This document shows, one piece after another, positions 1-64,000 of a stretch of 64,000 bases of DNA. Both the position numbers and the translations under genes were made by a program. The notes below the pieces were generated by a model. The model ran no database searches and had not been told where the DNA came from. It saw only the letters and a list, made by a program, of their open reading frames with translations. The stretch is from Alphaproteobacteria bacterium (GTDB lineage: Bacteria > Pseudomonadota > Alphaproteobacteria > Sphingomonadales > Kordiimonadaceae), in the NCBI GenBank assembly GCA_021774735.1, contig JAJFIS010000019.1:62001-126000 (forward strand), read 5' to 3'. Numbering within the stretch: the stretch's first letter is position 1; each line of letters begins with the position of its first letter.

Positions 1-14
1 ACTTTATCAACCAT
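1..14 (-). CDS. fdsB: Start of NAD-dependent formate dehydrogenase beta subunit (partial, cut by window edge)
   Basis: An ATG on the minus strand at 14-12 lies two bases beyond the fdsG stop codon and opens a frame reading Met-Val-Asp-Lys before the window ends. In fds operons the flavin- and iron-sulphur-containing beta subunit normally follows the gamma subunit. The identity rests on position only, since four codons cannot show a family. Confidence 0.4.
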
Positions 15-16
15 GG

Positions 17-472
17 TCAGCCCTTCCGCACTTGGGCTAGCAGGCCATCAACGGTGGCCCGGCCTTGGGGTTTACCGTCCAGCATAACAGCCGGACCAAG
101 CGCACAGTTGCCGAGACAGTAAACAGCCTCGATTGCCACATGGTTGTCGGCAGTGGCCTCCCCCATTTTTACACCAAGAGCCGTGCTTAAATTTTTCTCT
201 AAGCCCCTAGAACCCTGCGCTTGGCATGCCTCTGCCCGGCATATTTTAATAGTATGCTTGGCTGGTGGCGTAGTTTTAAAGTCAGGATAAAAACTGATCA
301 CGCCCTGCACCTCAGCCGCAGATAAGTTAAGCGCATCCGCAATAATATGAATGTCGTCTGGCGCAACAAAACCATTTTCATGCTGCACATCATGCAAAAT
401 TTCGAGCAAATTAGCCGCATTGTTGCCGTGGCTTGTGCATAAATCCATCAGAGCTTTTTCACCGTCTGACAT
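17..472 (-). CDS. fdsG: NAD-dependent formate dehydrogenase gamma subunit (NuoE-like [2Fe-2S] protein)
   Basis: A 151-residue thioredoxin-like [2Fe-2S] protein of the NuoE/FdsG family. The four cluster cysteines are in CRAEACQ and, about 40 residues later, CLGNC, matching the family spacing. In soluble formate dehydrogenase this subunit helps pass electrons from formate to NAD+. I chose the ATG at 472 because GGGGA lies about nine bases upstream; the longer frame from 511 would overlap the end of fghA. It follows fghA after four bases and precedes a probable fdsB, so it should be co-transcribed with adhC-fghA. The context favours FdsG over NuoE of respiratory complex I, whose genes lie in a nuo operon. 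Confidence 0.85.
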   Translation of the reverse strand: MSDGEKALMDLCTSHGNNAANLLEILHDVQHENGFVAPDDIHIIADALNLSAAEVQGVISFYPDFKTTPPAKHTIKICRAEACQAQGSRGLEKNLSTALGVKMGEATADNHVAIEAVYCLGNCALGPAVMLDGKPQGRATVDGLLAQVRKG

Positions 473-476
473 AAGC

Positions 477-1352
477 TTAATTCCCCGTCTCATCGTGTAA
501 ATATTTAGCATGGTGCCTCAAGTGATCTTCGATGAAGCTGCTGATAAAAAAGTAACTATGATCATAGCCCGCGTGTCGCCGCAAGTTTAAAGTTTGACCC
601 GAATTATGGCATGCTGCCACAAACAGTTCAGGCTTGAGCTGGTCTTTGAGAAAAGGGTCATCCAGTCCTTGGTCGATAAGAATTTCAGCCTTGTGGGTCG
701 CACCAGAATTTACCAATGCACAGGCGTCATACGCCGCCCATTTTGAGCTGTCTTCACCCAAATAGGCCTTGAGCGCCTTCTGCCCCCACGGGCATTGCAT
801 TGGTGCAACGATGGGCGCAAAAGCGGAAATACTTTTATAGACATCCGGGTTTTTAAGGCCAATAGTCAAAGCCCCGTGACCCCCCATACTGTGGCCCATA
901 ATGCTTTGGCGGAACATATCCACCGGCAAACCAGAGGCCACCAATTCAGCCGGTAATTCGTTGACAATATAATCATACATAGCAAAATTATTCGCCCACG
1001 GCGCCTCCACGGCATTGACGTAAAAGCCAGCCCCTTGACCAAGGTCATAGGATTCATCGTCCGCAACACTATCAGCCATTTCACCCCTGCCCCGCGGGCT
1101 TGTGTCCGGACAGACCACCATGATGCCAAGCTCGGCTGCTACGCGCTGAAAGCCAGCTTTAACCGTGGCATTTTCTTCTGTGCAGGTTAACCCTGACAGA
1201 TACCAAATGACAGGGACAAGGTTGTCACTATCAGCCTGTGGCGGTGTAAAAACCGAATATTGCATATCGCAGCCAAGCACGGCAGATGCATGGCCGTAGG
1301 TTGCCATGCGGCCACCAAAGCAAGTTGTTTCGCTGATCGGCGCCCTAGTCAT
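477..1352 (-). CDS. fghA: S-formylglutathione hydrolase
   Basis: A 291-residue alpha/beta hydrolase of the esterase D family. It hydrolyses S-formylglutathione to formate and glutathione, the second step of glutathione-dependent formaldehyde oxidation. The nucleophile elbow GHSMGGHGAL carries the catalytic serine, and the N-terminal segment with LSGLTCTEEN is typical of the family. The C-terminal GYDHSYFF segment supplies the expected catalytic histidine. The start codon overlaps the adhC stop by one base (TAATG), indicating translational coupling. Length matches the family. Confidence 0.95.
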   Translation of the reverse strand: MTRAPISETTCFGGRMATYGHASAVLGCDMQYSVFTPPQADSDNLVPVIWYLSGLTCTEENATVKAGFQRVAAELGIMVVCPDTSPRGRGEMADSVADDESYDLGQGAGFYVNAVEAPWANNFAMYDYIVNELPAELVASGLPVDMFRQSIMGHSMGGHGALTIGLKNPDVYKSISAFAPIVAPMQCPWGQKALKAYLGEDSSKWAAYDACALVNSGATHKAEILIDQGLDDPFLKDQLKPELFVAACHNSGQTLNLRRHAGYDHSYFFISSFIEDHLRHHAKYLHDETGN

Positions 1353-2458
1353 TAAAATTCCACCACGCTGCGAATGCTTTCACCCGAATGCATCAGGTCA
1401 AAAGCTTTATTGATATCGTTAAGCGGCATTTTATGGGTAATCAGATCGTCGATATTGATCTTACCGTCCATATACCAATTGACAATTTTGGGAACGTCCG
1501 TGCGACCCCGCGCGCCGCCAAAAGCCGTGCCGCGCCACACCCGCCCGGTGACCAGCTGAAAGGGCCGGGTCGATATTTCCTGCCCCGCGCCCGCCACACC
1601 AATGATGATGCTTTCGCCCCAGCCTTTATGGCAACATTCCAGCGCTTGGCGCATGGTATTGACATTGCCGATACATTCAAAGCTATAGTCAGCGCCGCCG
1701 TTCGTTAAATCCATAATCGCTTCAATGAGATTATCGCATTTGCCCGGGTTGATAAAATCGGTCATGCCAAATTGCTGGGCGACGCCGACTTTGCTTTCAT
1801 TGATGTCGATACCAATGATTTTATCCGCCCCCACCATGCGGGCACCTTGAATAACATTTAAGCCAATGCCGCCAAGGCCAAAGACCACGACATTTGATCC
1901 GGGCTCGACCTTGGCATCAAACGCAACGGCACCAACGCCAGTGGTAACACCGCAGCCGATGTAACAAATTTTATCAAAAGGCGCGTCCTTGCGTACTTTG
2001 GCCAATGCTATTTCGGGCAGCACCGTATGATTGGCAAAAGTAGAACAGCCCATATAGTGTAATATGGGCGTACCGTCCAAGCTGAAACGGCTGGTGCCAT
2101 CAGGCATTAGACCTTGGCCCTGTGTTTCGCGGATGCTCTGGCACAGATTAGTTTTTGGATGGAGACAATAATCGCAGGTGCGGCACTCGGGCGTATAAAG
2201 CGGTATAACATGATCACCGGGCACTAGGCTTGTAACCCCTGCACCCACTTCCAGCACAATACCCGCACCTTCATGGCCTAAGATGGCAGGGAAAGCCCCT
2301 TCAGGGTCATCACCTGAGAGCGTAAAAGCATCTGTATGACATACGCCAGTTGCTTTAATTTCAACCAGAACCTCACCCGCTTGCGGGCCTTCTAAGTCAA
2401 CCTCTATGACCTCAAGCGGAGCGCCCGCCTTAAAGGCTACGGCAGCGCGTGTTTTCAT
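1352..2458 (-). CDS. adhC: S-(hydroxymethyl)glutathione dehydrogenase (class III alcohol dehydrogenase)
   Basis: A 368-residue zinc-dependent medium-chain dehydrogenase. It oxidises S-hydroxymethylglutathione, formed spontaneously from formaldehyde and glutathione, to S-formylglutathione with NAD+. Visible features are the catalytic-zinc region [12 protein letters not shown] with GHEGAG, the four-cysteine structural-zinc loop (C-R-T-C-D-Y-C then C), and the Rossmann glycine motif GLGGIGLN. It is the first gene of the minus-strand formaldehyde operon. The roughly 270-base AT-rich gap to the divergent SDR gene should hold its promoter. Also called frmA in enterobacteria. Confidence 0.96.
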
Positions 2459-2726
2459 CTGTTATATTCCTTCTGTTTCCACCCACGGGGACGCAATGAT
2501 TAAGAATATCATGGCCCCAAATTTCACGAAATAACTCTATGCATAATCAATCAAATAACGCCAACAAAAAACACCAAATACTATTTTTGAAAAAGTGCCA
2601 ATACAAAATAGAAAGTTTTTTTAAGACATTAAAAACATAAACTATAACTATTGAGTGTTTTGCATACAGATTATGAACCAATATGGTAAACAGATGACCA
2701 ATGGTTTCACCATCAAGGATACTGAA

Positions 2727-3563
2727 ATGGCACAGAAAAACATCGAAGGTAAAGTTGCGCTAGTAACAGGTGCATCATCAGGCATGGGCAAGGATTTTGC
2801 ACAGGCTTTACTGAATGAAGGCATGACCGTTTATGTCGCCGCGCGGCGGTTAGCACAGATGGACGACCTGAAAGCACTTGGGGCTATTGCGGTCAAAATG
2901 GACATCACCAATGACAGCGATATCAAAGCATTGGTCGAGACCATCAAAGCTGATCACGGCGGGCTTGACCTGCTGGTCAATAATGCTGGCTTTGGCATTT
3001 ACGGTGCTATTGAAGACACAAGCATCGATGATGCGCGCTATCAGTTTGAAGTTAACCTGTTTGGTCTGGCCCGGCTTACCCAGCTTTTGCTGCCTGACAT
3101 GCGAAACAGAAAGGCTGGTACCATCATTAATATCAGCTCCATGGGCGGCAAGGTCTATACCCCGCTCGGGGCTTGGTATCACGCTACAAAATATGCTCTG
3201 GAAGGCTGGTCAGATTGTTTGCGGCTAGAATTAAAGCCCTTTGGCATTAACGTGGTGATTATAGAACCCGGTGTTATTCACACAGAGTTTGGCAATGTGA
3301 TGATCGGCCCTATGGTCAAGCGATCTGGCGAAGGGGCCTATAGTGCCATGACAATGTCGCTCGCCGCAGCATCAGAAAAAGCTTTCTCAAAAGGCGACGC
3401 TTCCCCACCAGAGGTCATAACTAAGCTGGTCCTTAAAGCAGCAAAGGCCCCCCGGCCCAAAACCCGTTATGTGGCAGGCAAATATGCGGCCCCAATGATT
3501 TTCATCCGTAAATGGTTTGGCGACCGCGTTTTTGATGCCATTGTTATGTCACAAGTAAAATAG
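2727..3563 (+). CDS. Short-chain dehydrogenase/reductase
   Basis: A 278-residue classical SDR. The N-terminal cofactor motif is TGASSGMG, followed by the structural NNAG motif and the catalytic YHATK with an upstream serine in INISSMGG. The start at 2727 is preferred because AAGGA sits seven bases upstream; an in-frame ATG at 2655 would add 24 residues without similarity to SDRs. The substrate cannot be told from sequence. It lies 25 bases upstream of an FAD oxidoreductase on the same strand, so the two may act on the same class of hydrophobic compound. Confidence 0.85.
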   Translation: MAQKNIEGKVALVTGASSGMGKDFAQALLNEGMTVYVAARRLAQMDDLKALGAIAVKMDITNDSDIKALVETIKADHGGLDLLVNNAGFGIYGAIEDTSIDDARYQFEVNLFGLARLTQLLLPDMRNRKAGTIINISSMGGKVYTPLGAWYHATKYALEGWSDCLRLELKPFGINVVIIEPGVIHTEFGNVMIGPMVKRSGEGAYSAMTMSLAAASEKAFSKGDASPPEVITKLVLKAAKAPRPKTRYVAGKYAAPMIFIRKWFGDRVFDAIVMSQVK

Positions 3564-3588
3564 GTAAATCCCAAAGGTAAGGACCAAT

Positions 3589-5187
3589 ATGGCAAAGTCA
3601 TCTAGTGAAATAATTATGATTGGTGCGGGCCATAACGGCCTTGTCTGCGCTTATTATTTAGCCAAAAAAGGCCATAGGGTGCGCATGTTAGAGCGCCGTC
3701 ATATTATCGGCGGCGCGGCGGTAACCGAAGAATTTTACCCTGGTTTCAGAAACTCAACCGCCTCCTATACCGTTAGCTTGCTGCAGCAAAAAGTTATCGA
3801 TGATATGCAGCTCTATCGCCACGGACTTAAAATTATTTTTAGGCCACTGGATAATTTTGTCCCCCTGCCGAGCGGCACTTACCTCAAATTTGGCGGCACA
3901 ATAGCTGATATGCAAGCTGAAGTGGCCAAATTTTCAAAAGCTGACGCCGCTGCATTGCCCAGTTTTTTTGACAAGATGGAAGCTATCGCCAAAATTTTCC
4001 GCGACCTGATGCTGAAAACACCGCCAAATGCGGGCGGTGGCATCAGCGATATGATGAGGGCACTGTCCGACGGCAATGCCGTGCGTAAGCTCGGCTTAGA
4101 GGGCCAACGGGACCTGATGGACTTTATGTTTTCAAGTGCTGGGGATTATTTAGATCGTTATTTTGAGAGCGACCCCATCAAGGCCATGATCGGTTTTGAC
4201 AGTGTGGTTGGCAATTTCGCATCGCCCTATAGCCCCGGATCAGCTTATGTTTTGCTGCATCATGTTATCGGTGAAGTACACGGGCAAAAAGGCACATGGG
4301 GGCACGCGCTTGGTGGCATGGGGGCAATCACCGGGGCAATGGCAAAAGCCTGCGAAGAGCTAGGCGTTACAATAGAAACCGAAGCGCTCGTCGCAGAAGT
4401 AACAACCGCGAACGGCAAAGCCACCGGTGTATTATTAGAGGATGGGCGCGAGATAGCAGCCCGCGCCGTGGTCTCCGGCCTTAATCCCCATTTGCTTTAT
4501 ACCAAGCTCATGAATGGCGATGCCTTAAATGAAGCTGACCCAAATTTCCTAACCCGCATAAAATTTTGGAAATCTGGTTCGGGGACATTTCGGATGAATG
4601 TGGCCCTTTCTGAGCTGCCGGATTTTACTTGCTTGCCGGGCACAGAACAGGCCGAGCACCACGGAGCAGGGATCATCATTGCGCCGTCGCTTAGCTATAT
4701 GGACCGCGCTTATGATGACGCTAAAGCAGATGGCTGGTCCAAGCATCCGGTTGTTGAAATGCTGATACCCTCCACCATTGATGACAGTTTAGCGCCGAAA
4801 GACAAACATGTGGCGAGCCTCTTTTGCCAGCAATTTGCACCGACCTTGCAAGATGGCCGCAGTTGGGATGATATCAAAGAAAGCGCAGCGGAAACCATTA
4901 TCGACTGCGTTAATCAATATGCGCCTAATTTTAAAAATTCAATACTGGGCTATTCGGCTCTAACGCCGCTTGATCTTGAGCGCATCTTTGGCCTTACCGG
5001 CGGGGATATATTCCATGGCAGCTTAAGCCCTGACCAGCTTTATGCTGCTCGCCCCATGCTGGGGTATGCTAATTATCGCAGTCCCATCAAAGGCTTATAT
5101 ATGTGCGGGTCGGGCACTCATCCGGGTGGCGGCGTTTCTGGCGCTCCTGGCCATAATGCGGCGCGGGAAATTCTGAAAGATTTATAA
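3589..5187 (+). CDS. FAD-dependent oxidoreductase of the phytoene desaturase-like family
   Basis: A 532-residue flavoprotein. The N-terminus carries the dinucleotide-binding motif GAGHNGLVCAYYLAKKGH followed by an acidic-basic end (LERR), as in phytoene dehydrogenase-like proteins and the PYROXD2 group. The C-terminal segment GSGTHPGGGVSGAPGHNAAR is the typical second FAD contact of this family. A strong ribosome site (TAAGGA, five bases before ATG) supports the start. There are no carotenoid genes nearby, so a pigment role is unproven. The PYROXD2-like groups are poorly characterised and I leave the substrate open. Confidence 0.8.
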   Translation: MAKSSSEIIMIGAGHNGLVCAYYLAKKGHRVRMLERRHIIGGAAVTEEFYPGFRNSTASYTVSLLQQKVIDDMQLYRHGLKIIFRPLDNFVPLPSGTYLKFGGTIADMQAEVAKFSKADAAALPSFFDKMEAIAKIFRDLMLKTPPNAGGGISDMMRALSDGNAVRKLGLEGQRDLMDFMFSSAGDYLDRYFESDPIKAMIGFDSVVGNFASPYSPGSAYVLLHHVIGEVHGQKGTWGHALGGMGAITGAMAKACEELGVTIETEALVAEVTTANGKATGVLLEDGREIAARAVVSGLNPHLLYTKLMNGDALNEADPNFLTRIKFWKSGSGTFRMNVALSELPDFTCLPGTEQAEHHGAGIIIAPSLSYMDRAYDDAKADGWSKHPVVEMLIPSTIDDSLAPKDKHVASLFCQQFAPTLQDGRSWDDIKESAAETIIDCVNQYAPNFKNSILGYSALTPLDLERIFGLTGGDIFHGSLSPDQLYAARPMLGYANYRSPIKGLYMCGSGTHPGGGVSGAPGHNAAREILKDL

Positions 5188-5256
5188 ATTCACATAACGC
5201 TTTCTTGAGCGAGCGTTATTAGCCTCAAAGCCTTCAGTCGCCTTAAACTATAGGCT

Positions 5257-6288
5257 ATGAAACGCCGTAATTTTATAAGAGGTCTTGCGCTTAGTGCAAC
5301 CTTTGTTGGCCCTTATGCTTTTGCATGGACTGACCCCTTGCGGGAGCCGCGCAAAAGGCCCAAACGCATTTGGGAAATGGATTGGCCCGATACAGATTTT
5401 TCTAAATTTTCTATCGACTACAGAGAAATTAAAGAGGCTGGTCTGGGTCGGGATAGCATTCCGCCGATAGACAAGCCCCGCTTTCGTCGCGCCCGAGATT
5501 ACCGAAAGCTCAATCAGCGCATCCACAAATCTGAGCCCGTTATTTCGCTTGTCATAAACGGTGATGCCCGTGCTTACCCTCTGGCCATCATGATGTTCCA
5601 TGAAATTGTCAACGATACGGTGGGCGGCGTCCCTGTTGCTGTTACCTATTGCCCGCTGTGCAATGCGGCGATTGTTTTCGAGCGCACTGTGAACGGCAAG
5701 CGCTTAAGCTTTGGCACCACGGGCATGTTGCGCAAATCTGACATGGTGATGTATGACCGGTTGACGGATAGCTGGTGGCAACAATTTGTCGGCCTTGCCA
5801 TTGTTGGGCGTATGACCGGCACAAAATTAATCCAAGTGCCCGCCCGGTTAGAGAGTTTTAAACATTTTCTCGACCGTCATCCAGAAGGGCGCCTTCTGGT
5901 GCCAAATGGCCCCAGCGATAAACCCTATGGCCGCAATGCTTACCCCGGTTATGATAGTGCGCGCCGACCCTGGATGTATGATGGACGGTACCGTGGCCCT
6001 GTGCCCGCACTTTCCCGCGTGGTGATGGTCGGCGACCAAGCCTGGAGCATTGGCTTGATCCGCGAAATGGGCAGCATCGAGCAGGACGGCATGATAATCT
6101 CTTGGACCAAGGGGCAAAATTCAGCGCTTGATAAAAGCAAGATTAGCAAGGGCCGCGATGTGGGTAATATCACCGTTCAACGCCGCGCAGCGGGTGGCAG
6201 CATGGTCGATGTTATCCACCAAGTGCCTTTCGCCTTCGCCTATATGGCTTTCTTCCCCGGTGGCACTATCATTACTGAAATGAACTAA
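5257..6288 (+). CDS. DUF3179 domain-containing protein with Tat-like signal
   Basis: A 343-residue protein whose core matches DUF3179. The marks are a CPLCNAA motif around residue 130, then FGTTGMLRKSDMVMYDR and a WWQQF segment. The N-terminus begins KRRNFIRGLAL followed by a hydrophobic stretch, which resembles a twin-arginine export signal. The protein is probably periplasmic. The biochemical role of DUF3179 is not established; the paired cysteines could bind a metal or be redox-active. It converges on the TonB-dependent receptor gene, with a bidirectional terminator between them. Confidence 0.8.
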   Translation: MKRRNFIRGLALSATFVGPYAFAWTDPLREPRKRPKRIWEMDWPDTDFSKFSIDYREIKEAGLGRDSIPPIDKPRFRRARDYRKLNQRIHKSEPVISLVINGDARAYPLAIMMFHEIVNDTVGGVPVAVTYCPLCNAAIVFERTVNGKRLSFGTTGMLRKSDMVMYDRLTDSWWQQFVGLAIVGRMTGTKLIQVPARLESFKHFLDRHPEGRLLVPNGPSDKPYGRNAYPGYDSARRPWMYDGRYRGPVPALSRVVMVGDQAWSIGLIREMGSIEQDGMIISWTKGQNSALDKSKISKGRDVGNITVQRRAAGGSMVDVIHQVPFAFAYMAFFPGGTIITEMN

Positions 6289-6330
6289 CGGGACCCTTTG
6301 CCCCCCAAGCATCTCCAATTCACCAATCGG

Positions 6331-6371
6331 CAAAAGAAAAACCCCGGCACACTGGGCACCGGGGCTTTAAA
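6331..6371. terminator. Bidirectional rho-independent terminator
   Basis: A hairpin with arms CCCCGG (6342-6347) and CCGGGG (6359-6364). On the minus strand it is followed by a T-rich run, terminating the TonB receptor transcript. On the plus strand a weaker T-run follows, serving the DUF3179 gene. Confidence 0.75.
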
Positions 6372-6400
6372 TTTTTTAGCTAAATTCTTGGGCGTAAAGC

Positions 6401-9400
6401 TTAGAACTTATATTTTACACCGAACCTAATTTCATAAGTAGATGAATTTGTAACGCGACCTTGTGAGCGTTCAAAGAATTCATTGAAATTATAAACATTC
6501 GCCACTCGGTCAATTCGTGCGTCAACAATTTGGAAGTTACGTGGGAAGCTAGCTTCCTTTTGAACACCCCAATCATCATTCAAGAAGTTAGTGAAGTTTT
6601 CAATTACCATATAAACTGAAACTTTATGGCCTGAATTAAAGACTGGAAGTTCTTGTTCCAGCTTAAGGTCAACCTTACCCCACCAGTTTGAATGTGATGC
6701 ATTCCGTGGCGCAATTCCACCGGCATATTTCATTAAATCATTCGCTTCTAAATAGTCGAAGAACGCTCCGGTATTAAAGTTTGTTCCAAAGTTAACAAGT
6801 GGATCACTTGGCCCCGTTGGAATATACAACAAACCACCACCGTCTACGCCATCACCAAACTCTGTAAAGGCAAAGTTAAACGAACCACCGCCATCAACAA
6901 ATGTATGACTGAATGGACGCCCTTGGTTCAAAGAACCAAAGAGCGAGAAGGTTGTCGTATTGTCGCCAAAGAAATCCTTGCGGTACTTAAAGGTGAAAGT
7001 AAAGCGATGTGGAATTTCATAGTTTGACGTTGCCGACTGTGGATCATTACGACTGGATGTAGCAAACTGACTGAAGTTAGAGAAGGCTACAGAAGATGTC
7101 ATAGGTGTAGCATCTTTAGCGTCTGTGTAGGCATAAGCCAAAGTCCAATCAACGCCGTTATCATATGATTTGCTCAAGGCCAAAGAGAAGACGGTTTGCT
7201 TGCCGCCTTCAGCATTGGTCAAGATATAATCAGAAGCAAAGAAACGACGGCTACAGCTTCCAGCTAATGGATCCACACAATCAGGATCAGAACGGTCAAC
7301 AGACGCATATAGCGGGCGTCCATCTGGTGCGGTACCAAACTGTTCTAACGTCGCATCAAAGATACGCGCTGCATTGCGCGTTTTAGAATATAGGAAATCA
7401 GCATATAGACGATAATCATCTCCAAGGCCAAAAGGTGCATCAAAATCAATCACAGTACCCAGTGCGATTTTCAATTGCGTTGGTATCTTGAAGTTAGGGT
7501 CTATAGCGTTGGTACCACTATTCACTGTTCCGCTTGAAACAGCATCTTCCAATCGTGTTGGAATGTTAAAGATTGGTGCACCATTGGTTGGGTCAGTGAA
7601 CAATGTAGGCGAACCTGCCCCATCATTATGATCCCTCAACTGTGATTCAACCTGTGTTTGGCCATCGTTGGAATAGTTGTTTGATAGCCACACATTTGGG
7701 TTACCGCCCGAGTAGATACCAACACCACCATGGATCTGAACACGCTCAGCAGCATCCCATGTGAAGCCAAGCCTTGGCATCCAAATTCCACGACCATCAA
7801 AGTTCTGGGCGTTAGAGAAACCATTACGAGCAACGAAGTTCGGGTTTTCACGAGGTAAGTCATTACTGGTATACCAATCGCGGCGGATACCAGCTGTAAT
7901 CGACAAGCCAGCGTCTGGAATAACGAACTCATCTTGAAGATAGAATGAGTTAATTCCATATTTGAAATTAGCCGCAGCATCATTAACGTTTAATGATGGT
8001 GGGTTTTCAAAAATAACCCGCTCTGGACGACCCTGTTCAAAGGCTTCAATAGCGTCTAAGCCAAGGCTGCTAATGCCACGAAAGCGGAATTCACCCTCAG
8101 CTTCTTGAACGAAGAGGTTGAAGATATCAAACGTTACCCGTTCAAAGCCAGCTGTAATGAGGTGGTCATCAATTTGATAATGAAGGGCTGCTTTATAATT
8201 CCATGTGGTATAATTCAGCTTATTGGCTTGGCGCGAATCGTCAGCACCAAGATAAACCAAGGCACGCTCACGAATACCATCGCCGTCTGCATCATTGAAA
8301 GTTTCAATCCGCACTTCACCAAAATCTGTGCCACCAAGCGAAAGTTGACGGTTATCAAGTGTCGTTTTAGAAACCCTAATTTCTGATGATAATTTATCGG
8401 ACCAATCAGCGAAGTATGAACCCGCATATGAATTCAGCTCAGCGCCGCGCTCATAATAGTGGTTTGATAACTCTAATTCATCATCGTCACCATCTGACTG
8501 AGAAATTGCAAAACCATCATTGTAGGTATAAGTCAAAGACAGACGATGACCTTCAGTGATATTCCAGTCAATTTTTGCTAAGATCTTCTCATCTTTAATC
8601 GGTAAAGATGCGGGCAACCCACCTGGGTCATAATTGTAAACTTCATTGGCGATACGGACAATTTCATCAAATTGAGTTTGAGAGACACCGGCTACTTCAC
8701 GTGCACGACCAGATCCAGCCGGACCACGGTCAAACAACTGAGCACCTTCTAGCTTTTCATATGATGCAAAGAAAAACAATTTGTCTTTGATGATTGGGCC
8801 ACCAAGGGTAGCGCCGTAGCGCTTCTCAGAGAAATCACCGATAGTGAACTTATCTCCTTGGAGAGAGTTACCTTGCAGAGAATCATTGGTATAATCAAAG
8901 AATGCGCCGCCATGAAACTCATTTGAGCCCGACTTAGTAACCGCGTTGATGTTACAAGCTGTAAAGGCTCCATATTCCACATCAAAAGGCGCTAATTCGA
9001 CAGCTACCTGCTGAATGGAATCAAAAGAGAATGGAATACGGGTTGTTGGGTAACCGTTCCCGTTCAAACCAAAGTTATCGTTCAAACCAACGCCGTCAAC
9101 CGTCAAGCTGTTAAAGCGTGAGTTTGCACCAGCACATTGTACACCATCTGCGAAAGCTTCATCAATATATACCCGAGCATCTTGGCGAATGATGTCCTTA
9201 ATGTCGCGGTTAATTGCAGGAGAGTCTTCAAGATCACTTAGGTCGAACGTTGAATTTGGACCAATAGCCGTCATTGCTGAACGCAGTGACTGAGCTGTAA
9301 TAACGATCTCCTCAATACCCTCGGTTGGTGCTTCAAGCTGAACATTGGCATTAAACGTACCACCAAGAGTAAGGTATACATCAGTAATAACTTCATCTTG

Positions 9401-9673
9401 GTAATCATCTGAATGGATACGGATCGTGTATGGACCACCCACTTTCAAGCCACGGGCAAAAAAGCTACCACTATTTGATGTTTGAATTGTACGGACAGTT
9501 CCACTCCGAGTATCCGTAATGGTAATTGTCTGATCACCGAGGGGCACACCAGCTTCGCTGGTTACATTACCTCTTATCGATGATGTAGTATCCTGCGCAA
9601 ACGTTGCTCCGCTAGTGAACAAACATGCTGCAGCAACACTGCTTAACATTATTCCTTTAAATGAGCGTTTCAT
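6401..9673 (-). CDS. Oar-like TonB-dependent outer-membrane receptor
   Basis: A 1090-residue outer-membrane protein. A signal peptide with predicted cleavage after TFA (about residue 26) is followed by a carboxypeptidase-regulatory-like beta domain (about 30-115), a plug domain (about 125-260, beginning IEEIVITAQ), and a long beta-barrel ending in aromatic residues (KYKF). This arrangement is that of Oar-type TonB-dependent transporters, larger than siderophore receptors. The ligand is unknown; such proteins can handle peptides, proteins or large glycans. It appears to be transcribed alone. No TonB/ExbBD genes are in the window, and I saw no Fur-like site. Confidence 0.88.
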   Translation of the reverse strand: MKRSFKGIMLSSVAAACLFTSGATFAQDTTSSIRGNVTSEAGVPLGDQTITITDTRSGTVRTIQTSNSGSFFARGLKVGGPYTIRIHSDDYQDEVITDVYLTLGGTFNANVQLEAPTEGIEEIVITAQSLRSAMTAIGPNSTFDLSDLEDSPAINRDIKDIIRQDARVYIDEAFADGVQCAGANSRFNSLTVDGVGLNDNFGLNGNGYPTTRIPFSFDSIQQVAVELAPFDVEYGAFTACNINAVTKSGSNEFHGGAFFDYTNDSLQGNSLQGDKFTIGDFSEKRYGATLGGPIIKDKLFFFASYEKLEGAQLFDRGPAGSGRAREVAGVSQTQFDEIVRIANEVYNYDPGGLPASLPIKDEKILAKIDWNITEGHRLSLTYTYNDGFAISQSDGDDDELELSNHYYERGAELNSYAGSYFADWSDKLSSEIRVSKTTLDNRQLSLGGTDFGEVRIETFNDADGDGIRERALVYLGADDSRQANKLNYTTWNYKAALHYQIDDHLITAGFERVTFDIFNLFVQEAEGEFRFRGISSLGLDAIEAFEQGRPERVIFENPPSLNVNDAAANFKYGINSFYLQDEFVIPDAGLSITAGIRRDWYTSNDLPRENPNFVARNGFSNAQNFDGRGIWMPRLGFTWDAAERVQIHGGVGIYSGGNPNVWLSNNYSNDGQTQVESQLRDHNDGAGSPTLFTDPTNGAPIFNIPTRLEDAVSSGTVNSGTNAIDPNFKIPTQLKIALGTVIDFDAPFGLGDDYRLYADFLYSKTRNAARIFDATLEQFGTAPDGRPLYASVDRSDPDCVDPLAGSCSRRFFASDYILTNAEGGKQTVFSLALSKSYDNGVDWTLAYAYTDAKDATPMTSSVAFSNFSQFATSSRNDPQSATSNYEIPHRFTFTFKYRKDFFGDNTTTFSLFGSLNQGRPFSHTFVDGGGSFNFAFTEFGDGVDGGGLLYIPTGPSDPLVNFGTNFNTGAFFDYLEANDLMKYAGGIAPRNASHSNWWGKVDLKLEQELPVFNSGHKVSVYMVIENFTNFLNDDWGVQKEASFPRNFQIVDARIDRVANVYNFNEFFERSQGRVTNSSTYEIRFGVKYKF

Positions 9674-9892
9674 TCCTGATCGTTCCTTGATTTATATTAT
9701 AAACTAACTCTGAACTAATATAACAATTGATAAATTTCGCGTTCCCAAATGCGTAATAACCGAACCCCTTAAATACGCAAATAACATTGCCGTTTAGCAG
9801 CAAGCTATCGGTACTTTGCCACAATGCAGAAAATTGTCCATTCAGTCAACTTTTGTGATGCGCCAGACAATTACAATTTTATCATTTACTCA

Positions 9893-11029
9893 CTACTGTA
9901 TCGGAATTGTCACACGGCGGACGGAAACTCCGTCCATATCGCGGATATTCATACCCAAAATCCCCGCATCCCAATCAATTTCAATCATGCCATAATTTTC
10001 TGGGCCGTAAAGTTGACCAATCTGGCGCTTGCCCCACTCACGGGTTACCGCCTTGGATGGGTTAAAGGATAAATTAATCGAGCTTGCTGTAATTTCATAG
10101 AAAGGATGTTCGCCCTCCTCTGCCAAGCGGTAAATTCCGCCCACATGCCGGTCACCGCTTAGGATGAACAGGTTTTCCGCCTCCTTATCATCAATCAATT
10201 TCAATAGCCGGTCGCGCTCAACTGGCATGGTCCGCCATGCTTCCCAACCGTGGGCATCAGCAAGCACCTGTATGGACGAAACCAACAGGCGCACATCTGC
10301 GGGCTTTGCAAGTTCAGCCGCCAGCCACGCCCATTGCGCTTCCCCTAGCATGGCTTGGTCAGGGTCCTTTGACGGTAGATAGCGCTCCTTGCCCGGGGCG
10401 TTTTTTTCATCCGTCGGGGTTAAGGGAGAGCGAAACCAACGGGTATCCAACATGATGATTTGAACGCGCTTGCCTTCCGGGCCTATGATGCGGGCATTAT
10501 AAACCCCTTCGCGGTGACGTTCCGGCGCTGATGCTGACACCGAGAAAAAATCGAGCATTTTCTGCTTGGCCGCAGCTTTAATGGGAAATTCAGCCCCCGC
10601 ATCATTTTTACCATAGTCATGGTCGTCCCAGGTTATCATCATCGGCACTTGACGGTAAAATTCGGTAAAATCGGGGTGCGTGCCAAGTTTACCATAGGAA
10701 AAATCCAAAGCTGGCAAGGATGGGTCATTCACCCATTTATCTTCATTAATGTCGGCATAAACATTATCACCGGTGAATAAAAACAGTTGCGGTTTATCTT
10801 TTAAGATGGTTTGCCATAACGGCTGCGGTTTTTCCTCGTCGGCGCAGGAGCCAAAGGCTATCCGGGTTACTATAGTTGTGTCCGCCAGTGCCGGAGCCGC
10901 TTTTGGTATGATAAAAGGTTGGCTTGTTGCTTGGGTTTCCCCCTCAGCGGCTGCATCCGTAGCATTATTGTCTGCCACCTCCGCACAGCCACTTGCCATA
11001 AGCGCAGCGATGACCAAAAAATTTCTCAT
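9893..11029 (-). CDS. PhoD-like metallophosphatase, probable lipoprotein
   Basis: A 378-residue member of the alkaline phosphatase D family. Metal and active-site segments are visible in order: FGSCADEEKPQ, FTGDNVYAD, TWDDHDYGKNDAG and, near the C-terminus, LSGDRHVGG. The N-terminus has a short hydrophobic run ending MASGC, a plausible lipobox. This suggests a lipid-anchored envelope enzyme hydrolysing phosphate mono- or diesters. The ATG at 11029 is preferred over that at 11044 because GAGGAAG lies six bases before it. It is 33 bases downstream of tdk on the same strand. Confidence 0.85.
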   Translation of the reverse strand: MRNFLVIAALMASGCAEVADNNATDAAAEGETQATSQPFIIPKAAPALADTTIVTRIAFGSCADEEKPQPLWQTILKDKPQLFLFTGDNVYADINEDKWVNDPSLPALDFSYGKLGTHPDFTEFYRQVPMMITWDDHDYGKNDAGAEFPIKAAAKQKMLDFFSVSASAPERHREGVYNARIIGPEGKRVQIIMLDTRWFRSPLTPTDEKNAPGKERYLPSKDPDQAMLGEAQWAWLAAELAKPADVRLLVSSIQVLADAHGWEAWRTMPVERDRLLKLIDDKEAENLFILSGDRHVGGIYRLAEEGEHPFYEITASSINLSFNPSKAVTREWGKRQIGQLYGPENYGMIEIDWDAGILGMNIRDMDGVSVRRVTIPIQ

Positions 11030-11062
11030 TTCACTCTTCCTCATTATATCGCGTTAAATCAT

Positions 11063-11650
11063 TTACGCATCAATTTCAGCTAGTTTTTCCATAAAATGCT
11101 TACGGCAGAGAGCAATATAGCGTTCATTGCCGCCGATCTCGATGGACGCCCCTTCGCGCACTGCCTTGCCACTTTCGTCCATCCGCAAATTCATCGTCGC
11201 TTTGCTGCCACAGGTGCATATAGTTTTTAGCTCCACAAGTTCATCAGCGATCGCCAACAACCATTTACTGCCTTCAAATAAGCAGGCCTGAAAATCGGTC
11301 CTAAGGCCATAGCAGAGCACCGGAAGGCCGAGCTCATCGGCGACCTTTGCGAGCTGGAACACATGTTTTTTGGTTAAAAACTGGGCTTCATCAAGCAATA
11401 TACAGTGTAGGGCGCGCACTGTAAGCTCCGTCTTAATCACTTCAAATAAATCGGTTTTAAAAGAGAATAATAGTGAACTGGCGTCGATCCCTAAGCGGCT
11501 GTCAATTTTACCAACTTCCACCCTGTCATCAATATCAGCCGTGAAGAGCATGGTGTCCATGCCGCGTTCCCGGTAATTGAAACTAGACTGTAACAGGTTG
11601 GTAGATTTGCCCGCATTCATCGCAGAATAATAAAAATACAGCTTTGCCAT
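11063..11650 (-). CDS. tdk: Thymidine kinase (type II)
   Basis: A 195-residue thymidine kinase that phosphorylates thymidine with ATP. The P-loop SAMNAGKST is near the N-terminus, the Walker B-like LLDEAQF lies mid-protein, and zinc-binding cysteines appear in [10 protein letters not shown] with another C-x-x-H near the C-terminus. It sits next to upp and opposite cdd-deoA-nupC, forming a pyrimidine salvage locus. Confidence 0.95.
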
Positions 11651-11696
11651 AACAGTTGTTTTTTCCCATCGTCCTTAATTTACTGGCCCAATCGCC

Positions 11697-12335
11697 CTAA
11701 TAGCGTTTAGTGCCAAAAATTCGGTCGCCGGCATCGCCGAGCCCTGGCACAATATAGCCTCTCTCGTTCAGGTGATCATCAATGGCCGCCACCGTAACCG
11801 GCACATCTGGATAGGCCTGCGTGAAGGCAGCTATACCTTCGGGGGCTGCCACCAAACAAATGAAGCGGATGTCTTTGGCCCCCGCTTCAAGCGCTTCTTG
11901 CACCGCTTGAATAGCCGACCCCGCAGTAGCCAACATTGGGTCAAGAAGAACGGTGACGCGTTTGTCCAGATCTCGTGGGACCTTCATCATATATTTTTCA
12001 GGCATTAATGTTTCTTCATTACGCATCAGGCCAATTTGGCCCACACGCGCTGAAGGCACCAAATCAAGCAGTGGTGCCAGCAAACCATCCCCCGCGCGCA
12101 AAATAGAAATTAGGGCTAATTTTTTACCCGCAAGCAATTTGCCCTTGGTTTTGCCCATTGGGGTTTCAGAGGGTACCTCTTCCAGCTTCAGGTCTTTCAA
12201 GGCCTCATAGCCCAAGAACCAGCCAATTTCGCGCAATAACTGGCGAAATTCCCTCGATGTGGTGCCAACCTGCCGCAGTAAGGTCATTTTATGTTGTACA
12301 AGTGGGTGGTCCACTACCGTAACTTTATCCGTCAT
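11697..12335 (-). CDS. upp: Uracil phosphoribosyltransferase
   Basis: A 212-residue type I phosphoribosyltransferase converting uracil and PRPP to UMP. The PRPP loop reads LLDPMLATAGSA, and the C-terminus has the uracil-binding YIVPGLGDAGDRIFG segment. It is transcribed away from cdd, with about 190 bases between their starts holding repeated TGACC sites. It can capture uracil released by the deoA product. Confidence 0.97.
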   Translation of the reverse strand: MTDKVTVVDHPLVQHKMTLLRQVGTTSREFRQLLREIGWFLGYEALKDLKLEEVPSETPMGKTKGKLLAGKKLALISILRAGDGLLAPLLDLVPSARVGQIGLMRNEETLMPEKYMMKVPRDLDKRVTVLLDPMLATAGSAIQAVQEALEAGAKDIRFICLVAAPEGIAAFTQAYPDVPVTVAAIDDHLNERGYIVPGLGDAGDRIFGTKRY

Positions 12336-12413
12336 CCTTAGATCCCTTACCCGATTTCCCGAACGTTATAGGCTACAGATTAAGAACAGATGCCCACCTT
12401 GTCACGCACAGAG

Positions 12414-12461
12414 TTGACCAAATGGTCATTTTCTTGACCATTTGAACAGATAGCTTGACCT
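12414..12461. promoter_or_regulatory. Three phased TGACC repeats, candidate operators between upp and cdd
   Basis: TGACCA begins at 12415 and 12435, and TGACC at 12456, so the copies recur every 20-21 bases, about two helical turns. The first is a near-palindrome, TGACCA-AA-TGGTCA (12415-12428). The second is followed by a degenerate inverted half (TGAACA). The third includes TTGACC, which could serve as a -35 element for cdd. The pattern suggests a dimeric repressor or activator binding one face of the DNA between the two salvage transcripts. The regulator is not encoded in the window. Confidence 0.55.
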
Positions 12462-12523
12462 ATGCGCTTTAAATTGCTTCGATACGAGCCAACAAGGGAC
12501 ACTCATAAAAGGTTTTACAATAA

Positions 12524-12937
12524 ATGACTGCGCCATTGGACCAATTAATCGCACTTGCTTGTGAGGCTCGCAGCAATGCCTATGCACCCTATTCAAACCA
12601 TCCGGTCGGAGCGGTGTTAGAATGTGATGACGGCGGTATCTATAGCGGCGCAAATGTGGAAAATGCCGCTTATCCACTAGGCTGCTGCGCCGAAGCATCG
12701 GCAATATCTGCCATGATTACTGCTGGCAAAAGTCAAACCATCAGCCGCATTATCATTGCAGGCCCTTCAACGCATACATGCACCCCTTGCGGTGGCTGCC
12801 GGCAACGTTTGAACGAATTTGCCGCCCCAGACACACCCTTAATTTTATGTAATATAGACGGCGAAATTGTTGACGAGACAACAATGGAAACCATCCTACC
12901 CAATGCCTTTGGCCCTAATGATGTACACGACATATGA
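12524..12937 (+). CDS. cdd: Cytidine deaminase
   Basis: A 137-residue cytidine deaminase of the short, homotetrameric type, converting cytidine and deoxycytidine to uridine and deoxyuridine. The zinc site is CAE at residues 55-57, with Glu57 as proton shuttle, and PCGGC with Cys89 and Cys92. Its end overlaps deoA by four bases (ATGA), indicating coupled translation. Confidence 0.96.
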   Translation: MTAPLDQLIALACEARSNAYAPYSNHPVGAVLECDDGGIYSGANVENAAYPLGCCAEASAISAMITAGKSQTISRIIIAGPSTHTCTPCGGCRQRLNEFAAPDTPLILCNIDGEIVDETTMETILPNAFGPNDVHDI

Positions 12938-14292
12938 GTAACGAGAGTATTTTTTTACCGCAAGAATTCATCCGCCGAAAACGCGATGGCCTTGATCTAT
13001 CTGTAAGTGATATCAATCGCTTTGTAGCGGGCATCACCGATAGTTCGGTTACGGACGCACAAATATCATCCTTCGCAATGGCTGTTTTTTTCAACGGCAT
13101 GAGCGCGGATGAAGGTGCTGCGCTCACGCTTGCCATGCGGTCCTCGGGCGATGTGATCAATTGGTGTGATCATGGTTTTGACGCGGATGCCCCCATTACC
13201 GATAAACATTCCACCGGCGGTGTCGGCGATAAAGTGAGCATCATGCTGGCGCCTATCGTTGCGGCTTGCGGGGCTTATGTTCCGATGGTTTCAGGGCGCG
13301 GTCTTGGCCATACCGGTGGAACGCTAGATAAGCTTCAAGCCATTCCTGACTATGATGCCTTGCCTGATATCGAAACATTTGCTGCCACGGTTAAAGATGT
13401 TGGTTGCTCGATCATTGGTCAAACCGGCAGCCTAGCGCCTGCGGACCGTAAATTTTATAGCATTCGGGATGTTACGGCTACGGTCGAATCGGTACCGCTT
13501 ATCACCGCATCAATTCTCTCTAAAAAGCTGGCAGCAGGGTTGGGCTCCTTAGTGATGGATGTTAAATTTGGCAGTGGTGCTTTCATGAATGATATTAATG
13601 AAGCCCGCGAACTGGCTGAAAATATTGTCCGGGTTGCGGGTACGGCTGGTGTACCAACAACGGCGCTGTTAACCGATATGAACCAAGTGCTGGGCCGCAC
13701 CGCTGGTCACGCGGTTGAGATGCTGGAGGTCGTTGACTTTTTAACCAGCCCAAGCGACGCAGAACCAAGATTGGTTCAGGTTACCTTAGCTCTAGCCGGG
13801 CATATGCTGTTGTTATCGGGGCTTTACGGCGACTTCACCTCAGCCTTTAATGCCGCCAAGAATGCATTGGATGATGGCAGGGCTGCCAGCGTTTTTGCTA
13901 AGATGGTCGCCGTACAGGGTGGCCCAAGGGACTTGATTGAAAAACCGCATGATTATCTCAAGCTAGCGGGCGAGAGCTTACCTGTTTTCGCAAATGGATC
14001 TGGCAACCTTAGCCAAACCGATACCCGCGCCATTGGCAATGCGATCATTATTTTGGGTGGTGGCCGCACGAACCCAAACGATAAAATTGATATGGCTGTT
14101 GGCCTTAGTGCCGTTCAGCCGGTGGGGACAAATTTAGACGCTCACACCCCTTTTTGCATGGTCCATGCTCGTGATGCTGATACAGCCAAAGCGGCAGCAT
14201 TAATGATCCAAAATGCACTAACCACATCTCAAGAGACTGTCTCGCCTACCCCAATTACAGTTGAAACCATTCAAGCGGACGGAAAAGGATAA
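12934..14292 (+). CDS. deoA: Thymidine phosphorylase
   Basis: A 452-residue pyrimidine nucleoside phosphorylase that splits thymidine or deoxyuridine with phosphate into base and deoxyribose 1-phosphate. The phosphate-binding DKHSTGGVGDK segment and the following SGRGLGHTGGTLDKL are diagnostic. It is the middle gene of cdd-deoA-nupC. No deoC or deoB is nearby, so the sugar phosphate must be handled by genes elsewhere. Confidence 0.95.
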   Translation: MSNESIFLPQEFIRRKRDGLDLSVSDINRFVAGITDSSVTDAQISSFAMAVFFNGMSADEGAALTLAMRSSGDVINWCDHGFDADAPITDKHSTGGVGDKVSIMLAPIVAACGAYVPMVSGRGLGHTGGTLDKLQAIPDYDALPDIETFAATVKDVGCSIIGQTGSLAPADRKFYSIRDVTATVESVPLITASILSKKLAAGLGSLVMDVKFGSGAFMNDINEARELAENIVRVAGTAGVPTTALLTDMNQVLGRTAGHAVEMLEVVDFLTSPSDAEPRLVQVTLALAGHMLLLSGLYGDFTSAFNAAKNALDDGRAASVFAKMVAVQGGPRDLIEKPHDYLKLAGESLPVFANGSGNLSQTDTRAIGNAIIILGGGRTNPNDKIDMAVGLSAVQPVGTNLDAHTPFCMVHARDADTAKAAALMIQNALTTSQETVSPTPITVETIQADGKG

Positions 14293-14296
14293 CCCC

Positions 14297-15529
14297 ATGA
14301 TCAGTATCGTTGGTATCATCATACTTCTTAGCCTAGCTGTTTTGCTATCTGGCAAACGCAGTGCCATCAGCCTTCGAACCGTCGGAGCCGCTTTTGGTCT
14401 GCAACTATTTTTTGCCGCATTCGCGCTTTATATGCCCGCTGGACAGGCGGTTTTGAGCAGCATGGCATCGGGCGTAAAATCCATCATCGACTATTCCAAC
14501 GCTGGTATTGGCTTTCTGTTCGGCGGCCTTGGTGACCCAACCAATTTTGGCTTCATATTTCTCTTTCATGTCTTGCCGGTGATCATTTTCATGTCAGCCT
14601 TGATGGCAGTGCTCTACCATCTGCGCATCATGCAATGGATTGCCTTCATTATTGGCGGTTTTTTAAAACGGGTTACGGGCGTCAGCTCGGTGGAATCACT
14701 GGGTGCTGCCTCCAATATTTTTGTCAGCCAAACTGAAGCGCCGGTGGTGTTAAGGCCCTATCTGAAAGGCCTAAAAGATCACCAATTTTTCACCCTGATG
14801 GTTGTCGGCATGGCCTCGGTCGCTGGGTCGGTTTTGGTCGGTTATGCTGCCATGGGCGTTAAATTAGAATATTTGATCGCGGCGGCCTTTATGTCCGCCC
14901 CCGGCGGTTTGCTGATGGCAAAAATTATCATGCCGGCGGATAGTGACGAAGAAGACGAAGAGGTTGATATTATAAATGTGGACTTAGCCGATGAAGACGG
15001 TCATTTACCCAGCAATGTCATAGAAGCTGCCGCTGACGGTGCCACCATTGGCCTAAAACTTGTCGGCAACATCGGTGCTATGTTGCTGGCTTTTGTCGCC
15101 CTTATTGCCCTCATGAACGGTATCCTTGGTGGGGTCGGTGGCTGGTTCGGCTATGAGGACTTAACCATGGAAAGCGTCCTTGGCACCATATTTTCACCGC
15201 TGATGTATGTGCTCGGTGTTCCTTGGGCTGAAACAGTAGCGGCGGGCAATTTGGTTGGTCAAAAACTCATTCTTAACGAATTTGTTGCCTACAGCAATTA
15301 TATCCCCGTGAAAGAAGCCATGAGCCTGCAAACGCAAGTGGTGGTGACCTTTGCGCTATGTGGTTTTGCTAACTTTTCCTCGCTCGCCATTCAGCTTGGT
15401 GGTCTCGGTGCCCTTGCACCCGAGCGCAAACCTTTCATTGCCCGCATCGGCATGAAGGCGCTGGCGGCCGGGACACTGTCTAACCTAATGAGTGCTGCCT
15501 TAGCCTCCTTAATGATATCGCTAGCATAA
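14297..15529 (+). CDS. nupC: Concentrative nucleoside transporter (CNT/NupC family)
   Basis: A 410-residue inner-membrane nucleoside importer driven by a cation gradient. Many hydrophobic helices are visible. The family motifs SLGAASNIFVSQTEAPVVLRP (nucleoside-contact region) and the later GFANFSSLAIQLGGLGALAP are clear. An acidic cytoplasmic loop (DSDEEDEEVD) follows the fifth or sixth helix. The ATG at 14297 is preferred because AAGGA lies seven bases upstream; the frame extends upstream to 14261 inside deoA. It supplies substrates for cdd and deoA. Confidence 0.93.
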   Translation: MISIVGIIILLSLAVLLSGKRSAISLRTVGAAFGLQLFFAAFALYMPAGQAVLSSMASGVKSIIDYSNAGIGFLFGGLGDPTNFGFIFLFHVLPVIIFMSALMAVLYHLRIMQWIAFIIGGFLKRVTGVSSVESLGAASNIFVSQTEAPVVLRPYLKGLKDHQFFTLMVVGMASVAGSVLVGYAAMGVKLEYLIAAAFMSAPGGLLMAKIIMPADSDEEDEEVDIINVDLADEDGHLPSNVIEAAADGATIGLKLVGNIGAMLLAFVALIALMNGILGGVGGWFGYEDLTMESVLGTIFSPLMYVLGVPWAETVAAGNLVGQKLILNEFVAYSNYIPVKEAMSLQTQVVVTFALCGFANFSSLAIQLGGLGALAPERKPFIARIGMKALAAGTLSNLMSAALASLMISLA

Positions 15530-15534
15530 TAAAA

Positions 15535-15558
15535 GACCGCCCTCATTGGACGGCCAAA
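15535..15558 (+). terminator. Weak hairpin after nupC
   Basis: An imperfect inverted repeat (CCGCCC / GGACGG around a five-base loop) lies just after the nupC stop. No strong T-run follows, so this is a tentative end for the salvage operon. Confidence 0.35.
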
Positions 15559-15597
15559 TATGATACTTTAGATGAATAAAAGGCGGCTAAGCTTACC

Positions 15598-16107
15598 TTA
15601 GTCGTCTTTATTTTTAGCGCCGGGCAGTTCGATCATTTCGGTTTTTTCAAACCGCATCAAACTTACTGAACCAACTTCTGCAATATAACCCTCAACAAGC
15701 TCTGGGGTGGATAAATATCCTACGACAAATTGTTCCCCTTTCGCCCCACGCATTGGTAATGCCAGACTTTTAAAACGATAAGCAACTCCGCCTTGGGTAT
15801 GGGCAATGATAGATGAATAACTGCCAACAGGACCCGCAAACATATCATGGGCTTTTTTTTGGTATAGCTCAAACATCGGACCTGATATCGTCTTTAAATC
15901 AGATCCAGACAGGGTCATACCTGCGATACGCTCTAATTCTGTGCCAATAAGAGATAGGTAAAAATCATCTTCAGCTTTGATCAAATATACATGGGCCAAT
16001 ATGCTAGCAATTTCAGCGGGTCTGAATTTTTTCTTCAGCGGGATACCATCATCACCCACCGGCAATGATGCCCAGTAATCAAGCAACAGTTTTTGATCAT
16101 CAAGCAT
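15598..16107 (-). CDS. PAS_5 (DUF1457-type) domain protein
   Basis: A 169-residue soluble single-domain protein. The LLDYWASLPVGDDGIPLKKKFRPAEIASIL opening and the later IGTELERIAGMTLSGSDL segment are typical of the PAS_5 family common in alphaproteobacteria. There is no attached output domain, so it would act by binding a ligand or another protein. Its function is unknown. A second family member lies at 40193-40711. It is divergent from the exported protein gene at 16308. Confidence 0.7.
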   Translation of the reverse strand: MLDDQKLLLDYWASLPVGDDGIPLKKKFRPAEIASILAHVYLIKAEDDFYLSLIGTELERIAGMTLSGSDLKTISGPMFELYQKKAHDMFAGPVGSYSSIIAHTQGGVAYRFKSLALPMRGAKGEQFVVGYLSTPELVEGYIAEVGSVSLMRFEKTEMIELPGAKNKDD

Positions 16108-16307
16108 TCGATACTCCTACACAAGACGGAAATACAACATCCACCATGTCACTCAAAACCCCAAAAGTTCCGGTAAATATAACTAGTTGTGTCTGATTGG
16201 GATAGTGAAATAATATTTTTACTCTTAAATACACAAACAGGTTGAATATTATCGCAATAAAGCTACATACTAAGGTTATACCAAACCAATAGTTGTGGAG
16301 CTTTTTC

Positions 16308-17078
16308 ATGAAAAGATTAATCTCACTCCTCGCCCTATACTTGCTATTGGTCATGCCTGTGGCCGCGAAAAATACCATTGAAGCTCCAAACTGCTCGCAA
16401 AGTACCATTGAAAACATTACTCTCAGGGAGAATATTCGCTTAAATTTTGTGGTAGAAAATTCATGGGCTGTTGCAGGGTTGATACGGCCAAATCATCTAT
16501 CAAACACTGCATTGCTAAAAGCAACCTTCATGGTTGGTACAGCCGTTTGGCAAACATGTGAAAGGAGCCAGTTAGATCGATACGGAAATCCTGCAGGATT
16601 GATTTACCATGGTGACAATCAAGTTTTACAAATAGATTTTTTGCATAGTGGCGCAGCCTTAATTGCGCCCATGTTGCCCGTGGATGCCGATGCTAGTACC
16701 TTCTTCACGGCTGAGAGTGAAGCAAGAATAGCGCAAATCGGTCTTTGGGAAAGTCCCTCGTTTTTCACCACTTCTGCACAGCTTATAGATCTGGCAAAAG
16801 CAAACCGAAATTTAGTGCGAGGACGGTTTTTCATCATCCGCGCCAAGCCTGTATCTATAAGAAAAATTGGTTCTATTTTATATATGAATTACGGCGATAA
16901 TTTCAGAGATGATTTAACGTTAGAAATTAGTGACCGGGCCTTAAGAGGCTTCAAAAAGGCATGGCCCGACCCAGAGGTATTAATAGGCTTAAAAACAGAG
17001 ATTCGGGGGTATGTTGATTTTAAAAATGGCCCACGCATGATTTTGCGTGATGTGAGAACCTTGCGGGTCATTCCATAA
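16308..17078 (+). CDS. Exported protein of unknown function
   Basis: A 256-residue protein I do not recognise. It starts with a clear signal peptide (basic MKR, leucine-rich core, probable cleavage after PVAA near residue 20). The ATG at 16308 is supported by GGAG seven bases upstream; a start at 16293 would add five residues. The mature part has few cysteines (APNC early, QTCERS later) and no membrane segment. The last third (INYGDNFRDDLTLEI-like strands then a RGY-DFKNGPRMILRD segment) resembles a nucleic-acid-binding-like OB or nuclease-related beta fold, but this is only an impression. Confidence 0.6.
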   Translation: MKRLISLLALYLLLVMPVAAKNTIEAPNCSQSTIENITLRENIRLNFVVENSWAVAGLIRPNHLSNTALLKATFMVGTAVWQTCERSQLDRYGNPAGLIYHGDNQVLQIDFLHSGAALIAPMLPVDADASTFFTAESEARIAQIGLWESPSFFTTSAQLIDLAKANRNLVRGRFFIIRAKPVSIRKIGSILYMNYGDNFRDDLTLEISDRALRGFKKAWPDPEVLIGLKTEIRGYVDFKNGPRMILRDVRTLRVIP

Positions 17079-17111
17079 AAATATGCAGCATATATACTCA
17101 CATGCGACAAG

Positions 17112-17135
17112 TAAAAACCCGGCACAAAGGCCGGG
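17112..17135 (-). terminator. Rho-independent terminator of carD
   Basis: A perfect six-base stem (CCCGGC 17118-17123, GCCGGG 17130-17135) with a six-base loop, followed on the minus strand by TTTTTA. It lies 27 bases past the carD stop. Confidence 0.85.
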
Positions 17136-17161
17136 CTCTCAAATTTCTAATTCAGCTATAT

Positions 17162-17677
17162 TTAAGCCGCAGCGGTCGTCATTTCTTCTTCAAGCCGGTC
17201 AATAGCCGTTTGCTCATCAATTTCTTCAACTGCGGCTAGTTCCCGCGCTAAGCGCCCTAAAGCAGCTTCATAAATTTGACGCTCGCTATAGCTTTGTTCG
17301 GGCTGGTCGGAACCCCGATGCAAATCACGCACAACTTCAGCAATGGAAATTAAATCTCCACTATTGATCTTGGCTTCATATTCTTGGGCGCGGCGGCTCC
17401 ACATAGTACGTTTCACCCTAGCTTTGCCTTTAAGGGTAGTAAAAGCTTCCCTTAGGGTCGCTTCATTAGAAAGCATGCGCATACCTGATGTAATAGCTTT
17501 ATTAACCGGAACCCGCAGTGTCATGCGTTCTTTTTCAAACCGAATCACATATAAGTTTAGAGACATTCCCGCGACCTCTTGTACTTCGATATCCATCACT
17601 TGCCCAACACCATGTTTGGGGTAAACAACAAAGTCACCAATCGCAAAAGGGAGTTTATTTTCTGATTTACTCGCCAT
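17162..17677 (-). CDS. carD: CarD family transcriptional regulator
   Basis: A 171-residue RNA-polymerase-binding regulator. The N-terminal CarD/TRCF-RID Tudor-like domain is clear from FAIGDFVVYPKHGVGQVMDIE, and the C-terminal helical domain includes KRTMWSRRAQEYEAKI, typical of alphaproteobacterial CarD. These proteins stabilise the open promoter complex, often at rRNA promoters. I prefer the ATG at 17677, where family members begin, over that at 17689, whose AAGGA abuts the start codon with no spacing. The gene lies downstream of fdxA but is separated by 454 bases, so it probably has its own promoter. Confidence 0.92.
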   Translation of the reverse strand: MASKSENKLPFAIGDFVVYPKHGVGQVMDIEVQEVAGMSLNLYVIRFEKERMTLRVPVNKAITSGMRMLSNEATLREAFTTLKGKARVKRTMWSRRAQEYEAKINSGDLISIAEVVRDLHRGSDQPEQSYSERQIYEAALGRLARELAAVEEIDEQTAIDRLEEEMTTAAA

Positions 17678-18131
17678 AAATTCTATCATTCCTTATTAAT
17701 GGTCCTTCAGCTATGTCCCGTTCAACCTTCGCTAACGCCAAACTACAGCTTCCGCAGCGTTCACCTATTAGACCCGAATGATGGAATGAGACAATTATGC
17801 CTATTATAAAGACCTTACATTTCTTTCCTTTATGAGCCTTTGTGCTCATGACCACCGACTGCAACGCTGCCCATCTGCGCCATCAATTCTGTCGCAATAC
17901 ATCAGCCTGTGGTTTGCTTGAAAACACTGTGCGTGTCACATAAACCATTGGCCCAGAGCAACGCCCAAGGCCACAGCATGTTATGTTCAAGTTCACACAT
18001 TGTAACACAATTTTTAAGTAAATGGTACCCCCAGAAGGCAAGGGTATAAAGTTGCTTATATTACAAGGCCTTACCAGATGATAAGTTTTATTGCCGCTTG
18101 TTAAACCTGCAAATTAACAACTTTTAAATTT
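17678..18131. other. 454-base intergenic region upstream of carD
   Basis: No convincing gene is present. The only sizeable frame (minus strand, stop at 17667) overlaps the carD start and has no family resemblance. The region should contain the carD promoter and the 3' end of fdxA. I see no strong hairpin or known riboswitch. Confidence 0.5.
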
Positions 18132-18467
18132 TCAGTCACCTGTGCCCGGTGCTTCACTGAATAGGGCGCGCTTATCCTCTTTACCCGACCAGTCATCAGC
18201 ATCCGCAGGTGGGTCTTTCTTCAGCGTAATATTGGGCCATGTCTCAGAAAATTTAGTGTTGATTTCCAGCATTTCCTCAAGACCGTCTTCCGTATCCGGC
18301 AAAATGGCTTCCTCTGGACATTCAGGCTCACAGACCCCGCAATCAATACACTCACTTGGGTTGATGACCAACATATTTTCACCTTCGTAAAAACAATCAA
18401 CCGGACACACTTCAACACAATCGGTGAATTTACATTTGATACAAGCTTCAGTAACAATATAGGTCAT
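18132..18467 (-). CDS. fdxA: Seven-iron ferredoxin
   Basis: A 111-residue ferredoxin with the [3Fe-4S]/[4Fe-4S] cysteine pattern: [17 protein letters not shown], then [12 protein letters not shown]. The C-terminal extension (about residues 65-111) is typical of the alphaproteobacterial FdxA that neighbours carD. It carries low-potential electrons in the cytoplasm; the partner is unknown. Length and motifs fit the family well. Confidence 0.95.
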
Positions 18468-18608
18468 TCAAAATTCCCTTTGCTTCCCAGTTTATTCCGC
18501 CGTGACGGTACCTTAAGAAATGATAGAAACGCCCAAATAAGCGTCTAATATCCTTATGCCCAAAAAGTTTGGCCACGACAATAGCTTTCACGGTCAATAT
18601 GAAATTTC

Positions 18609-19109
18609 TTATGATTTTGCGAGAAAAAAAGCCCGAAAACCACTCGGGAAAAACCGTGCTAAATGCTGACGACGCCGCCAAAAATAAGCAGCGTTGAAAA
18701 GACCTAGAATCATGAAAAGCGTACTGCTGAACATATCACCCGATTGACCATAAATGCGTCCTGCAATTATGATACAAAACAGGATCGAAAACACCCAAGC
18801 CCAAGGTCGGCGAAAAATTATCGAAACGCCAAACAAAACCATCATCAGGGCAACGGCGCTGAAAAAACCAAAGGCCAGCCATATATTAGTGCCAATGGGT
18901 AAGCTTTGGGTTACGCCATATACGACGCTTAGTCCGCCCAAGACAGATATGGCGCCATAGAAATATCCCCACCTATATGGGCGTCGGTCTGGATAATATT
19001 TGCGGTGTTTGCGATTATACCAAAAGGCGAAACCAACCGAGAGGCCAAAGGCGATGAGTTGAAAAATAATCAAAGGGGTTATCGCGGGCATGATGGGGCT
19101 TATAAACAC
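18609..19109 (-). CDS. Four-helix membrane protein of unknown function
   Basis: A 166-residue integral membrane protein with four hydrophobic segments (about residues 9-28, 46-66, 75-97 and 102-140, the last probably two short helices). Basic loops follow the first helix (YNRKHRKYYPDRRPYRWG) and the tail (RRRQHLARF). The frame begins with GTG at 19109; an ATG at 19091 is an alternative, and neither has a strong ribosome site. It sits between hsp15 and fdxA on the same strand. I cannot assign a family. Confidence 0.55.
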   Translation of the reverse strand: MFISPIMPAITPLIIFQLIAFGLSVGFAFWYNRKHRKYYPDRRPYRWGYFYGAISVLGGLSVVYGVTQSLPIGTNIWLAFGFFSAVALMMVLFGVSIIFRRPWAWVFSILFCIIIAGRIYGQSGDMFSSTLFMILGLFNAAYFWRRRQHLARFFPSGFRAFFLAKS

Positions 19110-19202
19110 GGGTCAATCTCATTCATATTCATCGAGTGTCTATAGCATATAAAAAAACATTGAGCGATTGGTTAAGCAATGCGTAAAATTATTCTGATGT
19201 TG

Positions 19203-19586
19203 TCATTCCATTAAGCGGTCAATGGCACGGCGTTCTTTTTTGGTTGGCCGCCCAGTGCCTCTATCTCGCGTCGGCGGTGCGCCGCTACCTTTTTTCTCGT
19301 CCTTTGTCGGAATGATGGGGGAAATATCTTTATATAACAGGGATGCCTCAGCAAAGGGACCACGCCGCACGGCGAGGGCTAACACCTGCACCAGCCATAT
19401 TTTATCGCCTTTGACAAAACTGACCTCATCCCCAACATGAAGAGGAGTGGATGGCTTGTTCTGCACCACATCATTTACCGATATTTTGCGGTTCTTGATC
19501 GTGGTGCTAGCCAGTGTGCGCGTTTTATAGAAGCGAGCGTACCAAAGCCATTGATCTAGACGCAGGGAGGTTCGCTTCTGTTCCAC
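19203..19586 (-). CDS. hslR: S4-domain RNA-binding heat shock protein Hsp15
   Basis: A 127-residue protein with an S4 RNA-binding domain at residues 7-65 (RLDQWLWYARFYKTRTLA opening, VGDEV later) and a basic tail. Hsp15 binds stalled 50S subunits carrying nascent chains and helps recycle them. It starts four bases after the helicase stop, so the two are co-translated. This pairing is common in alphaproteobacteria. Confidence 0.9.
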   Translation of the reverse strand: MEQKRTSLRLDQWLWYARFYKTRTLASTTIKNRKISVNDVVQNKPSTPLHVGDEVSFVKGDKIWLVQVLALAVRRGPFAEASLLYKDISPIIPTKDEKKGSGAPPTRDRGTGRPTKKERRAIDRLME

Positions 19587-19590
19587 TTAT

Positions 19591-22491
19591 TTATTTTTTC
19601 TTTTCTAACTGCTTTTTTAAGCCTGCAAGTGCGGCGAAGGGCGAATCTGGATCCGCTTTCTTTTCCCTCTGCGCTGCATTGCGCTTTTGCCCGGCTCCAG
19701 CCTGCTTATGCTTGCCCGCTTTGTTACCGGTTCGTGCAGAGAATTTCTTGCCAGAAAGGCGGCCAGCTGCTGCTTTATCCGCTGCTTTTTGCCCCTGGGG
19801 GCGCGGTGCCCGTGCTTTGCGTTTTGGGGCCCAACGAAAGAAATAACGCTCAACAAGTTCATCGCTTTCAGCTGGTTTAACATCGACCTCGCCCTCTGGC
19901 GCTTCTGTGGGGGCTGCTACTTCAGCTTTTTCTGCAGCATCAGCGCCCGCAGCTTCAGGCTTTTCTTCAGTAGCAGATTCACTGGCCGTCTCTGTTTCTG
20001 GAGCGTTTTCAGTCTTTGCATTATCCGATGTCTCAGTTGTCGCCACTTGGGTTATTTCAACAGTTTTAGCTGGTGCGGCAACGTTGCGTATTTCATGGCC
20101 GTACCCTAGGCCCTTCATCACTTCAGCAAAATCTTCACCCGATACGCCGACCAACCCCATGGTCTCTGGGCTAACCTCGAACCATTCACCCTTTTGCCCA
20201 AGCGGACGCACAGCATCGGCCAAACGCTCAAACATATCAATGCGGATGGCTTTTTTGCCCACAACATTAAAGCCCGCCATTTCATAAAAGTTTGCTGGCA
20301 CATCCGGGTTGACATCCACCCAAACCATACCCGGTGTGGGCAGAGATAAAACACCCTTAATGTCGCTTCCCATAGCCCACATCATCAGACGTAACTCTGT
20401 AGCATGAGGTTTTAAAATAAAGGGCAAATAAAGACTGGATGAGCCAATGCGAATGCCAAAGCGGCGCAGACCCTTTCGGGCATCTTGGTCAAGCTGGCGC
20501 AGGTCTTTATCAACTTCCGACCTAGCAACAACGCCGTAATTTTCAACAACCCTGAAAGCAACACCGCGCGCAAGGCCAGTGAGGGGTGCTGCACCCTCGG
20601 GTGCTTCAGATTCGCCGTTCAGTTCTCGCGATAGCGCCAAAAGTGGTGCAAGTCTTTCATCAGCCCGTTCAGCAAGCCAAGCCTGACATTTATTGATAAC
20701 CAGCTGGGCGCTTTCACCCTCTAACAAGGTAGCAGAGACCAGCTTCACGTTCGGTGCCAAATAAGCGCCCGTCGCATGGATGGTTGCGATCGGTGCTCCT
20801 TGCCAAAAAAGACGCGGGGCCGCCAAGCCATTATCAAAGTTTAACTCAAGAGTGCGATAGCCAACATTATCAAATAATTTTGCTCGGCGAACCACTTCAC
20901 TGCGCAGGGCACTTTCCGCTGCTGCTTGCAAAGTTTTTTGGTCATCGCGGGCGGCACCCGCATCAACTGTAAAGCTAAAACCAGCTAATTTACCAATATC
21001 ATGACCTTCAACAGTCACCGTGTTTTCTTCGTTAATGTCCACGCTTAAAGCGCCCCTTTGGCGTAATTCACGCATCAGAACCGATGTACGGCGGTCCACG
21101 AAGCGTTGGGTCAGTCTTTCATGCAACGCGTCAGACAAACGATCTTCAACGCTGCGGGTTACATGGGTCCAGTGCTCTGTGTCTTGCAGCCATCCTTTTC
21201 GCTGCGCAACATAGGTCCAGACCCGAATAGCAGCTATTCGACCGGCCAAGGTATCTATATCCCCCGCAGGGTTGTCAAGCCGCTTAACCTGTCTAGCCAT
21301 AAAATCCGTCGGTATTTTACCATTTGGTGCGACTAAAAAGTCAACCAGACGCCCCAGCAGACTAATATGGTCCTCTAAGGACAGTTTTCTAAAGTCTGGT
21401 ACTTGGCAGACATTCCATAGAGTTTGGACCTGCTCAGGACTGTTTATTTTATGGCTTGTGCCATCACGCGCCATCAAGGTTTTTAGGGCTAGCAAATCGG
21501 GGGCGTCCCGGTGGCGATGGAGGCCATCGATGGTGGCTGGTTTTTCTAGAGATTTGATCAAGCGTTTTACTGACGTAAAATCCAACCTATTATTCCGCCA
21601 TAGAAGTGCCCGTACCGATTCAAAATAATGATTTTCAATCTGGTCAACCGTGTCACTCCCTAACACGGCATCACCAGCCAGCGTGGAAAAAGTACCATCG
21701 CTTTTATAGCGTCCTGCCCGACCTGCCACTTGCGCCAATTCAGCCGGGGTTAGGTAACGCACAGTACGGCCATCATATTTTACTGTGCCGGCAAAGGCCA
21801 CATGGTTGATGTCCATATTCAAACCCATGCCAATGGCATCGGTTGCGACCAAATATTCCACATCGCCGTTTTGGTACATCTCCACTTGGGCATTTCGGGT
21901 GCGCGGGCTCAACGCCCCCATAACAATTGCGGCTCCCCCTTTTTGGCGGCGCATTAATTCGGCCAGTGCATAAACCTCTGTGCTGCTGAAAGCAACAATG
22001 GCACTCCGTCTTGGCAAGCGGGACGCCTTCATGGGCTTTACATAACTTAAGGAGCTAAAGCGGGGTCGGGCCTCAATTTCGACTTCGGGTACCAGCTTTC
22101 TGATCATATCCGCCATAGTATCAGCGCCCAAAAATAGGGTCTCATAGCGCCCACGACAATGCAAAAGACGGTCGGTAAAGATATGGCCGCGCTGAGGGTC
22201 GGCGCACATCTGCACTTCATCAATAGCCACAAAGTCTGTTCCCATGGTGCGGGGCATGGCGTCAACTGTGCATAGATAATAACGCGCACCTTCGGGAATG
22301 ATTTTTTCTTCGCCCGTGATTAAAGCCGCCGCCCTTTTGCCTTTCGTCGCCACCACACGGTCATAAACTTCCCGCGCCAACAAACGCAGGGGAAAGCCCA
22401 TCATGCCACTGGAATAAGCCAACATACGTTCAATAGCATAATGGGTTTTGCCGGTGTTGGTCGGGCCCAGAACAGCCTTGAGGATAGACAT
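19591..22491 (-). CDS. SUV3-like RNA helicase with acidic and basic C-terminal tail
   Basis: A 966-residue superfamily 2 helicase resembling mitochondrial SUV3. Motif I is GPTNTGKTHYAIERML, motif II is DEVQM, and the second RecA-like domain contains TDAIGMGLNMDI and QVAGRAGRY. From about residue 800 the sequence becomes an alanine/glutamate/threonine-rich acidic stretch, followed by a short YFFRWAPKRK segment and a lysine-rich tail ending KKQLEKKK. Such tails suggest flexible RNA or protein contacts. It probably acts in RNA turnover or ribosome metabolism, consistent with the coupled hsp15. A terminator hairpin lies just upstream, so it likely has its own promoter. Confidence 0.88.
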   Translation of the reverse strand: MSILKAVLGPTNTGKTHYAIERMLAYSSGMMGFPLRLLAREVYDRVVATKGKRAAALITGEEKIIPEGARYYLCTVDAMPRTMGTDFVAIDEVQMCADPQRGHIFTDRLLHCRGRYETLFLGADTMADMIRKLVPEVEIEARPRFSSLSYVKPMKASRLPRRSAIVAFSSTEVYALAELMRRQKGGAAIVMGALSPRTRNAQVEMYQNGDVEYLVATDAIGMGLNMDINHVAFAGTVKYDGRTVRYLTPAELAQVAGRAGRYKSDGTFSTLAGDAVLGSDTVDQIENHYFESVRALLWRNNRLDFTSVKRLIKSLEKPATIDGLHRHRDAPDLLALKTLMARDGTSHKINSPEQVQTLWNVCQVPDFRKLSLEDHISLLGRLVDFLVAPNGKIPTDFMARQVKRLDNPAGDIDTLAGRIAAIRVWTYVAQRKGWLQDTEHWTHVTRSVEDRLSDALHERLTQRFVDRRTSVLMRELRQRGALSVDINEENTVTVEGHDIGKLAGFSFTVDAGAARDDQKTLQAAAESALRSEVVRRAKLFDNVGYRTLELNFDNGLAAPRLFWQGAPIATIHATGAYLAPNVKLVSATLLEGESAQLVINKCQAWLAERADERLAPLLALSRELNGESEAPEGAAPLTGLARGVAFRVVENYGVVARSEVDKDLRQLDQDARKGLRRFGIRIGSSSLYLPFILKPHATELRLMMWAMGSDIKGVLSLPTPGMVWVDVNPDVPANFYEMAGFNVVGKKAIRIDMFERLADAVRPLGQKGEWFEVSPETMGLVGVSGEDFAEVMKGLGYGHEIRNVAAPAKTVEITQVATTETSDNAKTENAPETETASESATEEKPEAAGADAAEKAEVAAPTEAPEGEVDVKPAESDELVERYFFRWAPKRKARAPRPQGQKAADKAAAGRLSGKKFSARTGNKAGKHKQAGAGQKRNAAQREKKADPDSPFAALAGLKKQLEKKK

Positions 22492-22549
22492 AGATTTAAA
22501 CTCAAAGATTAAAATATGATTGCATCAAAAAGCCATAACAATATCGCCA

Positions 22550-22590
22550 GAAAAAAGCCACCCAGTCTTTATTTGCAAGGACTGAGTGGC
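22550..22590 (-). terminator. Rho-independent terminator upstream of the helicase gene
   Basis: An 11-base stem with one mismatch (22557-22567 paired with 22580-22590, 12-base loop) is followed on the minus strand by TTTTTT. It lies before the helicase start and therefore ends some transcript coming from 22600-22930, possibly the small ORF at 22683-22808. Confidence 0.7.
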
Positions 22591-22932
22591 GATATATATG
22601 AAAGACCATATTTTATTATTATTGGTGTGTATCGCTGCCAGGTTCTCGGACGAATATCTCGCTTCGTTGACCCGTTGTTGTTTTAAGCTTTTGCATCTTG
22701 GCGGTAGAGATTAGCCATTGCATCTAGTTTGCGGTGAATAGCAAGGCGGCTGCGGTGAGATGAATTAAACCCAAATATAGTTTTTGAGTGAAGGAATGCC
22801 GCAAACAACCCACTTTCCCTTGACGGTTGCCGCTAAACCCTGTACACCGCGCTCCGCGCAGCAGATAATGCTGCCTGATCATAAAGATTCTCGCCGCATA
22901 GTGTGGTGATAGAAAAACCAAGGATAAAGATC
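22591..22932. other. Intergenic region between terminator and rpmB
   Basis: This 342-base stretch holds the rpmB promoter and, on the minus strand, a possible short gene (22683-22808). I looked for 6S RNA, tmRNA and RNase P signatures and found none convincing. The terminator at its left end nevertheless implies a minus-strand transcript. Confidence 0.4.
22683..22808 (-). CDS. Possible 41-residue protein with TTG start
   Basis: A short minus-strand frame starting with TTG at 22808, preceded by AAGGGA about seven bases upstream. The product is basic and probably helical, with RSRLAIHRKLDAMANLYRQ near its C-terminus, and codon choice resembles the neighbouring genes. A strong minus-strand terminator follows about 90 bases downstream. 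No family is recognised. The unusual start codon and small size keep confidence low; it could instead be part of a non-coding RNA. Confidence 0.35.
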   Translation of the reverse strand: MFAAFLHSKTIFGFNSSHRSRLAIHRKLDAMANLYRQDAKA

Positions 22933-23226
22933 ATGAGTAGAGTTTGTGAAATAACCGGTAAGCGCGTCATGACAGGTAACAATGTCTCCCACGCTAACAA
23001 CCGCACCCGCCGCCGTTTTTTGCCAAATTTGACCAATGTAACCCTGCTTAGCGACCTGCTTGGCCGGAGCATTAAATTGCGCATTTCAACACAGGCCTTG
23101 CGCAGTGTTGAGCATAATGCGGGCATTGATAATTTCTTGCTGAAGTCAAAGGACACAGTGCTTTCATCCAAAGCCTTAAAGTTCAAAAAAGCCATTGCCA
23201 AGAAAAAAGCTGAAGCTTCTGCCTAA
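22933..23226 (+). CDS. rpmB: 50S ribosomal protein L28
   Basis: A 97-residue L28, alphaproteobacterial length. The start [23 protein letters not shown] and the [10 protein letters not shown] segment are diagnostic. AAGGA lies eight bases before the ATG at 22933; the frame extends upstream to 22903 but those residues are not part of L28. Confidence 0.97.
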
Positions 23227-23290
23227 GTTGAAGCCTGCTCTAGCAATCAATAATTTATTAGCGTCGCTGCCTTACCCGGTTGCGGCGTTT

Positions 23291-24328
23291 CTATTTGGTG
23301 GCCGGTAATGTGCCCGCCATCACCTCTTTCAAGTCCATTTCAAACATCATTAATATGGTGCGTTGAAGCGGTGAAAAGTTATTATCAGAAATTATATAGA
23401 TATAGTCTAAACCATTTTGACCCCTACGCACCGCTAAACCCTCCATATTATCAATGGTGCGCGGCGGGGTAAAAGATGCGATTGTTTTTGCTCTCGCTTG
23501 CCCTCCCGCTACCAATTCAGCTTTTGCAATGATGGCTAGCTTTATCGAAACCCCCTGCAGTGGGTGGTACCGCCTAAGCAATAGCATCACATCTCCATTC
23601 GCCAGTGTCGCCGCATCGGTGGGACTGTGGCCTTTAGGTGTGGTTAAAGTAAAGCGGTGCGCTTCAGAATTCATCACCAACCACCCGGTCCGGCTTTCAT
23701 CACCCGCTTCACCGATTAAACGTTCAGACAAGAGCAACAACCGGCCATCCAGCAAGGTTGTCATAGCTTCAATACCGCCATTGCTTGCTTGTCTGTCGAG
23801 CTGGTCACCCAACTGAACGGGGCGGGCGAAAACCCGCACCACCCGGCGCATACTGCCTGAAAGTACTATTGGATATTGCCAAATCCGGTGCCACTGCTCA
23901 AAGGCCAAAACTATGCCTTTACCGTCCGGCATCAAGGCAATTGCTTCAGCGTCACGCCCTTTGTTAGTTAATGGCTGACCATCAATATCCAACACCGGCG
24001 CCATAAGACCGTCAATAATTGTGGGCTGGGTTCCGCCCGTTATATTTAACCGAGCGCTGAACCAATTTCCTCGGTCGGTTACCGCCAGAATTTTGTCTCC
24101 AACTTCATTAATACGCAGACCTGAAAATCCCCCGAAGCGTCTATCAGACGACGTTAAATGCAAGGCATGCACAAAACGTAATTTGCCTTCGGTTCGGTCT
24201 TGCATGTCTTTGGGGTTAAACTGCAGATCTTTTACCTGCACCTTGATTTTATCTTGGGCCAAACTGCCCGTGAAGGCCGTTAAGGCCAGATAAATAGACA
24301 AACATACTATGCGCCCTAGGGTACTCAC
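23291..24328 (-). CDS. Exported esterase-like activity of phytase family protein
   Basis: A 345-residue protein with a signal peptide (cleavage probably after SLAQ near residue 25) and a beta-propeller-like body of the Esterase_phytase-like family. Typical segments are [50 protein letters not shown] and the C-terminal [13 protein letters not shown] followed by IISDNNFS. The GTG start overlaps the cobT stop (GTGA), so translation is coupled. The adjacency to cobT recurs in alphaproteobacteria, but a functional link to cobalt chelation is not established. Confidence 0.8.
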
Positions 24329-26184
24329 CGTCGTCGCCCTTTAATCGAATTATCATTTTCTTCAAACAGGGCCGCCAATTGCTCGGTCATGGCGCCACCA
24401 AGCTGTTCAGCATCCAAGATCGTAACTGCTCGGCTGTAATAGCGGGTTACATCATGGCCGATGCCAATCGCGATGAGTTGAACCGGGCTTCGGTTTTCAA
24501 TATATTTGATCACTTGTCGCAGATGTTGCTCTAGGTAAGTGCCGTTATTAGCGCTGAGCGTACTATCATCCACCGGGGCGCCGTCCGAGATCACCATCAA
24601 AATCCGGCGGTCTTCTGCGCGGCCCATCAGCCGGTCATGGGCCCAAATAAGCGCTTCACCGTCGATATTTTCTTTGAGCAAACCTTCCCGCATCATCAGG
24701 CCAAGATTGCGCCGTGCCCGACGGAGCGGAGTATCAGCGGTTTTATAAATGATGTGGCGTAGGTCATTCAGCCTGCCCGGCTTCATGACACGGCCACTGG
24801 TTAGCCATTTCTCACGCGATTGCCCGCCTTTCCATGCTTTCGTTGTAAAGCCTAAAATTTCTACCTTTACGCCGCAACGCTCCAATGTGCGAGCTAGGAT
24901 ATCGGCGCTTATGGCGGCTATGGAAATTGGTCTGCCGCGCATGGAACCACTATTGTCGATCAATAGCGTCACCACGGTATCGCGGAATTTGGTGTCTTGC
25001 TCCATTTTATAAGATAAAGGCTGCGAAGGGTTTGTCACCACTCGGCTTAGCCTGCCCGCATCCAACAAGCCTTCTTCAAGGTCAAATTCCCAACTGCGAT
25101 TTTGTTGTGCCATTAAACGGCGTTGCAGGCGATTAGCAAGCTTGGTCACCGCACCTGAAAGATGCGCCATTTGCTGGTCTAAATATTTGCGCAAGCGGTC
25201 TAATTCTTCAGCGTCACAGAGCTCTTCTGCTTTAACTATTTCATCAAAACTATTCGTGAAGGCTTTATAAAAATTATCCTTCATCAGGTTCGACAAGGGG
25301 TGGTTGGGCCGCCACGGCATGCTGCCATCAACACTGCCATCACCCGGGTCGATACTACCGTCATCATCTTGCACTAGATCAGTGGCATCTCCTTCATCGC
25401 TGCCATCATCTTCGCTGTCGCCGTCGCTTTGTTCAGCGCCATCCCCGTCCATATCTTCACCGGCATCACTGCCATCATCTTCGCCGCTATCGAAGCCCTC
25501 TTCTTCCATGTCGGCATCCGTCTCAGGGTCATCGCTTTCGCTTTCACTGCCTTCCGCGTTGCCAATGAGCTGCTCAATGATGGTCCGCGCTATTATGCCG
25601 TAAGCTTTTTGGTCGTTGAGCTTACCCGCAAGTATATTGAGCGTCGGGCCGATGTTTTCTTCGATCCATGAACGCTGTTCATCCACCGCATTTTTGAACA
25701 ATAGGTTTGGGGCATCTCCCGTTATGCGCTCCCGCACCATTAGGCCAAGCACTGCCGCCAGCCGGTCGGTTGCCTCACCGCTGGTGCGGGCAAGGCCTGC
25801 ATCCATCATCCGGCGCTCGGTATAACTGGCAATATTTTGGCGCAGGCCCGACATCGCCTTCGCCCCGATAGATTCGACCCTAGCTTCCTCAATTGCGGTG
25901 AATATATCCGCCCCCAGCCCTTGGCCCGGGGCCATGCGCGCGTGCAAAGCACTGTCATGGTGGGCGTGCTTCATGGCCGATGCATCCGCCCGACCGCGCA
26001 ACAAGCTTATGTCTTCGGTGCTTGGTTTATGGGGCAAGTGCGGCAAGCGAACCTCAGCCCTTGTTTGCCCTGGCTGGTCTGCGGTAAAATGCACCTCAAG
26101 GCTTTTGTCCCGAGACAAAGCCCGGGTAGTGGCCGCCAGCGACTGCTCAAAATCTTCCTGCTGTTTACGGCCACCATCTGCCAT
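24325..26184 (-). CDS. cobT: Cobaltochelatase subunit CobT
   Basis: A 619-residue CobT, the VWA-containing subunit of the aerobic ATP-dependent cobaltochelatase that inserts cobalt into hydrogenobyrinate diamide. The C-terminal von Willebrand A domain has the MIDAS signature [11 protein letters not shown] near residue 400. A very acidic central stretch (about 205-285, Asp/Glu/Gly/Ser) is normal for CobT. It lies 55 bases downstream of cobS. No cobN is present here, so the catalytic large subunit would have to be elsewhere. Many alphaproteobacteria keep cobST regardless of full B12 synthesis. Confidence 0.93.
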
Positions 26185-26239
26185 ATAACTGCTCTCAATC
26201 CATTAACTAATGAGCCTCGCATGCGAAGCCTAAGGGTGA

Positions 26240-27244
26240 TTAAAGTTGGTTAACTGACGATTCGCTCAATTCCTTACCAAAACATCGCTGATAATATTCA
26301 GCCACAATTTGCCGTTCCGCCTCATCACATTTATTGAGGAAAGACAGCTGGAAGGCAAAGCCAACATCGCTTAATATTTGAGCATTCTGCGCCCAACTGA
26401 TGACGGTTCTTGGGCTCATCACCGTTGATATATCCCCAGCCATAAAGCCTGTGCGTGTCATATCAGCAACACGCACCATATTAGAGACCGTCTCACGGCC
26501 TTCAACAGTGTCATAATGGGGTTCACGAGCGAGCGTTATCGCCACCTCAGTGTCATGGGGCAGATAATTCAGCGTCGCGACAATATTCCAGCGATCCATC
26601 TGGCCCTGGTTTATTTGCTGGGTACCATGGTAAAGCCCGGTGGTATCGCCGAGCCCTACCGTGTTTGATGTGGAAAAAATGCGAAAAGCAGGATGCGGCC
26701 TTATTACTCGGTTTTGGTCAAGCAAGGTCATTTTGCCCTCAACCTCCAACACCCGCTGGATAACAAACATAACGTCAGGGCGACCCGCGTCATATTCATC
26801 AAAAACAAGCGCAGTGGGGCTTTGCAGCGCCCAGGGCAAAATACCTTCCTTAAACTCTGTAACCTGAACGCCGTCCCGCAGGACAATGGCATCCTTCCCC
26901 ACCAGATCAATCCGGCTGATGTGACTGTCTAAGTTCACCCGCACACAAGGCCAGTTTAAGCGCGCAGCAACTTGTTCAATATGGGTGGATTTGCCGGTGC
27001 CATGATAGCCCTGCACCATGACACGCCGGTTGCTGCCAAACCCTGCAAGGATCGCTAATGTGGTCGCAGGATCAAACACATAGGCCTCGTCCACTTCGGG
27101 CACATGCTCGGTGCGTTCAGAAAAAGCGGGAACGGTCATATCGCTATCGATGCCAAAAACCTGCCGAACCGAAATGGTTAAATCCGGTAAATCCAGCTTT
27201 AGGGGTTTATCCTTTGCTGGCGGCACTGGCGCAAGATCGGTCAT
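26240..27244 (-). CDS. cobS: Cobaltochelatase subunit CobS (AAA+ ATPase)
   Basis: A 334-residue MoxR-type AAA+ ATPase. Walker A is GYHGTGKST (about residues 78-86), Walker B is LVFDEYDAG, and the N-terminus holds the CobS-specific RQVFGID segment. It forms ring complexes with CobT and powers metal insertion by CobN. It is followed by cobT and then the esterase-like gene on the same strand. Confidence 0.95.
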
Positions 27245-27449
27245 GCAGTTATATCCTTTTATACATATTATACATACGAAAATCAGAGTGGTTCATCATC
27301 CCATTGGCTTAAGCTATAAGTTTTTCATCTCTGGTATGCTTAGGTCAAGCGCGAACATGTCGCAGTGCAATAAAATCACTAAATAATGAGAATGTTAGAC
27401 TTAGTAAAATATAGCATGGATTGTGGCTAAGGGGCAATTATGGTGAAGC

Positions 27450-27833
27450 TTAGGCAGTAGATAGTAATATTTCAGCGGCCAAAAGCACCGCAGCTAATTT
27501 ATCTGTACTGTCTATTTTCTGACCTTGGGTGTCAGGGTGGATCATTTTAATCATTTTTCGCTTAGACCTGCGAATATCATCTTGGCTAGCATTATCGCTT
27601 AACCCAAGCGTCATCAGCGCTGCCATCTCTCGTGGACTGCGGGCTTTTTGACTTTTCACCGTGGGTAAAATGCCGTGGCGCCGCCTTGCGGTTGCCCCAA
27701 CATAGATGCCACCATTTTGTACTGCGACAATGCCGCCAGACACAAGTGAACTATTTACTCTGCGGCTTGTTGCACCAAGCCAACCACTAGGGCTGAGCGC
27801 GGCGCGCCGCTTTACATTAGCAAGAATTGCCAT
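27450..27833 (-). CDS. J-domain (DnaJ-like) protein
   Basis: A 127-residue protein with a C-terminal J-domain (about residues 65-127). The segment MAALMTLGLSDNASQDDIRR leads to the HPD motif in MIHPDTQG. The basic N-terminal half (ANVKRRAALSPSGWLGATSRR) has no recognised domain. J-domains stimulate Hsp70 ATPase. A J-domain gene between cobS and a divergent bolA is a familiar alphaproteobacterial arrangement. The C-terminus is slightly short for a full J-domain. Confidence 0.8.
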   Translation of the reverse strand: MAILANVKRRAALSPSGWLGATSRRVNSSLVSGGIVAVQNGGIYVGATARRRHGILPTVKSQKARSPREMAALMTLGLSDNASQDDIRRSKRKMIKMIHPDTQGQKIDSTDKLAAVLLAAEILLSTA

Positions 27834-27991
27834 ATATTTCTTCCCCCAAGGGGGCTCCTGTTGAAATATCTATTTGGAAAGTGTCCTGCTTAATGCGAGA
27901 TCTACTTTCCGAGCTTTCCTCAGGCAATTCAAGGCGCTAAGATGGCATGCAAACCACTAAATATCAAGACAGAAATATTAAGGATCTATTT

Positions 27992-28297
27992 GTGAGCAGC
28001 TCCAACACCCCCGACAGCCCTCAAGTTCCAATGGTGGAGACCATTGAAAACAACCTGCGTGCTGCGTTAAATATAGGCTATATTGAGGTGAGTAACGATA
28101 GCGAAAATCATGTGGGCCACGCGGGCTATACTGACGGAGAAAGCCATTTTAGCATTATTGTCGTGTCAGACGACTTTATAGATAAGAACCGCGTTGCCCG
28201 CCAACGCATGGTCTACAGCGCCCTCAAGCAGGAAATGAAAGGTGCCATTCACGCACTTTCTTTAAAAACACTGACGCTTTCTGAATGGGATCAGTAG
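27992..28297 (+). CDS. bolA: BolA family protein
   Basis: A 101-residue BolA protein. The core begins at MVETIENNLRAAL and contains the HVGHAGY loop and the helix-turn-helix-like RVARQRMVYSALKQEM with IHALSLKTLT at the end. BolA proteins partner monothiol glutaredoxins in iron-sulphur handling. I propose the GTG start at 27992, with AAGGA exactly seven bases upstream; the longer ATG frame from 27947 lacks such a site. Confidence 0.9.
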   Translation: MSSSNTPDSPQVPMVETIENNLRAALNIGYIEVSNDSENHVGHAGYTDGESHFSIIVVSDDFIDKNRVARQRMVYSALKQEMKGAIHALSLKTLTLSEWDQ

Positions 28298-28566
28298 AGA
28301 TACATATACCTCTACCATCTAAAATACACCAACAGCGCATTTCGAAGATATTTCTCTTTGTAACTGTTTCTATAGTAACACTTAATGGTAGTTTTATATA
28401 TTACTAATATATCTATCGGTTTATTTTGTGTGACAAAATATCCAATTTATAGTAGTCTTCTACTGGAAGGTGAGTCTCTTAATTTACGTATTATTATCTC
28501 TTTTGGAGAGCCCTTTCGCATGTCCAAAACCCTGTTCTGAGTATCAACACTGAAAGCAGGTTCGCC

Positions 28567-30114
28567 ATGAAGTCCCTCTTACCAACTCGCCGTAAATTCT
28601 TAAAGGCCACTGTAGCTACAACTGGAGTGGCGGTGTTTTCTAGTTTTCTACCCGGCCTCCAGGTTCTGGCCCATCACCAGCCGCCAATTCGTCGCAGTTT
28701 AGGTGCGCTGGGGCCTGACCATGATGACGTGACCACTTACCGTGACTTTGTGCGCATCATGAAGGCGGAATCCAACAGCAACCCTTTCAGTTGGAACCAA
28801 TTTGCCCTCATTCACGGTACAACAGCTGGATTTAACAAATGCCCCCATGGCTCGTGGTACTTCCTGCCTTGGCACCGCGCTTATGTGCAAATGTATGAGC
28901 GCGCTTGTAGGGTTGTGACCAATAACCCTGATTTCGCCATGCCTTATTGGGACTGGACCGAGCAACGTGGCATCCCAGAAGCATTCCACCAAGGGGCAGT
29001 GGTCAATAATGCCCTGCATGAGCCCAGTCGGACCATGTCTGAAAGTGCTTCTCTACCCGATTGGATGGTGGGGGAAGAGGTTATGCACAGCATTTATGAA
29101 GAGAGCAACTTTGAGGCCTTTGGTACCACTCGGCCTGCGGGACAAAACAACTTAGACCCTGCTTGGGTAACCGGCGGCGGCGGGGTGCAGGGTACACTGG
29201 AAGCCACACCGCATAATAATGTTCATGTTACTGTTGGCGGGGTCATGGGTGGCTATCGCTCTCCGCTTGATCCACTGTTTCAAATGCACCACGGCAATAT
29301 TGACCGCATCTGGGATAATTGGATTGCCCTCTGCAATAAAAACTCCACCGATACACTGTGGCTTGATATGCCCTTCACCGATAACTTTACCCACCCAACG
29401 GGCAGCAGTTACAGTGCCACTGTGCGCAACTTATTAGACACGAAAGCGCTAGGATACCAATATGAGACCCAGCGCAAGACATGTCGTAGGTTCCCAATCC
29501 TGGATCGTCGCATTGATATTTTGGATAAATTCTTTGCCTTCCGAGAACAAAAGCGCCCAGATCTTCCAAAAGGGCCTTTGCCACCAAATTGTGTACAGGG
29601 CCTAACTTGCCCTCCCGATTTCTTCCGCATTGATAATAATACTCGGCTTTCAACCGGCAAGCCACTATCAATGAAAATTCAACTGGAAGAGCGTTTTGAA
29701 AAAATGGGAAGGCCAACACTAAAAATTGCTGGGAAAGCTTTAAGTGAGGGACGTGAGAGCGAAAACTATAATGAAGTTCTGGCGGTCTTGCGCAATATCA
29801 CGCCGCCCAATGACCCTCGTACGACCTTAAGGATATTTCTAAACCATCCAAGACCAAGCTTAAAAACCTCCACTGATAATCGGCATTATGTAACCACAAT
29901 CGGCTTTTTTGGTAAGCATAATGAAGGATCGCACCAAAAGGCCAAAATGTCTTATCTTTTGAACCTAACGGATACCCTTAGTTTGCTCGCCCAAAGTGGC
30001 AAATTACGCTCCAATGATCTATCTATTCAAATTGTTATGGTCCCACCCCAGGGAGTCGATAAACGTGAGGTAGGGTATGTCCAGCCGGAAGGAATTGATG
30101 TCGCCATTATTTAG
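28567..30114 (+). CDS. Tat-exported tyrosinase family copper oxidase
   Basis: A 515-residue type 3 copper protein. The N-terminus has a textbook twin-arginine signal (TRRKFLK then a hydrophobic stretch), so it should fold and load copper before export. CuA ligands are His83, His94 and His103 (the H-x8-H spacing is visible in PHGSWYFLPWH). CuB ligands are His216, His220 and His241/242 in DPLFQMHHGNIDRIW. Residues beyond about 330 form a C-terminal domain like that in other bacterial or plant-type polyphenol oxidases. It would oxidise phenols to quinones; the physiological substrate is unknown. A small exported protein follows directly. Confidence 0.9.
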   Translation: MKSLLPTRRKFLKATVATTGVAVFSSFLPGLQVLAHHQPPIRRSLGALGPDHDDVTTYRDFVRIMKAESNSNPFSWNQFALIHGTTAGFNKCPHGSWYFLPWHRAYVQMYERACRVVTNNPDFAMPYWDWTEQRGIPEAFHQGAVVNNALHEPSRTMSESASLPDWMVGEEVMHSIYEESNFEAFGTTRPAGQNNLDPAWVTGGGGVQGTLEATPHNNVHVTVGGVMGGYRSPLDPLFQMHHGNIDRIWDNWIALCNKNSTDTLWLDMPFTDNFTHPTGSSYSATVRNLLDTKALGYQYETQRKTCRRFPILDRRIDILDKFFAFREQKRPDLPKGPLPPNCVQGLTCPPDFFRIDNNTRLSTGKPLSMKIQLEERFEKMGRPTLKIAGKALSEGRESENYNEVLAVLRNITPPNDPRTTLRIFLNHPRPSLKTSTDNRHYVTTIGFFGKHNEGSHQKAKMSYLLNLTDTLSLLAQSGKLRSNDLSIQIVMVPPQGVDKREVGYVQPEGIDVAII

Positions 30115-30196
30115 CCGCAAATATATTTATACTGGATATATGAGCAATACCCCTCCAGCGACCCCAGCGCCCGATGCGCGGCCCATAGGTGGCCCC

Positions 30197-30634
30197 ATGC
30201 GGGCGCTGGCATTTTGTGCCCTAGTCTTCGCTAGTTTTGACGCCCAAGCCCATGATCATAACGCCAATAACCAGCAAGTTTGCTTTAAACCAACCGCCGA
30301 ACAAATTAATGCTATAAGGATACACACTACCCGTCTTGTTATCTCAATTTATGATGTCCGCGCCGAGAAAACCCAACCAACCACCGCAAAAATTTCGTGG
30401 GATAGGCCGGATGCTACCAGTGAAACTAGCTATCTAGGACTTTATCCAGAAGGACTAAAGGGGCAAATACCTAAGCGTTTCTTGCTGCCACTTAGTGCCA
30501 ATCATATGGCACCAAAGTCCAGAGGTCTATGTGTCATTGTTACTTTCATCGATAGCAACAGCATTGAGGTTAAAACCTATGCCACTCTCAGCCTAGATAT
30601 CCATGTCATGCAAAGGTCTAGCAAAAAAGAATGA
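30197..30634 (+). CDS. Small exported protein after tyrosinase, mature form starting with histidine
   Basis: A 145-residue protein I do not recognise. It has a signal peptide (MRALAFCALVF core) with predicted cleavage after DAQA, so the mature chain would begin His-Asp-His. Two cysteines (QQVCF and RGLCVI) could form a disulphide. AGGTGG lies four bases before the ATG at 30197; the frame extends upstream to ATGs at 30140 and 30077, the latter overlapping the tyrosinase. Co-location suggests an accessory protein, for example for copper delivery, but this is inference. Confidence 0.6.
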   Translation: MRALAFCALVFASFDAQAHDHNANNQQVCFKPTAEQINAIRIHTTRLVISIYDVRAEKTQPTTAKISWDRPDATSETSYLGLYPEGLKGQIPKRFLLPLSANHMAPKSRGLCVIVTFIDSNSIEVKTYATLSLDIHVMQRSSKKE

Positions 30635-30640
30635 CCCCTT

Positions 30641-31546
30641 CTAACCGCTCTGAATTTCTAGAAATACCCGCGTGATGCTGGGGTATTTCGCTTTAATGAT
30701 GTTTTCCGCCTTGGTCACCGCCGCTTCGACGCGGTCGGCAGTCCAGCTATCATCAAAATCTAAACTGGCATTGAGCAAAATATCCGTTGGGCCAAAATGC
30801 AAGGTAAGAAGCTCATTGATGGCTTCTACTCCGTCCTGTGCAAGCAGAATTTCATGTAAATCTGTAACCACATGCGGGTGTGCGGCCTCCCCCACCAACA
30901 AGCCTTTACTTTCCACGGCCAGCAATACCGCTGTACCCGCCAGCACACAGCCGATCAAAATAGATGCCACGCCGTCCAGCACTGGCATATCTAGCGCTTG
31001 GCTGAGATAAATTCCAACAAGTGCAAATAAAAGGCCTAATAACGCTGCCGTATCCTCAAATAGCACGGTAAAAATTGTCGGATCCTTGCTGTTACGAATA
31101 GTCGCAAAGCTAGGCTTGCCGCCCTCGCTTTTCTTCAGCTCTTTCCAGGCTACCATCCAGGCAGCACTTTCAAATATAATCGCCAACCCAAGCACTATGT
31201 AATTTATCATGGGGTCCGTTATAGGCGTCGGGTCCATTACCTTATGGATACCTTCATAGATGGACACGCCCGCACCCACTGCGAAAATCAAAATAGCAAC
31301 AATGAAAGTCCAAAAATAAAGCTCCTTGCCATAACCAAAGGGATGGTCACTGTCCGCTGCCCTTTTTGCCTGCTTTAAGCCATAAAGCAGCAACAATTGA
31401 TTACCCGTATCGACCACCGAGTGAATGGCTTCACTGAGCATCGCTGAGCTGCCGGTCATAGCGGCGGCAAAAAACTTCGTGATGCTGATGAGTGCATTGC
31501 CGGCTAGCGCCGCAAAAATTGCTTTCTTAGAAGTAACTGACGCCAC
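30641..31546 (-). CDS. Cation diffusion facilitator family transporter
   Basis: A 301-residue CDF-type metal transporter with about six membrane helices. The first metal site has HSVVD in the second helix, and the DSDHPFGYGKELYFW loop is typical of the family branch related to ZnT9/YdfM. The C-terminal cytoplasmic domain (about 215-301) has the ferredoxin-like strand LTLHFGPTDILLNASLDF. The GTG start has AGGGGA five bases upstream. It exports divalent metals such as zinc; specificity cannot be told from sequence. It converges on the tyrosinase operon. Confidence 0.87.
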   Translation of the reverse strand: MASVTSKKAIFAALAGNALISITKFFAAAMTGSSAMLSEAIHSVVDTGNQLLLLYGLKQAKRAADSDHPFGYGKELYFWTFIVAILIFAVGAGVSIYEGIHKVMDPTPITDPMINYIVLGLAIIFESAAWMVAWKELKKSEGGKPSFATIRNSKDPTIFTVLFEDTAALLGLLFALVGIYLSQALDMPVLDGVASILIGCVLAGTAVLLAVESKGLLVGEAAHPHVVTDLHEILLAQDGVEAINELLTLHFGPTDILLNASLDFDDSWTADRVEAAVTKAENIIKAKYPSITRVFLEIQSG

Positions 31547-31614
31547 AAAATTCCCCTATGTTTTCTTGAAGTTTATAATGACCTGCCGTCATAATAAAGT
31601 GCCAGCGCCCTGCG

Positions 31615-32820
31615 TCAACCACCTGTGCTTGAAGCATCTGTTACCAAGTGAAAGCGGGTTGGTAATGGCGGCAAGCCATTTTTGCAGGGAACTCTGAAAC
31701 CGGCACCATGGCCGCTTCCTTTTCTAAATTCCATATTGCCCTTTGCAGCACAAATCCCTTTAGCTTTTAGATAGGCCCTCAGCGGTTCTGCGTTCATATC
31801 AATACCATTGAGATGGTCTTCTTCAAAACCACGCCCTAAAAGATTGCACGGAACAAAGATTTCTTTACCAGGTTTTCTCTGTTTATAAATTTGTTGACGG
31901 CAAAAGCGTTGCAGGGTGGGCTGCAAAGTTGCTTCAAAAATATCCTCGGCATTAAAATCGGCAGGCTGCATCATCACCAAACCAGCATCATGGCGCACAA
32001 GCAATTGGTTTAAAGTTTGCCAACGGTCTAAGCCTTGTGCGTTTAAAATTTGATCTAAAAGCGTGAATATATCTTGATGACCATCGAGAATAACCAGCGT
32101 TTTGATGAACAGCTCATGAAAGGTTTGACCGCTACCACGGCCAAGAGCAAAGCCATCTGATAAAGCCCGCAGAAAGGCACTTGTGCCATCACTGCCTTCA
32201 TTTAAGGCCATTACCTGATCGATAAACCAAAACAAAAAGGGACCACAGGCATATTTCGCTGTACTGTTACCAAAAACAGAAAGTTGATCAACATTCCGCT
32301 CCCCAAGCCCTGAGATACAGCCATTTAACCACCGCACCGCAGCTTTGTCCTGCGCCTCCAGCGGCCTTTGCTGGATGCTATAATAAACCGCTGCGCCTTC
32401 TTCCACCCAGTCAAGCTGTGCCAAATTTACCGGGTCAAAATGGTGCAGAAACCAGATATGGAACATTTCGTGGCGAATGAGCAATTCCAGCACTTTTTGG
32501 CGGTCTTGGTTAGGCACCAACCATTTTTCTCCGCCAATGTGCAGTGACATCAAATTTATGCTGTGAACATGGCCGCGCACAAAAGGCGATTCTTTCGAAA
32601 AAGACACAGTTACTGTCACATCTTGCCAGTTGGATTTCACCAAGTGTGTGCCGTAATAGGCCTCGCTGCGGCGTACTTCAGTGCGGATGCTTTCCACCAA
32701 CCATTTTGGTACATCATCGCCGAATATGATATCAAGCTCACCGGCCGCGCCCGCTGTTGCTGGACTATACGGCACATAGAAAAGGAAAAAGCAGAAAACT
32801 AAATGACAAAGGGGTCGCAT
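31615..32820 (-). CDS. Exported gluzincin-like (HExxH) protein
   Basis: A 401-residue protein with a signal peptide (MRPLCHLVF to about residue 25). It has a zinc-peptidase motif HEMFH at 117-121 and a downstream WVEEGAAVYY, whose Glu141 would be the third ligand. This resembles the peptidase MA-like group. The rest of the protein is not recognised; the C-terminal third has several cysteines (FCRQQ, PCNLLG, ICAAKG, PCKNG) that could form disulphides. The ATG at 32820 is chosen because AGGAG lies six bases upstream, rather than the one at 32847. Confidence 0.65.
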   Translation of the reverse strand: MRPLCHLVFCFFLFYVPYSPATAGAAGELDIIFGDDVPKWLVESIRTEVRRSEAYYGTHLVKSNWQDVTVTVSFSKESPFVRGHVHSINLMSLHIGGEKWLVPNQDRQKVLELLIRHEMFHIWFLHHFDPVNLAQLDWVEEGAAVYYSIQQRPLEAQDKAAVRWLNGCISGLGERNVDQLSVFGNSTAKYACGPFLFWFIDQVMALNEGSDGTSAFLRALSDGFALGRGSGQTFHELFIKTLVILDGHQDIFTLLDQILNAQGLDRWQTLNQLLVRHDAGLVMMQPADFNAEDIFEATLQPTLQRFCRQQIYKQRKPGKEIFVPCNLLGRGFEEDHLNGIDMNAEPLRAYLKAKGICAAKGNMEFRKGSGHGAGFRVPCKNGLPPLPTRFHLVTDASSTGG

Positions 32821-32932
32821 AAGAAACTCCTGAAAAGCATGGTCCAAAGCTTATGCGGAACTATAGGGGCGGGGCAACAAGTATGAAAACATGTGACGGA
32901 TAATTCTATGAAAACACGTAATACCCTAATCA

Positions 32933-33838
32933 TTAATGAGCAACTAACGCTCCAAAACGGTAATAGCTACCTTTTTTAAAATAATAAGATGGTGTTATTG
33001 TTGATCCATCCGTCAGCTCAAACCACAGCTTTCCCAGCATGGTTTTCACAATGTGCGGCGATTGTGCCGGGCTATAACCCTGCACCAATAGATATCGTTT
33101 AGCCCCCGTTTTTTCATGTACCGCAATATCAGCCACCATAACTGTGTGGCCGGGATATCCCGGTGCTATCAAAACATCGCCAATTTTCAGCGCTGCGGCT
33201 TTTTCAACCTTTTGCATATCCCGCGCCAAGGATGCCGTACCAGCATAGGTAAAGATTATTTTCAACCACCGACGAAAGGTCTGATAGCTACGCTCCTCTG
33301 CTGGAGCCGATGTTGAAAAAGTAACATGTGCTCCATCGACTTTGGGTCGAACACCCCTGAGATAATCATTGAAGCTAAAGGCATGGCCGCTGGTAAACTT
33401 GAAACTGATTTTTTGGTCTTGTCCAGCCGCATATAGATATTCTGACCAGAGCCTTATCACCACATCAGCACATTGTTGGAGATCTCTGTCCCCCACATCA
33501 ATATCTAAAACCCGTTTGGCCACCATATTTGTGGCCGCATATGATCCGTCAAATTCAAGCACAGGAGACCCGGCTGGTTTCAGCGGCACTGCCCGCAGCC
33601 ATGCGCCAAAGCTATCGGCTTGAAGGTCTTTACGGCCATAACCAGCTGGAACATCTATATCGCTGATTCGGTTTGAGCTTTTGTGGGATGTTGGCCATGG
33701 CACATCGCCTGCTTTGGCCTTTGGTGGGCCGACAAACAAGGTAAGAGCCACCATGCAAAGGCCGACAAATATGGTGGTCCAAACGCGCTTATTTTCTTGC
33801 GTGGTGTAGAACCGGCTCGCCGTTTTTGCCCGTGTCAC
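32933..33838 (-). CDS. DUF4846 domain-containing exported protein
   Basis: A 301-residue protein whose body matches DUF4846, with segments VLDIDVGDRDLQQCADVVIRLWSEY, FTSGHAFSFNDYLRG and IGDVLIAPGYPGHTVMVAD. The N-terminus has a membrane or signal segment (WTTIFVGLCMVALTLFVG) after about 20 residues, so the protein is exported or anchored. I propose the GTG start at 33838 with AGGA five bases upstream; the frame continues to 33901 but would overlap the small gene before it. DUF4846 is better known from Bacteroidetes and its function is not known to me. Confidence 0.7.
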   Translation of the reverse strand: MTRAKTASRFYTTQENKRVWTTIFVGLCMVALTLFVGPPKAKAGDVPWPTSHKSSNRISDIDVPAGYGRKDLQADSFGAWLRAVPLKPAGSPVLEFDGSYAATNMVAKRVLDIDVGDRDLQQCADVVIRLWSEYLYAAGQDQKISFKFTSGHAFSFNDYLRGVRPKVDGAHVTFSTSAPAEERSYQTFRRWLKIIFTYAGTASLARDMQKVEKAAALKIGDVLIAPGYPGHTVMVADIAVHEKTGAKRYLLVQGYSPAQSPHIVKTMLGKLWFELTDGSTITPSYYFKKGSYYRFGALVAH

Positions 33839-33845
33839 GGCGATC

Positions 33846-33935
33846 CTACCAACGGTCCATTTGCGAACGTGCCCGCGATATGGCAAAGCCAAATATGGCA
33901 ACCATTATCAACCCAATTTCTAAAATCCCTGTCAT
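33846..33935 (-). CDS. Small membrane protein of 29 residues
   Basis: A short frame with ATG at 33935 and GGAG eight bases upstream. The product has one hydrophobic helix (ILEIGLIMVAIFGFAI) followed by a basic end (SRARSQMDRW). It stops seven bases before the proposed DUF4846 start, so the two are probably co-translated. Size and topology are typical of single-pass regulatory micropeptides. No family is recognised. Confidence 0.5.
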   Translation of the reverse strand: MTGILEIGLIMVAIFGFAISRARSQMDRW

Positions 33936-34129
33936 GATATATACTCCAACTATTATTTTATTTTGCAACAGTGATAGTTTCACCAACTCTTTTGTTCGAA
34001 AAAAGGCAAAAATGGGGTATGTTGGTTGCAATTATGGCAGGCTTGCGCCATAAGGCAGATGACAGTTAGCCTCTGTTCTTTTGCATGCTGACACCCCATC
34101 CCCAACCCCCGAACGAGGAGGCATAATCT

Positions 34130-36811
34130 ATGGCTACCGTTGGTCAAGATACCCTGCAAACTCGCCGCACCCTAAATGTAGCCGGCAATGAATATGAATA
34201 TTATAGCTTGAAGGCTGCTGCTGAGAAAATCGGTGACGTTTCCCGCCTTCCCTACACACTGAAAGTGTTACTGGAAAACCTGCTGCGCTATGAAGACGGC
34301 GTCTCGGTTAAAGTAGAAGATGTGCAAGCCCTTGCCGATTGGCAAAAAGAACAGCATATGGACCATGAAATTCAGTACCGCCCTGCGCGGGTGTTGATGC
34401 AAGATTTCACCGGTGTGCCTGCGGTTGTTGACCTTGCCGCTATGCGCGACGCGATGAAAGCCATGGGCGGCGACGCCAGTAAGATTAACCCACTGGCCCA
34501 GTGTGATCTGGTGATTGACCATAGTGTTATGGTCGACAAAGCCGGTACCGCCACCGCCTTTAAGGAAAATGTAGCGCTGGAAATGGAACGCAACGCTGAG
34601 CGCTATGAGTTCCTGAAATGGGGCCAAAATAGCTTTACAGACTTTAACGCTGTGCCCCCCGGCACCGGCATTTGCCACCAAGTGAACCTTGAATATATCG
34701 CCAAGACCGTTTGGACTTATGATATTGACGGCAAAACCATTGCCTTCCCTGATACCTGCGTTGGCACTGACAGCCACACCACCATGATCAACGGCCTTGC
34801 GGTTCTTGGTTGGGGTGTTGGCGGCATTGAAGCCGAAGCGGCTATGCTCGGTCAGCCCGTATCGATGCTGATCCCCGAAGTGGTTGGCTTCAAACTAACG
34901 GGCAAACTGAACGACGGCATCACCGCCACTGACTTGGTGTTGCGGGTGGTGGAAATGCTGCGCGAGCGTGGTGTGGTCGGCAAATTTGTTGAGTTTTTCG
35001 GCCCCGGCCTTGATGAACTAACCCTTGCTGACCAAGCGACGATCGCCAACATGGGCCCCGAGTATGGCGCCACCTGTGGCTTCTTCCCCGTGAGCAAACA
35101 AACGCTTGATTTTCTAACTTTCACTGGCCGCGATGAAGAAACGGTTGCGCTGGTTGAAGCCTATGCCCGCGAGCAAGGCATGTGGCGCGACGCGAACAGC
35201 CCTGACCCTGTATATACCGATACTTTAGCGTTAGACATCACATCGGTTAAAGCGGCGCTCGCTGGCCCCAGCCGCCCACAAGACCGGGTTGACCTTGACG
35301 GTGCAGCCCATGCCTTCGTCAGCCAAGTGCTGGCCAAGGCAGGCAAAGAAAATGATGACAAAGACTATGCTGTAAAAGGTGAAGATTACACCATTACCCA
35401 CGGCGCTGTTGGTATTGCGGCGATCACGTCCTGCACCAACACCTCCAACCCCGGGGTGCTTGTCGCCGCTGGTTTGGTCGCTAAAAAAGCCAATGAGCTC
35501 GGCCTGACGACAAAACCTTGGGTCAAAACATCACTGGCCCCCGGCTCAAAGGTTGTGACCGATTATCTCGACAAGGCTGGCTTGACCGAGCATCTGAACG
35601 CGCTCGGCTTTAACCTTGTTGGCTATGGCTGCACCACCTGCATTGGTAACTCAGGGCCCCTTGCCCCAGCTATTAGCGCCTCAATCAACGAAAATGGGCT
35701 CGTTTGCGCCTCTGTACTTTCAGGCAATCGCAACTTTGAAGGCCGCGTCAGCCAAGACCTTAAGGCTTCTTATCTGGCATCGCCACCGCTTGTGGTTGCC
35801 TATGCGCTTGCCGGTAATGTCAAGATCGACATAACGACCGAACCATTGGGTCAAGACCAAGACGGCAAGGATGTTTACTTGCGTGACCTATGGCCAACCA
35901 ACGCCGAAGTGCAAGCCGCTATATCTGCCTCGCTGAGCCGTGAGATGTTCATCGAGCGCTACGCCAATGTGTTCGACGGTGAACCTGAATGGCAAGCCAT
36001 TCCAGTGACCAAAGGTGAAACTTTCGCTTGGAACGCGGATTCTACCTATATCCAACATCCACCTTACTTTGAAAATATGGCCGAAGGTATTGCACCAATT
36101 GCTGATATTCTAGGCGCGCGGCCCCTTGCCTTGCTCGGTGACAGTATCACCACCGACCATATCTCACCAGCTGGCGTTATTAAAGCCGACAGCCCAGCGG
36201 GTGAATATCTGCAGGAAAAAGGCGTCGCTAAGCGGGACTTCAACAGCTACGGCAGCCGGCGCGGTAACCACCAGGTAATGATGCGCGGCACTTTCGCCAA
36301 CATCCGCTTGCGTAATCTCATGGCACCCGGCACCGAGGGCGGTTGGACCAAGCACCAGCCATCGGGCGATCTGACCAGCATATATGCAGCTGCCATGCGT
36401 TACGCAGAAAGTGGCACCCCGCTTGTGGTCGTCGGCGGCAAAGAATATGGCACCGGCTCCAGCCGGGATTGGGCGGCCAAGGGCACCAACTTGCTAGGTG
36501 TTAAGGCGGTTCTGGTTGAAAGCTTTGAGCGCATTCACCGCTCCAACCTTGTCGGCATGGGCGTTCTGCCGCTACAATTTAAGGAAGGCGACACGCGCGA
36601 AGCCTTGGGACTTAACGGCACCGAGATGTTTGACGTTACCGGCATTGCAGGCAACATTGATCCGCGCCAAGATGTGCAGGTTAAAATCACTTATGCTGAC
36701 GGCACAACCCGTGAGCTAACCGTTCTCTGCCGCATCGACACGGAAAATGAAGTTGAGTATTACCGTAGTGGCGGCATCCTGCATTATGTGCTGCGCCGCT
36801 TAGCGAACTAA
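34130..36811 (+). CDS. acnA: Aconitate hydratase A
   Basis: An 893-residue aconitase of the AcnA/IRP1 class, interconverting citrate and isocitrate in the TCA cycle. The [4Fe-4S] cysteines are in SCTNTSNP and [12 protein letters not shown]. The C-terminal swivel domain contains [17 protein letters not shown] and [24 protein letters not shown] ribosome site precedes the ATG. It is transcribed alone and followed by a hairpin. Confidence 0.97.
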
Positions 36812-36828
36812 ACACAAAAATTACTGAT

Positions 36829-36852
36829 AGGGCGGCCTCTTGGTCGCCCTTA
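36829..36852 (+). terminator. Terminator hairpin after acnA
   Basis: A nine-base stem with one mismatch (AGGGCGGCC / GGTCGCCCT, four-base loop) lies about 20 bases past the acnA stop. The following T-run is weak. Confidence 0.6.
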
Positions 36853-36922
36853 ATGTATCAGCTCACAAACTGTAACACGGTAGTGATTGGCAAGTGGGTA
36901 TGTTTCGGGCTATGGGTTAGCT

Positions 36923-37672
36923 ATGAAAAATCTAATGCGATTCTATCTGGCCCTTGCGGTGGCTTTTCTGGCTTTAACGGGCACATTATATGCTCAGGAC
37001 AAGACGGACGCGCCTATATCGCGCGCGCCGACCGTTGTTGAGCTATTTACCAGCCAAGGCTGTCCCGGCTGTCCGTCTGCTGATGCCCTGCTGAAGCGCA
37101 CCCGCGAGCGCAGTGACGTATTGGTTTTATCATGGGCGATTGATTATTGGGACCGTTTGGGCTGGGAAGATACCTTTGCCAAGCCTGAGCATAGCAAGCG
37201 CCAAGCAGGCTATAATAAGCAAATGGGCGTGGCCGGTGTTTTCACACCAGAAGCCATCATTGACGGACAACTGTGGTGCAAAGGGGCAGACAAAACAGCG
37301 CTAAACAATAAAATTGAACGTGCTCAAAAGGTCGTGCCCCTACCTTTCACCATGACCCTATCCCAAAAGGATGATAAAATACGCACGACCTTGCCACAAA
37401 CAAAATTGCCTGTAATCCTTACAATTCGGGTGGTTTGGTTCACGGCGGATGCAATGGTTCAAATTGAAGGCGGGGTTAATGAAGGGCGCAACCTGCATTA
37501 TACTAATGTTGTCCGCGCCAGTTGGGACGTGGGTGATTGGGACGGCGAAAAAATGGATGTTGCATTAGCGCTGAAAGATGCCGCCGAGAACGGTGCAGAC
37601 CATGTAGCTTTACTGTTAGCCGATAGCGAAACAGGTAAAATTTACAGCGCTGCCAGCCTGAAAATTAACTAA
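36923..37672 (+). CDS. DUF1223 thioredoxin-fold protein, exported
   Basis: A 249-residue DUF1223 protein with a signal peptide (cleavage probably after LYAQ). The thioredoxin-like core begins VVELFTSQGCPGCPSADALL, carrying a C-x-x-C pair. The start at 36923 gives a normal signal peptide; an upstream ATG at 36887 would add twelve residues. DUF1223 proteins are often found beside acnA in alphaproteobacteria. They are presumed periplasmic redox proteins without a defined substrate. Confidence 0.82.
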   Translation: MKNLMRFYLALAVAFLALTGTLYAQDKTDAPISRAPTVVELFTSQGCPGCPSADALLKRTRERSDVLVLSWAIDYWDRLGWEDTFAKPEHSKRQAGYNKQMGVAGVFTPEAIIDGQLWCKGADKTALNNKIERAQKVVPLPFTMTLSQKDDKIRTTLPQTKLPVILTIRVVWFTADAMVQIEGGVNEGRNLHYTNVVRASWDVGDWDGEKMDVALALKDAAENGADHVALLLADSETGKIYSAASLKIN

Positions 37673-37682
37673 AAGCCTTATT

Positions 37683-38732
37683 TCAGCTATCCTCGTTAAG
37701 TTTAGAAACCGCCCATTTAGCCGCGTCGCGCACCACATCATTATCATCACTTAGTAACGCATGAATGTGGGGCACGGCTGATCTATCGCCGCTATTGCCA
37801 AGCGCATAAAGCACATTGCGGACAAAGCGGTCCCGGCCAATACGCTTTATGGGGCTGGCGGTGAATAACGCTCGAAAGCCCGCATCATCCAACTGCACAA
37901 GGTCCGTTAAGCGCGGCATGGTGAGCTCCACCCGGGCGTGAAATTGGGCCTCATTTGAGATTTTAGCAAATTTATTCCACGGGCAAGCGGCCAAACAATC
38001 ATCACAGCCATAAATGCGATTGCCCATTAGCGGCCGCAGTGCCTCATCCACTGGGCCTTTATGCTCGATGGTCAGGTAACTAATGCAGCGCCGTGCGTCG
38101 ATTTGGTAAGGGGCGGGGAAGGCATCTGTTGGGCAGGCATCCAAACAAGCACGGCAACTACCGCACTGGTCTTTGTGAGACGCAGCGGCTGGAAGTTCCA
38201 TATCGGTGAAAATAGCACCTAAGAAAAACCAATTTCCCAAGTCTGGCGATATTAAATTGGTATGTTTGCCTTGCCACCCAAGGCCCGCAGCAGCGGCCAA
38301 GGGTTTCTCCATTACCGGAGCGGTATCCACAAAGACCTTGAGGTCGCAGCCATAATCACTTACCAGTGAGCGAGCGATGACCTTCAGGCGCTTTTTGATA
38401 CTATCATGATAATCTTTATTACGTGCATAGACACTAATGTTGCCCCGGTCAGGTCGCTCAAGCAAAGCAAGCGGATCGCCGTCTGGGCCATAATTTAGCC
38501 CGAGCATAATCACCGATTTTACCTCGGGCCACAGGGTGCAGGGGTCAGCGCGCCAGCTGATGCGGTCTTGCATCCATGCCATAGTGCCGTGGCGGCCTTT
38601 TGCGACAAAGTCATGAAGCTTAGCCCCCGCTTCTTGGATGGTGGCCGGGTCTGCTACTCCGGCAATATCAAACCCCGCTGAAAGCGCTTTGGCCAAAATT
38701 ACATCAACATCTGGCGCAGAATTATTGCCCAT
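37683..38732 (-). CDS. queG: Epoxyqueuosine reductase
   Basis: A 349-residue cobalamin- and iron-sulphur-dependent enzyme that reduces epoxyqueuosine to queuosine in tRNA, the last step of that modification. Two ferredoxin-like cysteine clusters are visible: [16 protein letters not shown], then [11 protein letters not shown]. The segment [21 protein letters not shown] is typical. A HEAT-like C-terminus ends the protein. It starts exactly at the GST stop, overlapping by one base, so it is translated together with the GST. Confidence 0.95.
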
Positions 38733-39400
38733 CAGAAATCAAGTTTTTGATAATGTTTTGGGGGCTGCAACCCTGCCACCCGGTCGATCAGCAAGCCACG
38801 CACTGAGCGCCGTGATTTCACCCGCATGTACCATTCCTTGGCGATGGGCCAGTCTTTCCAAGTAATATCGCCAAAATAATCAATCACCGAAATATGGGCC
38901 GCAGCCGCTGCATCGGCCATGGTGAACTGCCCGCCCGCCAAATAGTGGCGGCGATCCGCAAGCCAGCTGATATAAGCGAGATGGGTTTTCAAGTTATGTG
39001 AAGCACAGCGAATGGCTTCGCTGTCGGGCTCGCCCATACGCAGGAAACGCTTGAAAAGTTTTTCGCTGACCAAATGCCGGGTCACTTCACTGGATATTTT
39101 TGTATGGAACCAACCTGTAAGGCGGCGCACTTCATAGCGCTCTTCCGCATTTCCGGGTATAAGCGCGGGCTCAGGAATGGTTTCTTCCAGATATTCAGCG
39201 ATCGCCATAACCCCGCTGTAAGGTTGACCATTATCCATAATTAGAACCGGCACCTCGCCTGCTGGGTTAAGTTTTAGGAAATCAGCCCGACGTTCCCATT
39301 CCTTCTCTACTCGCAAGCGATAATCTACCCGTTTCTCATCCAAGAGAACGCGTACAAGGCGGGCCGGCGGCGAAAGCCAATGGTGATAAAGTGTAGCCAT
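38732..39400 (-). CDS. Glutathione S-transferase family protein
   Basis: A 222-residue GST. The N-terminal thioredoxin-like domain ends with the glutathione-contact segment [20 protein letters not shown] (cis-proline after Val). The C-terminal helical domain contains [20 protein letters not shown]. The GST-queG pairing is common in alphaproteobacteria. The substrate is unknown. Confidence 0.88.
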
Positions 39401-39459
39401 AGCCCTTCATAACCAATTGGGGCCCGCTACGCCAACGGCAAAAGTGTAATTTTTCATAT

Positions 39460-39924
39460 TTAATTACGGGTATGACCAATGTGAGCGATACATTCCACCT
39501 CAACCAAAGCCCCAAGCGCCAAACCAGAGGCTGCGAGGGCACTGCGAGCAGGGTAAGGTGCTTTAAAATATTGCACATAAACTTCATTGAACGCTGGCCA
39601 GTTTTTAATATCAGACAGAAAAACCGTACATTTAATCACTTCTGACATTGAGCTATTATTGCGCTCCAATACCGCTTTAATATTTTGCATCATTTGGTGG
39701 CTTTGCCCCTCAATACTGCCACTAACCAACTGTAGCTTATCGTCTGTGCCTATTTGGCCTGACAAAAACAACAAGTCACCAGCGCGCACTGCTTCAGAAA
39801 AAGGCAATATCGCCGGTGCCCGCTGACCCTCATCCTCACTTCCATCATTGGCTTGTGTCAGCACAGAAGCTAAGAAGAAGAACAGCCAACAGAAAGTCTT
39901 AACAAATTGATGAAATAGTTGCAT
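39460..39924 (-). CDS. RidA family protein with signal peptide
   Basis: A 154-residue RidA/YjgF/UK114 protein. The core shows LFLSGQIGTDD, VIKCTVFLSDIKNWPAFNEVY and the closing RSALAASGLALGALVEVECIAHI; the usual substrate-binding arginine is present in the Pro-Ala-Arg-Ser segment. Unlike cytosolic RidA, it begins with a hydrophobic leader (FCWLFFFLASVLTQA), which indicates export. Cytosolic members deaminate reactive enamine/imine intermediates. The role of an exported form is open. Confidence 0.82.
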   Translation of the reverse strand: MQLFHQFVKTFCWLFFFLASVLTQANDGSEDEGQRAPAILPFSEAVRAGDLLFLSGQIGTDDKLQLVSGSIEGQSHQMMQNIKAVLERNNSSMSEVIKCTVFLSDIKNWPAFNEVYVQYFKAPYPARSALAASGLALGALVEVECIAHIGHTRN

Positions 39925-40120
39925 TTATTCACTCTCATTAACTATTAACACATGCATAATGTAGAATAGAAACAATAAAAACAAGTAAGATATGCTTATT
40001 AAAATATTACTAAAGGTAATAAAATTGTTAATATTCAATAAACCCTAAAAAACCCTTTCCTATTAATTAATATTAATATAATAAGCAATTGGGGATGACA
40101 CATCAGCAAGTAATTAACTT

Positions 40121-40137
40121 GAACGTAATTTACGTTC
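40121..40137. promoter_or_regulatory. Perfect palindrome upstream of a PAS_5 gene
   Basis: GAACGTAA and TTACGTTC form perfect eight-base arms around a single T. The site lies 56 bases before the PAS_5 gene start at 40193 and overlaps a TTGAAC that could serve as a -35 element. It is probably an operator for a dimeric regulator. I did not see another copy in the window. Confidence 0.5.
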
Positions 40138-40192
40138 TACTGATTCTGTAAATGACATGGTGTTATAGTAACTTGATGGGGTATATTTAATA

Positions 40193-40711
40193 ATGTCTAG
40201 TAGCGACCATTTAACTCAAATGGCGATTGCCGAAGGTTTAACAGGACTAGAAGTATGGTTTGCCAATGATTGTCCTGATATTTGTTCAGAGTTTAAAGAT
40301 CTGCTTCAATATTGGCATGAACTAACGGCCGATAATATTATGCCAGCCCGGCATCAACTAGCACCCAAAAAGATCGTCTCTCATTTACCCTATGTAGGCT
40401 TATTTGATATCATCCGCGATGATACTGGGGGCATCGGCGATATCATGACACGCTTAGAAGGAACCGAGCTTGCCGGTTTTTACGGCGATATTACAGGCAA
40501 GTCCATCAATGATCTGCCATCAGCTCAAGTGGTTGAAAGAGTGAAGTTTTACGCTAGAGTTCTTGACAAATATAAGAAACCCATCATTGCAAATATTGAT
40601 ATGGTTCGCTCCGACCGCCCCTTGGTGAGTGCGCGAGGTTTGTATATTCCTCTTGCAGAAGATGGTGTGACGATGGATAAGGTTTTTATATGTAGTCATT
40701 TGATAGCGTGA
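40193..40711 (+). CDS. PAS_5 (DUF1457-type) domain protein
   Basis: A 172-residue single-domain protein related to the one at 15598-16107. The shared pattern is a YWHEL segment, then ARHQLAPKKIVSHLPYVGLFDI, then a TRLEGTELAGFYGDITGKSINDL motif. No output domain is present. It follows a perfect palindrome and an AT-rich 268-base gap shared with the divergent RidA gene. Function unknown. Confidence 0.7.
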   Translation: MSSSDHLTQMAIAEGLTGLEVWFANDCPDICSEFKDLLQYWHELTADNIMPARHQLAPKKIVSHLPYVGLFDIIRDDTGGIGDIMTRLEGTELAGFYGDITGKSINDLPSAQVVERVKFYARVLDKYKKPIIANIDMVRSDRPLVSARGLYIPLAEDGVTMDKVFICSHLIA

Positions 40712-40729
40712 TCGATATAATTTCTTGAC

Positions 40730-41773
40730 TTAACCCACTAATTTACGCTGCGTGTCTAAGCCCATAGAAAGCAGGTATGGGTCATCCATTTGCCGCTTGG
40801 TAAAGTCATCTTTATTGGTTAAGCATTCCCATTCTATACTGATCAAGCTTTGGGCAATTGACCCTCCCATGGTGGTGCCAGGTCCCAGAACAATCACATG
40901 GCTCGGGGCAAACTCTCGCACACCCACCTGAATGGCTTTTCTAAAATCGTAAGTTTCCACAATCTGATGGCTAAGCGTATAATCCCACAGCGCCCGTGGG
41001 TCACTGGCATGGGGTGTCCAGATAGCGCCGCGACCATCGATAAGTGGAATAGTTGGGGAATTAAACATGCTAGCTGGCAGCTCCTTTTGGATCTTTTCAG
41101 CAACAGGTTTCTGCAATTCTGTGTGAAAAGCTGAATGGCCGCCAAGGCGCATGGGAAAGCGGCTGTCCGCATGCGTCGGCAGCTTTGCCTCTAACGCCTT
41201 CAGCCCTGCATCATTACCAGCAAAAACCAACATGCCGCCAAGGTCAATCGATAGATAAATTTGCTGGTCACGCTCGCCGTGAAGCCCAGCAACCAAGCCC
41301 ATTAGTTCTGATCTAAGACCAACATCAAGCTGCCAAATAGCGTCAGATACCGGATATAAAAGCTGCCCACCGATCATGCTGTCATGCATCAATTTACCTG
41401 TAGTATTAATAGTTTTCAAACCATCAAGCGCGCTAAGCACACCTGCACAGGCAAGGCTTGTGTACCAGCCCATTGAATTGCCAGTGATAGCGACGATGTC
41501 ATACTCACCTTGGTTAATAGCCAGAAAATCAAAGTATGAACTGGTATAAATCAGGGGGGAGGCATTGTCCCCGCGCATATGCTCGCTCATAGAAAAGCTA
41601 TCACGCCCATCAAGCTCTGATATTGTCGTTTGGCCAAACTTTGTGCGAAAATTATCAAATTCAGCCAATTGTGCTTGCTTGTCCGAGTGATGATTTCCCA
41701 AATAGCCAAGCTCAGCGGCATTATAAGTACCGCGACCCGGGCAAACAACTAAAGCTGTTTTGCGATCATTCAT
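40730..41773 (-). CDS. FabD-like acyltransferase domain protein
   Basis: A 347-residue protein resembling malonyl-CoA:ACP transacylases. The nucleophile motif is GNSMGW with Ser100 (usually GHSLG), and the catalytic histidine appears in HSAFHTEL. The arginine that binds the malonyl carboxylate in FabD (RGKxM) is replaced by threonine (TTGKLM, about residue 125). A non-carboxylated acyl group is therefore more likely than malonyl. Its start overlaps the E1 gene stop by four bases (ATGA), so the two proteins should work together. The carrier is unknown. Confidence 0.7.
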   Translation of the reverse strand: MNDRKTALVVCPGRGTYNAAELGYLGNHHSDKQAQLAEFDNFRTKFGQTTISELDGRDSFSMSEHMRGDNASPLIYTSSYFDFLAINQGEYDIVAITGNSMGWYTSLACAGVLSALDGLKTINTTGKLMHDSMIGGQLLYPVSDAIWQLDVGLRSELMGLVAGLHGERDQQIYLSIDLGGMLVFAGNDAGLKALEAKLPTHADSRFPMRLGGHSAFHTELQKPVAEKIQKELPASMFNSPTIPLIDGRGAIWTPHASDPRALWDYTLSHQIVETYDFRKAIQVGVREFAPSHVIVLGPGTTMGGSIAQSLISIEWECLTNKDDFTKRQMDDPYLLSMGLDTQRKLVG

Positions 41774-43989
41774 GATGGTTTTCCCACCAGGTCGAGCGCT
41801 TTTTGCAAAATGCTCTCCGCGCTCGGCAGGGTCACCGTTGCCGCCCGGCCAAGGGGGATAAAGCTATCGTCCGCCGCTAAGCGCGCGACCTTTGTCGATG
41901 GGTCCACCTTTTCCGCCATTAAAGCCATCAAGGCTTCGCTCTGCGACCCCGTCGTGCGGCATTCGTCAACAATAAGCACCGAGGCACAGTCTTTCACCGC
42001 TGCCAATATGGCTTCTTCCGGCAAGGGGGCAAGCCAGCGAATATCGATGACCCGCGCCTTGATGCCGTGATCATCAGAGAGGAGCTTTTCCGCTTGGCGG
42101 CTGAGGTAATAGCCATTGCCGTAGGTTAAAATGCAGATATCCTTGCCTATACCATGCTGACCTATCTCACCCATGCCTATTGGTGTCGCTTTAGCGGGCG
42201 CGATATAGTCTGCGGTCCAAAGGCCGTCACCGGGCTCGTGCAAGTCGCGGGTCATATAAAGCGCGATTGGCTCGACCATCACCACGACACGCTGTTCCTC
42301 GCGCGCTAGGCGCACAGATTCGCGCATCATTTCGACCGCATCAGCACCGTTCGACGGACAAGCAATGATAAGCCCGGGAATATCCCTGAGCGCCGCCAAG
42401 CTATTGTCATTATGAAAGTGCCCGCCGAACCCTTTTTGGTAACCAAGACCGGCGATGCGAATGACCATCGGGTTGGTGAATTGACCGTCCGAGAAAAAGC
42501 TCAGCGTTGCGGCTTCCCCGCGAATCTGGTCTTCTGCGTTATGCATATAGGCAAGAAATTGTATTTCCGGCATCGGCAAAAAGCCATTATGCGCCATGCC
42601 GATCGCCAGCCCCAAAATGCTTTGCTCGTCGAGCAGCGTATTGATCACCCGGCGCTTACCAAATTTCTCTGATAGCTTGGCGGTGACATTATAAACCCCG
42701 CCCTTGGGGCCGATGTCCTCGCCCGCCATGACGATCTCATCGTGGGCCAGCATCAGGTCCGCAAGCGCCCAATTGATCAGTCGTGCCATATGTTGGGGCT
42801 TGAATATCGCATGCATATCGCGGGCAAAAAGCGCTGTCCGTGCTTTGTCACTCGGCGTAAATGACGGCTTGTCTAGCTTGGGCGGAATGATGCTTTCCAT
42901 CACCGCCTTGGAGGTGGTTAACTTAGGCCGCTGAATGGCCTTTTCCGCCACCCGCGACACCTGCGCCCGCATATTGTCGTAAGCCGCAATTATTTCATCC
43001 GCTGCCATGGTGCCACTTGCTATAAGTGCTTGCGCGGTCAAGAGTAACGGGTCACCAGCTTCACAGGCGGCTATCTCCTGCTTGCTCATATAGGCGTCTT
43101 GCACGTCCGAGCCCGCGTGGCCGTAAAGCCGTACCGTTCGCAGATGCAAAAAGGCCGGGCGGCGGGTCCGGCGAATATAGTCTTCCACCTCGCTTGCGAC
43201 CCGGTAAGCGTCCAATATATCGAGCCCATTAGCGGCGAAATATTTTATCCCCGGCCTTGCGCGCATGCTGGCTTCCACCCAATTATCGGGCGTGCGGGTT
43301 GAAATGCCGATGCCGTTATCCTCACAGACAAAAAGCAGCGGCAAAGGGGCCTTTTGGTGCGCGGTCCAGGAGGCTGAATTGATCGCCCCTTGGGCGGTTG
43401 AATGATTGAGCGAGGCATCGCCGAAACTGCAAATAGCAATAGCGTCATGGGGCATGTCGGCGTCACATTTGGCTAAATCCTTCGCCAGATCAATGCTGAA
43501 GGCTGCACCGACCGCCTTGGGCAAATGGGAAGCAATGGTGCTGGTCTGCGGCGGAATGAAGAGCGCCTTGCTGCCCAGCACTTTGTGGCGCCCGCCAGAA
43601 ATTGGGTCATCGCTGGAGGCGGCAAAGCTTAACAGCATATCCCATAGCGGCGTTTGGCCGGGTAGCTGCTTTGAGCGCTCAATCATAAAAGCAGCATCGC
43701 GGTAATGCAGGAAAGCCATATCGGTGGGGCGCAGAGCGGCGGCCACCCCAGCCATGCCCTCATGCCCCGAGCTGCCGATAGTATAAAAACCCTCACCGCG
43801 CGCCTGCAGTAGGCGTGACTGTAAATCCAGATGGCGGCTCATAAGCTGGCTCTCGAACAGGCGCGCGAGATCAGCTCTCGTAAGGCCAGCGTCTGTCAGC
43901 GTAAGCCGAGAATTTACGGGCGGTAATTCACCACTGGTAATCTTCGATAAGAAATTCTCTTCAACAACCTTCGTGCGGTCTTTCATCAT
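41770..43989 (-). CDS. Fused alpha-keto acid dehydrogenase E1 (alpha plus beta)
   Basis: A 739-residue fusion of the thiamine-diphosphate-dependent E1 alpha (about 30-340) and E1 beta (about 385-739) subunits of a branched-chain-type 2-oxo acid dehydrogenase. The TPP motif lies in FGDASLNHSTAQ through CEDNGIGIS. The beta half contains EDIGPKGGVYN and LLDEQSILGLAIGMA. E1 decarboxylates a 2-oxo acid and normally hands the acyl group to a lipoyl E2, but no E2 or E3 gene is nearby. The coupled partner is an acyltransferase-like protein. Confidence 0.85.
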   Translation of the reverse strand: MMKDRTKVVEENFLSKITSGELPPVNSRLTLTDAGLTRADLARLFESQLMSRHLDLQSRLLQARGEGFYTIGSSGHEGMAGVAAALRPTDMAFLHYRDAAFMIERSKQLPGQTPLWDMLLSFAASSDDPISGGRHKVLGSKALFIPPQTSTIASHLPKAVGAAFSIDLAKDLAKCDADMPHDAIAICSFGDASLNHSTAQGAINSASWTAHQKAPLPLLFVCEDNGIGISTRTPDNWVEASMRARPGIKYFAANGLDILDAYRVASEVEDYIRRTRRPAFLHLRTVRLYGHAGSDVQDAYMSKQEIAACEAGDPLLLTAQALIASGTMAADEIIAAYDNMRAQVSRVAEKAIQRPKLTTSKAVMESIIPPKLDKPSFTPSDKARTALFARDMHAIFKPQHMARLINWALADLMLAHDEIVMAGEDIGPKGGVYNVTAKLSEKFGKRRVINTLLDEQSILGLAIGMAHNGFLPMPEIQFLAYMHNAEDQIRGEAATLSFFSDGQFTNPMVIRIAGLGYQKGFGGHFHNDNSLAALRDIPGLIIACPSNGADAVEMMRESVRLAREEQRVVVMVEPIALYMTRDLHEPGDGLWTADYIAPAKATPIGMGEIGQHGIGKDICILTYGNGYYLSRQAEKLLSDDHGIKARVIDIRWLAPLPEEAILAAVKDCASVLIVDECRTTGSQSEALMALMAEKVDPSTKVARLAADDSFIPLGRAATVTLPSAESILQKALDLVGKPS

Positions 43990-44202
43990 CCCTGTCCCAA
44001 AGCCCTAAAGCCAATTTTCACGCCTTCATGAAGCATTTTCTATTTCGCATTATCTCAAACGTTCCAGCAGAAACGTTACCCTCAGCCATGTTTGAAAAGC
44101 CAGCAATAGTTTGATGTTTTGTGGGGACATAGTGATGCTGTCTTGAATTAAGTCATGTGATTTATGCGTAACTCATAATTTTTCACCTGCCTGAACAAAC
44201 TT

Positions 44203-45792
44203 TCACTCCCCAAACACGCGCTTGAACAGGGCTTGGGTGGAGGCGTCAAAAGCTTCCATACCTTCGCCGCCGTTTTGAGCCTTGGAGATATTCAGCGCCA
44301 TTTCTTTACCAAGTTCGACGCCCATTTGGTCAAAAACATTGACCCCCACCAAGGTGCCCGCCGCGAAGGTGCGGTGCTCGTAAAAAGCCAGCAGCGCTCC
44401 TAACGCTTCAGGGGTTAGGGCATCAAGCAAAATGGTGGTTGAGGGGCGATTGCCGCTGAAGCTTTTTGCCATATCCAATGGGCCATCACCATCTGGCGCA
44501 CGCCCTGCCATCAAGGCGGCAGATTGGGCAAAACAGTTGGCCAATAGCACTTTATGGTGGACATCTTCACCGTGGGCGGGCGTCTTCACGGCCAAAAATT
44601 CAGCCGGGATAAGATGCGTACCCTGGTGCATGAGCTGAAACACTGCATGCTGACAGTCGGTGCCCACGCCGCCCCATAGCACAGGAGCGCTCGGCCAGCT
44701 TAACGCTTCACCGCTTTCGGTTACACCCTTGCCGTTACTTTCCATTTCCACCTGCTGCAAATAAGCGGGCAGTAAGCTCAAGCGCTGGTCATAAGGGAAG
44801 GTCGCGCGACTTTCAGCGCCTAAAAGCACGCTATAATAAACATCCATGAAGGCGGCAAGCAGCGGGATATTGGCGCGAGGCTCAACGCTTTCAAAATGCT
44901 TGTCCATGGCCTCGGCGCCTTTGAGCAATGCATCAAAAGCATCCGTGCCGTGGGCCAACACAATGGGAAAACCAATCGCGGACCAGAGCGAGAAGCGCCC
45001 ACCGACCCATTTGGCGAAGGTTAAAATATTATCGTCCTTGACGCCGAAATCCTTTGCTGCTTCTGGCACGGCGGTCAAGGCAACCAAATGCTGCTTTGGG
45101 GCCATAACGCCGCCAGCCTCCATCCATTTCAGTGCCGTCTCGACATTCATCAGGGTTTCAAGGGTGGTGAAACTTTTGGACGCCGCCACCAACAGAGTTG
45201 CATGCGGGTCACATTTGACCAGAATGGCTTGCAGCGCATGGGCATCGACATTAGATAACGTGTGGATATCAAAGGCGGCTTCATCGCTGGCTAAAGCAGA
45301 CAGAACCAGCTCCGGACCCAGCGCCGAACCACCGATGCCGATGAATATTACATGGCTGTAACGCGCACCACCATCAGCGCGGATATCCCCCGACCTGTAT
45401 GCTTCCGCGAGGGCATAAAGCCTATCGCGCTCCGCCTTTATACGTTCCGCCACAGGCTCTCCGCTGACGGTTGCTGCAATAGGGTTTTTCGCCCTGAGTG
45501 CCATATGCAAGGCCGGACGGTTTTCGCTTAAATTGACGATATCACCGGTGAACAAGCGCTTGAGGGCTGCTTTGAAGCCGCTTTCACTTAAAATACGCTC
45601 AAAATGTTCCATGACACTATCGCTAATATGGGTCTTGGAAAGGTCAAAATAAAGCGACCCATGGGTGAAAGCATATTTGTTTGCCCGCTCCTCATCATCG
45701 TCAAACAGCGCCAGCAAATCAGTATCTTGCTCGGCAGTGATATGATCGTTCAACGGCGTCCAATAAGCGGGGAGGGTAGCAGCAATTGTCAT
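44203..45792 (-). CDS. pgi: Glucose-6-phosphate isomerase
   Basis: A 529-residue phosphoglucose isomerase interconverting glucose 6-phosphate and fructose 6-phosphate. The phosphate-binding region VAASKSFTTLETL, the catalytic QQVEMESNGK with its glutamate, and the closing NVFDQMGVELGK signature are present. It is flanked by gaps on both sides and is probably transcribed alone. Confidence 0.97.
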   Translation of the reverse strand: MTIAATLPAYWTPLNDHITAEQDTDLLALFDDDEERANKYAFTHGSLYFDLSKTHISDSVMEHFERILSESGFKAALKRLFTGDIVNLSENRPALHMALRAKNPIAATVSGEPVAERIKAERDRLYALAEAYRSGDIRADGGARYSHVIFIGIGGSALGPELVLSALASDEAAFDIHTLSNVDAHALQAILVKCDPHATLLVAASKSFTTLETLMNVETALKWMEAGGVMAPKQHLVALTAVPEAAKDFGVKDDNILTFAKWVGGRFSLWSAIGFPIVLAHGTDAFDALLKGAEAMDKHFESVEPRANIPLLAAFMDVYYSVLLGAESRATFPYDQRLSLLPAYLQQVEMESNGKGVTESGEALSWPSAPVLWGGVGTDCQHAVFQLMHQGTHLIPAEFLAVKTPAHGEDVHHKVLLANCFAQSAALMAGRAPDGDGPLDMAKSFSGNRPSTTILLDALTPEALGALLAFYEHRTFAAGTLVGVNVFDQMGVELGKEMALNISKAQNGGEGMEAFDASTQALFKRVFGE

Positions 45793-45891
45793 CTAAAGGG
45801 TCCTGATTGTATTATGAGCTCGAAACAGTGGCACAGAAGGCCCACATAGAGCAACAGAACATCCACTATAAACCTGTAATAAATGCTTAAT

Positions 45892-45919
45892 AAAAAGCCC
45901 CCCACCAGCGGCAGGGGGC
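45892..45919 (-). terminator. Rho-independent terminator of the PuuD-like operon
   Basis: GCCCCC (45897-45902) pairs with GGGGGC (45914-45919), and TTTTTATT follows on the minus strand. It ends the transcript from 46660-45968 and insulates pgi. Confidence 0.8.
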
Positions 45920-45967
45920 ATGATTTTTTTGTCTGTCACACCATGGCCCTCTCAGACCGTAGGTATT

Positions 45968-46468
45968 TTAGAGGTTTTGGTAACCAACCATGGCAAACAA
46001 CATAGGAATTGAAAGCATAGTGTTGGTGCGCGAGAACAGCATGGCCGTGCGCGCTGCTGCGGGCTTTGCGTCGGCATCCGCCTCCACAATACCAAGGGCG
46101 ATCTTTTGGTTTGGCCAAATGATGAACCAAACATTGAACCACATGATAATGCCAAACCACATACCAATGCCGAGGAGCGTGGTGTTCACGTCACCGCCGC
46201 CGTAACCTAGGGTTAGCGTATCCACAAGATAGCCATTGCGGAAAGCCAAAAGCAGGCCAAAGACGATGGTGCCCATGGCACCCCAACGGAACCAAAATAG
46301 CGCCTTTGGCGCAATATGCTTGCCAATCGCCGGTTTTTGGTCAGCCGGAATGCTTGGCATCGTTGGGATTTGAACAAAGTTAAAATACCAAAGCAGGCCG
46401 ATCCACATTACGCCGGATAAGACGTGAAGATAGCGGATCATAAAGAGTTCGTTCATAAACATATCCAT
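45968..46468 (-). CDS. PuuD-like four-helix membrane protein
   Basis: A 166-residue integral membrane protein resembling part of the urate hydroxylase PuuD membrane domain. Four helices are visible, beginning with MIRYLHVLSGVMWIGLLWYF (His15 in a heme-ligand-like setting) and including ALFWFRWGAMGTIVFGLLLA. Full PuuD is about twice as long and carries a C-terminal cytochrome c domain, absent here. GGGGA seven bases upstream supports the start. A small membrane protein gene precedes it by 12 bases. Urate oxidation by this protein is doubtful; it could be a heme-binding redox subunit. Confidence 0.65.
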   Translation of the reverse strand: MDMFMNELFMIRYLHVLSGVMWIGLLWYFNFVQIPTMPSIPADQKPAIGKHIAPKALFWFRWGAMGTIVFGLLLAFRNGYLVDTLTLGYGGGDVNTTLLGIGMWFGIIMWFNVWFIIWPNQKIALGIVEADADAKPAAARTAMLFSRTNTMLSIPMLFAMVGYQNL

Positions 46469-46480
46469 TGGTCTATCCCC

Positions 46481-46660
46481 TTACCCTGCTATCATCGGCG
46501 CAACAAGCGCGACTATGACGGTGATTACAATTCCAGCAATTACTGTATTCCTGATGGATTCCAGTATCATTCCCATTACAAATACCTCCTCTTGAGTTAG
46601 CAGTTTTATTGATGCTTCGACGTTGCCAATACCCCTCCCCACAGCAATATCCCAGAGCAT
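46481..46660 (-). CDS. Small single-pass membrane protein
   Basis: A 59-residue protein with a soluble N-terminal half (MLWDIAVGRGIGNVEASIKL) and a C-terminal membrane helix (NTVIAGIVITVIVALVA). The start at 46660 has an excellent ribosome site (AAGGAG, six bases before ATG); longer frames to 46690 exist without one. It ends 12 bases before the PuuD-like gene, so it may be a partner subunit. No family is recognised. Confidence 0.6.
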   Translation of the reverse strand: MLWDIAVGRGIGNVEASIKLLTQEEVFVMGMILESIRNTVIAGIVITVIVALVAPMIAG

Positions 46661-46782
46661 TTTTTGCTCCTTCACTGTGATATGAAACAATGGCCCCCGC
46701 CTTCGTTAATTTCTTCAGTGGCTTAAGCATACGCCCATTCAGGCGCGCTTGGCAATGCAAACCACTTGCAAGTTCAAATTAT

Positions 46783-47877
46783 TTAAGCCTTAAGCTTACG
46801 GTGTGTCTGCATCCGCTTTTGTAATTCGCGCGCGCCCAAAAGCCCCGCCTGAGTATCGGTTTCCCCCACCACACTGGCGGCATTTAGTGCAGCAGCCAAT
46901 AAGGCCGCTTCAGCTGCCTTCCCACATGCCAGCTCAGCCGCTAAGGTCGATGAAAAAGCATCTCCCGCGCCTGCACTGCCACGCGGTATAACCGGCACTG
47001 GTGGTCCATAATATAGCTCGGAATTTTCCATCAAATAGGCACCGTATTTGCCGTCCGTTAAACAAATCGCCGTGGGGCCAAGGGCACTAAGGCGCGCCAT
47101 AACATTCCCCAAACCCAGCACCATGCCCGATAAGCGCAAACCTTCCTCTAATAATTTGGGTGCCGGGCTCTCAATATGATTTTGCCACTTCGGGGCAGAC
47201 CCGCGCCCATGCACCAAAAAGGGCAAAAGCGCCGTCAGCTCAACCTTATTCAGCGACATTTGGTCAATGAAGGGGCAAGCACTGAGAAACTCTTCCGCCC
47301 GTGCAGTTAATTGGCGAATACCTGGGTTCACTGCCACATAAGCCCCGGCCGCCTTTGCACGCTGCACGATGTCACCAAAACATGCAGCCGACGCGTCAGA
47401 CAGACTGGCGATATAAACCAGATCAAACTTGCTAAAATCGATCGCTGCAATATGCGCAGGGGTTAGAAATTTATTGGCCCCGCGACTGGTGAAAATAGCG
47501 GCGTCTTGATCGTGCGATGATACCAGAACCGAGGTGCCTGTTGTATGCGCTCTGTCCACCGCCAAATGATTTAAACCAACACCTTCTCCCTGCATTTTCT
47601 CGCGGATTTTACCTGCCCCAAGGTCATCCCCAACCACCGCAGCAATTTCAACCATCACCCCAAGGCGAGCCATTGAAACCGAAACATTCGCCGCCCCGCC
47701 GCCGATGTGCGATGTCACAGATTCCGCATCTACCTTGCGGCCTTGCTCCAACAGCAGATAAGAGCTTTGCTCGTTATGCATGGTGATAAGTTCAATGTCG
47801 CCGTCAGCGATAACGGCAATGGTATCCACCATGGCGGAACCAAAAACAAGCGCCCGAAGTGGGGATACATCTTTCAT
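46783..47877 (-). CDS. PfkB family carbohydrate/nucleoside kinase
   Basis: A 364-residue ribokinase-fold kinase. The substrate-side GGGAANVSVSMARLG near the N-terminus and the anion-hole/catalytic SAGAGDAFSS near the C-terminus are the two PfkB signatures. The substrate (sugar, nucleoside or other) cannot be told from sequence. It is upstream of the small membrane and PuuD-like genes on the same strand, separated by 122 bases. Confidence 0.87.
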   Translation of the reverse strand: MKDVSPLRALVFGSAMVDTIAVIADGDIELITMHNEQSSYLLLEQGRKVDAESVTSHIGGGAANVSVSMARLGVMVEIAAVVGDDLGAGKIREKMQGEGVGLNHLAVDRAHTTGTSVLVSSHDQDAAIFTSRGANKFLTPAHIAAIDFSKFDLVYIASLSDASAACFGDIVQRAKAAGAYVAVNPGIRQLTARAEEFLSACPFIDQMSLNKVELTALLPFLVHGRGSAPKWQNHIESPAPKLLEEGLRLSGMVLGLGNVMARLSALGPTAICLTDGKYGAYLMENSELYYGPPVPVIPRGSAGAGDAFSSTLAAELACGKAAEAALLAAALNAASVVGETDTQAGLLGARELQKRMQTHRKLKA

Positions 47878-48070
47878 ACAATACCTTCAAAATTATCACG
47901 ACCATCAAGCAACCCACCATAGCCCCCTTTAGGGTTAAGCCAAGACTAAATAACCGGCATCATGATTATGCCATAAATTTAGGGCGTTATTAAACTTGAA
48001 AAGCTAAATGAATAATGGTGTGGTTATATCTAAGTTCAGGGATGTCGCCATCCACTTAAGGGAGACCAAA

Positions 48071-49081
48071 ATGTATAAAACGGTTTTAATACTGGCACTT
48101 GCCTTTGTGTTTGGTACTGCCAATGTGGCGCAGGCCAATAAGTTAGATGAAAAATGGACTGATGCTCGAAAGCTTTCAAATGAGCTTGGTGATCAAGCTA
48201 AAGCCGGTAATGAAAACTCTTTTCTCTTGCTGCAAAACCTAGCAAAAGGGGGCGATGCCACCGCCGTTCATAACTTGGGTTGGCTTTACGGCTATGATTT
48301 CTTAGACCAAAAAGCTGACCGGGCCACCGCTTGTGAATGGTACCGTAAGGGATCAATTTATAGCTATCCTCCCTCCATGTATCATTACTCGCTCTGCCTG
48401 TTTGAGCAAGCCAAGGGTTCAGAAGATAATGACAAGCTTGAGACACAAGCTTACTTCGAAATGTTCGAATCTGCTAAAGGCGGCTGGACCGCTGCGAGCA
48501 TTTATGTTGTCGAATTTGTCTTGAACTTACCTTATCTCGACCCTGGTGAAGCCGATAAAATGCAAATTGTCATTGGCTATGGCTTGCGCAGTAACCCATC
48601 GCTCGCGGAGAAAGTGACCTTGTCATATCTCAAGGGAACAGCAATGATTTATGGAACAAGCCGCCCCGATGGAGACTATTACCGAACCGGCCGTGATGCC
48701 CTGCGTTTTGCTATAGAAAACAACCACCCTGCCGCCGAAGAAACATTACCAAGACTTTATACCAAATGGTTTAATGCGCATAATAGACGTATTGCCAAAT
48801 GGTCACTGCCCAGTCGTAGCGGCCTTGATTGCTATAAAAACGAACAAGCCACATCAAAGGACAAGCGTTTTACTGCTCTCATTTGCCGCGTTTTTGATGA
48901 GGCAGCATCTAAAGAGCTAGACCGCATCAATACCGACACATCAGACCTGAAGGAGGGCATCTCCTCCGCCCAAGCCTATGAGCTAGATTTGTTTATGGCT
49001 AAGCTAGAAGAGCGTTCGGCATCCTTCTTGGCCGATAAACAGAAGCTTTCAGACATTATTGATAGTCTGCCAAGAAGTTAA
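48071..49081 (+). CDS. Exported Sel1-like repeat protein
   Basis: A 336-residue protein with a signal peptide (cleavage probably after AQA). It carries Sel1/TPR-like helical repeats, for example QNLAKGGDATAVHNLGWLYG and ATACEWYRKGSIYSYPPSMYH. Repeat proteins of this type act as scaffolds. The ATG at 48071 has GGGAG six to eight bases upstream, better than the frame start at 48008. It runs into an uncharacterised gene on the same strand, 25 bases later. Confidence 0.65.
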   Translation: MYKTVLILALAFVFGTANVAQANKLDEKWTDARKLSNELGDQAKAGNENSFLLLQNLAKGGDATAVHNLGWLYGYDFLDQKADRATACEWYRKGSIYSYPPSMYHYSLCLFEQAKGSEDNDKLETQAYFEMFESAKGGWTAASIYVVEFVLNLPYLDPGEADKMQIVIGYGLRSNPSLAEKVTLSYLKGTAMIYGTSRPDGDYYRTGRDALRFAIENNHPAAEETLPRLYTKWFNAHNRRIAKWSLPSRSGLDCYKNEQATSKDKRFTALICRVFDEAASKELDRINTDTSDLKEGISSAQAYELDLFMAKLEERSASFLADKQKLSDIIDSLPRS

Positions 49082-49106
49082 TTTTGTGAGACCTAAGGAT
49101 ATTAGG

Positions 49107-49709
49107 ATGACTGACTTTCTTCCCCGTTACAGACTTGATACCCCAGAAGAGATGCATGACGTCATCTCTTATATAATCAAAAGAAGCATGAAGGCCGCTT
49201 ATAACTGTGAATATGATGTGCCTGTTTTCGTGCATTCCGTTCAATATGCTCAAGATGTTTTTGATGCAATCCCAGTTGAAAAAACTGCTATGGAATATGG
49301 CGAGAAAGTCGAAGATGCTTTATGCAAAGCATGGGGTGACTTTTATGATAGTGACGGCGAGTACACCTCAAGAGGTATGATCGGCGATGTCTATTTTAAA
49401 ATTTCTGAGCTAGTTGAAAAACAAAAAGAGCCGACGTTAAGGACAGTGGACCGCCAGGAAGCACTAGAATGTTTGCGCGAAGAAATGGAGACATTAACAC
49501 ATTTAGCGTCATCATCCATGCAAGGCGACATTACCGATACTCTCACTACCGTCAAAACCGATGTAAAAGGCGAAAGTGGCGTGAAATATTATATAAAAAT
49601 GCAGTTTGAAACGTCAGTTGACGGCCAAACATTGCTTAATGGTTCAGTTTTCATGGAATCAAATTATCGCCATGTTTTATTGAAGGATTGTATAATAGCA
49701 GAATCTTAA
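49107..49709 (+). CDS. Protein of unknown function
   Basis: A 200-residue acidic soluble protein with no signal peptide or membrane segment. I recognise no family. The start at 49107 has AAGGA seven bases upstream. It is 25 bases after the Sel1-like gene, and its stop overlaps that of the convergent histidine kinase gene by four bases. A link to the kinase is possible from position only. Confidence 0.6.
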   Translation: MTDFLPRYRLDTPEEMHDVISYIIKRSMKAAYNCEYDVPVFVHSVQYAQDVFDAIPVEKTAMEYGEKVEDALCKAWGDFYDSDGEYTSRGMIGDVYFKISELVEKQKEPTLRTVDRQEALECLREEMETLTHLASSSMQGDITDTLTTVKTDVKGESGVKYYIKMQFETSVDGQTLLNGSVFMESNYRHVLLKDCIIAES

Positions 49710-51112
49710 GCAACTGCTTTATGAACTGACCGATAAGCGGGGAAATCCACATGCACTTCCGTACCTTTTTTCAACTCACTGCGAATCCAAAGTTTGCCTT
49801 CATGCAATTCCGCTAGAATTTTAGAGATAGATAGGCCGAGCCCCACGCCATCATAAGGCGTCGGGTTTCCCCCTTTCACCTGAACAAATGGTTCTAGAAC
49901 TTGCTCCAGTTTTTCTTTGGAGATACCCTCGCCGTCATCTTTAACGAAAAAGCGCAGAGTGCCTGATTCTAAACAATAAGCGCCAACAGTAATATGACCG
50001 CCCTTTGGTGTGAATTTCAGCGCATTGGATATAAGATTGATAATAATTTGCTTTACCCTGAGCTCGTCAGCGAACAGAAGCGGCATGTCCTTGGCTGATT
50101 CTTCAGATATAGTAATACCGGCCTCTTCGGCCATACCATAGAATATCTTCGTGCTGTCTTCGACAATTTCTCGCGCATCCACTGCTGTTTCATTCAACAT
50201 CATTTCACCGGATTCGATCTTGGCAAGATCAAGAATATCACCCAATATTTCAGAAAGATGCAAGCCGCTAGAGTGAATATCTTTCAGATATTCTTCATAG
50301 CGCTCGTCCCCCACAGGTCCAAACATCTGCTCAACCATAATAGAGGTAAACCCAATTATAGCATTCAACGGGGTCCTTATTTCATGGCTCATATTAGCCA
50401 AAAAAGATGATTTAGCGCGACTTGAGGTTTCAGCGGCTTCTTTCATCTCAGATAGGTTGGTTAGGGTGGCAGAAAGAAAGGCTTGGTTTTCGGTCAGGGC
50501 GCGCTCGGTTTCCCAAAGTCGGCGATAGTCATTCTTGATACTTTTTGCAATAAAGGTCGCAAATGTAACAATGCTAACCGAGCCAACCACAAGCAGCGCT
50601 AAAACAAAATTGAAAATATAATTGACCGATTTTTCAACCAAGGGCTGAAATTCTTCATCGTTACTTTGAAAGCCTTTCACCGCTACCATCAAGCCCGTCA
50701 TAAGGGCTTCTTCAGAAATTTCTCCGTCAGAGAAGTTATCGATCATTTCCAAAGTATTATCTGCTAATTTTATATCATCTTCACATAGCTCTACAGCCCT
50801 GTAGGTTCCGAAAGATTTCATCATCAACTTGTCAAAATATCCAAGCTGCTCCAAACAAGAAATTGGCTGCGCCCGTATCATCAGTAAATCTTGCTTGATT
50901 TGTTCCAGATTATCTTCAATCGGCGTATCTTCCAATACGCGTTCAAAATAAATTTGATTGTATTTCATGTGCAAAAAATTAAGCTTTTGCAATAGAATGG
51001 ACTGGTTCATCTCTAGAGTTCCGCAGAACCCCAAAAAACCAGAAACAACCACCATCATAATTACGGTTGTTAATCTTGCAGATACAGAAAATTTTACTTT
51101 TTTATTACTCAT
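49706..51112 (-). CDS. Membrane sensor histidine kinase
   Basis: A 468-residue kinase with two membrane helices flanking a periplasmic domain of about 140 residues, then a coiled region, HisKA (FLANMSHEIRTPLNAIIGF, with the phosphoacceptor histidine) and HATPase_c (N-box NLISNALKF, G-boxes DDGEGI and GVGLGLSI). There is no receiver domain and no response regulator gene next to it, so it is an orphan. The frame extends to a GTG at 51130; I take the ATG at 51112, though neither has a strong ribosome site. Confidence 0.9.
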   Translation of the reverse strand: MSNKKVKFSVSARLTTVIMMVVVSGFLGFCGTLEMNQSILLQKLNFLHMKYNQIYFERVLEDTPIEDNLEQIKQDLLMIRAQPISCLEQLGYFDKLMMKSFGTYRAVELCEDDIKLADNTLEMIDNFSDGEISEEALMTGLMVAVKGFQSNDEEFQPLVEKSVNYIFNFVLALLVVGSVSIVTFATFIAKSIKNDYRRLWETERALTENQAFLSATLTNLSEMKEAAETSSRAKSSFLANMSHEIRTPLNAIIGFTSIMVEQMFGPVGDERYEEYLKDIHSSGLHLSEILGDILDLAKIESGEMMLNETAVDAREIVEDSTKIFYGMAEEAGITISEESAKDMPLLFADELRVKQIIINLISNALKFTPKGGHITVGAYCLESGTLRFFVKDDGEGISKEKLEQVLEPFVQVKGGNPTPYDGVGLGLSISKILAELHEGKLWIRSELKKGTEVHVDFPAYRSVHKAVA

Positions 51113-51275
51113 AAACTTTAAAAAATTCACCCGTTACATCAAAGTTTACTCTATCCCAATATTTAAGAACTTATCAGATACTATAGGTGCCTACTATTAC
51201 TGATATATTAATTTTTAGTCTAAAATCACGTAAGTAATATACACCTATACCTTTTTTATTTTATAATTCACCATT

Positions 51276-51322
51276 AAAAAAGCCCCCAGATTGACAATAT
51301 AGTCAAAACCGGAGGCTTTTTT
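51276..51322. terminator. Bidirectional terminator beside tRNA-Gly
   Basis: An inverted repeat with A/T-rich ends: AAAAAAGCC...GGCTTTTTT, enclosing TTGAC/GTCAA. It lies directly downstream of the minus-strand tRNA-Gly and upstream of the histidine kinase gene. Confidence 0.75.
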
Positions 51323-51326
51323 ACTA

Positions 51327-51401
51327 TGGAGCGGGCGATGAGATTCGAACTCACGACCCTAACCTTGGCAAGGTTATGCTCTACCCCTGAGCTACGCCCG
51401 C
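51327..51401 (-). tRNA. tRNA-Gly (anticodon GCC)
   Basis: The minus strand folds as a full cloverleaf. The acceptor stem is GCGGGCG/CGCCCGC, the D-arm GCTC-AGGGGTA-GAGC, and the anticodon loop is centred on GCC. The T-arm contains GTTCGAATC, and the CCA end is encoded after discriminator T. The length with CCA is 75 bases. Confidence 0.96.
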
Positions 51402-51588
51402 ATTTCCATAAGGGTACCAGCTGGGCAAGCCCGGCTGCGAGGCGGCATCTTAGTCATGCAAGCCGCCATTGCAATAGAAAACTCTTATTTTCTACTTTTT
51501 TATTCCAAGCGATTGATGTGCTAGTATTTTTCCTACATGCTAATGATAGAAAAATGTTAGTAATTGCCATTATATTAAGGAATCGTCT

Positions 51589-52128
51589 ATGCCCGCATCA
51601 GAGAAAGACCTACTTACTTTTCTGGCTGCGCTAGATATCAAGACTGATACTCATCATCATGCACCCGTTTTCACGGTGGAAGAGGCCCGCGCACAACGAG
51701 GTAAATTGCCAGGGGGTCACTGCAAATGTTTGTTTGTCCGCAACAAGAAAAAACAATCTGCCCTATTGGTGGTCGATGAAGATACCCAGGTTGACCTAAA
51801 AGCAGCGGCTAAGGGGTTAAGCTTTGGTCGCTTTAGTTTTGCCAGCCCTGACCGATTGATGGACGCCCTTAAAATTACCCCCGGGTCTGTCACGCCTTTT
51901 GCCTTGATTAACGCTCAATTTTCATCAGACAATCAGCCACCCCTTACAGTCGTTTTAGACGCTCATATGATGGCGCAAAAACTGCTGAATTATCACCCGC
52001 TGCATAATGCCGCCACGACGTCGCTTGCTCCTAACGACTTGCTTAAATTTATCAATGCCTGCGGTTATCAGCCTGTTTTCTTTGATTTTCACGCGAATAG
52101 CCTTGCAGCAGGCCCGATGGGCGCTTAA
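51589..52128 (+). CDS. ProXp/YbaK-type aminoacyl-tRNA deacylase
   Basis: A 179-residue protein of the prolyl-tRNA-synthetase-associated domain family (ProXp-ala/PrdX). These enzymes hydrolyse mischarged tRNA, typically Ala-tRNA(Pro). The HAPVFTVEEAR opening and the GGHCKCLFVRNKK lysine segment are typical of the family, as is the GSVTPFALINA loop. It is 27 bases upstream of the YbbN-like gene and may share its transcript. Confidence 0.85.
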   Translation: MPASEKDLLTFLAALDIKTDTHHHAPVFTVEEARAQRGKLPGGHCKCLFVRNKKKQSALLVVDEDTQVDLKAAAKGLSFGRFSFASPDRLMDALKITPGSVTPFALINAQFSSDNQPPLTVVLDAHMMAQKLLNYHPLHNAATTSLAPNDLLKFINACGYQPVFFDFHANSLAAGPMGA

Positions 52129-52155
52129 ACATCACACCATATATAAGAAATAATA

Positions 52156-53109
52156 ATGAGCCATAATATGCAAAATATTCCCGGGGAATCGAACCTATCG
52201 CCTCAAGCGGCAAATAGCCCACCACTTATTAGTGATGCGACAATTGAGACATTTGCGGATAATGTTATTGCGCTTTCCCAACAGGTGCCCGTGCTCGTAG
52301 ACTTCTGGGCCGATTGGTGTGAACCCTGTAAGCAACTGATGCCGATGCTTGAAAAGCTCGTGACCTCCCTCAACGGCAAGGTCGCCTTGGTGCGGGTAAA
52401 CGCCGATCAAAATCAGGAACTATGCGGACAATTACGAGTGCAAAGCCTGCCAACGGTTATGGCCTTTTGGCAAGGGCAGCCGGTGGATGGCTTTCAAGGT
52501 GCCATGCCCGAAAGCCAATTGAAGGCCTTCATTGCCAAGCTTCTTGAAATGGCGGGTAGCAGTGCGGAAAGCCCTATTGATCAATATCTGGATCAAGCAG
52601 AGACTTTATTAGAAGCTGGCGAAAACATGCAAGCGGTGGAGTTGCTGAAGCAAATATTGCAAGCCGAACCCGGCAATAGCCGTGCCGTTATAACTTTTGC
52701 CGAGGCCTCCATAGCCATGGATAATGCCGACCAAGCGTTGCAATTGATCGATGGCCTTGACACAGAGGCCCTTAAGGACAAAGCCATTGCAGCACGGGTC
52801 GCTAAACTGCGGGCGGCTATGGAGCTTGCAGAACAAGCTGAAGCTGCTGGTGATGTAGATGAGCTGGAGGCCAAAGTGGCCGCAGACCCCATGGACCACC
52901 AAGCCAGATTTGATTTGTCCCTAGCTTGGCAAGCTCGGGGCGAAAATGCCAAAGCGGCTGAATGTTTACTGGCCATCATCATGCGCGACCGTGAATGGTG
53001 TGATGATGGCGCTAGAGTGCAACTGTTAAAATTGTTTGAAGCCGAAGGCCCGGGCGCAGACTTCACCCTGAAGTATCGCCGCCGACTTTCTTCCGTGCTA
53101 TTTAGCTAA
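52156..53109 (+). CDS. YbbN/CnoX-like thioredoxin with TPR domain
   Basis: A 317-residue protein with an N-terminal thioredoxin domain (about 25-130, active site WCEPCK) and a C-terminal TPR-like region (about 145-317). E. coli CnoX has SxxC and binds chaperones, whereas alphaproteobacterial members retain C-x-x-C. It may act as a redox-active holdase. The next gene begins 17 bases later. Confidence 0.87.
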
Positions 53110-53126
53110 TTTTGAGGACTATAATA

Positions 53127-53318
53127 ATGGGTGAAAACAGCCAAAAGCCTGACCGCAAATTGTTAGAAATCCTCGTCTGCCCTGTGACGAAAAAACCCCT
53201 GCGCTATGACGCAGATGCATCTGAACTTATCAGTGAGGCAGCGGGCCTCGCCTACCCAGTCCGTGACGGCATCCCCATCATGCTGGTCGATGAAGCCCGG
53301 GAAACCCCCGAAGAATAA
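53127..53318 (+). CDS. Trm112 family protein
   Basis: A 63-residue protein with the Trm112 zinc-ribbon remnant: [16 protein letters not shown], then [12 protein letters not shown]. In bacteria only part of the cysteine set remains, as here. Such proteins are thought to assist methyltransferases. GAGGA lies eight bases before the ATG at 53127, better than the TTG at 53112. Confidence 0.88.
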
Positions 53319-53332
53319 AGCGGTTTAACCCA

Positions 53333-54031
53333 TCAATCTTCTTGCAAAGCAAAGTCCATCAGAGCTTCACAGTGCAGCTTGGTGGTGTCAAAGGCGGGTC
53401 TATCAAAGTCATCGGCGCTCACAAGCAAACCAATTTCCGTACAGCCAAAAATAATACTGTCCGCGCCAACTTTAAAAGCCTTTTCAGCAATATCCAAATA
53501 GCATGTTTTTGAAGCTGAAAGAATTTTCCCTGCACAAAGCTCACCGTAAATAATTTGGTGAACATAATCGCGGTCATCCTCATTTGGCACCATGGCATCA
53601 ACACCATGTTCTGATACCAAGCGGCCACGGTAAAAATCTTTTTCCATCGTATGCTTGGTGGCCAGCAACAGTGGCTTATTGCAACCCGCAGCCTTAATCG
53701 CTGATGCTGCGCCGTCGGCAATATGGATCAGCGGAATGGAAACCACCGCTTGCACTTGCTCATACATCATATGCATAGTGTTGGTGCAAATGGCAATGCA
53801 GTCCGCCCCGCCGCGCTCCAGCGCTTGTGCGGCTTTAATCATCACGGTAGTTGCTGTTTCCCAGTTCCCTGCCGCTTGCAGGGCCTCAACTTCCGCAAAA
53901 TCAAACGACCAGAGCAAAATTTTTGCCGAATGTAGACCGCCAAGCCGCGAACGCGCCATGCGGTTCAGCTCGCTATAATAAGTGGCGGTGCTTTGCCAAC
54001 TCATGCCGCCAATAAGGCCGATAACTTTCAT
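53333..54031 (-). CDS. Aspartate/glutamate racemase family protein
   Basis: A 232-residue amino acid racemase. The two catalytic cysteines are visible in AICTNTMH (about residue 83) and FGCTEIGLL (about residue 193), and the N-terminus reads IGLIGGMSWQSTATYY. This is a PLP-independent racemase of aspartate or a related amino acid. It starts 11 bases before the HIT gene end region on the same strand. Confidence 0.88.
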   Translation of the reverse strand: MKVIGLIGGMSWQSTATYYSELNRMARSRLGGLHSAKILLWSFDFAEVEALQAAGNWETATTVMIKAAQALERGGADCIAICTNTMHMMYEQVQAVVSIPLIHIADGAASAIKAAGCNKPLLLATKHTMEKDFYRGRLVSEHGVDAMVPNEDDRDYVHQIIYGELCAGKILSASKTCYLDIAEKAFKVGADSIIFGCTEIGLLVSADDFDRPAFDTTKLHCEALMDFALQED

Positions 54032-54042
54032 AGATAAACCCT

Positions 54043-54405
54043 CTAACTATGTGTCAACATGGGCCCAAGTTTTTTGCCGCCAAAGATATGGATATGCAGG
54101 TGCGGCACTTCTTGGTGGGCATCCTCGCCAGCATTTGCCAGCACCCTATATCCCGGCGTTTCCAGCTCTAACATCGCTGCCACAAGGCCAACCGCGCGCA
54201 TAAAGCCAACGATGAGCGCGTCAGGGGCTTCGGCGGTAAAGTCAGCCATAGAGACATATTTACCCTTGGGGATCACCAGAACATGGGTCGGCGCTTGCGG
54301 GTTGATGTCATGAAAAGCGAGAGCAAATTCATCCTCATATACTTTATTGCAGGGAATTTCCCCACGCAAAATTTTGGCAAAAATATTGTCATTATCATAG
54401 GCCAT
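54043..54405 (-). CDS. HIT family hydrolase
   Basis: A 120-residue histidine triad protein of the HINT type. The signature HEVPHLHIHIFGG carries the triad, and APTHVLVIPKGKY precedes it. HINT proteins hydrolyse AMP-lysine-like phosphoramidates. It lies 30 bases downstream of hslU on the same strand. Confidence 0.93.
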   Translation of the reverse strand: MAYDNDNIFAKILRGEIPCNKVYEDEFALAFHDINPQAPTHVLVIPKGKYVSMADFTAEAPDALIVGFMRAVGLVAAMLELETPGYRVLANAGEDAHQEVPHLHIHIFGGKKLGPMLTHS

Positions 54406-54435
54406 GGCCGCTCTCCTCTATCTGGCTTAATCCCC

Positions 54436-55743
54436 TTATAAAATAAAGCGGCTCAAATCACCAGAGGTGCCAATATCACCCATGCTCTTGCGCACATATT
54501 CCGCGTCAATGGCCAGCGTTTCGCCCGCGCGGTCACTGGCGGTAAAGCTGATGTCTTCCAGCACTTTTTCTAGAATTGTATGCAGCCGCCTAGCGCCAAT
54601 ATTTTCAATCGTATCATTAATATGGGCCGCCAATTTTGCGATCTCTGCAATAGCGTCATCGGTGAAATCAAGCGTGACTTCTTCGGTGCCAAGCAGCGCC
54701 ACATATTGGCGTATCAGGTTATAATCTGGCTCGGTCAAAATGCGCCGAAAATCTTTTTCACTCAAAGCCCCAAGCTCCACCCTAATGGGAAGTCTACCTT
54801 GCAGCTCTGGCAATAGGTCCGATGGTTTGGCGAGATGAAAGGCACCCGAGGCGATGAATAAAATATGATCCGTTTTTACCGCACCGTGTTTGGTTGAAAC
54901 GGTAGTGCCCTCGATGAGCGGCAACAGATCACGCTGCACGCCTTCGCGGCTCACCTCACCGCCTCGGGCATCATTGCGCCCGCAAATTTTATCGATCTCA
55001 TCCAAAAATACGATGCCGCTTTCTTCCACCAAATGCAGGGCTTCCCGGGTCAGGCTATCTTCATCGAGCAATTTGTCCGCCTCTTCACTCATCAGCACTT
55101 CATAAGCATCGCCTACTTTCATAGTTTTGCGCGTTGTGCGCCCCCCCATCGCCTTGCCCATCATGTCCGACAGGTTGAGCATACCAACATTGGCGCCGGG
55201 CATGCCGGGTATCTCGAACGACCCCATGGGGTTACTATTGTCCGCCAGTTCCAGCTCGATCTCTTTGTCAGAAAAGTCACCCTCGCGCAGCATTTTGCGA
55301 AATTTCTGGCGCGTGGTATCACCGGCATTATCACCAACGAGCGCGTCAATCACCCGCTCTTCAGCGGCCATTTCTGCCTTTACTTTCACTTCGCGGTGCT
55401 TTTTCTCGCGCAAAATCAACAGCGCATTTTCAACCAAGTCGCGGACAATTTGTTCCACGTCGCGGCCCACATAACCAACCTCGGTAAACTTCGTCGCTTC
55501 AATTTTAATGAAAGGCGCTTCAGCGAGCTTAGCCAAGCGGCGCGAAATTTCGGTTTTACCAACGCCCGTTGGTCCGACCATCAGGATATTTTTTGGCAAA
55601 ACCTCTTCGCGCATGTCAGCGTCCAATTGTTGGCGGCGCCAACGATTGCGCAGGGCCACGGCCACAGCACGCTTGGCATCATTTTGGCCAACAATATAAC
55701 GGTCTAGCTCGGATACGGTTTCCCGCGGGGAAAATTGGGTCAT
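54436..55743 (-). CDS. hslU: HslU ATPase subunit of the HslUV protease
   Basis: A 435-residue AAA+ unfoldase. Walker A is GPTGVGKTE, Walker B is VFLDEIDKI, and the N-terminus [16 protein letters not shown] is diagnostic. The I-domain is present between them, and the C-terminus ends SRFIL, which docks into HslV. It follows hslV on the same strand with a 55-base gap. Confidence 0.97.
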
Positions 55744-55798
55744 CAGGTATGTCTCTAATTCACTATCAATATTAAATTGGGGATCTTATTGGCTTTGC

Positions 55799-56365
55799 TT
55801 ACTCAGCGTCCAAGCTTTCAACGATTACATTGCCGTTGGTATAAACGCAGATATCCGCCGCCACCGCCATCGCTCGTCGGGCTATTTCTTCGGCAGTCAG
55901 GTCTTGATCTTCCAGTGCGCGCGCCGCCGCTAGGGCATAATTACCGCCGGATCCTATACCAACAACACCGTGTTCGGGCTCCAGCACATCGCCGTTACCG
56001 GTGATCACAAGGGTGACTGACTTGTCCGCGACAATCATCATGGCCTGCAATTGGCGCAAATATTTATCCATCCGCCAATCTTTGGCCAGCTCAACGCAGG
56101 CACGGGTCAACTGGCCGGGGTGGCGCTCTAACTTGGCCTCCAGGCGCTCAAACAGCGTGAAGGCATCCGCCGTTGCACCTGCAAAACCGGCTATAACACT
56201 GCCGCCGCCAAGGTGACGTACTTTGCGGGCATTGGCTTTCATCACTGTGTCACCAACGCTTACTTGACCATCACCGGCCACAACAACACTGTCGCCCTTG
56301 CGCACCCCAATGATGGTGGTACCGTGCCATTCCGGCCCCAGACCGTTTCTCTCGCGTGCGCTCAT
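55799..56365 (-). CDS. hslV: HslV peptidase subunit of the HslUV protease
   Basis: A 188-residue threonine peptidase. The sequence [19 protein letters not shown] corresponds to the active-site N-terminus. Thr16 is expected to become the first residue after removal of a 15-residue leader, longer than in E. coli but usual for alphaproteobacteria. AAGGA seven bases before the ATG at 56365 supports this start over that at 56392. Upstream, the expected neighbour hisB is displaced by a two-gene insertion. Confidence 0.95.
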
Positions 56366-56470
56366 AATGTTTTCCTTGGCATTTTGTGGCACAGCCTTAA
56401 ACTACTAGTGTTTCATATAGGCTTACTAACATTATTAGCAAGTGCTCCCGTGAGTTATTTAACATTGTCA

Positions 56471-56585
56471 AGACCAAAGGTCTCTTGAAAAGGTAAATTT
56501 ATCTTGACACGGTAATTTATCTTGATTTTTACCTCTCTAGGATTCATACTGCACTAAGTTAGATTCACCATTGGTTGAATCAACC
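56471..56585 (+). promoter_or_regulatory. Repeat-rich promoter region of the ImmA/cyclase cassette
   Basis: Several elements are packed here. A dyad AGACC-AAA-GGTCT spans 56471-56483. A near-exact tandem repeat GGTAA(A)TTTATCTTGA lies at 56492-56507 and 56511-56525. A candidate promoter has TTGATT at 56522-56527 and CATACT 17 bases later. A palindrome GGTTGA-A-TCAACC spans 56573-56585 and overlaps an inverted GATTCA/TGAATC. This suggests control by one or more dimeric regulators. Confidence 0.5.
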
Positions 56586-56619
56586 CATGCTAATGGTTTA
56601 GAAACAGGGGGTGACTTTG

Positions 56620-57177
56620 GTGTTTGATGCAGTGCAGTTGACCGAGTCTGGATTTAGTAAGTCCGCCATTCATACAATTGCGTCTGACCTCTCCGGTCTT
56701 TTTGGTGTATCTAACCGTAATGATCTCAGGGATGTAGTCCTTCAACTGGATGGCAATGTAAAGTCGATAAATCTCTGGGAATCAGACGAGGATAGACTGG
56801 GGTCTATTGTTATTTCAGCTGAAGATGAGTTTACGATATTTGTTCCAGACGATGAATCTGAAACGCGCAAGAGATTCACGATAGCACATGAATTAGGTCA
56901 TTATTTCTTACACTATATCGCTAAGGAGGACATAAACCCTGACCTTACCTATCAGGCAGATAGATATGTCGATAGCCAAGAAATGTCTGGAAGAGTTGAG
57001 TGGGAGGCCAATTGGTTTGCCGCAGCTTTACTTATGCCCATTGAAAGATTTCGCACTTTTGCTAATGACTTGGCGGATTTGACCGAAGAAAGAAAGATTA
57101 GGGCCCTAGCAAAAGAATTTCATGTGTCCTACACTGCTGCGAAGCTTCATGCTAATTATCTAGAAATATCTCTGTAG
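56620..57177 (+). CDS. ImmA/IrrE family zinc metalloprotease
   Basis: A 185-residue protein of the ImmA/IrrE family (COG2856). The zinc motif FTIAHELGHYFLHY is central (HELGH about residues 90-94), and the third ligand lies in EWEANWFAAALLMP about 35 residues later. Family members cleave DNA-binding repressors (IrrE on DdrO, ImmA on ImmR). There is no helix-turn-helix domain here and no repressor gene beside it. The GTG at 56620 is preferred because AGGGGGTGA lies five bases upstream; an earlier GTG at 56611 overlaps that site. The cyclase gene follows after 18 bases. Confidence 0.88.
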   Translation: MFDAVQLTESGFSKSAIHTIASDLSGLFGVSNRNDLRDVVLQLDGNVKSINLWESDEDRLGSIVISAEDEFTIFVPDDESETRKRFTIAHELGHYFLHYIAKEDINPDLTYQADRYVDSQEMSGRVEWEANWFAAALLMPIERFRTFANDLADLTEERKIRALAKEFHVSYTAAKLHANYLEISL

Positions 57178-57195
57178 AAAAGGTAATATAGCATT

Positions 57196-58401
57196 GTGAC
57201 AGAGGCCAATTTCATCAAACCTCGCGTTCGGCTTTTTCTCAGTGTCGATATAGTCGGGTCAACAGCATATAAGCAGAAAAATACTGAACAACAGTTCGAT
57301 GGAAAAATTCAGAAATGGCTTTTTCCTATCGCTACATTTTATCATAAATTCGAAGAGAATTTTTTTGCCCATTGGGACAACCTAAAAGAAAAAGCCGACA
57401 ACCCTAACTCGGGAGTTTCGATTTGTTTTGGACCAGAGCCTACACTCTGGAAAATGTTGGGCGATGAACTAATCTATACAAAGATAATTACCAACCCTAT
57501 TCAGATAGAGTACTTATTTCAGGCTTGGCGGCAAACACTACGAGAATATAGAAAAATAATCCGATTCTCAAATGAAGACGGGGACGAAAAAGATAATGGC
57601 CTAGATTTGAAATCTTGTGCATGGATTGCAGGGTTTCCATATGAAAATGCTGAAGTGGCATTAGCTAAGCGCCCCCAGAAAACTACTCAAGATGATACAG
57701 ATTTTGGCACCCAGTATACAAAGAAAAACTTCAGCCTCCTGAAAGAATATTATAGTAACTCACTAAAAACACCCCCGCAATCAAGTGACGTAGTTCTTGA
57801 TTTTTTGGGGCCCTCAATGGATACGGGGTTTAGGCTCGGCAAGTTTTGCTCGCCCCTAAAAACGGTAATATCAGTGGATCTAGCTTACACTTTGTTAGTG
57901 TTGGAGAAAGGAAAAAAATCAGCAAAACCTGTGCTTGGAGATAAACATATTTCAGCGAGTGTACATTATATGGGACGCAAAATTCTTAAGGGTGTAGCGA
58001 CTAATGAGCCCTATCCAATTTTTTGGTTAAACGAATATAATGAATCTTATACTACTCCGATTGATAAAATTAATAACTGGTTTCGAGACCTTGAAGATCA
58101 AGGTAAAAATCCACCGGGTTTGAACGATATTAAATTTTATCTTGAAACTACCCTCGGTACACCAAATGTCCCTTACTTTTGTAATGAAAATCTAGAACAC
58201 GATCCTGATTTCGCACAGATTCCTCCTCATCATAAGGAAAAGATTGGCCATTACAGAGATACCTACAAAAAATTGGATCTACAAAACGAGGTCATTATAC
58301 AAAATCTAGAGGACCAAAATAAAAGTGGTTCTGAGCTCAACCAACAACAAACTGACAAAATTCTTGCCAAAGCTCCGGCCCCTTCTTCTAAAGGTGCATA
58401 G
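57196..58401 (+). CDS. Class III nucleotide cyclase, Pycsar-like
   Basis: A 401-residue soluble protein. Residues 12-25 (RLFLSVDIVGSTAY) carry the first metal aspartate, Asp18. Residues 85-94 (WKMLGDELIY) carry Lys86 and the second metal aspartate, Asp90. Residues 202-216 (DFLGPSMDTGFRLGK) align with the transition-state motif, where Arg213 is kept but the usual Asn is Asp209. The overall pattern, and the DTGFRL segment in particular, recall the pyrimidine cyclases of Pycsar systems. The C-terminal 130 residues have no recognised domain or membrane helix. It starts with GTG, 18 bases after the protease gene. The nucleotide used is unknown. Confidence 0.72.
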   Translation: MTEANFIKPRVRLFLSVDIVGSTAYKQKNTEQQFDGKIQKWLFPIATFYHKFEENFFAHWDNLKEKADNPNSGVSICFGPEPTLWKMLGDELIYTKIITNPIQIEYLFQAWRQTLREYRKIIRFSNEDGDEKDNGLDLKSCAWIAGFPYENAEVALAKRPQKTTQDDTDFGTQYTKKNFSLLKEYYSNSLKTPPQSSDVVLDFLGPSMDTGFRLGKFCSPLKTVISVDLAYTLLVLEKGKKSAKPVLGDKHISASVHYMGRKILKGVATNEPYPIFWLNEYNESYTTPIDKINNWFRDLEDQGKNPPGLNDIKFYLETTLGTPNVPYFCNENLEHDPDFAQIPPHHKEKIGHYRDTYKKLDLQNEVIIQNLEDQNKSGSELNQQQTDKILAKAPAPSSKGA

Positions 58402-58450
58402 AATATCAAGTTTTCCCCTTGCTCCCTATTTGTAATTCCCTATGATGGCG

Positions 58451-58483
58451 CACGAAAGATTCGATGTTCTTTCGTGTATTTTT
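58451..58483 (+). terminator. Rho-independent terminator of the cassette
   Basis: A perfect nine-base stem (CACGAAAGA 58451-58459, TCTTTCGTG 58468-58476) with an eight-base loop is followed by TATTTTT. It closes the cyclase transcript and separates it from hisB. Confidence 0.8.
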
Positions 58484-58510
58484 GGTAATATAATTACATA
58501 GAGATTTCCC

Positions 58511-59098
58511 ATGCGCTGCGCTGAAGTTAAGAGAACCACCAAAGAGACCGATATTACCGTCAAGCTAACGCTGGACGGCAGTAGTACTTATGATATTAAA
58601 ACCGGCATTGGCTTTCTCGATCATATGCTTGAGCAGCTGACCAAGCATAGCGGTATGGATTTGGCGGTTACGGTAAAGGGTGATTTGCATATTGATGGTC
58701 ACCATACGGTGGAAGATTGCGGCATTGCTATCGGCAGTGCTTTTAAGCAGGCGCTGGGCGATAAAGCGGGCATAACGCGCTATGCACATGCTTACCTGCC
58801 GATGGACGAGACTTTGAGCCGCGCAGTACTGGATATTTCCGGTCGGCCCTTTCTGGTTTGGAACGTGCGTTTCAGCCGCGACAAGCTGGGTGATATGGAC
58901 ACCGAACTTTTTCAAGAATGGTTCCGCGCCTTCGCTTTCGCCGCTGGCCTGACGCTGCATATGGAAAATATTTACGGCGAAAATAACCACCATATCGCCG
59001 AATCGCTTTATAAAGCCTTGGCGCTTGCCATTCGAAGCGCTGTGACCATCGACCCTGCCCGCGCAGGTGAAATACCATCGACCAAAGGCACCCTGTAA
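58511..59098 (+). CDS. hisB: Imidazoleglycerol-phosphate dehydratase
   Basis: A 195-residue monofunctional HisB. The metal-binding repeats [26 protein letters not shown] and [15 protein letters not shown] are visible. It catalyses the dehydration of imidazole glycerol phosphate in histidine synthesis. It is the first gene of hisB-hisH-hisA-hisF-hisE here. Its ribosome site is weak. Confidence 0.97.
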
Positions 59099-59113
59099 AG
59101 AAAGACCACCCCC

Positions 59114-59770
59114 ATGGCGCAGACCGCCGTTGTTATTGATTATGGTTCGGGCAATATACGCTCTGTCCAAAAATCCTTGGTCGAGGCTTCCCTTTTGCTG
59201 GGATCTCGCCACACGCTAACCGTTACCTCTGACCCCGATGTGGTTAAGCAGGCAAACCGGATAATACTGCCCGGTGTTGGTGCTTTTGGTAGCTGCATGG
59301 ATGGCTTAAAAGCGCTGGACGGCATGATTGATGCCTTGGATGAAGCTGTTATCGATAAGGGGACGCCGTTCCTAGGCATCTGTGTAGGTATGCAGCTGAT
59401 GGCGCGCGAGGGGTTGGAACATGGCAAACATGAAGGACTAGGGTGGTTGGGTGGCCGTGTTGAAGCAATTAAGCCCGCCAATAAAGCCCTGAAAATTCCC
59501 CATATGGGTTGGAATGACATTAGGCTTAACGACACGGGTAACAAGCATCCGGTGGTGAATAGCCTTAAAACAGGTGATGATCTATATTTTGTCCATAGCT
59601 ATCACCTGAAGTTGGACGGCACCAAGCCATTATTGGCAACCACCGAATATGGCGGTGCAATATCAGCAATAGTTGGGCGAGACAACATTATAGGGACACA
59701 GTTTCACCCCGAGAAAAGCCAAGGGGTGGGGCTAAAATTTCTACAGGCATTCCTACGGTGGACCCCATGA
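59114..59770 (+). CDS. hisH: Imidazole glycerol phosphate synthase subunit HisH
   Basis: A 218-residue glutamine amidotransferase. The nucleophile cysteine is in FLGICVGMQLM, and the His-Glu pair is in QFHPEKSQ. It supplies ammonia to HisF for ring closure. It overlaps hisA by four bases. Confidence 0.96.
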   Translation: MAQTAVVIDYGSGNIRSVQKSLVEASLLLGSRHTLTVTSDPDVVKQANRIILPGVGAFGSCMDGLKALDGMIDALDEAVIDKGTPFLGICVGMQLMAREGLEHGKHEGLGWLGGRVEAIKPANKALKIPHMGWNDIRLNDTGNKHPVVNSLKTGDDLYFVHSYHLKLDGTKPLLATTEYGGAISAIVGRDNIIGTQFHPEKSQGVGLKFLQAFLRWTP

Positions 59771-60510
59771 CAGATAAAGACATCACCATTTACCCAGCCA
59801 TTGACCTGAAAGACGGAAAATGTGTCCGGCTCTATAAAGGTTCGATGCAAGAGGTGTCGGTTTACAATGATAACCCAGCCGCACAGGCACAGGCCTTTGT
59901 GTGTGCAGGGGCAAAATGGCTGCATATTGTTGACCTGAACGGGGCCTTCAAAGGCGAACCGGTCAACCATGCATCCGTTGAGGTGATACTGAGAAATATT
60001 GAAGTGCCCGTCCAGCTCGGCGGCGGTATCCGCGATCTTGCCACTATGGAGCGCTGGCTGGGCGCTGGCATCACCCGGCTAATTCTTGGCACCCTGGCGC
60101 TCAACAACCCTGCCTTAGTGAAGGAAGCTTGCAAGCTATTCCCTGGGCGCATTGCGGTGGGTATAGACGCGCGCGCTGGCTATGTGGCGGTAGAAGGCTG
60201 GGACAAGGTTAGCAAACTCACGACCCTCGATATGGCGGGTCGTTTTGAGGATGCAGGTGTTGCCGCCCTCATCCACACCGATATCGACCGTGATGGCACC
60301 CTGAGCGGCGTAAACGCAGAAGCCTCAGCTGAGATAGCGCGGGCGATATCTATTCCGGTCATTGCCTCTGGTGGTGTGCGTGATGTAGCTGACATTATAG
60401 CTGTGCGTGAGACCAATGTGCTAGAAGGGGTGATCACTGGCAAAGCGCTTTACGGCGGCAGCCTGACCATGGAACAGGCCTTGAAGGCCGCCGGGAAAAC
60501 CCCATGTTAA
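59767..60510 (+). CDS. hisA: Phosphoribosylformimino-AICAR phosphate isomerase
   Basis: A 247-residue (beta-alpha)8 barrel. The N-terminal [17 protein letters not shown] holds the catalytic aspartate, and [12 protein letters not shown] holds the second. It catalyses the Amadori rearrangement before HisF. The ATG at 59767 overlaps the hisH stop (ATGA); a GTG at 59758 in frame is less likely. Confidence 0.96.
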
Positions 60511-61280
60511 AAACCCGTATAATTCCCTGTTTAGACGTAAAAGATGGCCGCGTCGTCAAGGGCGTTAATTTTGTCGACCTTGTTGATGCCGGCGACCCTG
60601 TTGAGCAGGCAAAGATCTATGACGCGGCGGGCGCCGACGAATTATGTTTTCTTGATATCACGGCGAGCGCAGAGAAACGCGGCACGCTGTTGGATGTGGT
60701 TAAGCGCACCGCAGACCAATGCTTCATGCCGCTTACCGTTGGCGGCGGCGTTTCCAGCGAGGCCGATGTGCGGGCCCTATTGCTGGCGGGGGCTGACAAA
60801 GTTTCACTGATGACCGCAGCGGTAAAACGTCCTGAACTGGTGAGGGAGTTAGCCCAAAAATTTGGTAGTCAATGCATCACGGTGGCGATTGATGTCAAAA
60901 AAGTTGGCCAAGATAACTTTGGCAATATCCGCTGGGAAATTTTCACCCACGGTGGCCGCACCGCCACAGGCATCGACGCTGTTGCTTATACCAAGCAAGT
61001 TGCCAGCCTTGGCGCGGGGGAAATATTACTTACCAGCATGGACCGTGATGGCACCAAAGCGGGTTATGACACTGAACTGACTGCAAAAATAACCGGTAGC
61101 GTCAACATACCCGTCATTGCTTCCGGCGGCGTGGGCACGCTGGAGCATCTAGTAGACGGTATCACCAAAGGCCATGCAAGTGCGGTGTTAGCAGCGAGCA
61201 TTTTCCACTTTGGCACTTTTTCAATCAAACAAGCCAAGACCGCCATGAAGGCGGCGAACATTCCAGTAAGGGAGATATAA
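60504..61280 (+). CDS. hisF: Imidazole glycerol phosphate synthase subunit HisF
   Basis: A 258-residue barrel enzyme homologous to HisA. The opening [19 protein letters not shown] and the later [16 protein letters not shown] carry the two catalytic aspartates. It makes imidazole glycerol phosphate and AICAR with HisH. It overlaps hisA by seven bases. Confidence 0.97.
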
Positions 61281-61282
61281 CC

Positions 61283-61615
61283 ATGTCAAACGCATCATCC
61301 GACAGTGAGATATTAGCGAGGTTATCCAAAGTTATTGAAAGCCGCAAAAATGCGGACCCAGACACCAGCTATGTTGCCAGCTTATTTGAGCGTGGCCGTG
61401 CCAAAATCGCTGAGAAAGTAGGCGAAGAAGCAGTTGAAACGGTTATTGCGGGCGTTTCAGGCGACAAGGACGATATTAAAAGTGAAGCCGCTGACCTGCT
61501 TTTTCATCTGATGATATTGCTCGCCGACGCGGAATTAGACATCTCTGATGTGCTCGCCGTACTCGCTGAGCGCGAAGGCATTTCTGGCCTTTCTGAAAAA
61601 GCTGCGCGCCGTTAG
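61283..61615 (+). CDS. hisE: Phosphoribosyl-ATP pyrophosphatase
   Basis: A 110-residue HisE of the MazG-like all-alpha fold. The metal-binding pattern KVGEEAVETVIAG and SEAADLLFHLMILLAD is clear. It hydrolyses phosphoribosyl-ATP early in histidine synthesis. It follows hisF by two bases and ends the operon; the next gene is convergent. Confidence 0.96.
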   Translation: MSNASSDSEILARLSKVIESRKNADPDTSYVASLFERGRAKIAEKVGEEAVETVIAGVSGDKDDIKSEAADLLFHLMILLADAELDISDVLAVLAEREGISGLSEKAARR

Positions 61616-61627
61616 ACCCAACAAAGA

Positions 61628-62032
61628 TTAATCATCTGCAGCAGGCGCTCGGCAGACAGCCTCAACATTATTTCCATCAGGGTCAAAAACAAAGCCACCA
61701 TAATAATGTTCACCGTATATAGGCCGTGGACCAGGTGCGCCATTATCTCTCCCACCTGCCTCAACAGATGCATCATAAAAAGCCTGAACAGCCGCACGGT
61801 CCTTTGCTGTAAAAGCCACATGGCGAGGTGTATAGCTCTGCTTGGTTTCAATCACCCAAAAGGCAGTATGGCCGTCTCTGCCATATGCACATGCTCGCCG
61901 GGTTGGGAACTCGCAGTCCCAATCAGCGACAAACTCAGCCTGCCGTGAATATCCTAAAGTACCGAGGGCAGCATCATAAAAAGCTTTTGTGGCCTCATAG
62001 GCAATTGCATAGGTGCTAATATGATCAAACAT
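61628..62032 (-). CDS. VOC family protein (glyoxalase-like)
   Basis: A 134-residue single-chain member of the vicinal oxygen chelate superfamily. Paired beta-alpha-beta modules are visible: DHISTYAIAYEATKAFYDAALGTLGY, then HVAFTAKDRAAVQAFYD, ending DPDGNNVEAVCR. The start at 62032 has AAAGGA six bases upstream. The substrate is unknown. Confidence 0.85.
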   Translation of the reverse strand: MFDHISTYAIAYEATKAFYDAALGTLGYSRQAEFVADWDCEFPTRRACAYGRDGHTAFWVIETKQSYTPRHVAFTAKDRAAVQAFYDASVEAGGRDNGAPGPRPIYGEHYYGGFVFDPDGNNVEAVCRAPAADD

Positions 62033-62139
62033 TATTTTTCCTTTGTTATTTTTGTACTTAGACACATTATTACTAGAATACATTGTGAGAGCATCACTGA
62101 CAATGCCACTAGAGTTAACATAGAATTGGCATCCCGCAG

Positions 62140-63027
62140 CTAAGCTCGCTTGTTCGCATAATATTTAGCGATGATAACCTGCGCTATCCCGCCGAGGATG
62201 AGCATGCCCGACACGAACAGGCGCAGCGAAATAAATTCCCCGACAAACAATATACCACCGAGCGCCGCGATAAAAGGCACCAACAGCTGGGAAACACCAG
62301 CGAGCGTTGCGGTTAACCCACGCAGAGCCGCGTACCATATGGTGTAACCCACGCCCGATGCCACTGCGCCGGACAGGATCGCCAAAATAATACCCTTTTG
62401 TTCGGCCTTAATATCCGCCATGTAGATGAGCAACAACAAGCCAGTGAAGGGCAGGGTGCGCATGAAATTTTGCGCCGTATCGCTAAGCGGGTTCTGTGAG
62501 CCACGACCAATGAGCGTATAAAAGCCCCACGCGACCCCGGCGACGGCCATTAAAACAAAGCCAACCAGCGAAGGGGTTGATAAGGCTGGCCAAACTAAAT
62601 TCGCGAAACCGACAAATGCGGTCATGGCCCCCACCATCTCGCCGATCGTTAGCTTTTCACCCTGGTAAGCCGAGACAATAAGTATGGTGAGCTGGACCGT
62701 ACCGAAAAGCACCAAAGCCCCGGTGGCGGTATCCAATGATATATAAGCGAAAGAAAAAGTGGCGGCGTATATAAATAGCGCCATAGCCGCTGACCAACTA
62801 GCGCCGCTTGATACTGCGGCCTGCTCATGCGCTGGTTTTTTCCGCGAAAATAACTTCACCAGCAAAAATAGGGTGATCGCCCCCGCAATTAACCTAACCC
62901 CCGTGAAGCCTGCGGCACTTATCAGCCCATCCCCCAGCGCCATGCGGGTTAACACCGAATTGGCAGCAAAAGCGGTTAAAGCCAAAGCGGTCAGCACCAA
63001 TGTTTTCATCGCGCCGTTAAATTTCAT
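62140..63027 (-). CDS. EamA/DMT family transporter
   Basis: A 295-residue ten-helix membrane protein with two EamA repeats, each about 130 residues. The first begins LTALALTAFAANSVLTRMAL, and the second is around VGFVLMAVAGVAWGFYTLIG. Members export metabolites or amino acids. Substrate unknown. It is divergent from the alpha/beta hydrolase gene. Confidence 0.87.
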   Translation of the reverse strand: MKFNGAMKTLVLTALALTAFAANSVLTRMALGDGLISAAGFTGVRLIAGAITLFLLVKLFSRKKPAHEQAAVSSGASWSAAMALFIYAATFSFAYISLDTATGALVLFGTVQLTILIVSAYQGEKLTIGEMVGAMTAFVGFANLVWPALSTPSLVGFVLMAVAGVAWGFYTLIGRGSQNPLSDTAQNFMRTLPFTGLLLLIYMADIKAEQKGIILAILSGAVASGVGYTIWYAALRGLTATLAGVSQLLVPFIAALGGILFVGEFISLRLFVSGMLILGGIAQVIIAKYYANKRA

Positions 63028-63109
63028 TGGAAAAATACTCTTGTTGCCCCTAAAATACCCTTATAAATGAACTATAGAGCATATTTCATAATGAGCTTAG
63101 GAACGCTTC

Positions 63110-63913
63110 ATGAAAGCCTCAAATAAATTTACCGCGATCTTAATCAGCCTTATCATTTCTATCGCTTCCTTTGCAGACGCACCAAAGATTTCTGATACTA
63201 TTTTGGTCAATGGCAAAAATGTCCATTATGAAGTTTACGGTGAAGGACCACCATTATTGTTGCTTCATGCTTATGGTATGTCTTCCATATCATGGTTGCC
63301 CTATGTGGCAGACTATTCACGTGACTATACAGTTTATCTCATTGACCTCACCGGCCACGGAAAGTCTGACCCTTTTACCGAGACCCTCTCCGTTAAGGCA
63401 GTGGCAGCAGACCTGAATATATTAATTAGCCATTTAGGCATCACCAACACCAAAGCCATCGGTTTTAGTTACGGCGGTGATGTGCTTTTTCAATTGGCTC
63501 TGTTGAACCCATCCCTTATCGATAAAATGGTCACCATTGGTGCCGTCGGCAGCTGGAATATTGATGATTACCCCTTATGGGCAAGCCTGTTTACTTATGC
63601 CAATATAGACCAATATGAAGGCATTCGCGATCTCCACAGCAGTGAAGCGCAAATCAAAGCGATTTTTGAGCAGTTTCAAAATTATCGGACTTTCATCAGT
63701 AATGATGGGCTGAAAAGCATCACGGCCCATGTTCTGATGGTTGCTGGGGACGATGATGCGGGCACTCCCCTGCGGGAGCTGATGCGCGCCCGAAAATATT
63801 TGCCCTCATCGGACCTATGGATCTTGCCCAATGTTGCCCATAGCGCCCACACGGGTGAAAACAAGCAAGACTTCATCCGCATATCAAAGAAGTTTTTAGA
63901 GCAGAATAATTAA
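63110..63913 (+). CDS. Exported alpha/beta hydrolase
   Basis: A 267-residue alpha/beta hydrolase with a signal peptide (cleavage probably after SFADA). The oxyanion region LLLLHAYGMSS, the nucleophile elbow GFSYGGD, an acidic residue in VAGDDDAGTP and the late histidine in NVAHSAH complete the catalytic set. The substrate is unknown. Confidence 0.86.
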   Translation: MKASNKFTAILISLIISIASFADAPKISDTILVNGKNVHYEVYGEGPPLLLLHAYGMSSISWLPYVADYSRDYTVYLIDLTGHGKSDPFTETLSVKAVAADLNILISHLGITNTKAIGFSYGGDVLFQLALLNPSLIDKMVTIGAVGSWNIDDYPLWASLFTYANIDQYEGIRDLHSSEAQIKAIFEQFQNYRTFISNDGLKSITAHVLMVAGDDDAGTPLRELMRARKYLPSSDLWILPNVAHSAHTGENKQDFIRISKKFLEQNN

Positions 63914-64000
63914 GTGCTTAACTAACACCACGGCGCAAACCAGTGTCAAAATCAATTTCACTATTTTTTTAACCCATGTTATATATACTCTCTATTCGAC

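Follow-up and report, generated by a model that had tools for sequence, protein, structure and literature searches.

The two genes that lie between hslV and hisB in this alphaproteobacterial genome raise the question of what kind of system they encode, and whether it is, as the initial annotation suggested, a phage defence in which a cyclic nucleotide made by one protein switches on the other.

An AT-rich cassette interrupts the hslV–hisB junction

In the window, by which we mean the whole 64,000-nucleotide stretch of DNA analysed here, hslV (55799–56365, minus strand) and hisB (58511–59098, plus strand) are the left and right flanks of an insertion consisting of an ImmA/IrrE protease gene (56611–57177, plus strand) and, 18 nt further on, a class III cyclase gene (57196–58401, plus strand). 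Both open reading frames, as well as the hslU/hslV and hisBHAFE flanks, are located where they had been placed originally, and the earlier impression that the cassette is more AT-rich than its surroundings was confirmed by the GC contents of the protease and cyclase genes (0.42 and 0.39, compared to about 0.50–0.57 for hslU/hslV/hisBHAF) and by their GC3 values (0.39 and 0.34, compared to 0.52–0.59), which are among the lowest of all genes in the window.

The cassette had been described as a self-contained unit with its own promoter and a strong terminator, and the first part of this description holds while the second lacks statistical support. A stem of 10 bp followed by a T-run is found at the end of the cassette (58450–58477, plus strand), but terminator-like matches are no more frequent in the region than in shuffled sequences (three compared to 2.6), and sigma-70 promoter-like matches are fewer than chance would give (two compared to 6.2), with no support above chance for a promoter in the upstream hslV/immA intergenic sequence (56366–56610, plus strand); a promoter and terminator belonging to the cassette are therefore plausible but not statistically supported. 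The same intergenic sequence holds a 12-nt direct (tandem) repeat, AATTTATCTTGA, at 56496–56507 and 56514–56525 (spacing 18), which is possibly a regulator site. No convincing target-site repeats were found at the insertion, and the cassette has no repressor open reading frame, leaving the cyclase as the partner of the protease.

The downstream gene encodes a divergent class III-fold cyclase

The 401-aa product of the downstream gene, which has a ribosome-binding site of the AAAGG type, had no credible match in sequence searches of Pfam, NCBIfam, PADLOC and the PDB, and the original identification of a class III cyclase with both metal aspartates had therefore relied on motifs alone (a pyrophosphatase match to one of 11 family members, E 0.0044, was taken as chance). 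This identification is now borne out by structure prediction, as the AlphaFold model (pTM 0.76) has a class III fold for which the top Foldseek match was CyaC (1wc0, E 2.5e-8), and of 111 PDB matches with E ≤ 0.001 the best 50 were all class III cyclases. Profile-profile alignment of the family with ordinary class III cyclases using hhalign (E 3.1e-5) also placed the motifs in register. In PHROGs the protein belongs to phrog_18024/6174, annotated as 'unknown function'.

The register of metal aspartates, base-recognition pair and transition-state residues is well established for class III cyclases, and on it the cassette protein has D18 and D90 as the metal ligands, K86/D202 as the base pair, R213 as the transition-state arginine and K265 as the phosphate lysine. 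D18, D90 and R213 are present in 55/55 representatives of the family, K86 in 54, K265 in 51 and D202 in 51, the others having Glu at this last position. In all 55, Asp209 takes the place of the transition-state Asn of ordinary cyclases (by alignment and the hhalign register), and as the fold and the other residues agree with class III and this one does not, we refer to a divergent class III-fold family for which catalysis is predicted. Judging by these residues, the cyclase is probably active with ATP as substrate.

The protein thus resembles class III adenylyl cyclases (CyaC, CyaB and mammalian AC C2) in fold, metal-Asp register, Lys/Asp pair, catalytic Arg and phosphate Lys, but differs from them in falling below detection by Pfam PF00211, in the Asn to Asp change, in the family-specific W41, W85 and GFR, and in having an obligate-looking protease neighbour. 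Grouping with ordinary adenylate cyclases had been named beforehand as an argument against the defence proposal, and we find that the protein does group with them in fold and base-recognition residues but forms a separate sequence family. The C-terminus is a long helix and tail which is poorly conserved. We note that cyclases from Clostridioides phages and from contigs like them (L010:4830-6416, L028:5908-7353 and L032:1270-2645) carry an extra C-terminal stretch resembling a degenerate NUDIX domain (phrog_1198, E 0.0074), which is apparently frameshifted in L032.

The upstream gene encodes a single-domain ImmA/IrrE protease

The upstream protein is 188 aa long as called from GTG 56611, and 185 aa long from GTG 56620, which is likely to be the real start as its potential ribosome-binding site, AGGGGG, fits better. 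It was matched by Peptidase_M78 in Pfam (E 1.9e-20) and has the HEXXH motif as HELGH (codons 56887–56901) with Glu130 as the third ligand, in agreement with the earlier description of a COG2856-type zinc protease lacking a repressor partner. The AlphaFold model (pLDDT 90.5) consists of one catalytic domain, in which neither the model nor Foldseek indicated an HTH, GAF or CNBD, and is closest to CapP (7t5t), IrrE (3dti) and ssDNA-bound PprI (8sln). Amongst the partner proteases examined, HExxH is found in 45/46, Glu or Asp at the third ligand in 45/46, and Arg in 40/46 at the position of R86, seven residues ahead of HEXXH. The catalytic apparatus of both enzymes looks intact on the basis of residue conservation.

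CapP was both the best PADLOC model (capP, E 1.7e-28) and the best PDB fold match, with IrrE also amongst the PDB relatives, which links the protein to CapP/CapH, PprI(IrrE)/DdrO and ImmA/ImmR. In those systems, however, the partner is a DNA-binding repressor rather than a cyclase, such as the CapH-type HTH repressor found beside the protease in CBASS operons, and the GAF-like domain is missing here. The RmrA models of PADLOC also matched the protease domain (E 1e-14), over RmrA positions ~173–291 of ~380 only.

Protease and cyclase form a widespread, co-diverging pair

When cyclase relatives were clustered at 70% identity, the protease gene was located directly upstream and on the same strand in 48 of the 63 clusters, with gaps of almost always -149 to +23 nt, so that the COG2856 gene looked for beside the same cyclase in unrelated genomes is indeed found there, including on plasmids and in phages. 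The other 15 clusters comprise five fragments or contig ends, two with upstream ImmA-like proteins lacking HExxH, one with Panacea, one broken prophage copy and six without a partner; a third HExxH-less partner, in L170, is counted within the 48. With the protease profile, neither 190 kb of control DNA taken from these genomes nor the neighbourhoods of 17 ordinary class III or PycC cyclases gave any match. Protease and cyclase have diverged together (r 0.68, 0/5000 permutations), and pairing spans the whole of the cyclase tree with the exception of one nested clade without the protease. No third conserved gene was seen beside the pair in the neighbourhoods inspected.

The cyclase could instead be an ordinary adenylyl cyclase used in signalling, with a protease gene next to it by chance; this would fit the class III fold and Lys/Asp pair, and could account for the protease-less clade. 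However, this reading is disfavoured by the pairing across phyla and co-divergence, as well as by the sporadic and mobile distribution described below, and we consider it extremely improbable.

The protease-less clade (L007, L136, L142 and L174) consists of alphaproteobacterial cyclases of 265–300 aa. The HExxH-less ImmA-like proteins are encoded upstream of divergent cyclases (L148:6524-7195, L149:10117-10842 and L170, the first two identified by eye), and from their sequences they read as pseudo-proteases kept in the operon.

The pair is mobile and absent from this site in relatives

The cyclase clusters come from the Proteobacteria, Spirochaetes and Actinobacteria and from phages of Firmicutes, and relatives were found on Leptospira plasmids, in phage LE1 and phages of C. 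difficile, on a Mycolicibacterium plasmid and a Tistrella megaplasmid, and in the genomes of many proteobacterial families. Occurrence is patchy, at 15/385 genomes for the class and 23/398 for the phylum, and amongst 60 relatives searched the only homologue was in a member of another family (G051), at an unrelated site. The initial annotation had proposed a comparison of the hslV–hisB junction in related genomes, and had held that a pair fixed at this locus in all relatives and without association elsewhere would count against it. In the 29 relatives for which hisB was in hand, the two genes are adjacent in 24, unrelated genes lie between them in five, and none carries the cassette. The pair has thus been horizontally acquired or moved, being absent from this site in relatives, and it is almost certainly a functional mobile unit. 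The unrelated cargo in five relatives (L112–L116) indicates that the junction takes in foreign DNA repeatedly.

Chromosomal copies elsewhere are lone islets among housekeeping genes, located between argD and argF, upstream of clpX–lon, beside rpoD, upstream of uvrB and beside rlmN (gene names assigned by eye). In the first of these (L195:5963-12736) the pair lies within an arginine operon with all genes on the same strand. Prophage copies sit among repressors and integrases, and the LE1 copy adjoins CI. This placement, together with the precedent of the ImmA family in ICEBs1 (PMC2701414), would suit a pair that controls the state of a prophage or plasmid (induction or superinfection immunity) instead of serving defence, with chromosomal copies as remnants. 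We think this very unlikely, given the many lone chromosomal copies, that of the window included, with no phage gene in the vicinity and with the active sites of both proteins preserved. We also note that a single 70-kb Leptospira element (IMGVR_UViG_2724679514_000002) holds the pair in two copies that differ from each other (L030 and L056).

The cassette is not a Pycsar system

The cyclase had been thought to resemble Pycsar cyclases, and it was proposed that on sensing phage it would produce a cyclic nucleotide and thereby turn on the protease, which would be a Pycsar-type effector of a new kind. The two-gene layout of cyclase and partner, the mobility and the intact active sites suit this model, and the first two of these, with a class III-fold cyclase, are also what the cassette has in common with Pycsar (PycC with PycTM or PycTIR). 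However, none of the 11 PycC models held by PADLOC matched any of 11 cyclase family members at E ≤ 1, and as several ordinary class III cyclases match these models (1e-7 to 1e-34), the lack of a match is informative. Pyrimidine recognition in PycC proteins involves residues such as F60/K104/F109 (clade D) and F100/R142/Q144 (clade E), and at these positions the cassette cyclase has S16, K86 and L88, its Lys/Asp base-recognition residues being of the adenylyl-cyclase type. By comparison, the K(-4)/D(-7) pair is missing from L179, a true PycC, at whose locus the upstream partner looks by eye like a CNBD-type effector.

Membership of Pycsar was rejected on the basis of the missing PycC match, the base residues and the fact that no cyclic-nucleotide-binding domain is recognisable in either protein. 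The anatomy of the single-domain protease, with no CNBD, GAF or HTH, lends no support to its being an effector turned on by a cyclic nucleotide, and partners without HExxH exist. Activation of the protease by a cyclic nucleotide is the version least supported by the anatomy of the pair, and one we regard as quite unlikely.

A sister branch paired with Panacea points to a possible toxin-antitoxin module

Two loci (L206:971-2418 in G536:C268, and L207:1267-2876 in G507:C66) form a sister branch in which the cyclases, which share 37% identity and come from different families, are each directly followed, within about 20 nt, by a SocA_Panacea gene (E 1.7e-16 and 8.5e-16). The branch shares W, K..GD, D-x3-R and KG with the cyclase family and aligns with it by hhalign at E 3.5e-7, better than ordinary cyclases do; no members were found in viral contigs or plasmids. 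Panacea is a promiscuous antitoxin domain able to neutralise many toxins, and the role of ImmA as an antitoxin hub has been confirmed for systems of the RosmerTA type (PMC10440598). Of the new evidence we give most weight to this sister branch, as a toxin would be expected to show just such a pattern, in which a single cyclase family has two unrelated antitoxin domains as partners. The general traits of type II toxin-antitoxin (TA) systems are also seen here in the small mobile two-gene operon, the patchy distribution and the exchange of partner for an antitoxin domain in the sister branch.

For these reasons we favour a mobile TA or abortive-infection module whose toxin is the cyclase and whose controller is the ImmA/IrrE protein, encoded first, a reading with a little less than an even chance of being correct, and for which we count the pairing, co-divergence, catalytic conservation, mobility and Panacea exchange. 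A TA or phage-abort switch in which a cyclase is the harmful enzyme would be previously undescribed, and the sequence pattern fits one. A fuller definition, in which the toxin of this class is a class III cyclase with an Asn to Asp site and possibly an unusual product, controlled by ImmA/IrrE and in the sister branch by Panacea, is offered tentatively.

ImmA/IrrE proteins usually act on the product of an adjacent gene, and following this logic the ImmA-like protein would bind or cleave the cyclase and so hold it in check. The cyclase might then be freed when phage infects, when the genome is damaged or when the element is lost, and would form a cyclic nucleotide from an NTP (ATP, judging by its Lys/Asp residues); either disturbance of Crp-type regulation or drainage of the NTP could arrest cell and phage. 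An upstream ImmA-like protein that lacks HExxH is retained beside three distant cyclases, in keeping with a role in binding, while the retention of HExxH in 45/46 close partners suggests that proteolysis matters and that sequestration by itself would not be a full explanation. Against this TA reading, one clade of the cyclase persists in the absence of the protease, as would not be expected of a constitutive toxin unless it had been tamed, the Panacea branch consists of two loci only with remote homology to the ImmA branch, and neighbourhoods show little defence-gene enrichment.

The conservation of HExxH also gives rise to a rival in which the protease is a sensor and activator, responding to a damage or phage cue such as single-stranded DNA by cleaving the cyclase or its C-terminal tail and so turning on cyclic-nucleotide synthesis, with host Crp-type proteins or a changed NTP pool doing the rest. 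Proteases of the ImmA/IrrE type free operons in CapP/CapH and PprI/DdrO, and PprI requires Arg85, seven residues ahead of HEXXH, for activation by ssDNA (PMC10904395). R86 is similarly positioned, CapP, IrrE and ssDNA-bound PprI are the nearest solved structures, the cyclase tail could be a cleavage target, and a search of the host's own genome found four cNMP_binding genes and no PF00211 cyclase. However, the protease has no GAF-like domain, which in PprI is required for activation by ssDNA (PMC10904395), the three distant partners lack HExxH, and no repressor-like cleavage site is identifiable, and we judge this rival to be rather unlikely. Were it correct, a DNA-damage-type ImmA switch would be linked to nucleotide second messengers. 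If instead the cyclase is a toxin, cyclic-nucleotide synthesis would join the killing mechanisms of TA and abortive-infection systems, and under the TA reading a classical signalling enzyme would have been turned into a mobile intracellular toxin.

Defence context and relationship to described systems

Five PADLOC models were found amongst 128 neighbours of chromosomal copies compared to none amongst 126 controls, and since at least one of the five (DnaG-like) falls on the housekeeping dnaG we do not count this as enrichment; the association with other defence genes that had been expected is therefore weak. The copy on the Mycolicibacterium plasmid pMYCCH.02 (L005:1-12969) has as its neighbours another ImmA/IrrE gene, an operon for an MPN/JAB protein, TcmP and a TA pair of RES/Xre type, and a gene annotated as AbiF-like lies near the phiC2 copy. 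These TA, TcmP and MPN neighbours, the AbiF-like gene and the placement in lysogeny modules are the few hints for defence, and whether the pair serves phage defence is in our opinion about evenly balanced.

RosmerTA (RmrA/RmrT) is similar in its mobile two-gene layout, in the ImmA/IrrE-domain partner of a variable second gene and in the RmrA match over the protease domain. However, its RmrA antitoxin is an HTH–ImmA protein and the protease here has no HTH, and the literature examined does not include a class III cyclase, the second gene here, among the toxins of RosmerTA. In the literature searched, no paper identifies the partner as a cyclase or treats the pair as a system, an absence which is not proof of novelty.

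The same gene pair is represented by orf1/orf2 of phage LE1 and p41/p42 of phage phiC2 (phrog_18024 / phrog_6174), and a survey in 2009 listed both phages among COG2856–Xre operons (PMC2701414). In contrast to that survey and to the 'unknown function' of PHROGs, we identify the partner as a class III cyclase, which gives a fold and likely chemistry to the phage and plasmid family phrog_18024 and shows that, in at least four phyla, it travels together with a protease of the ImmA/IrrE type. The phiC2 record itself notes the likeness of its two genes to LE1 orf1/orf2.
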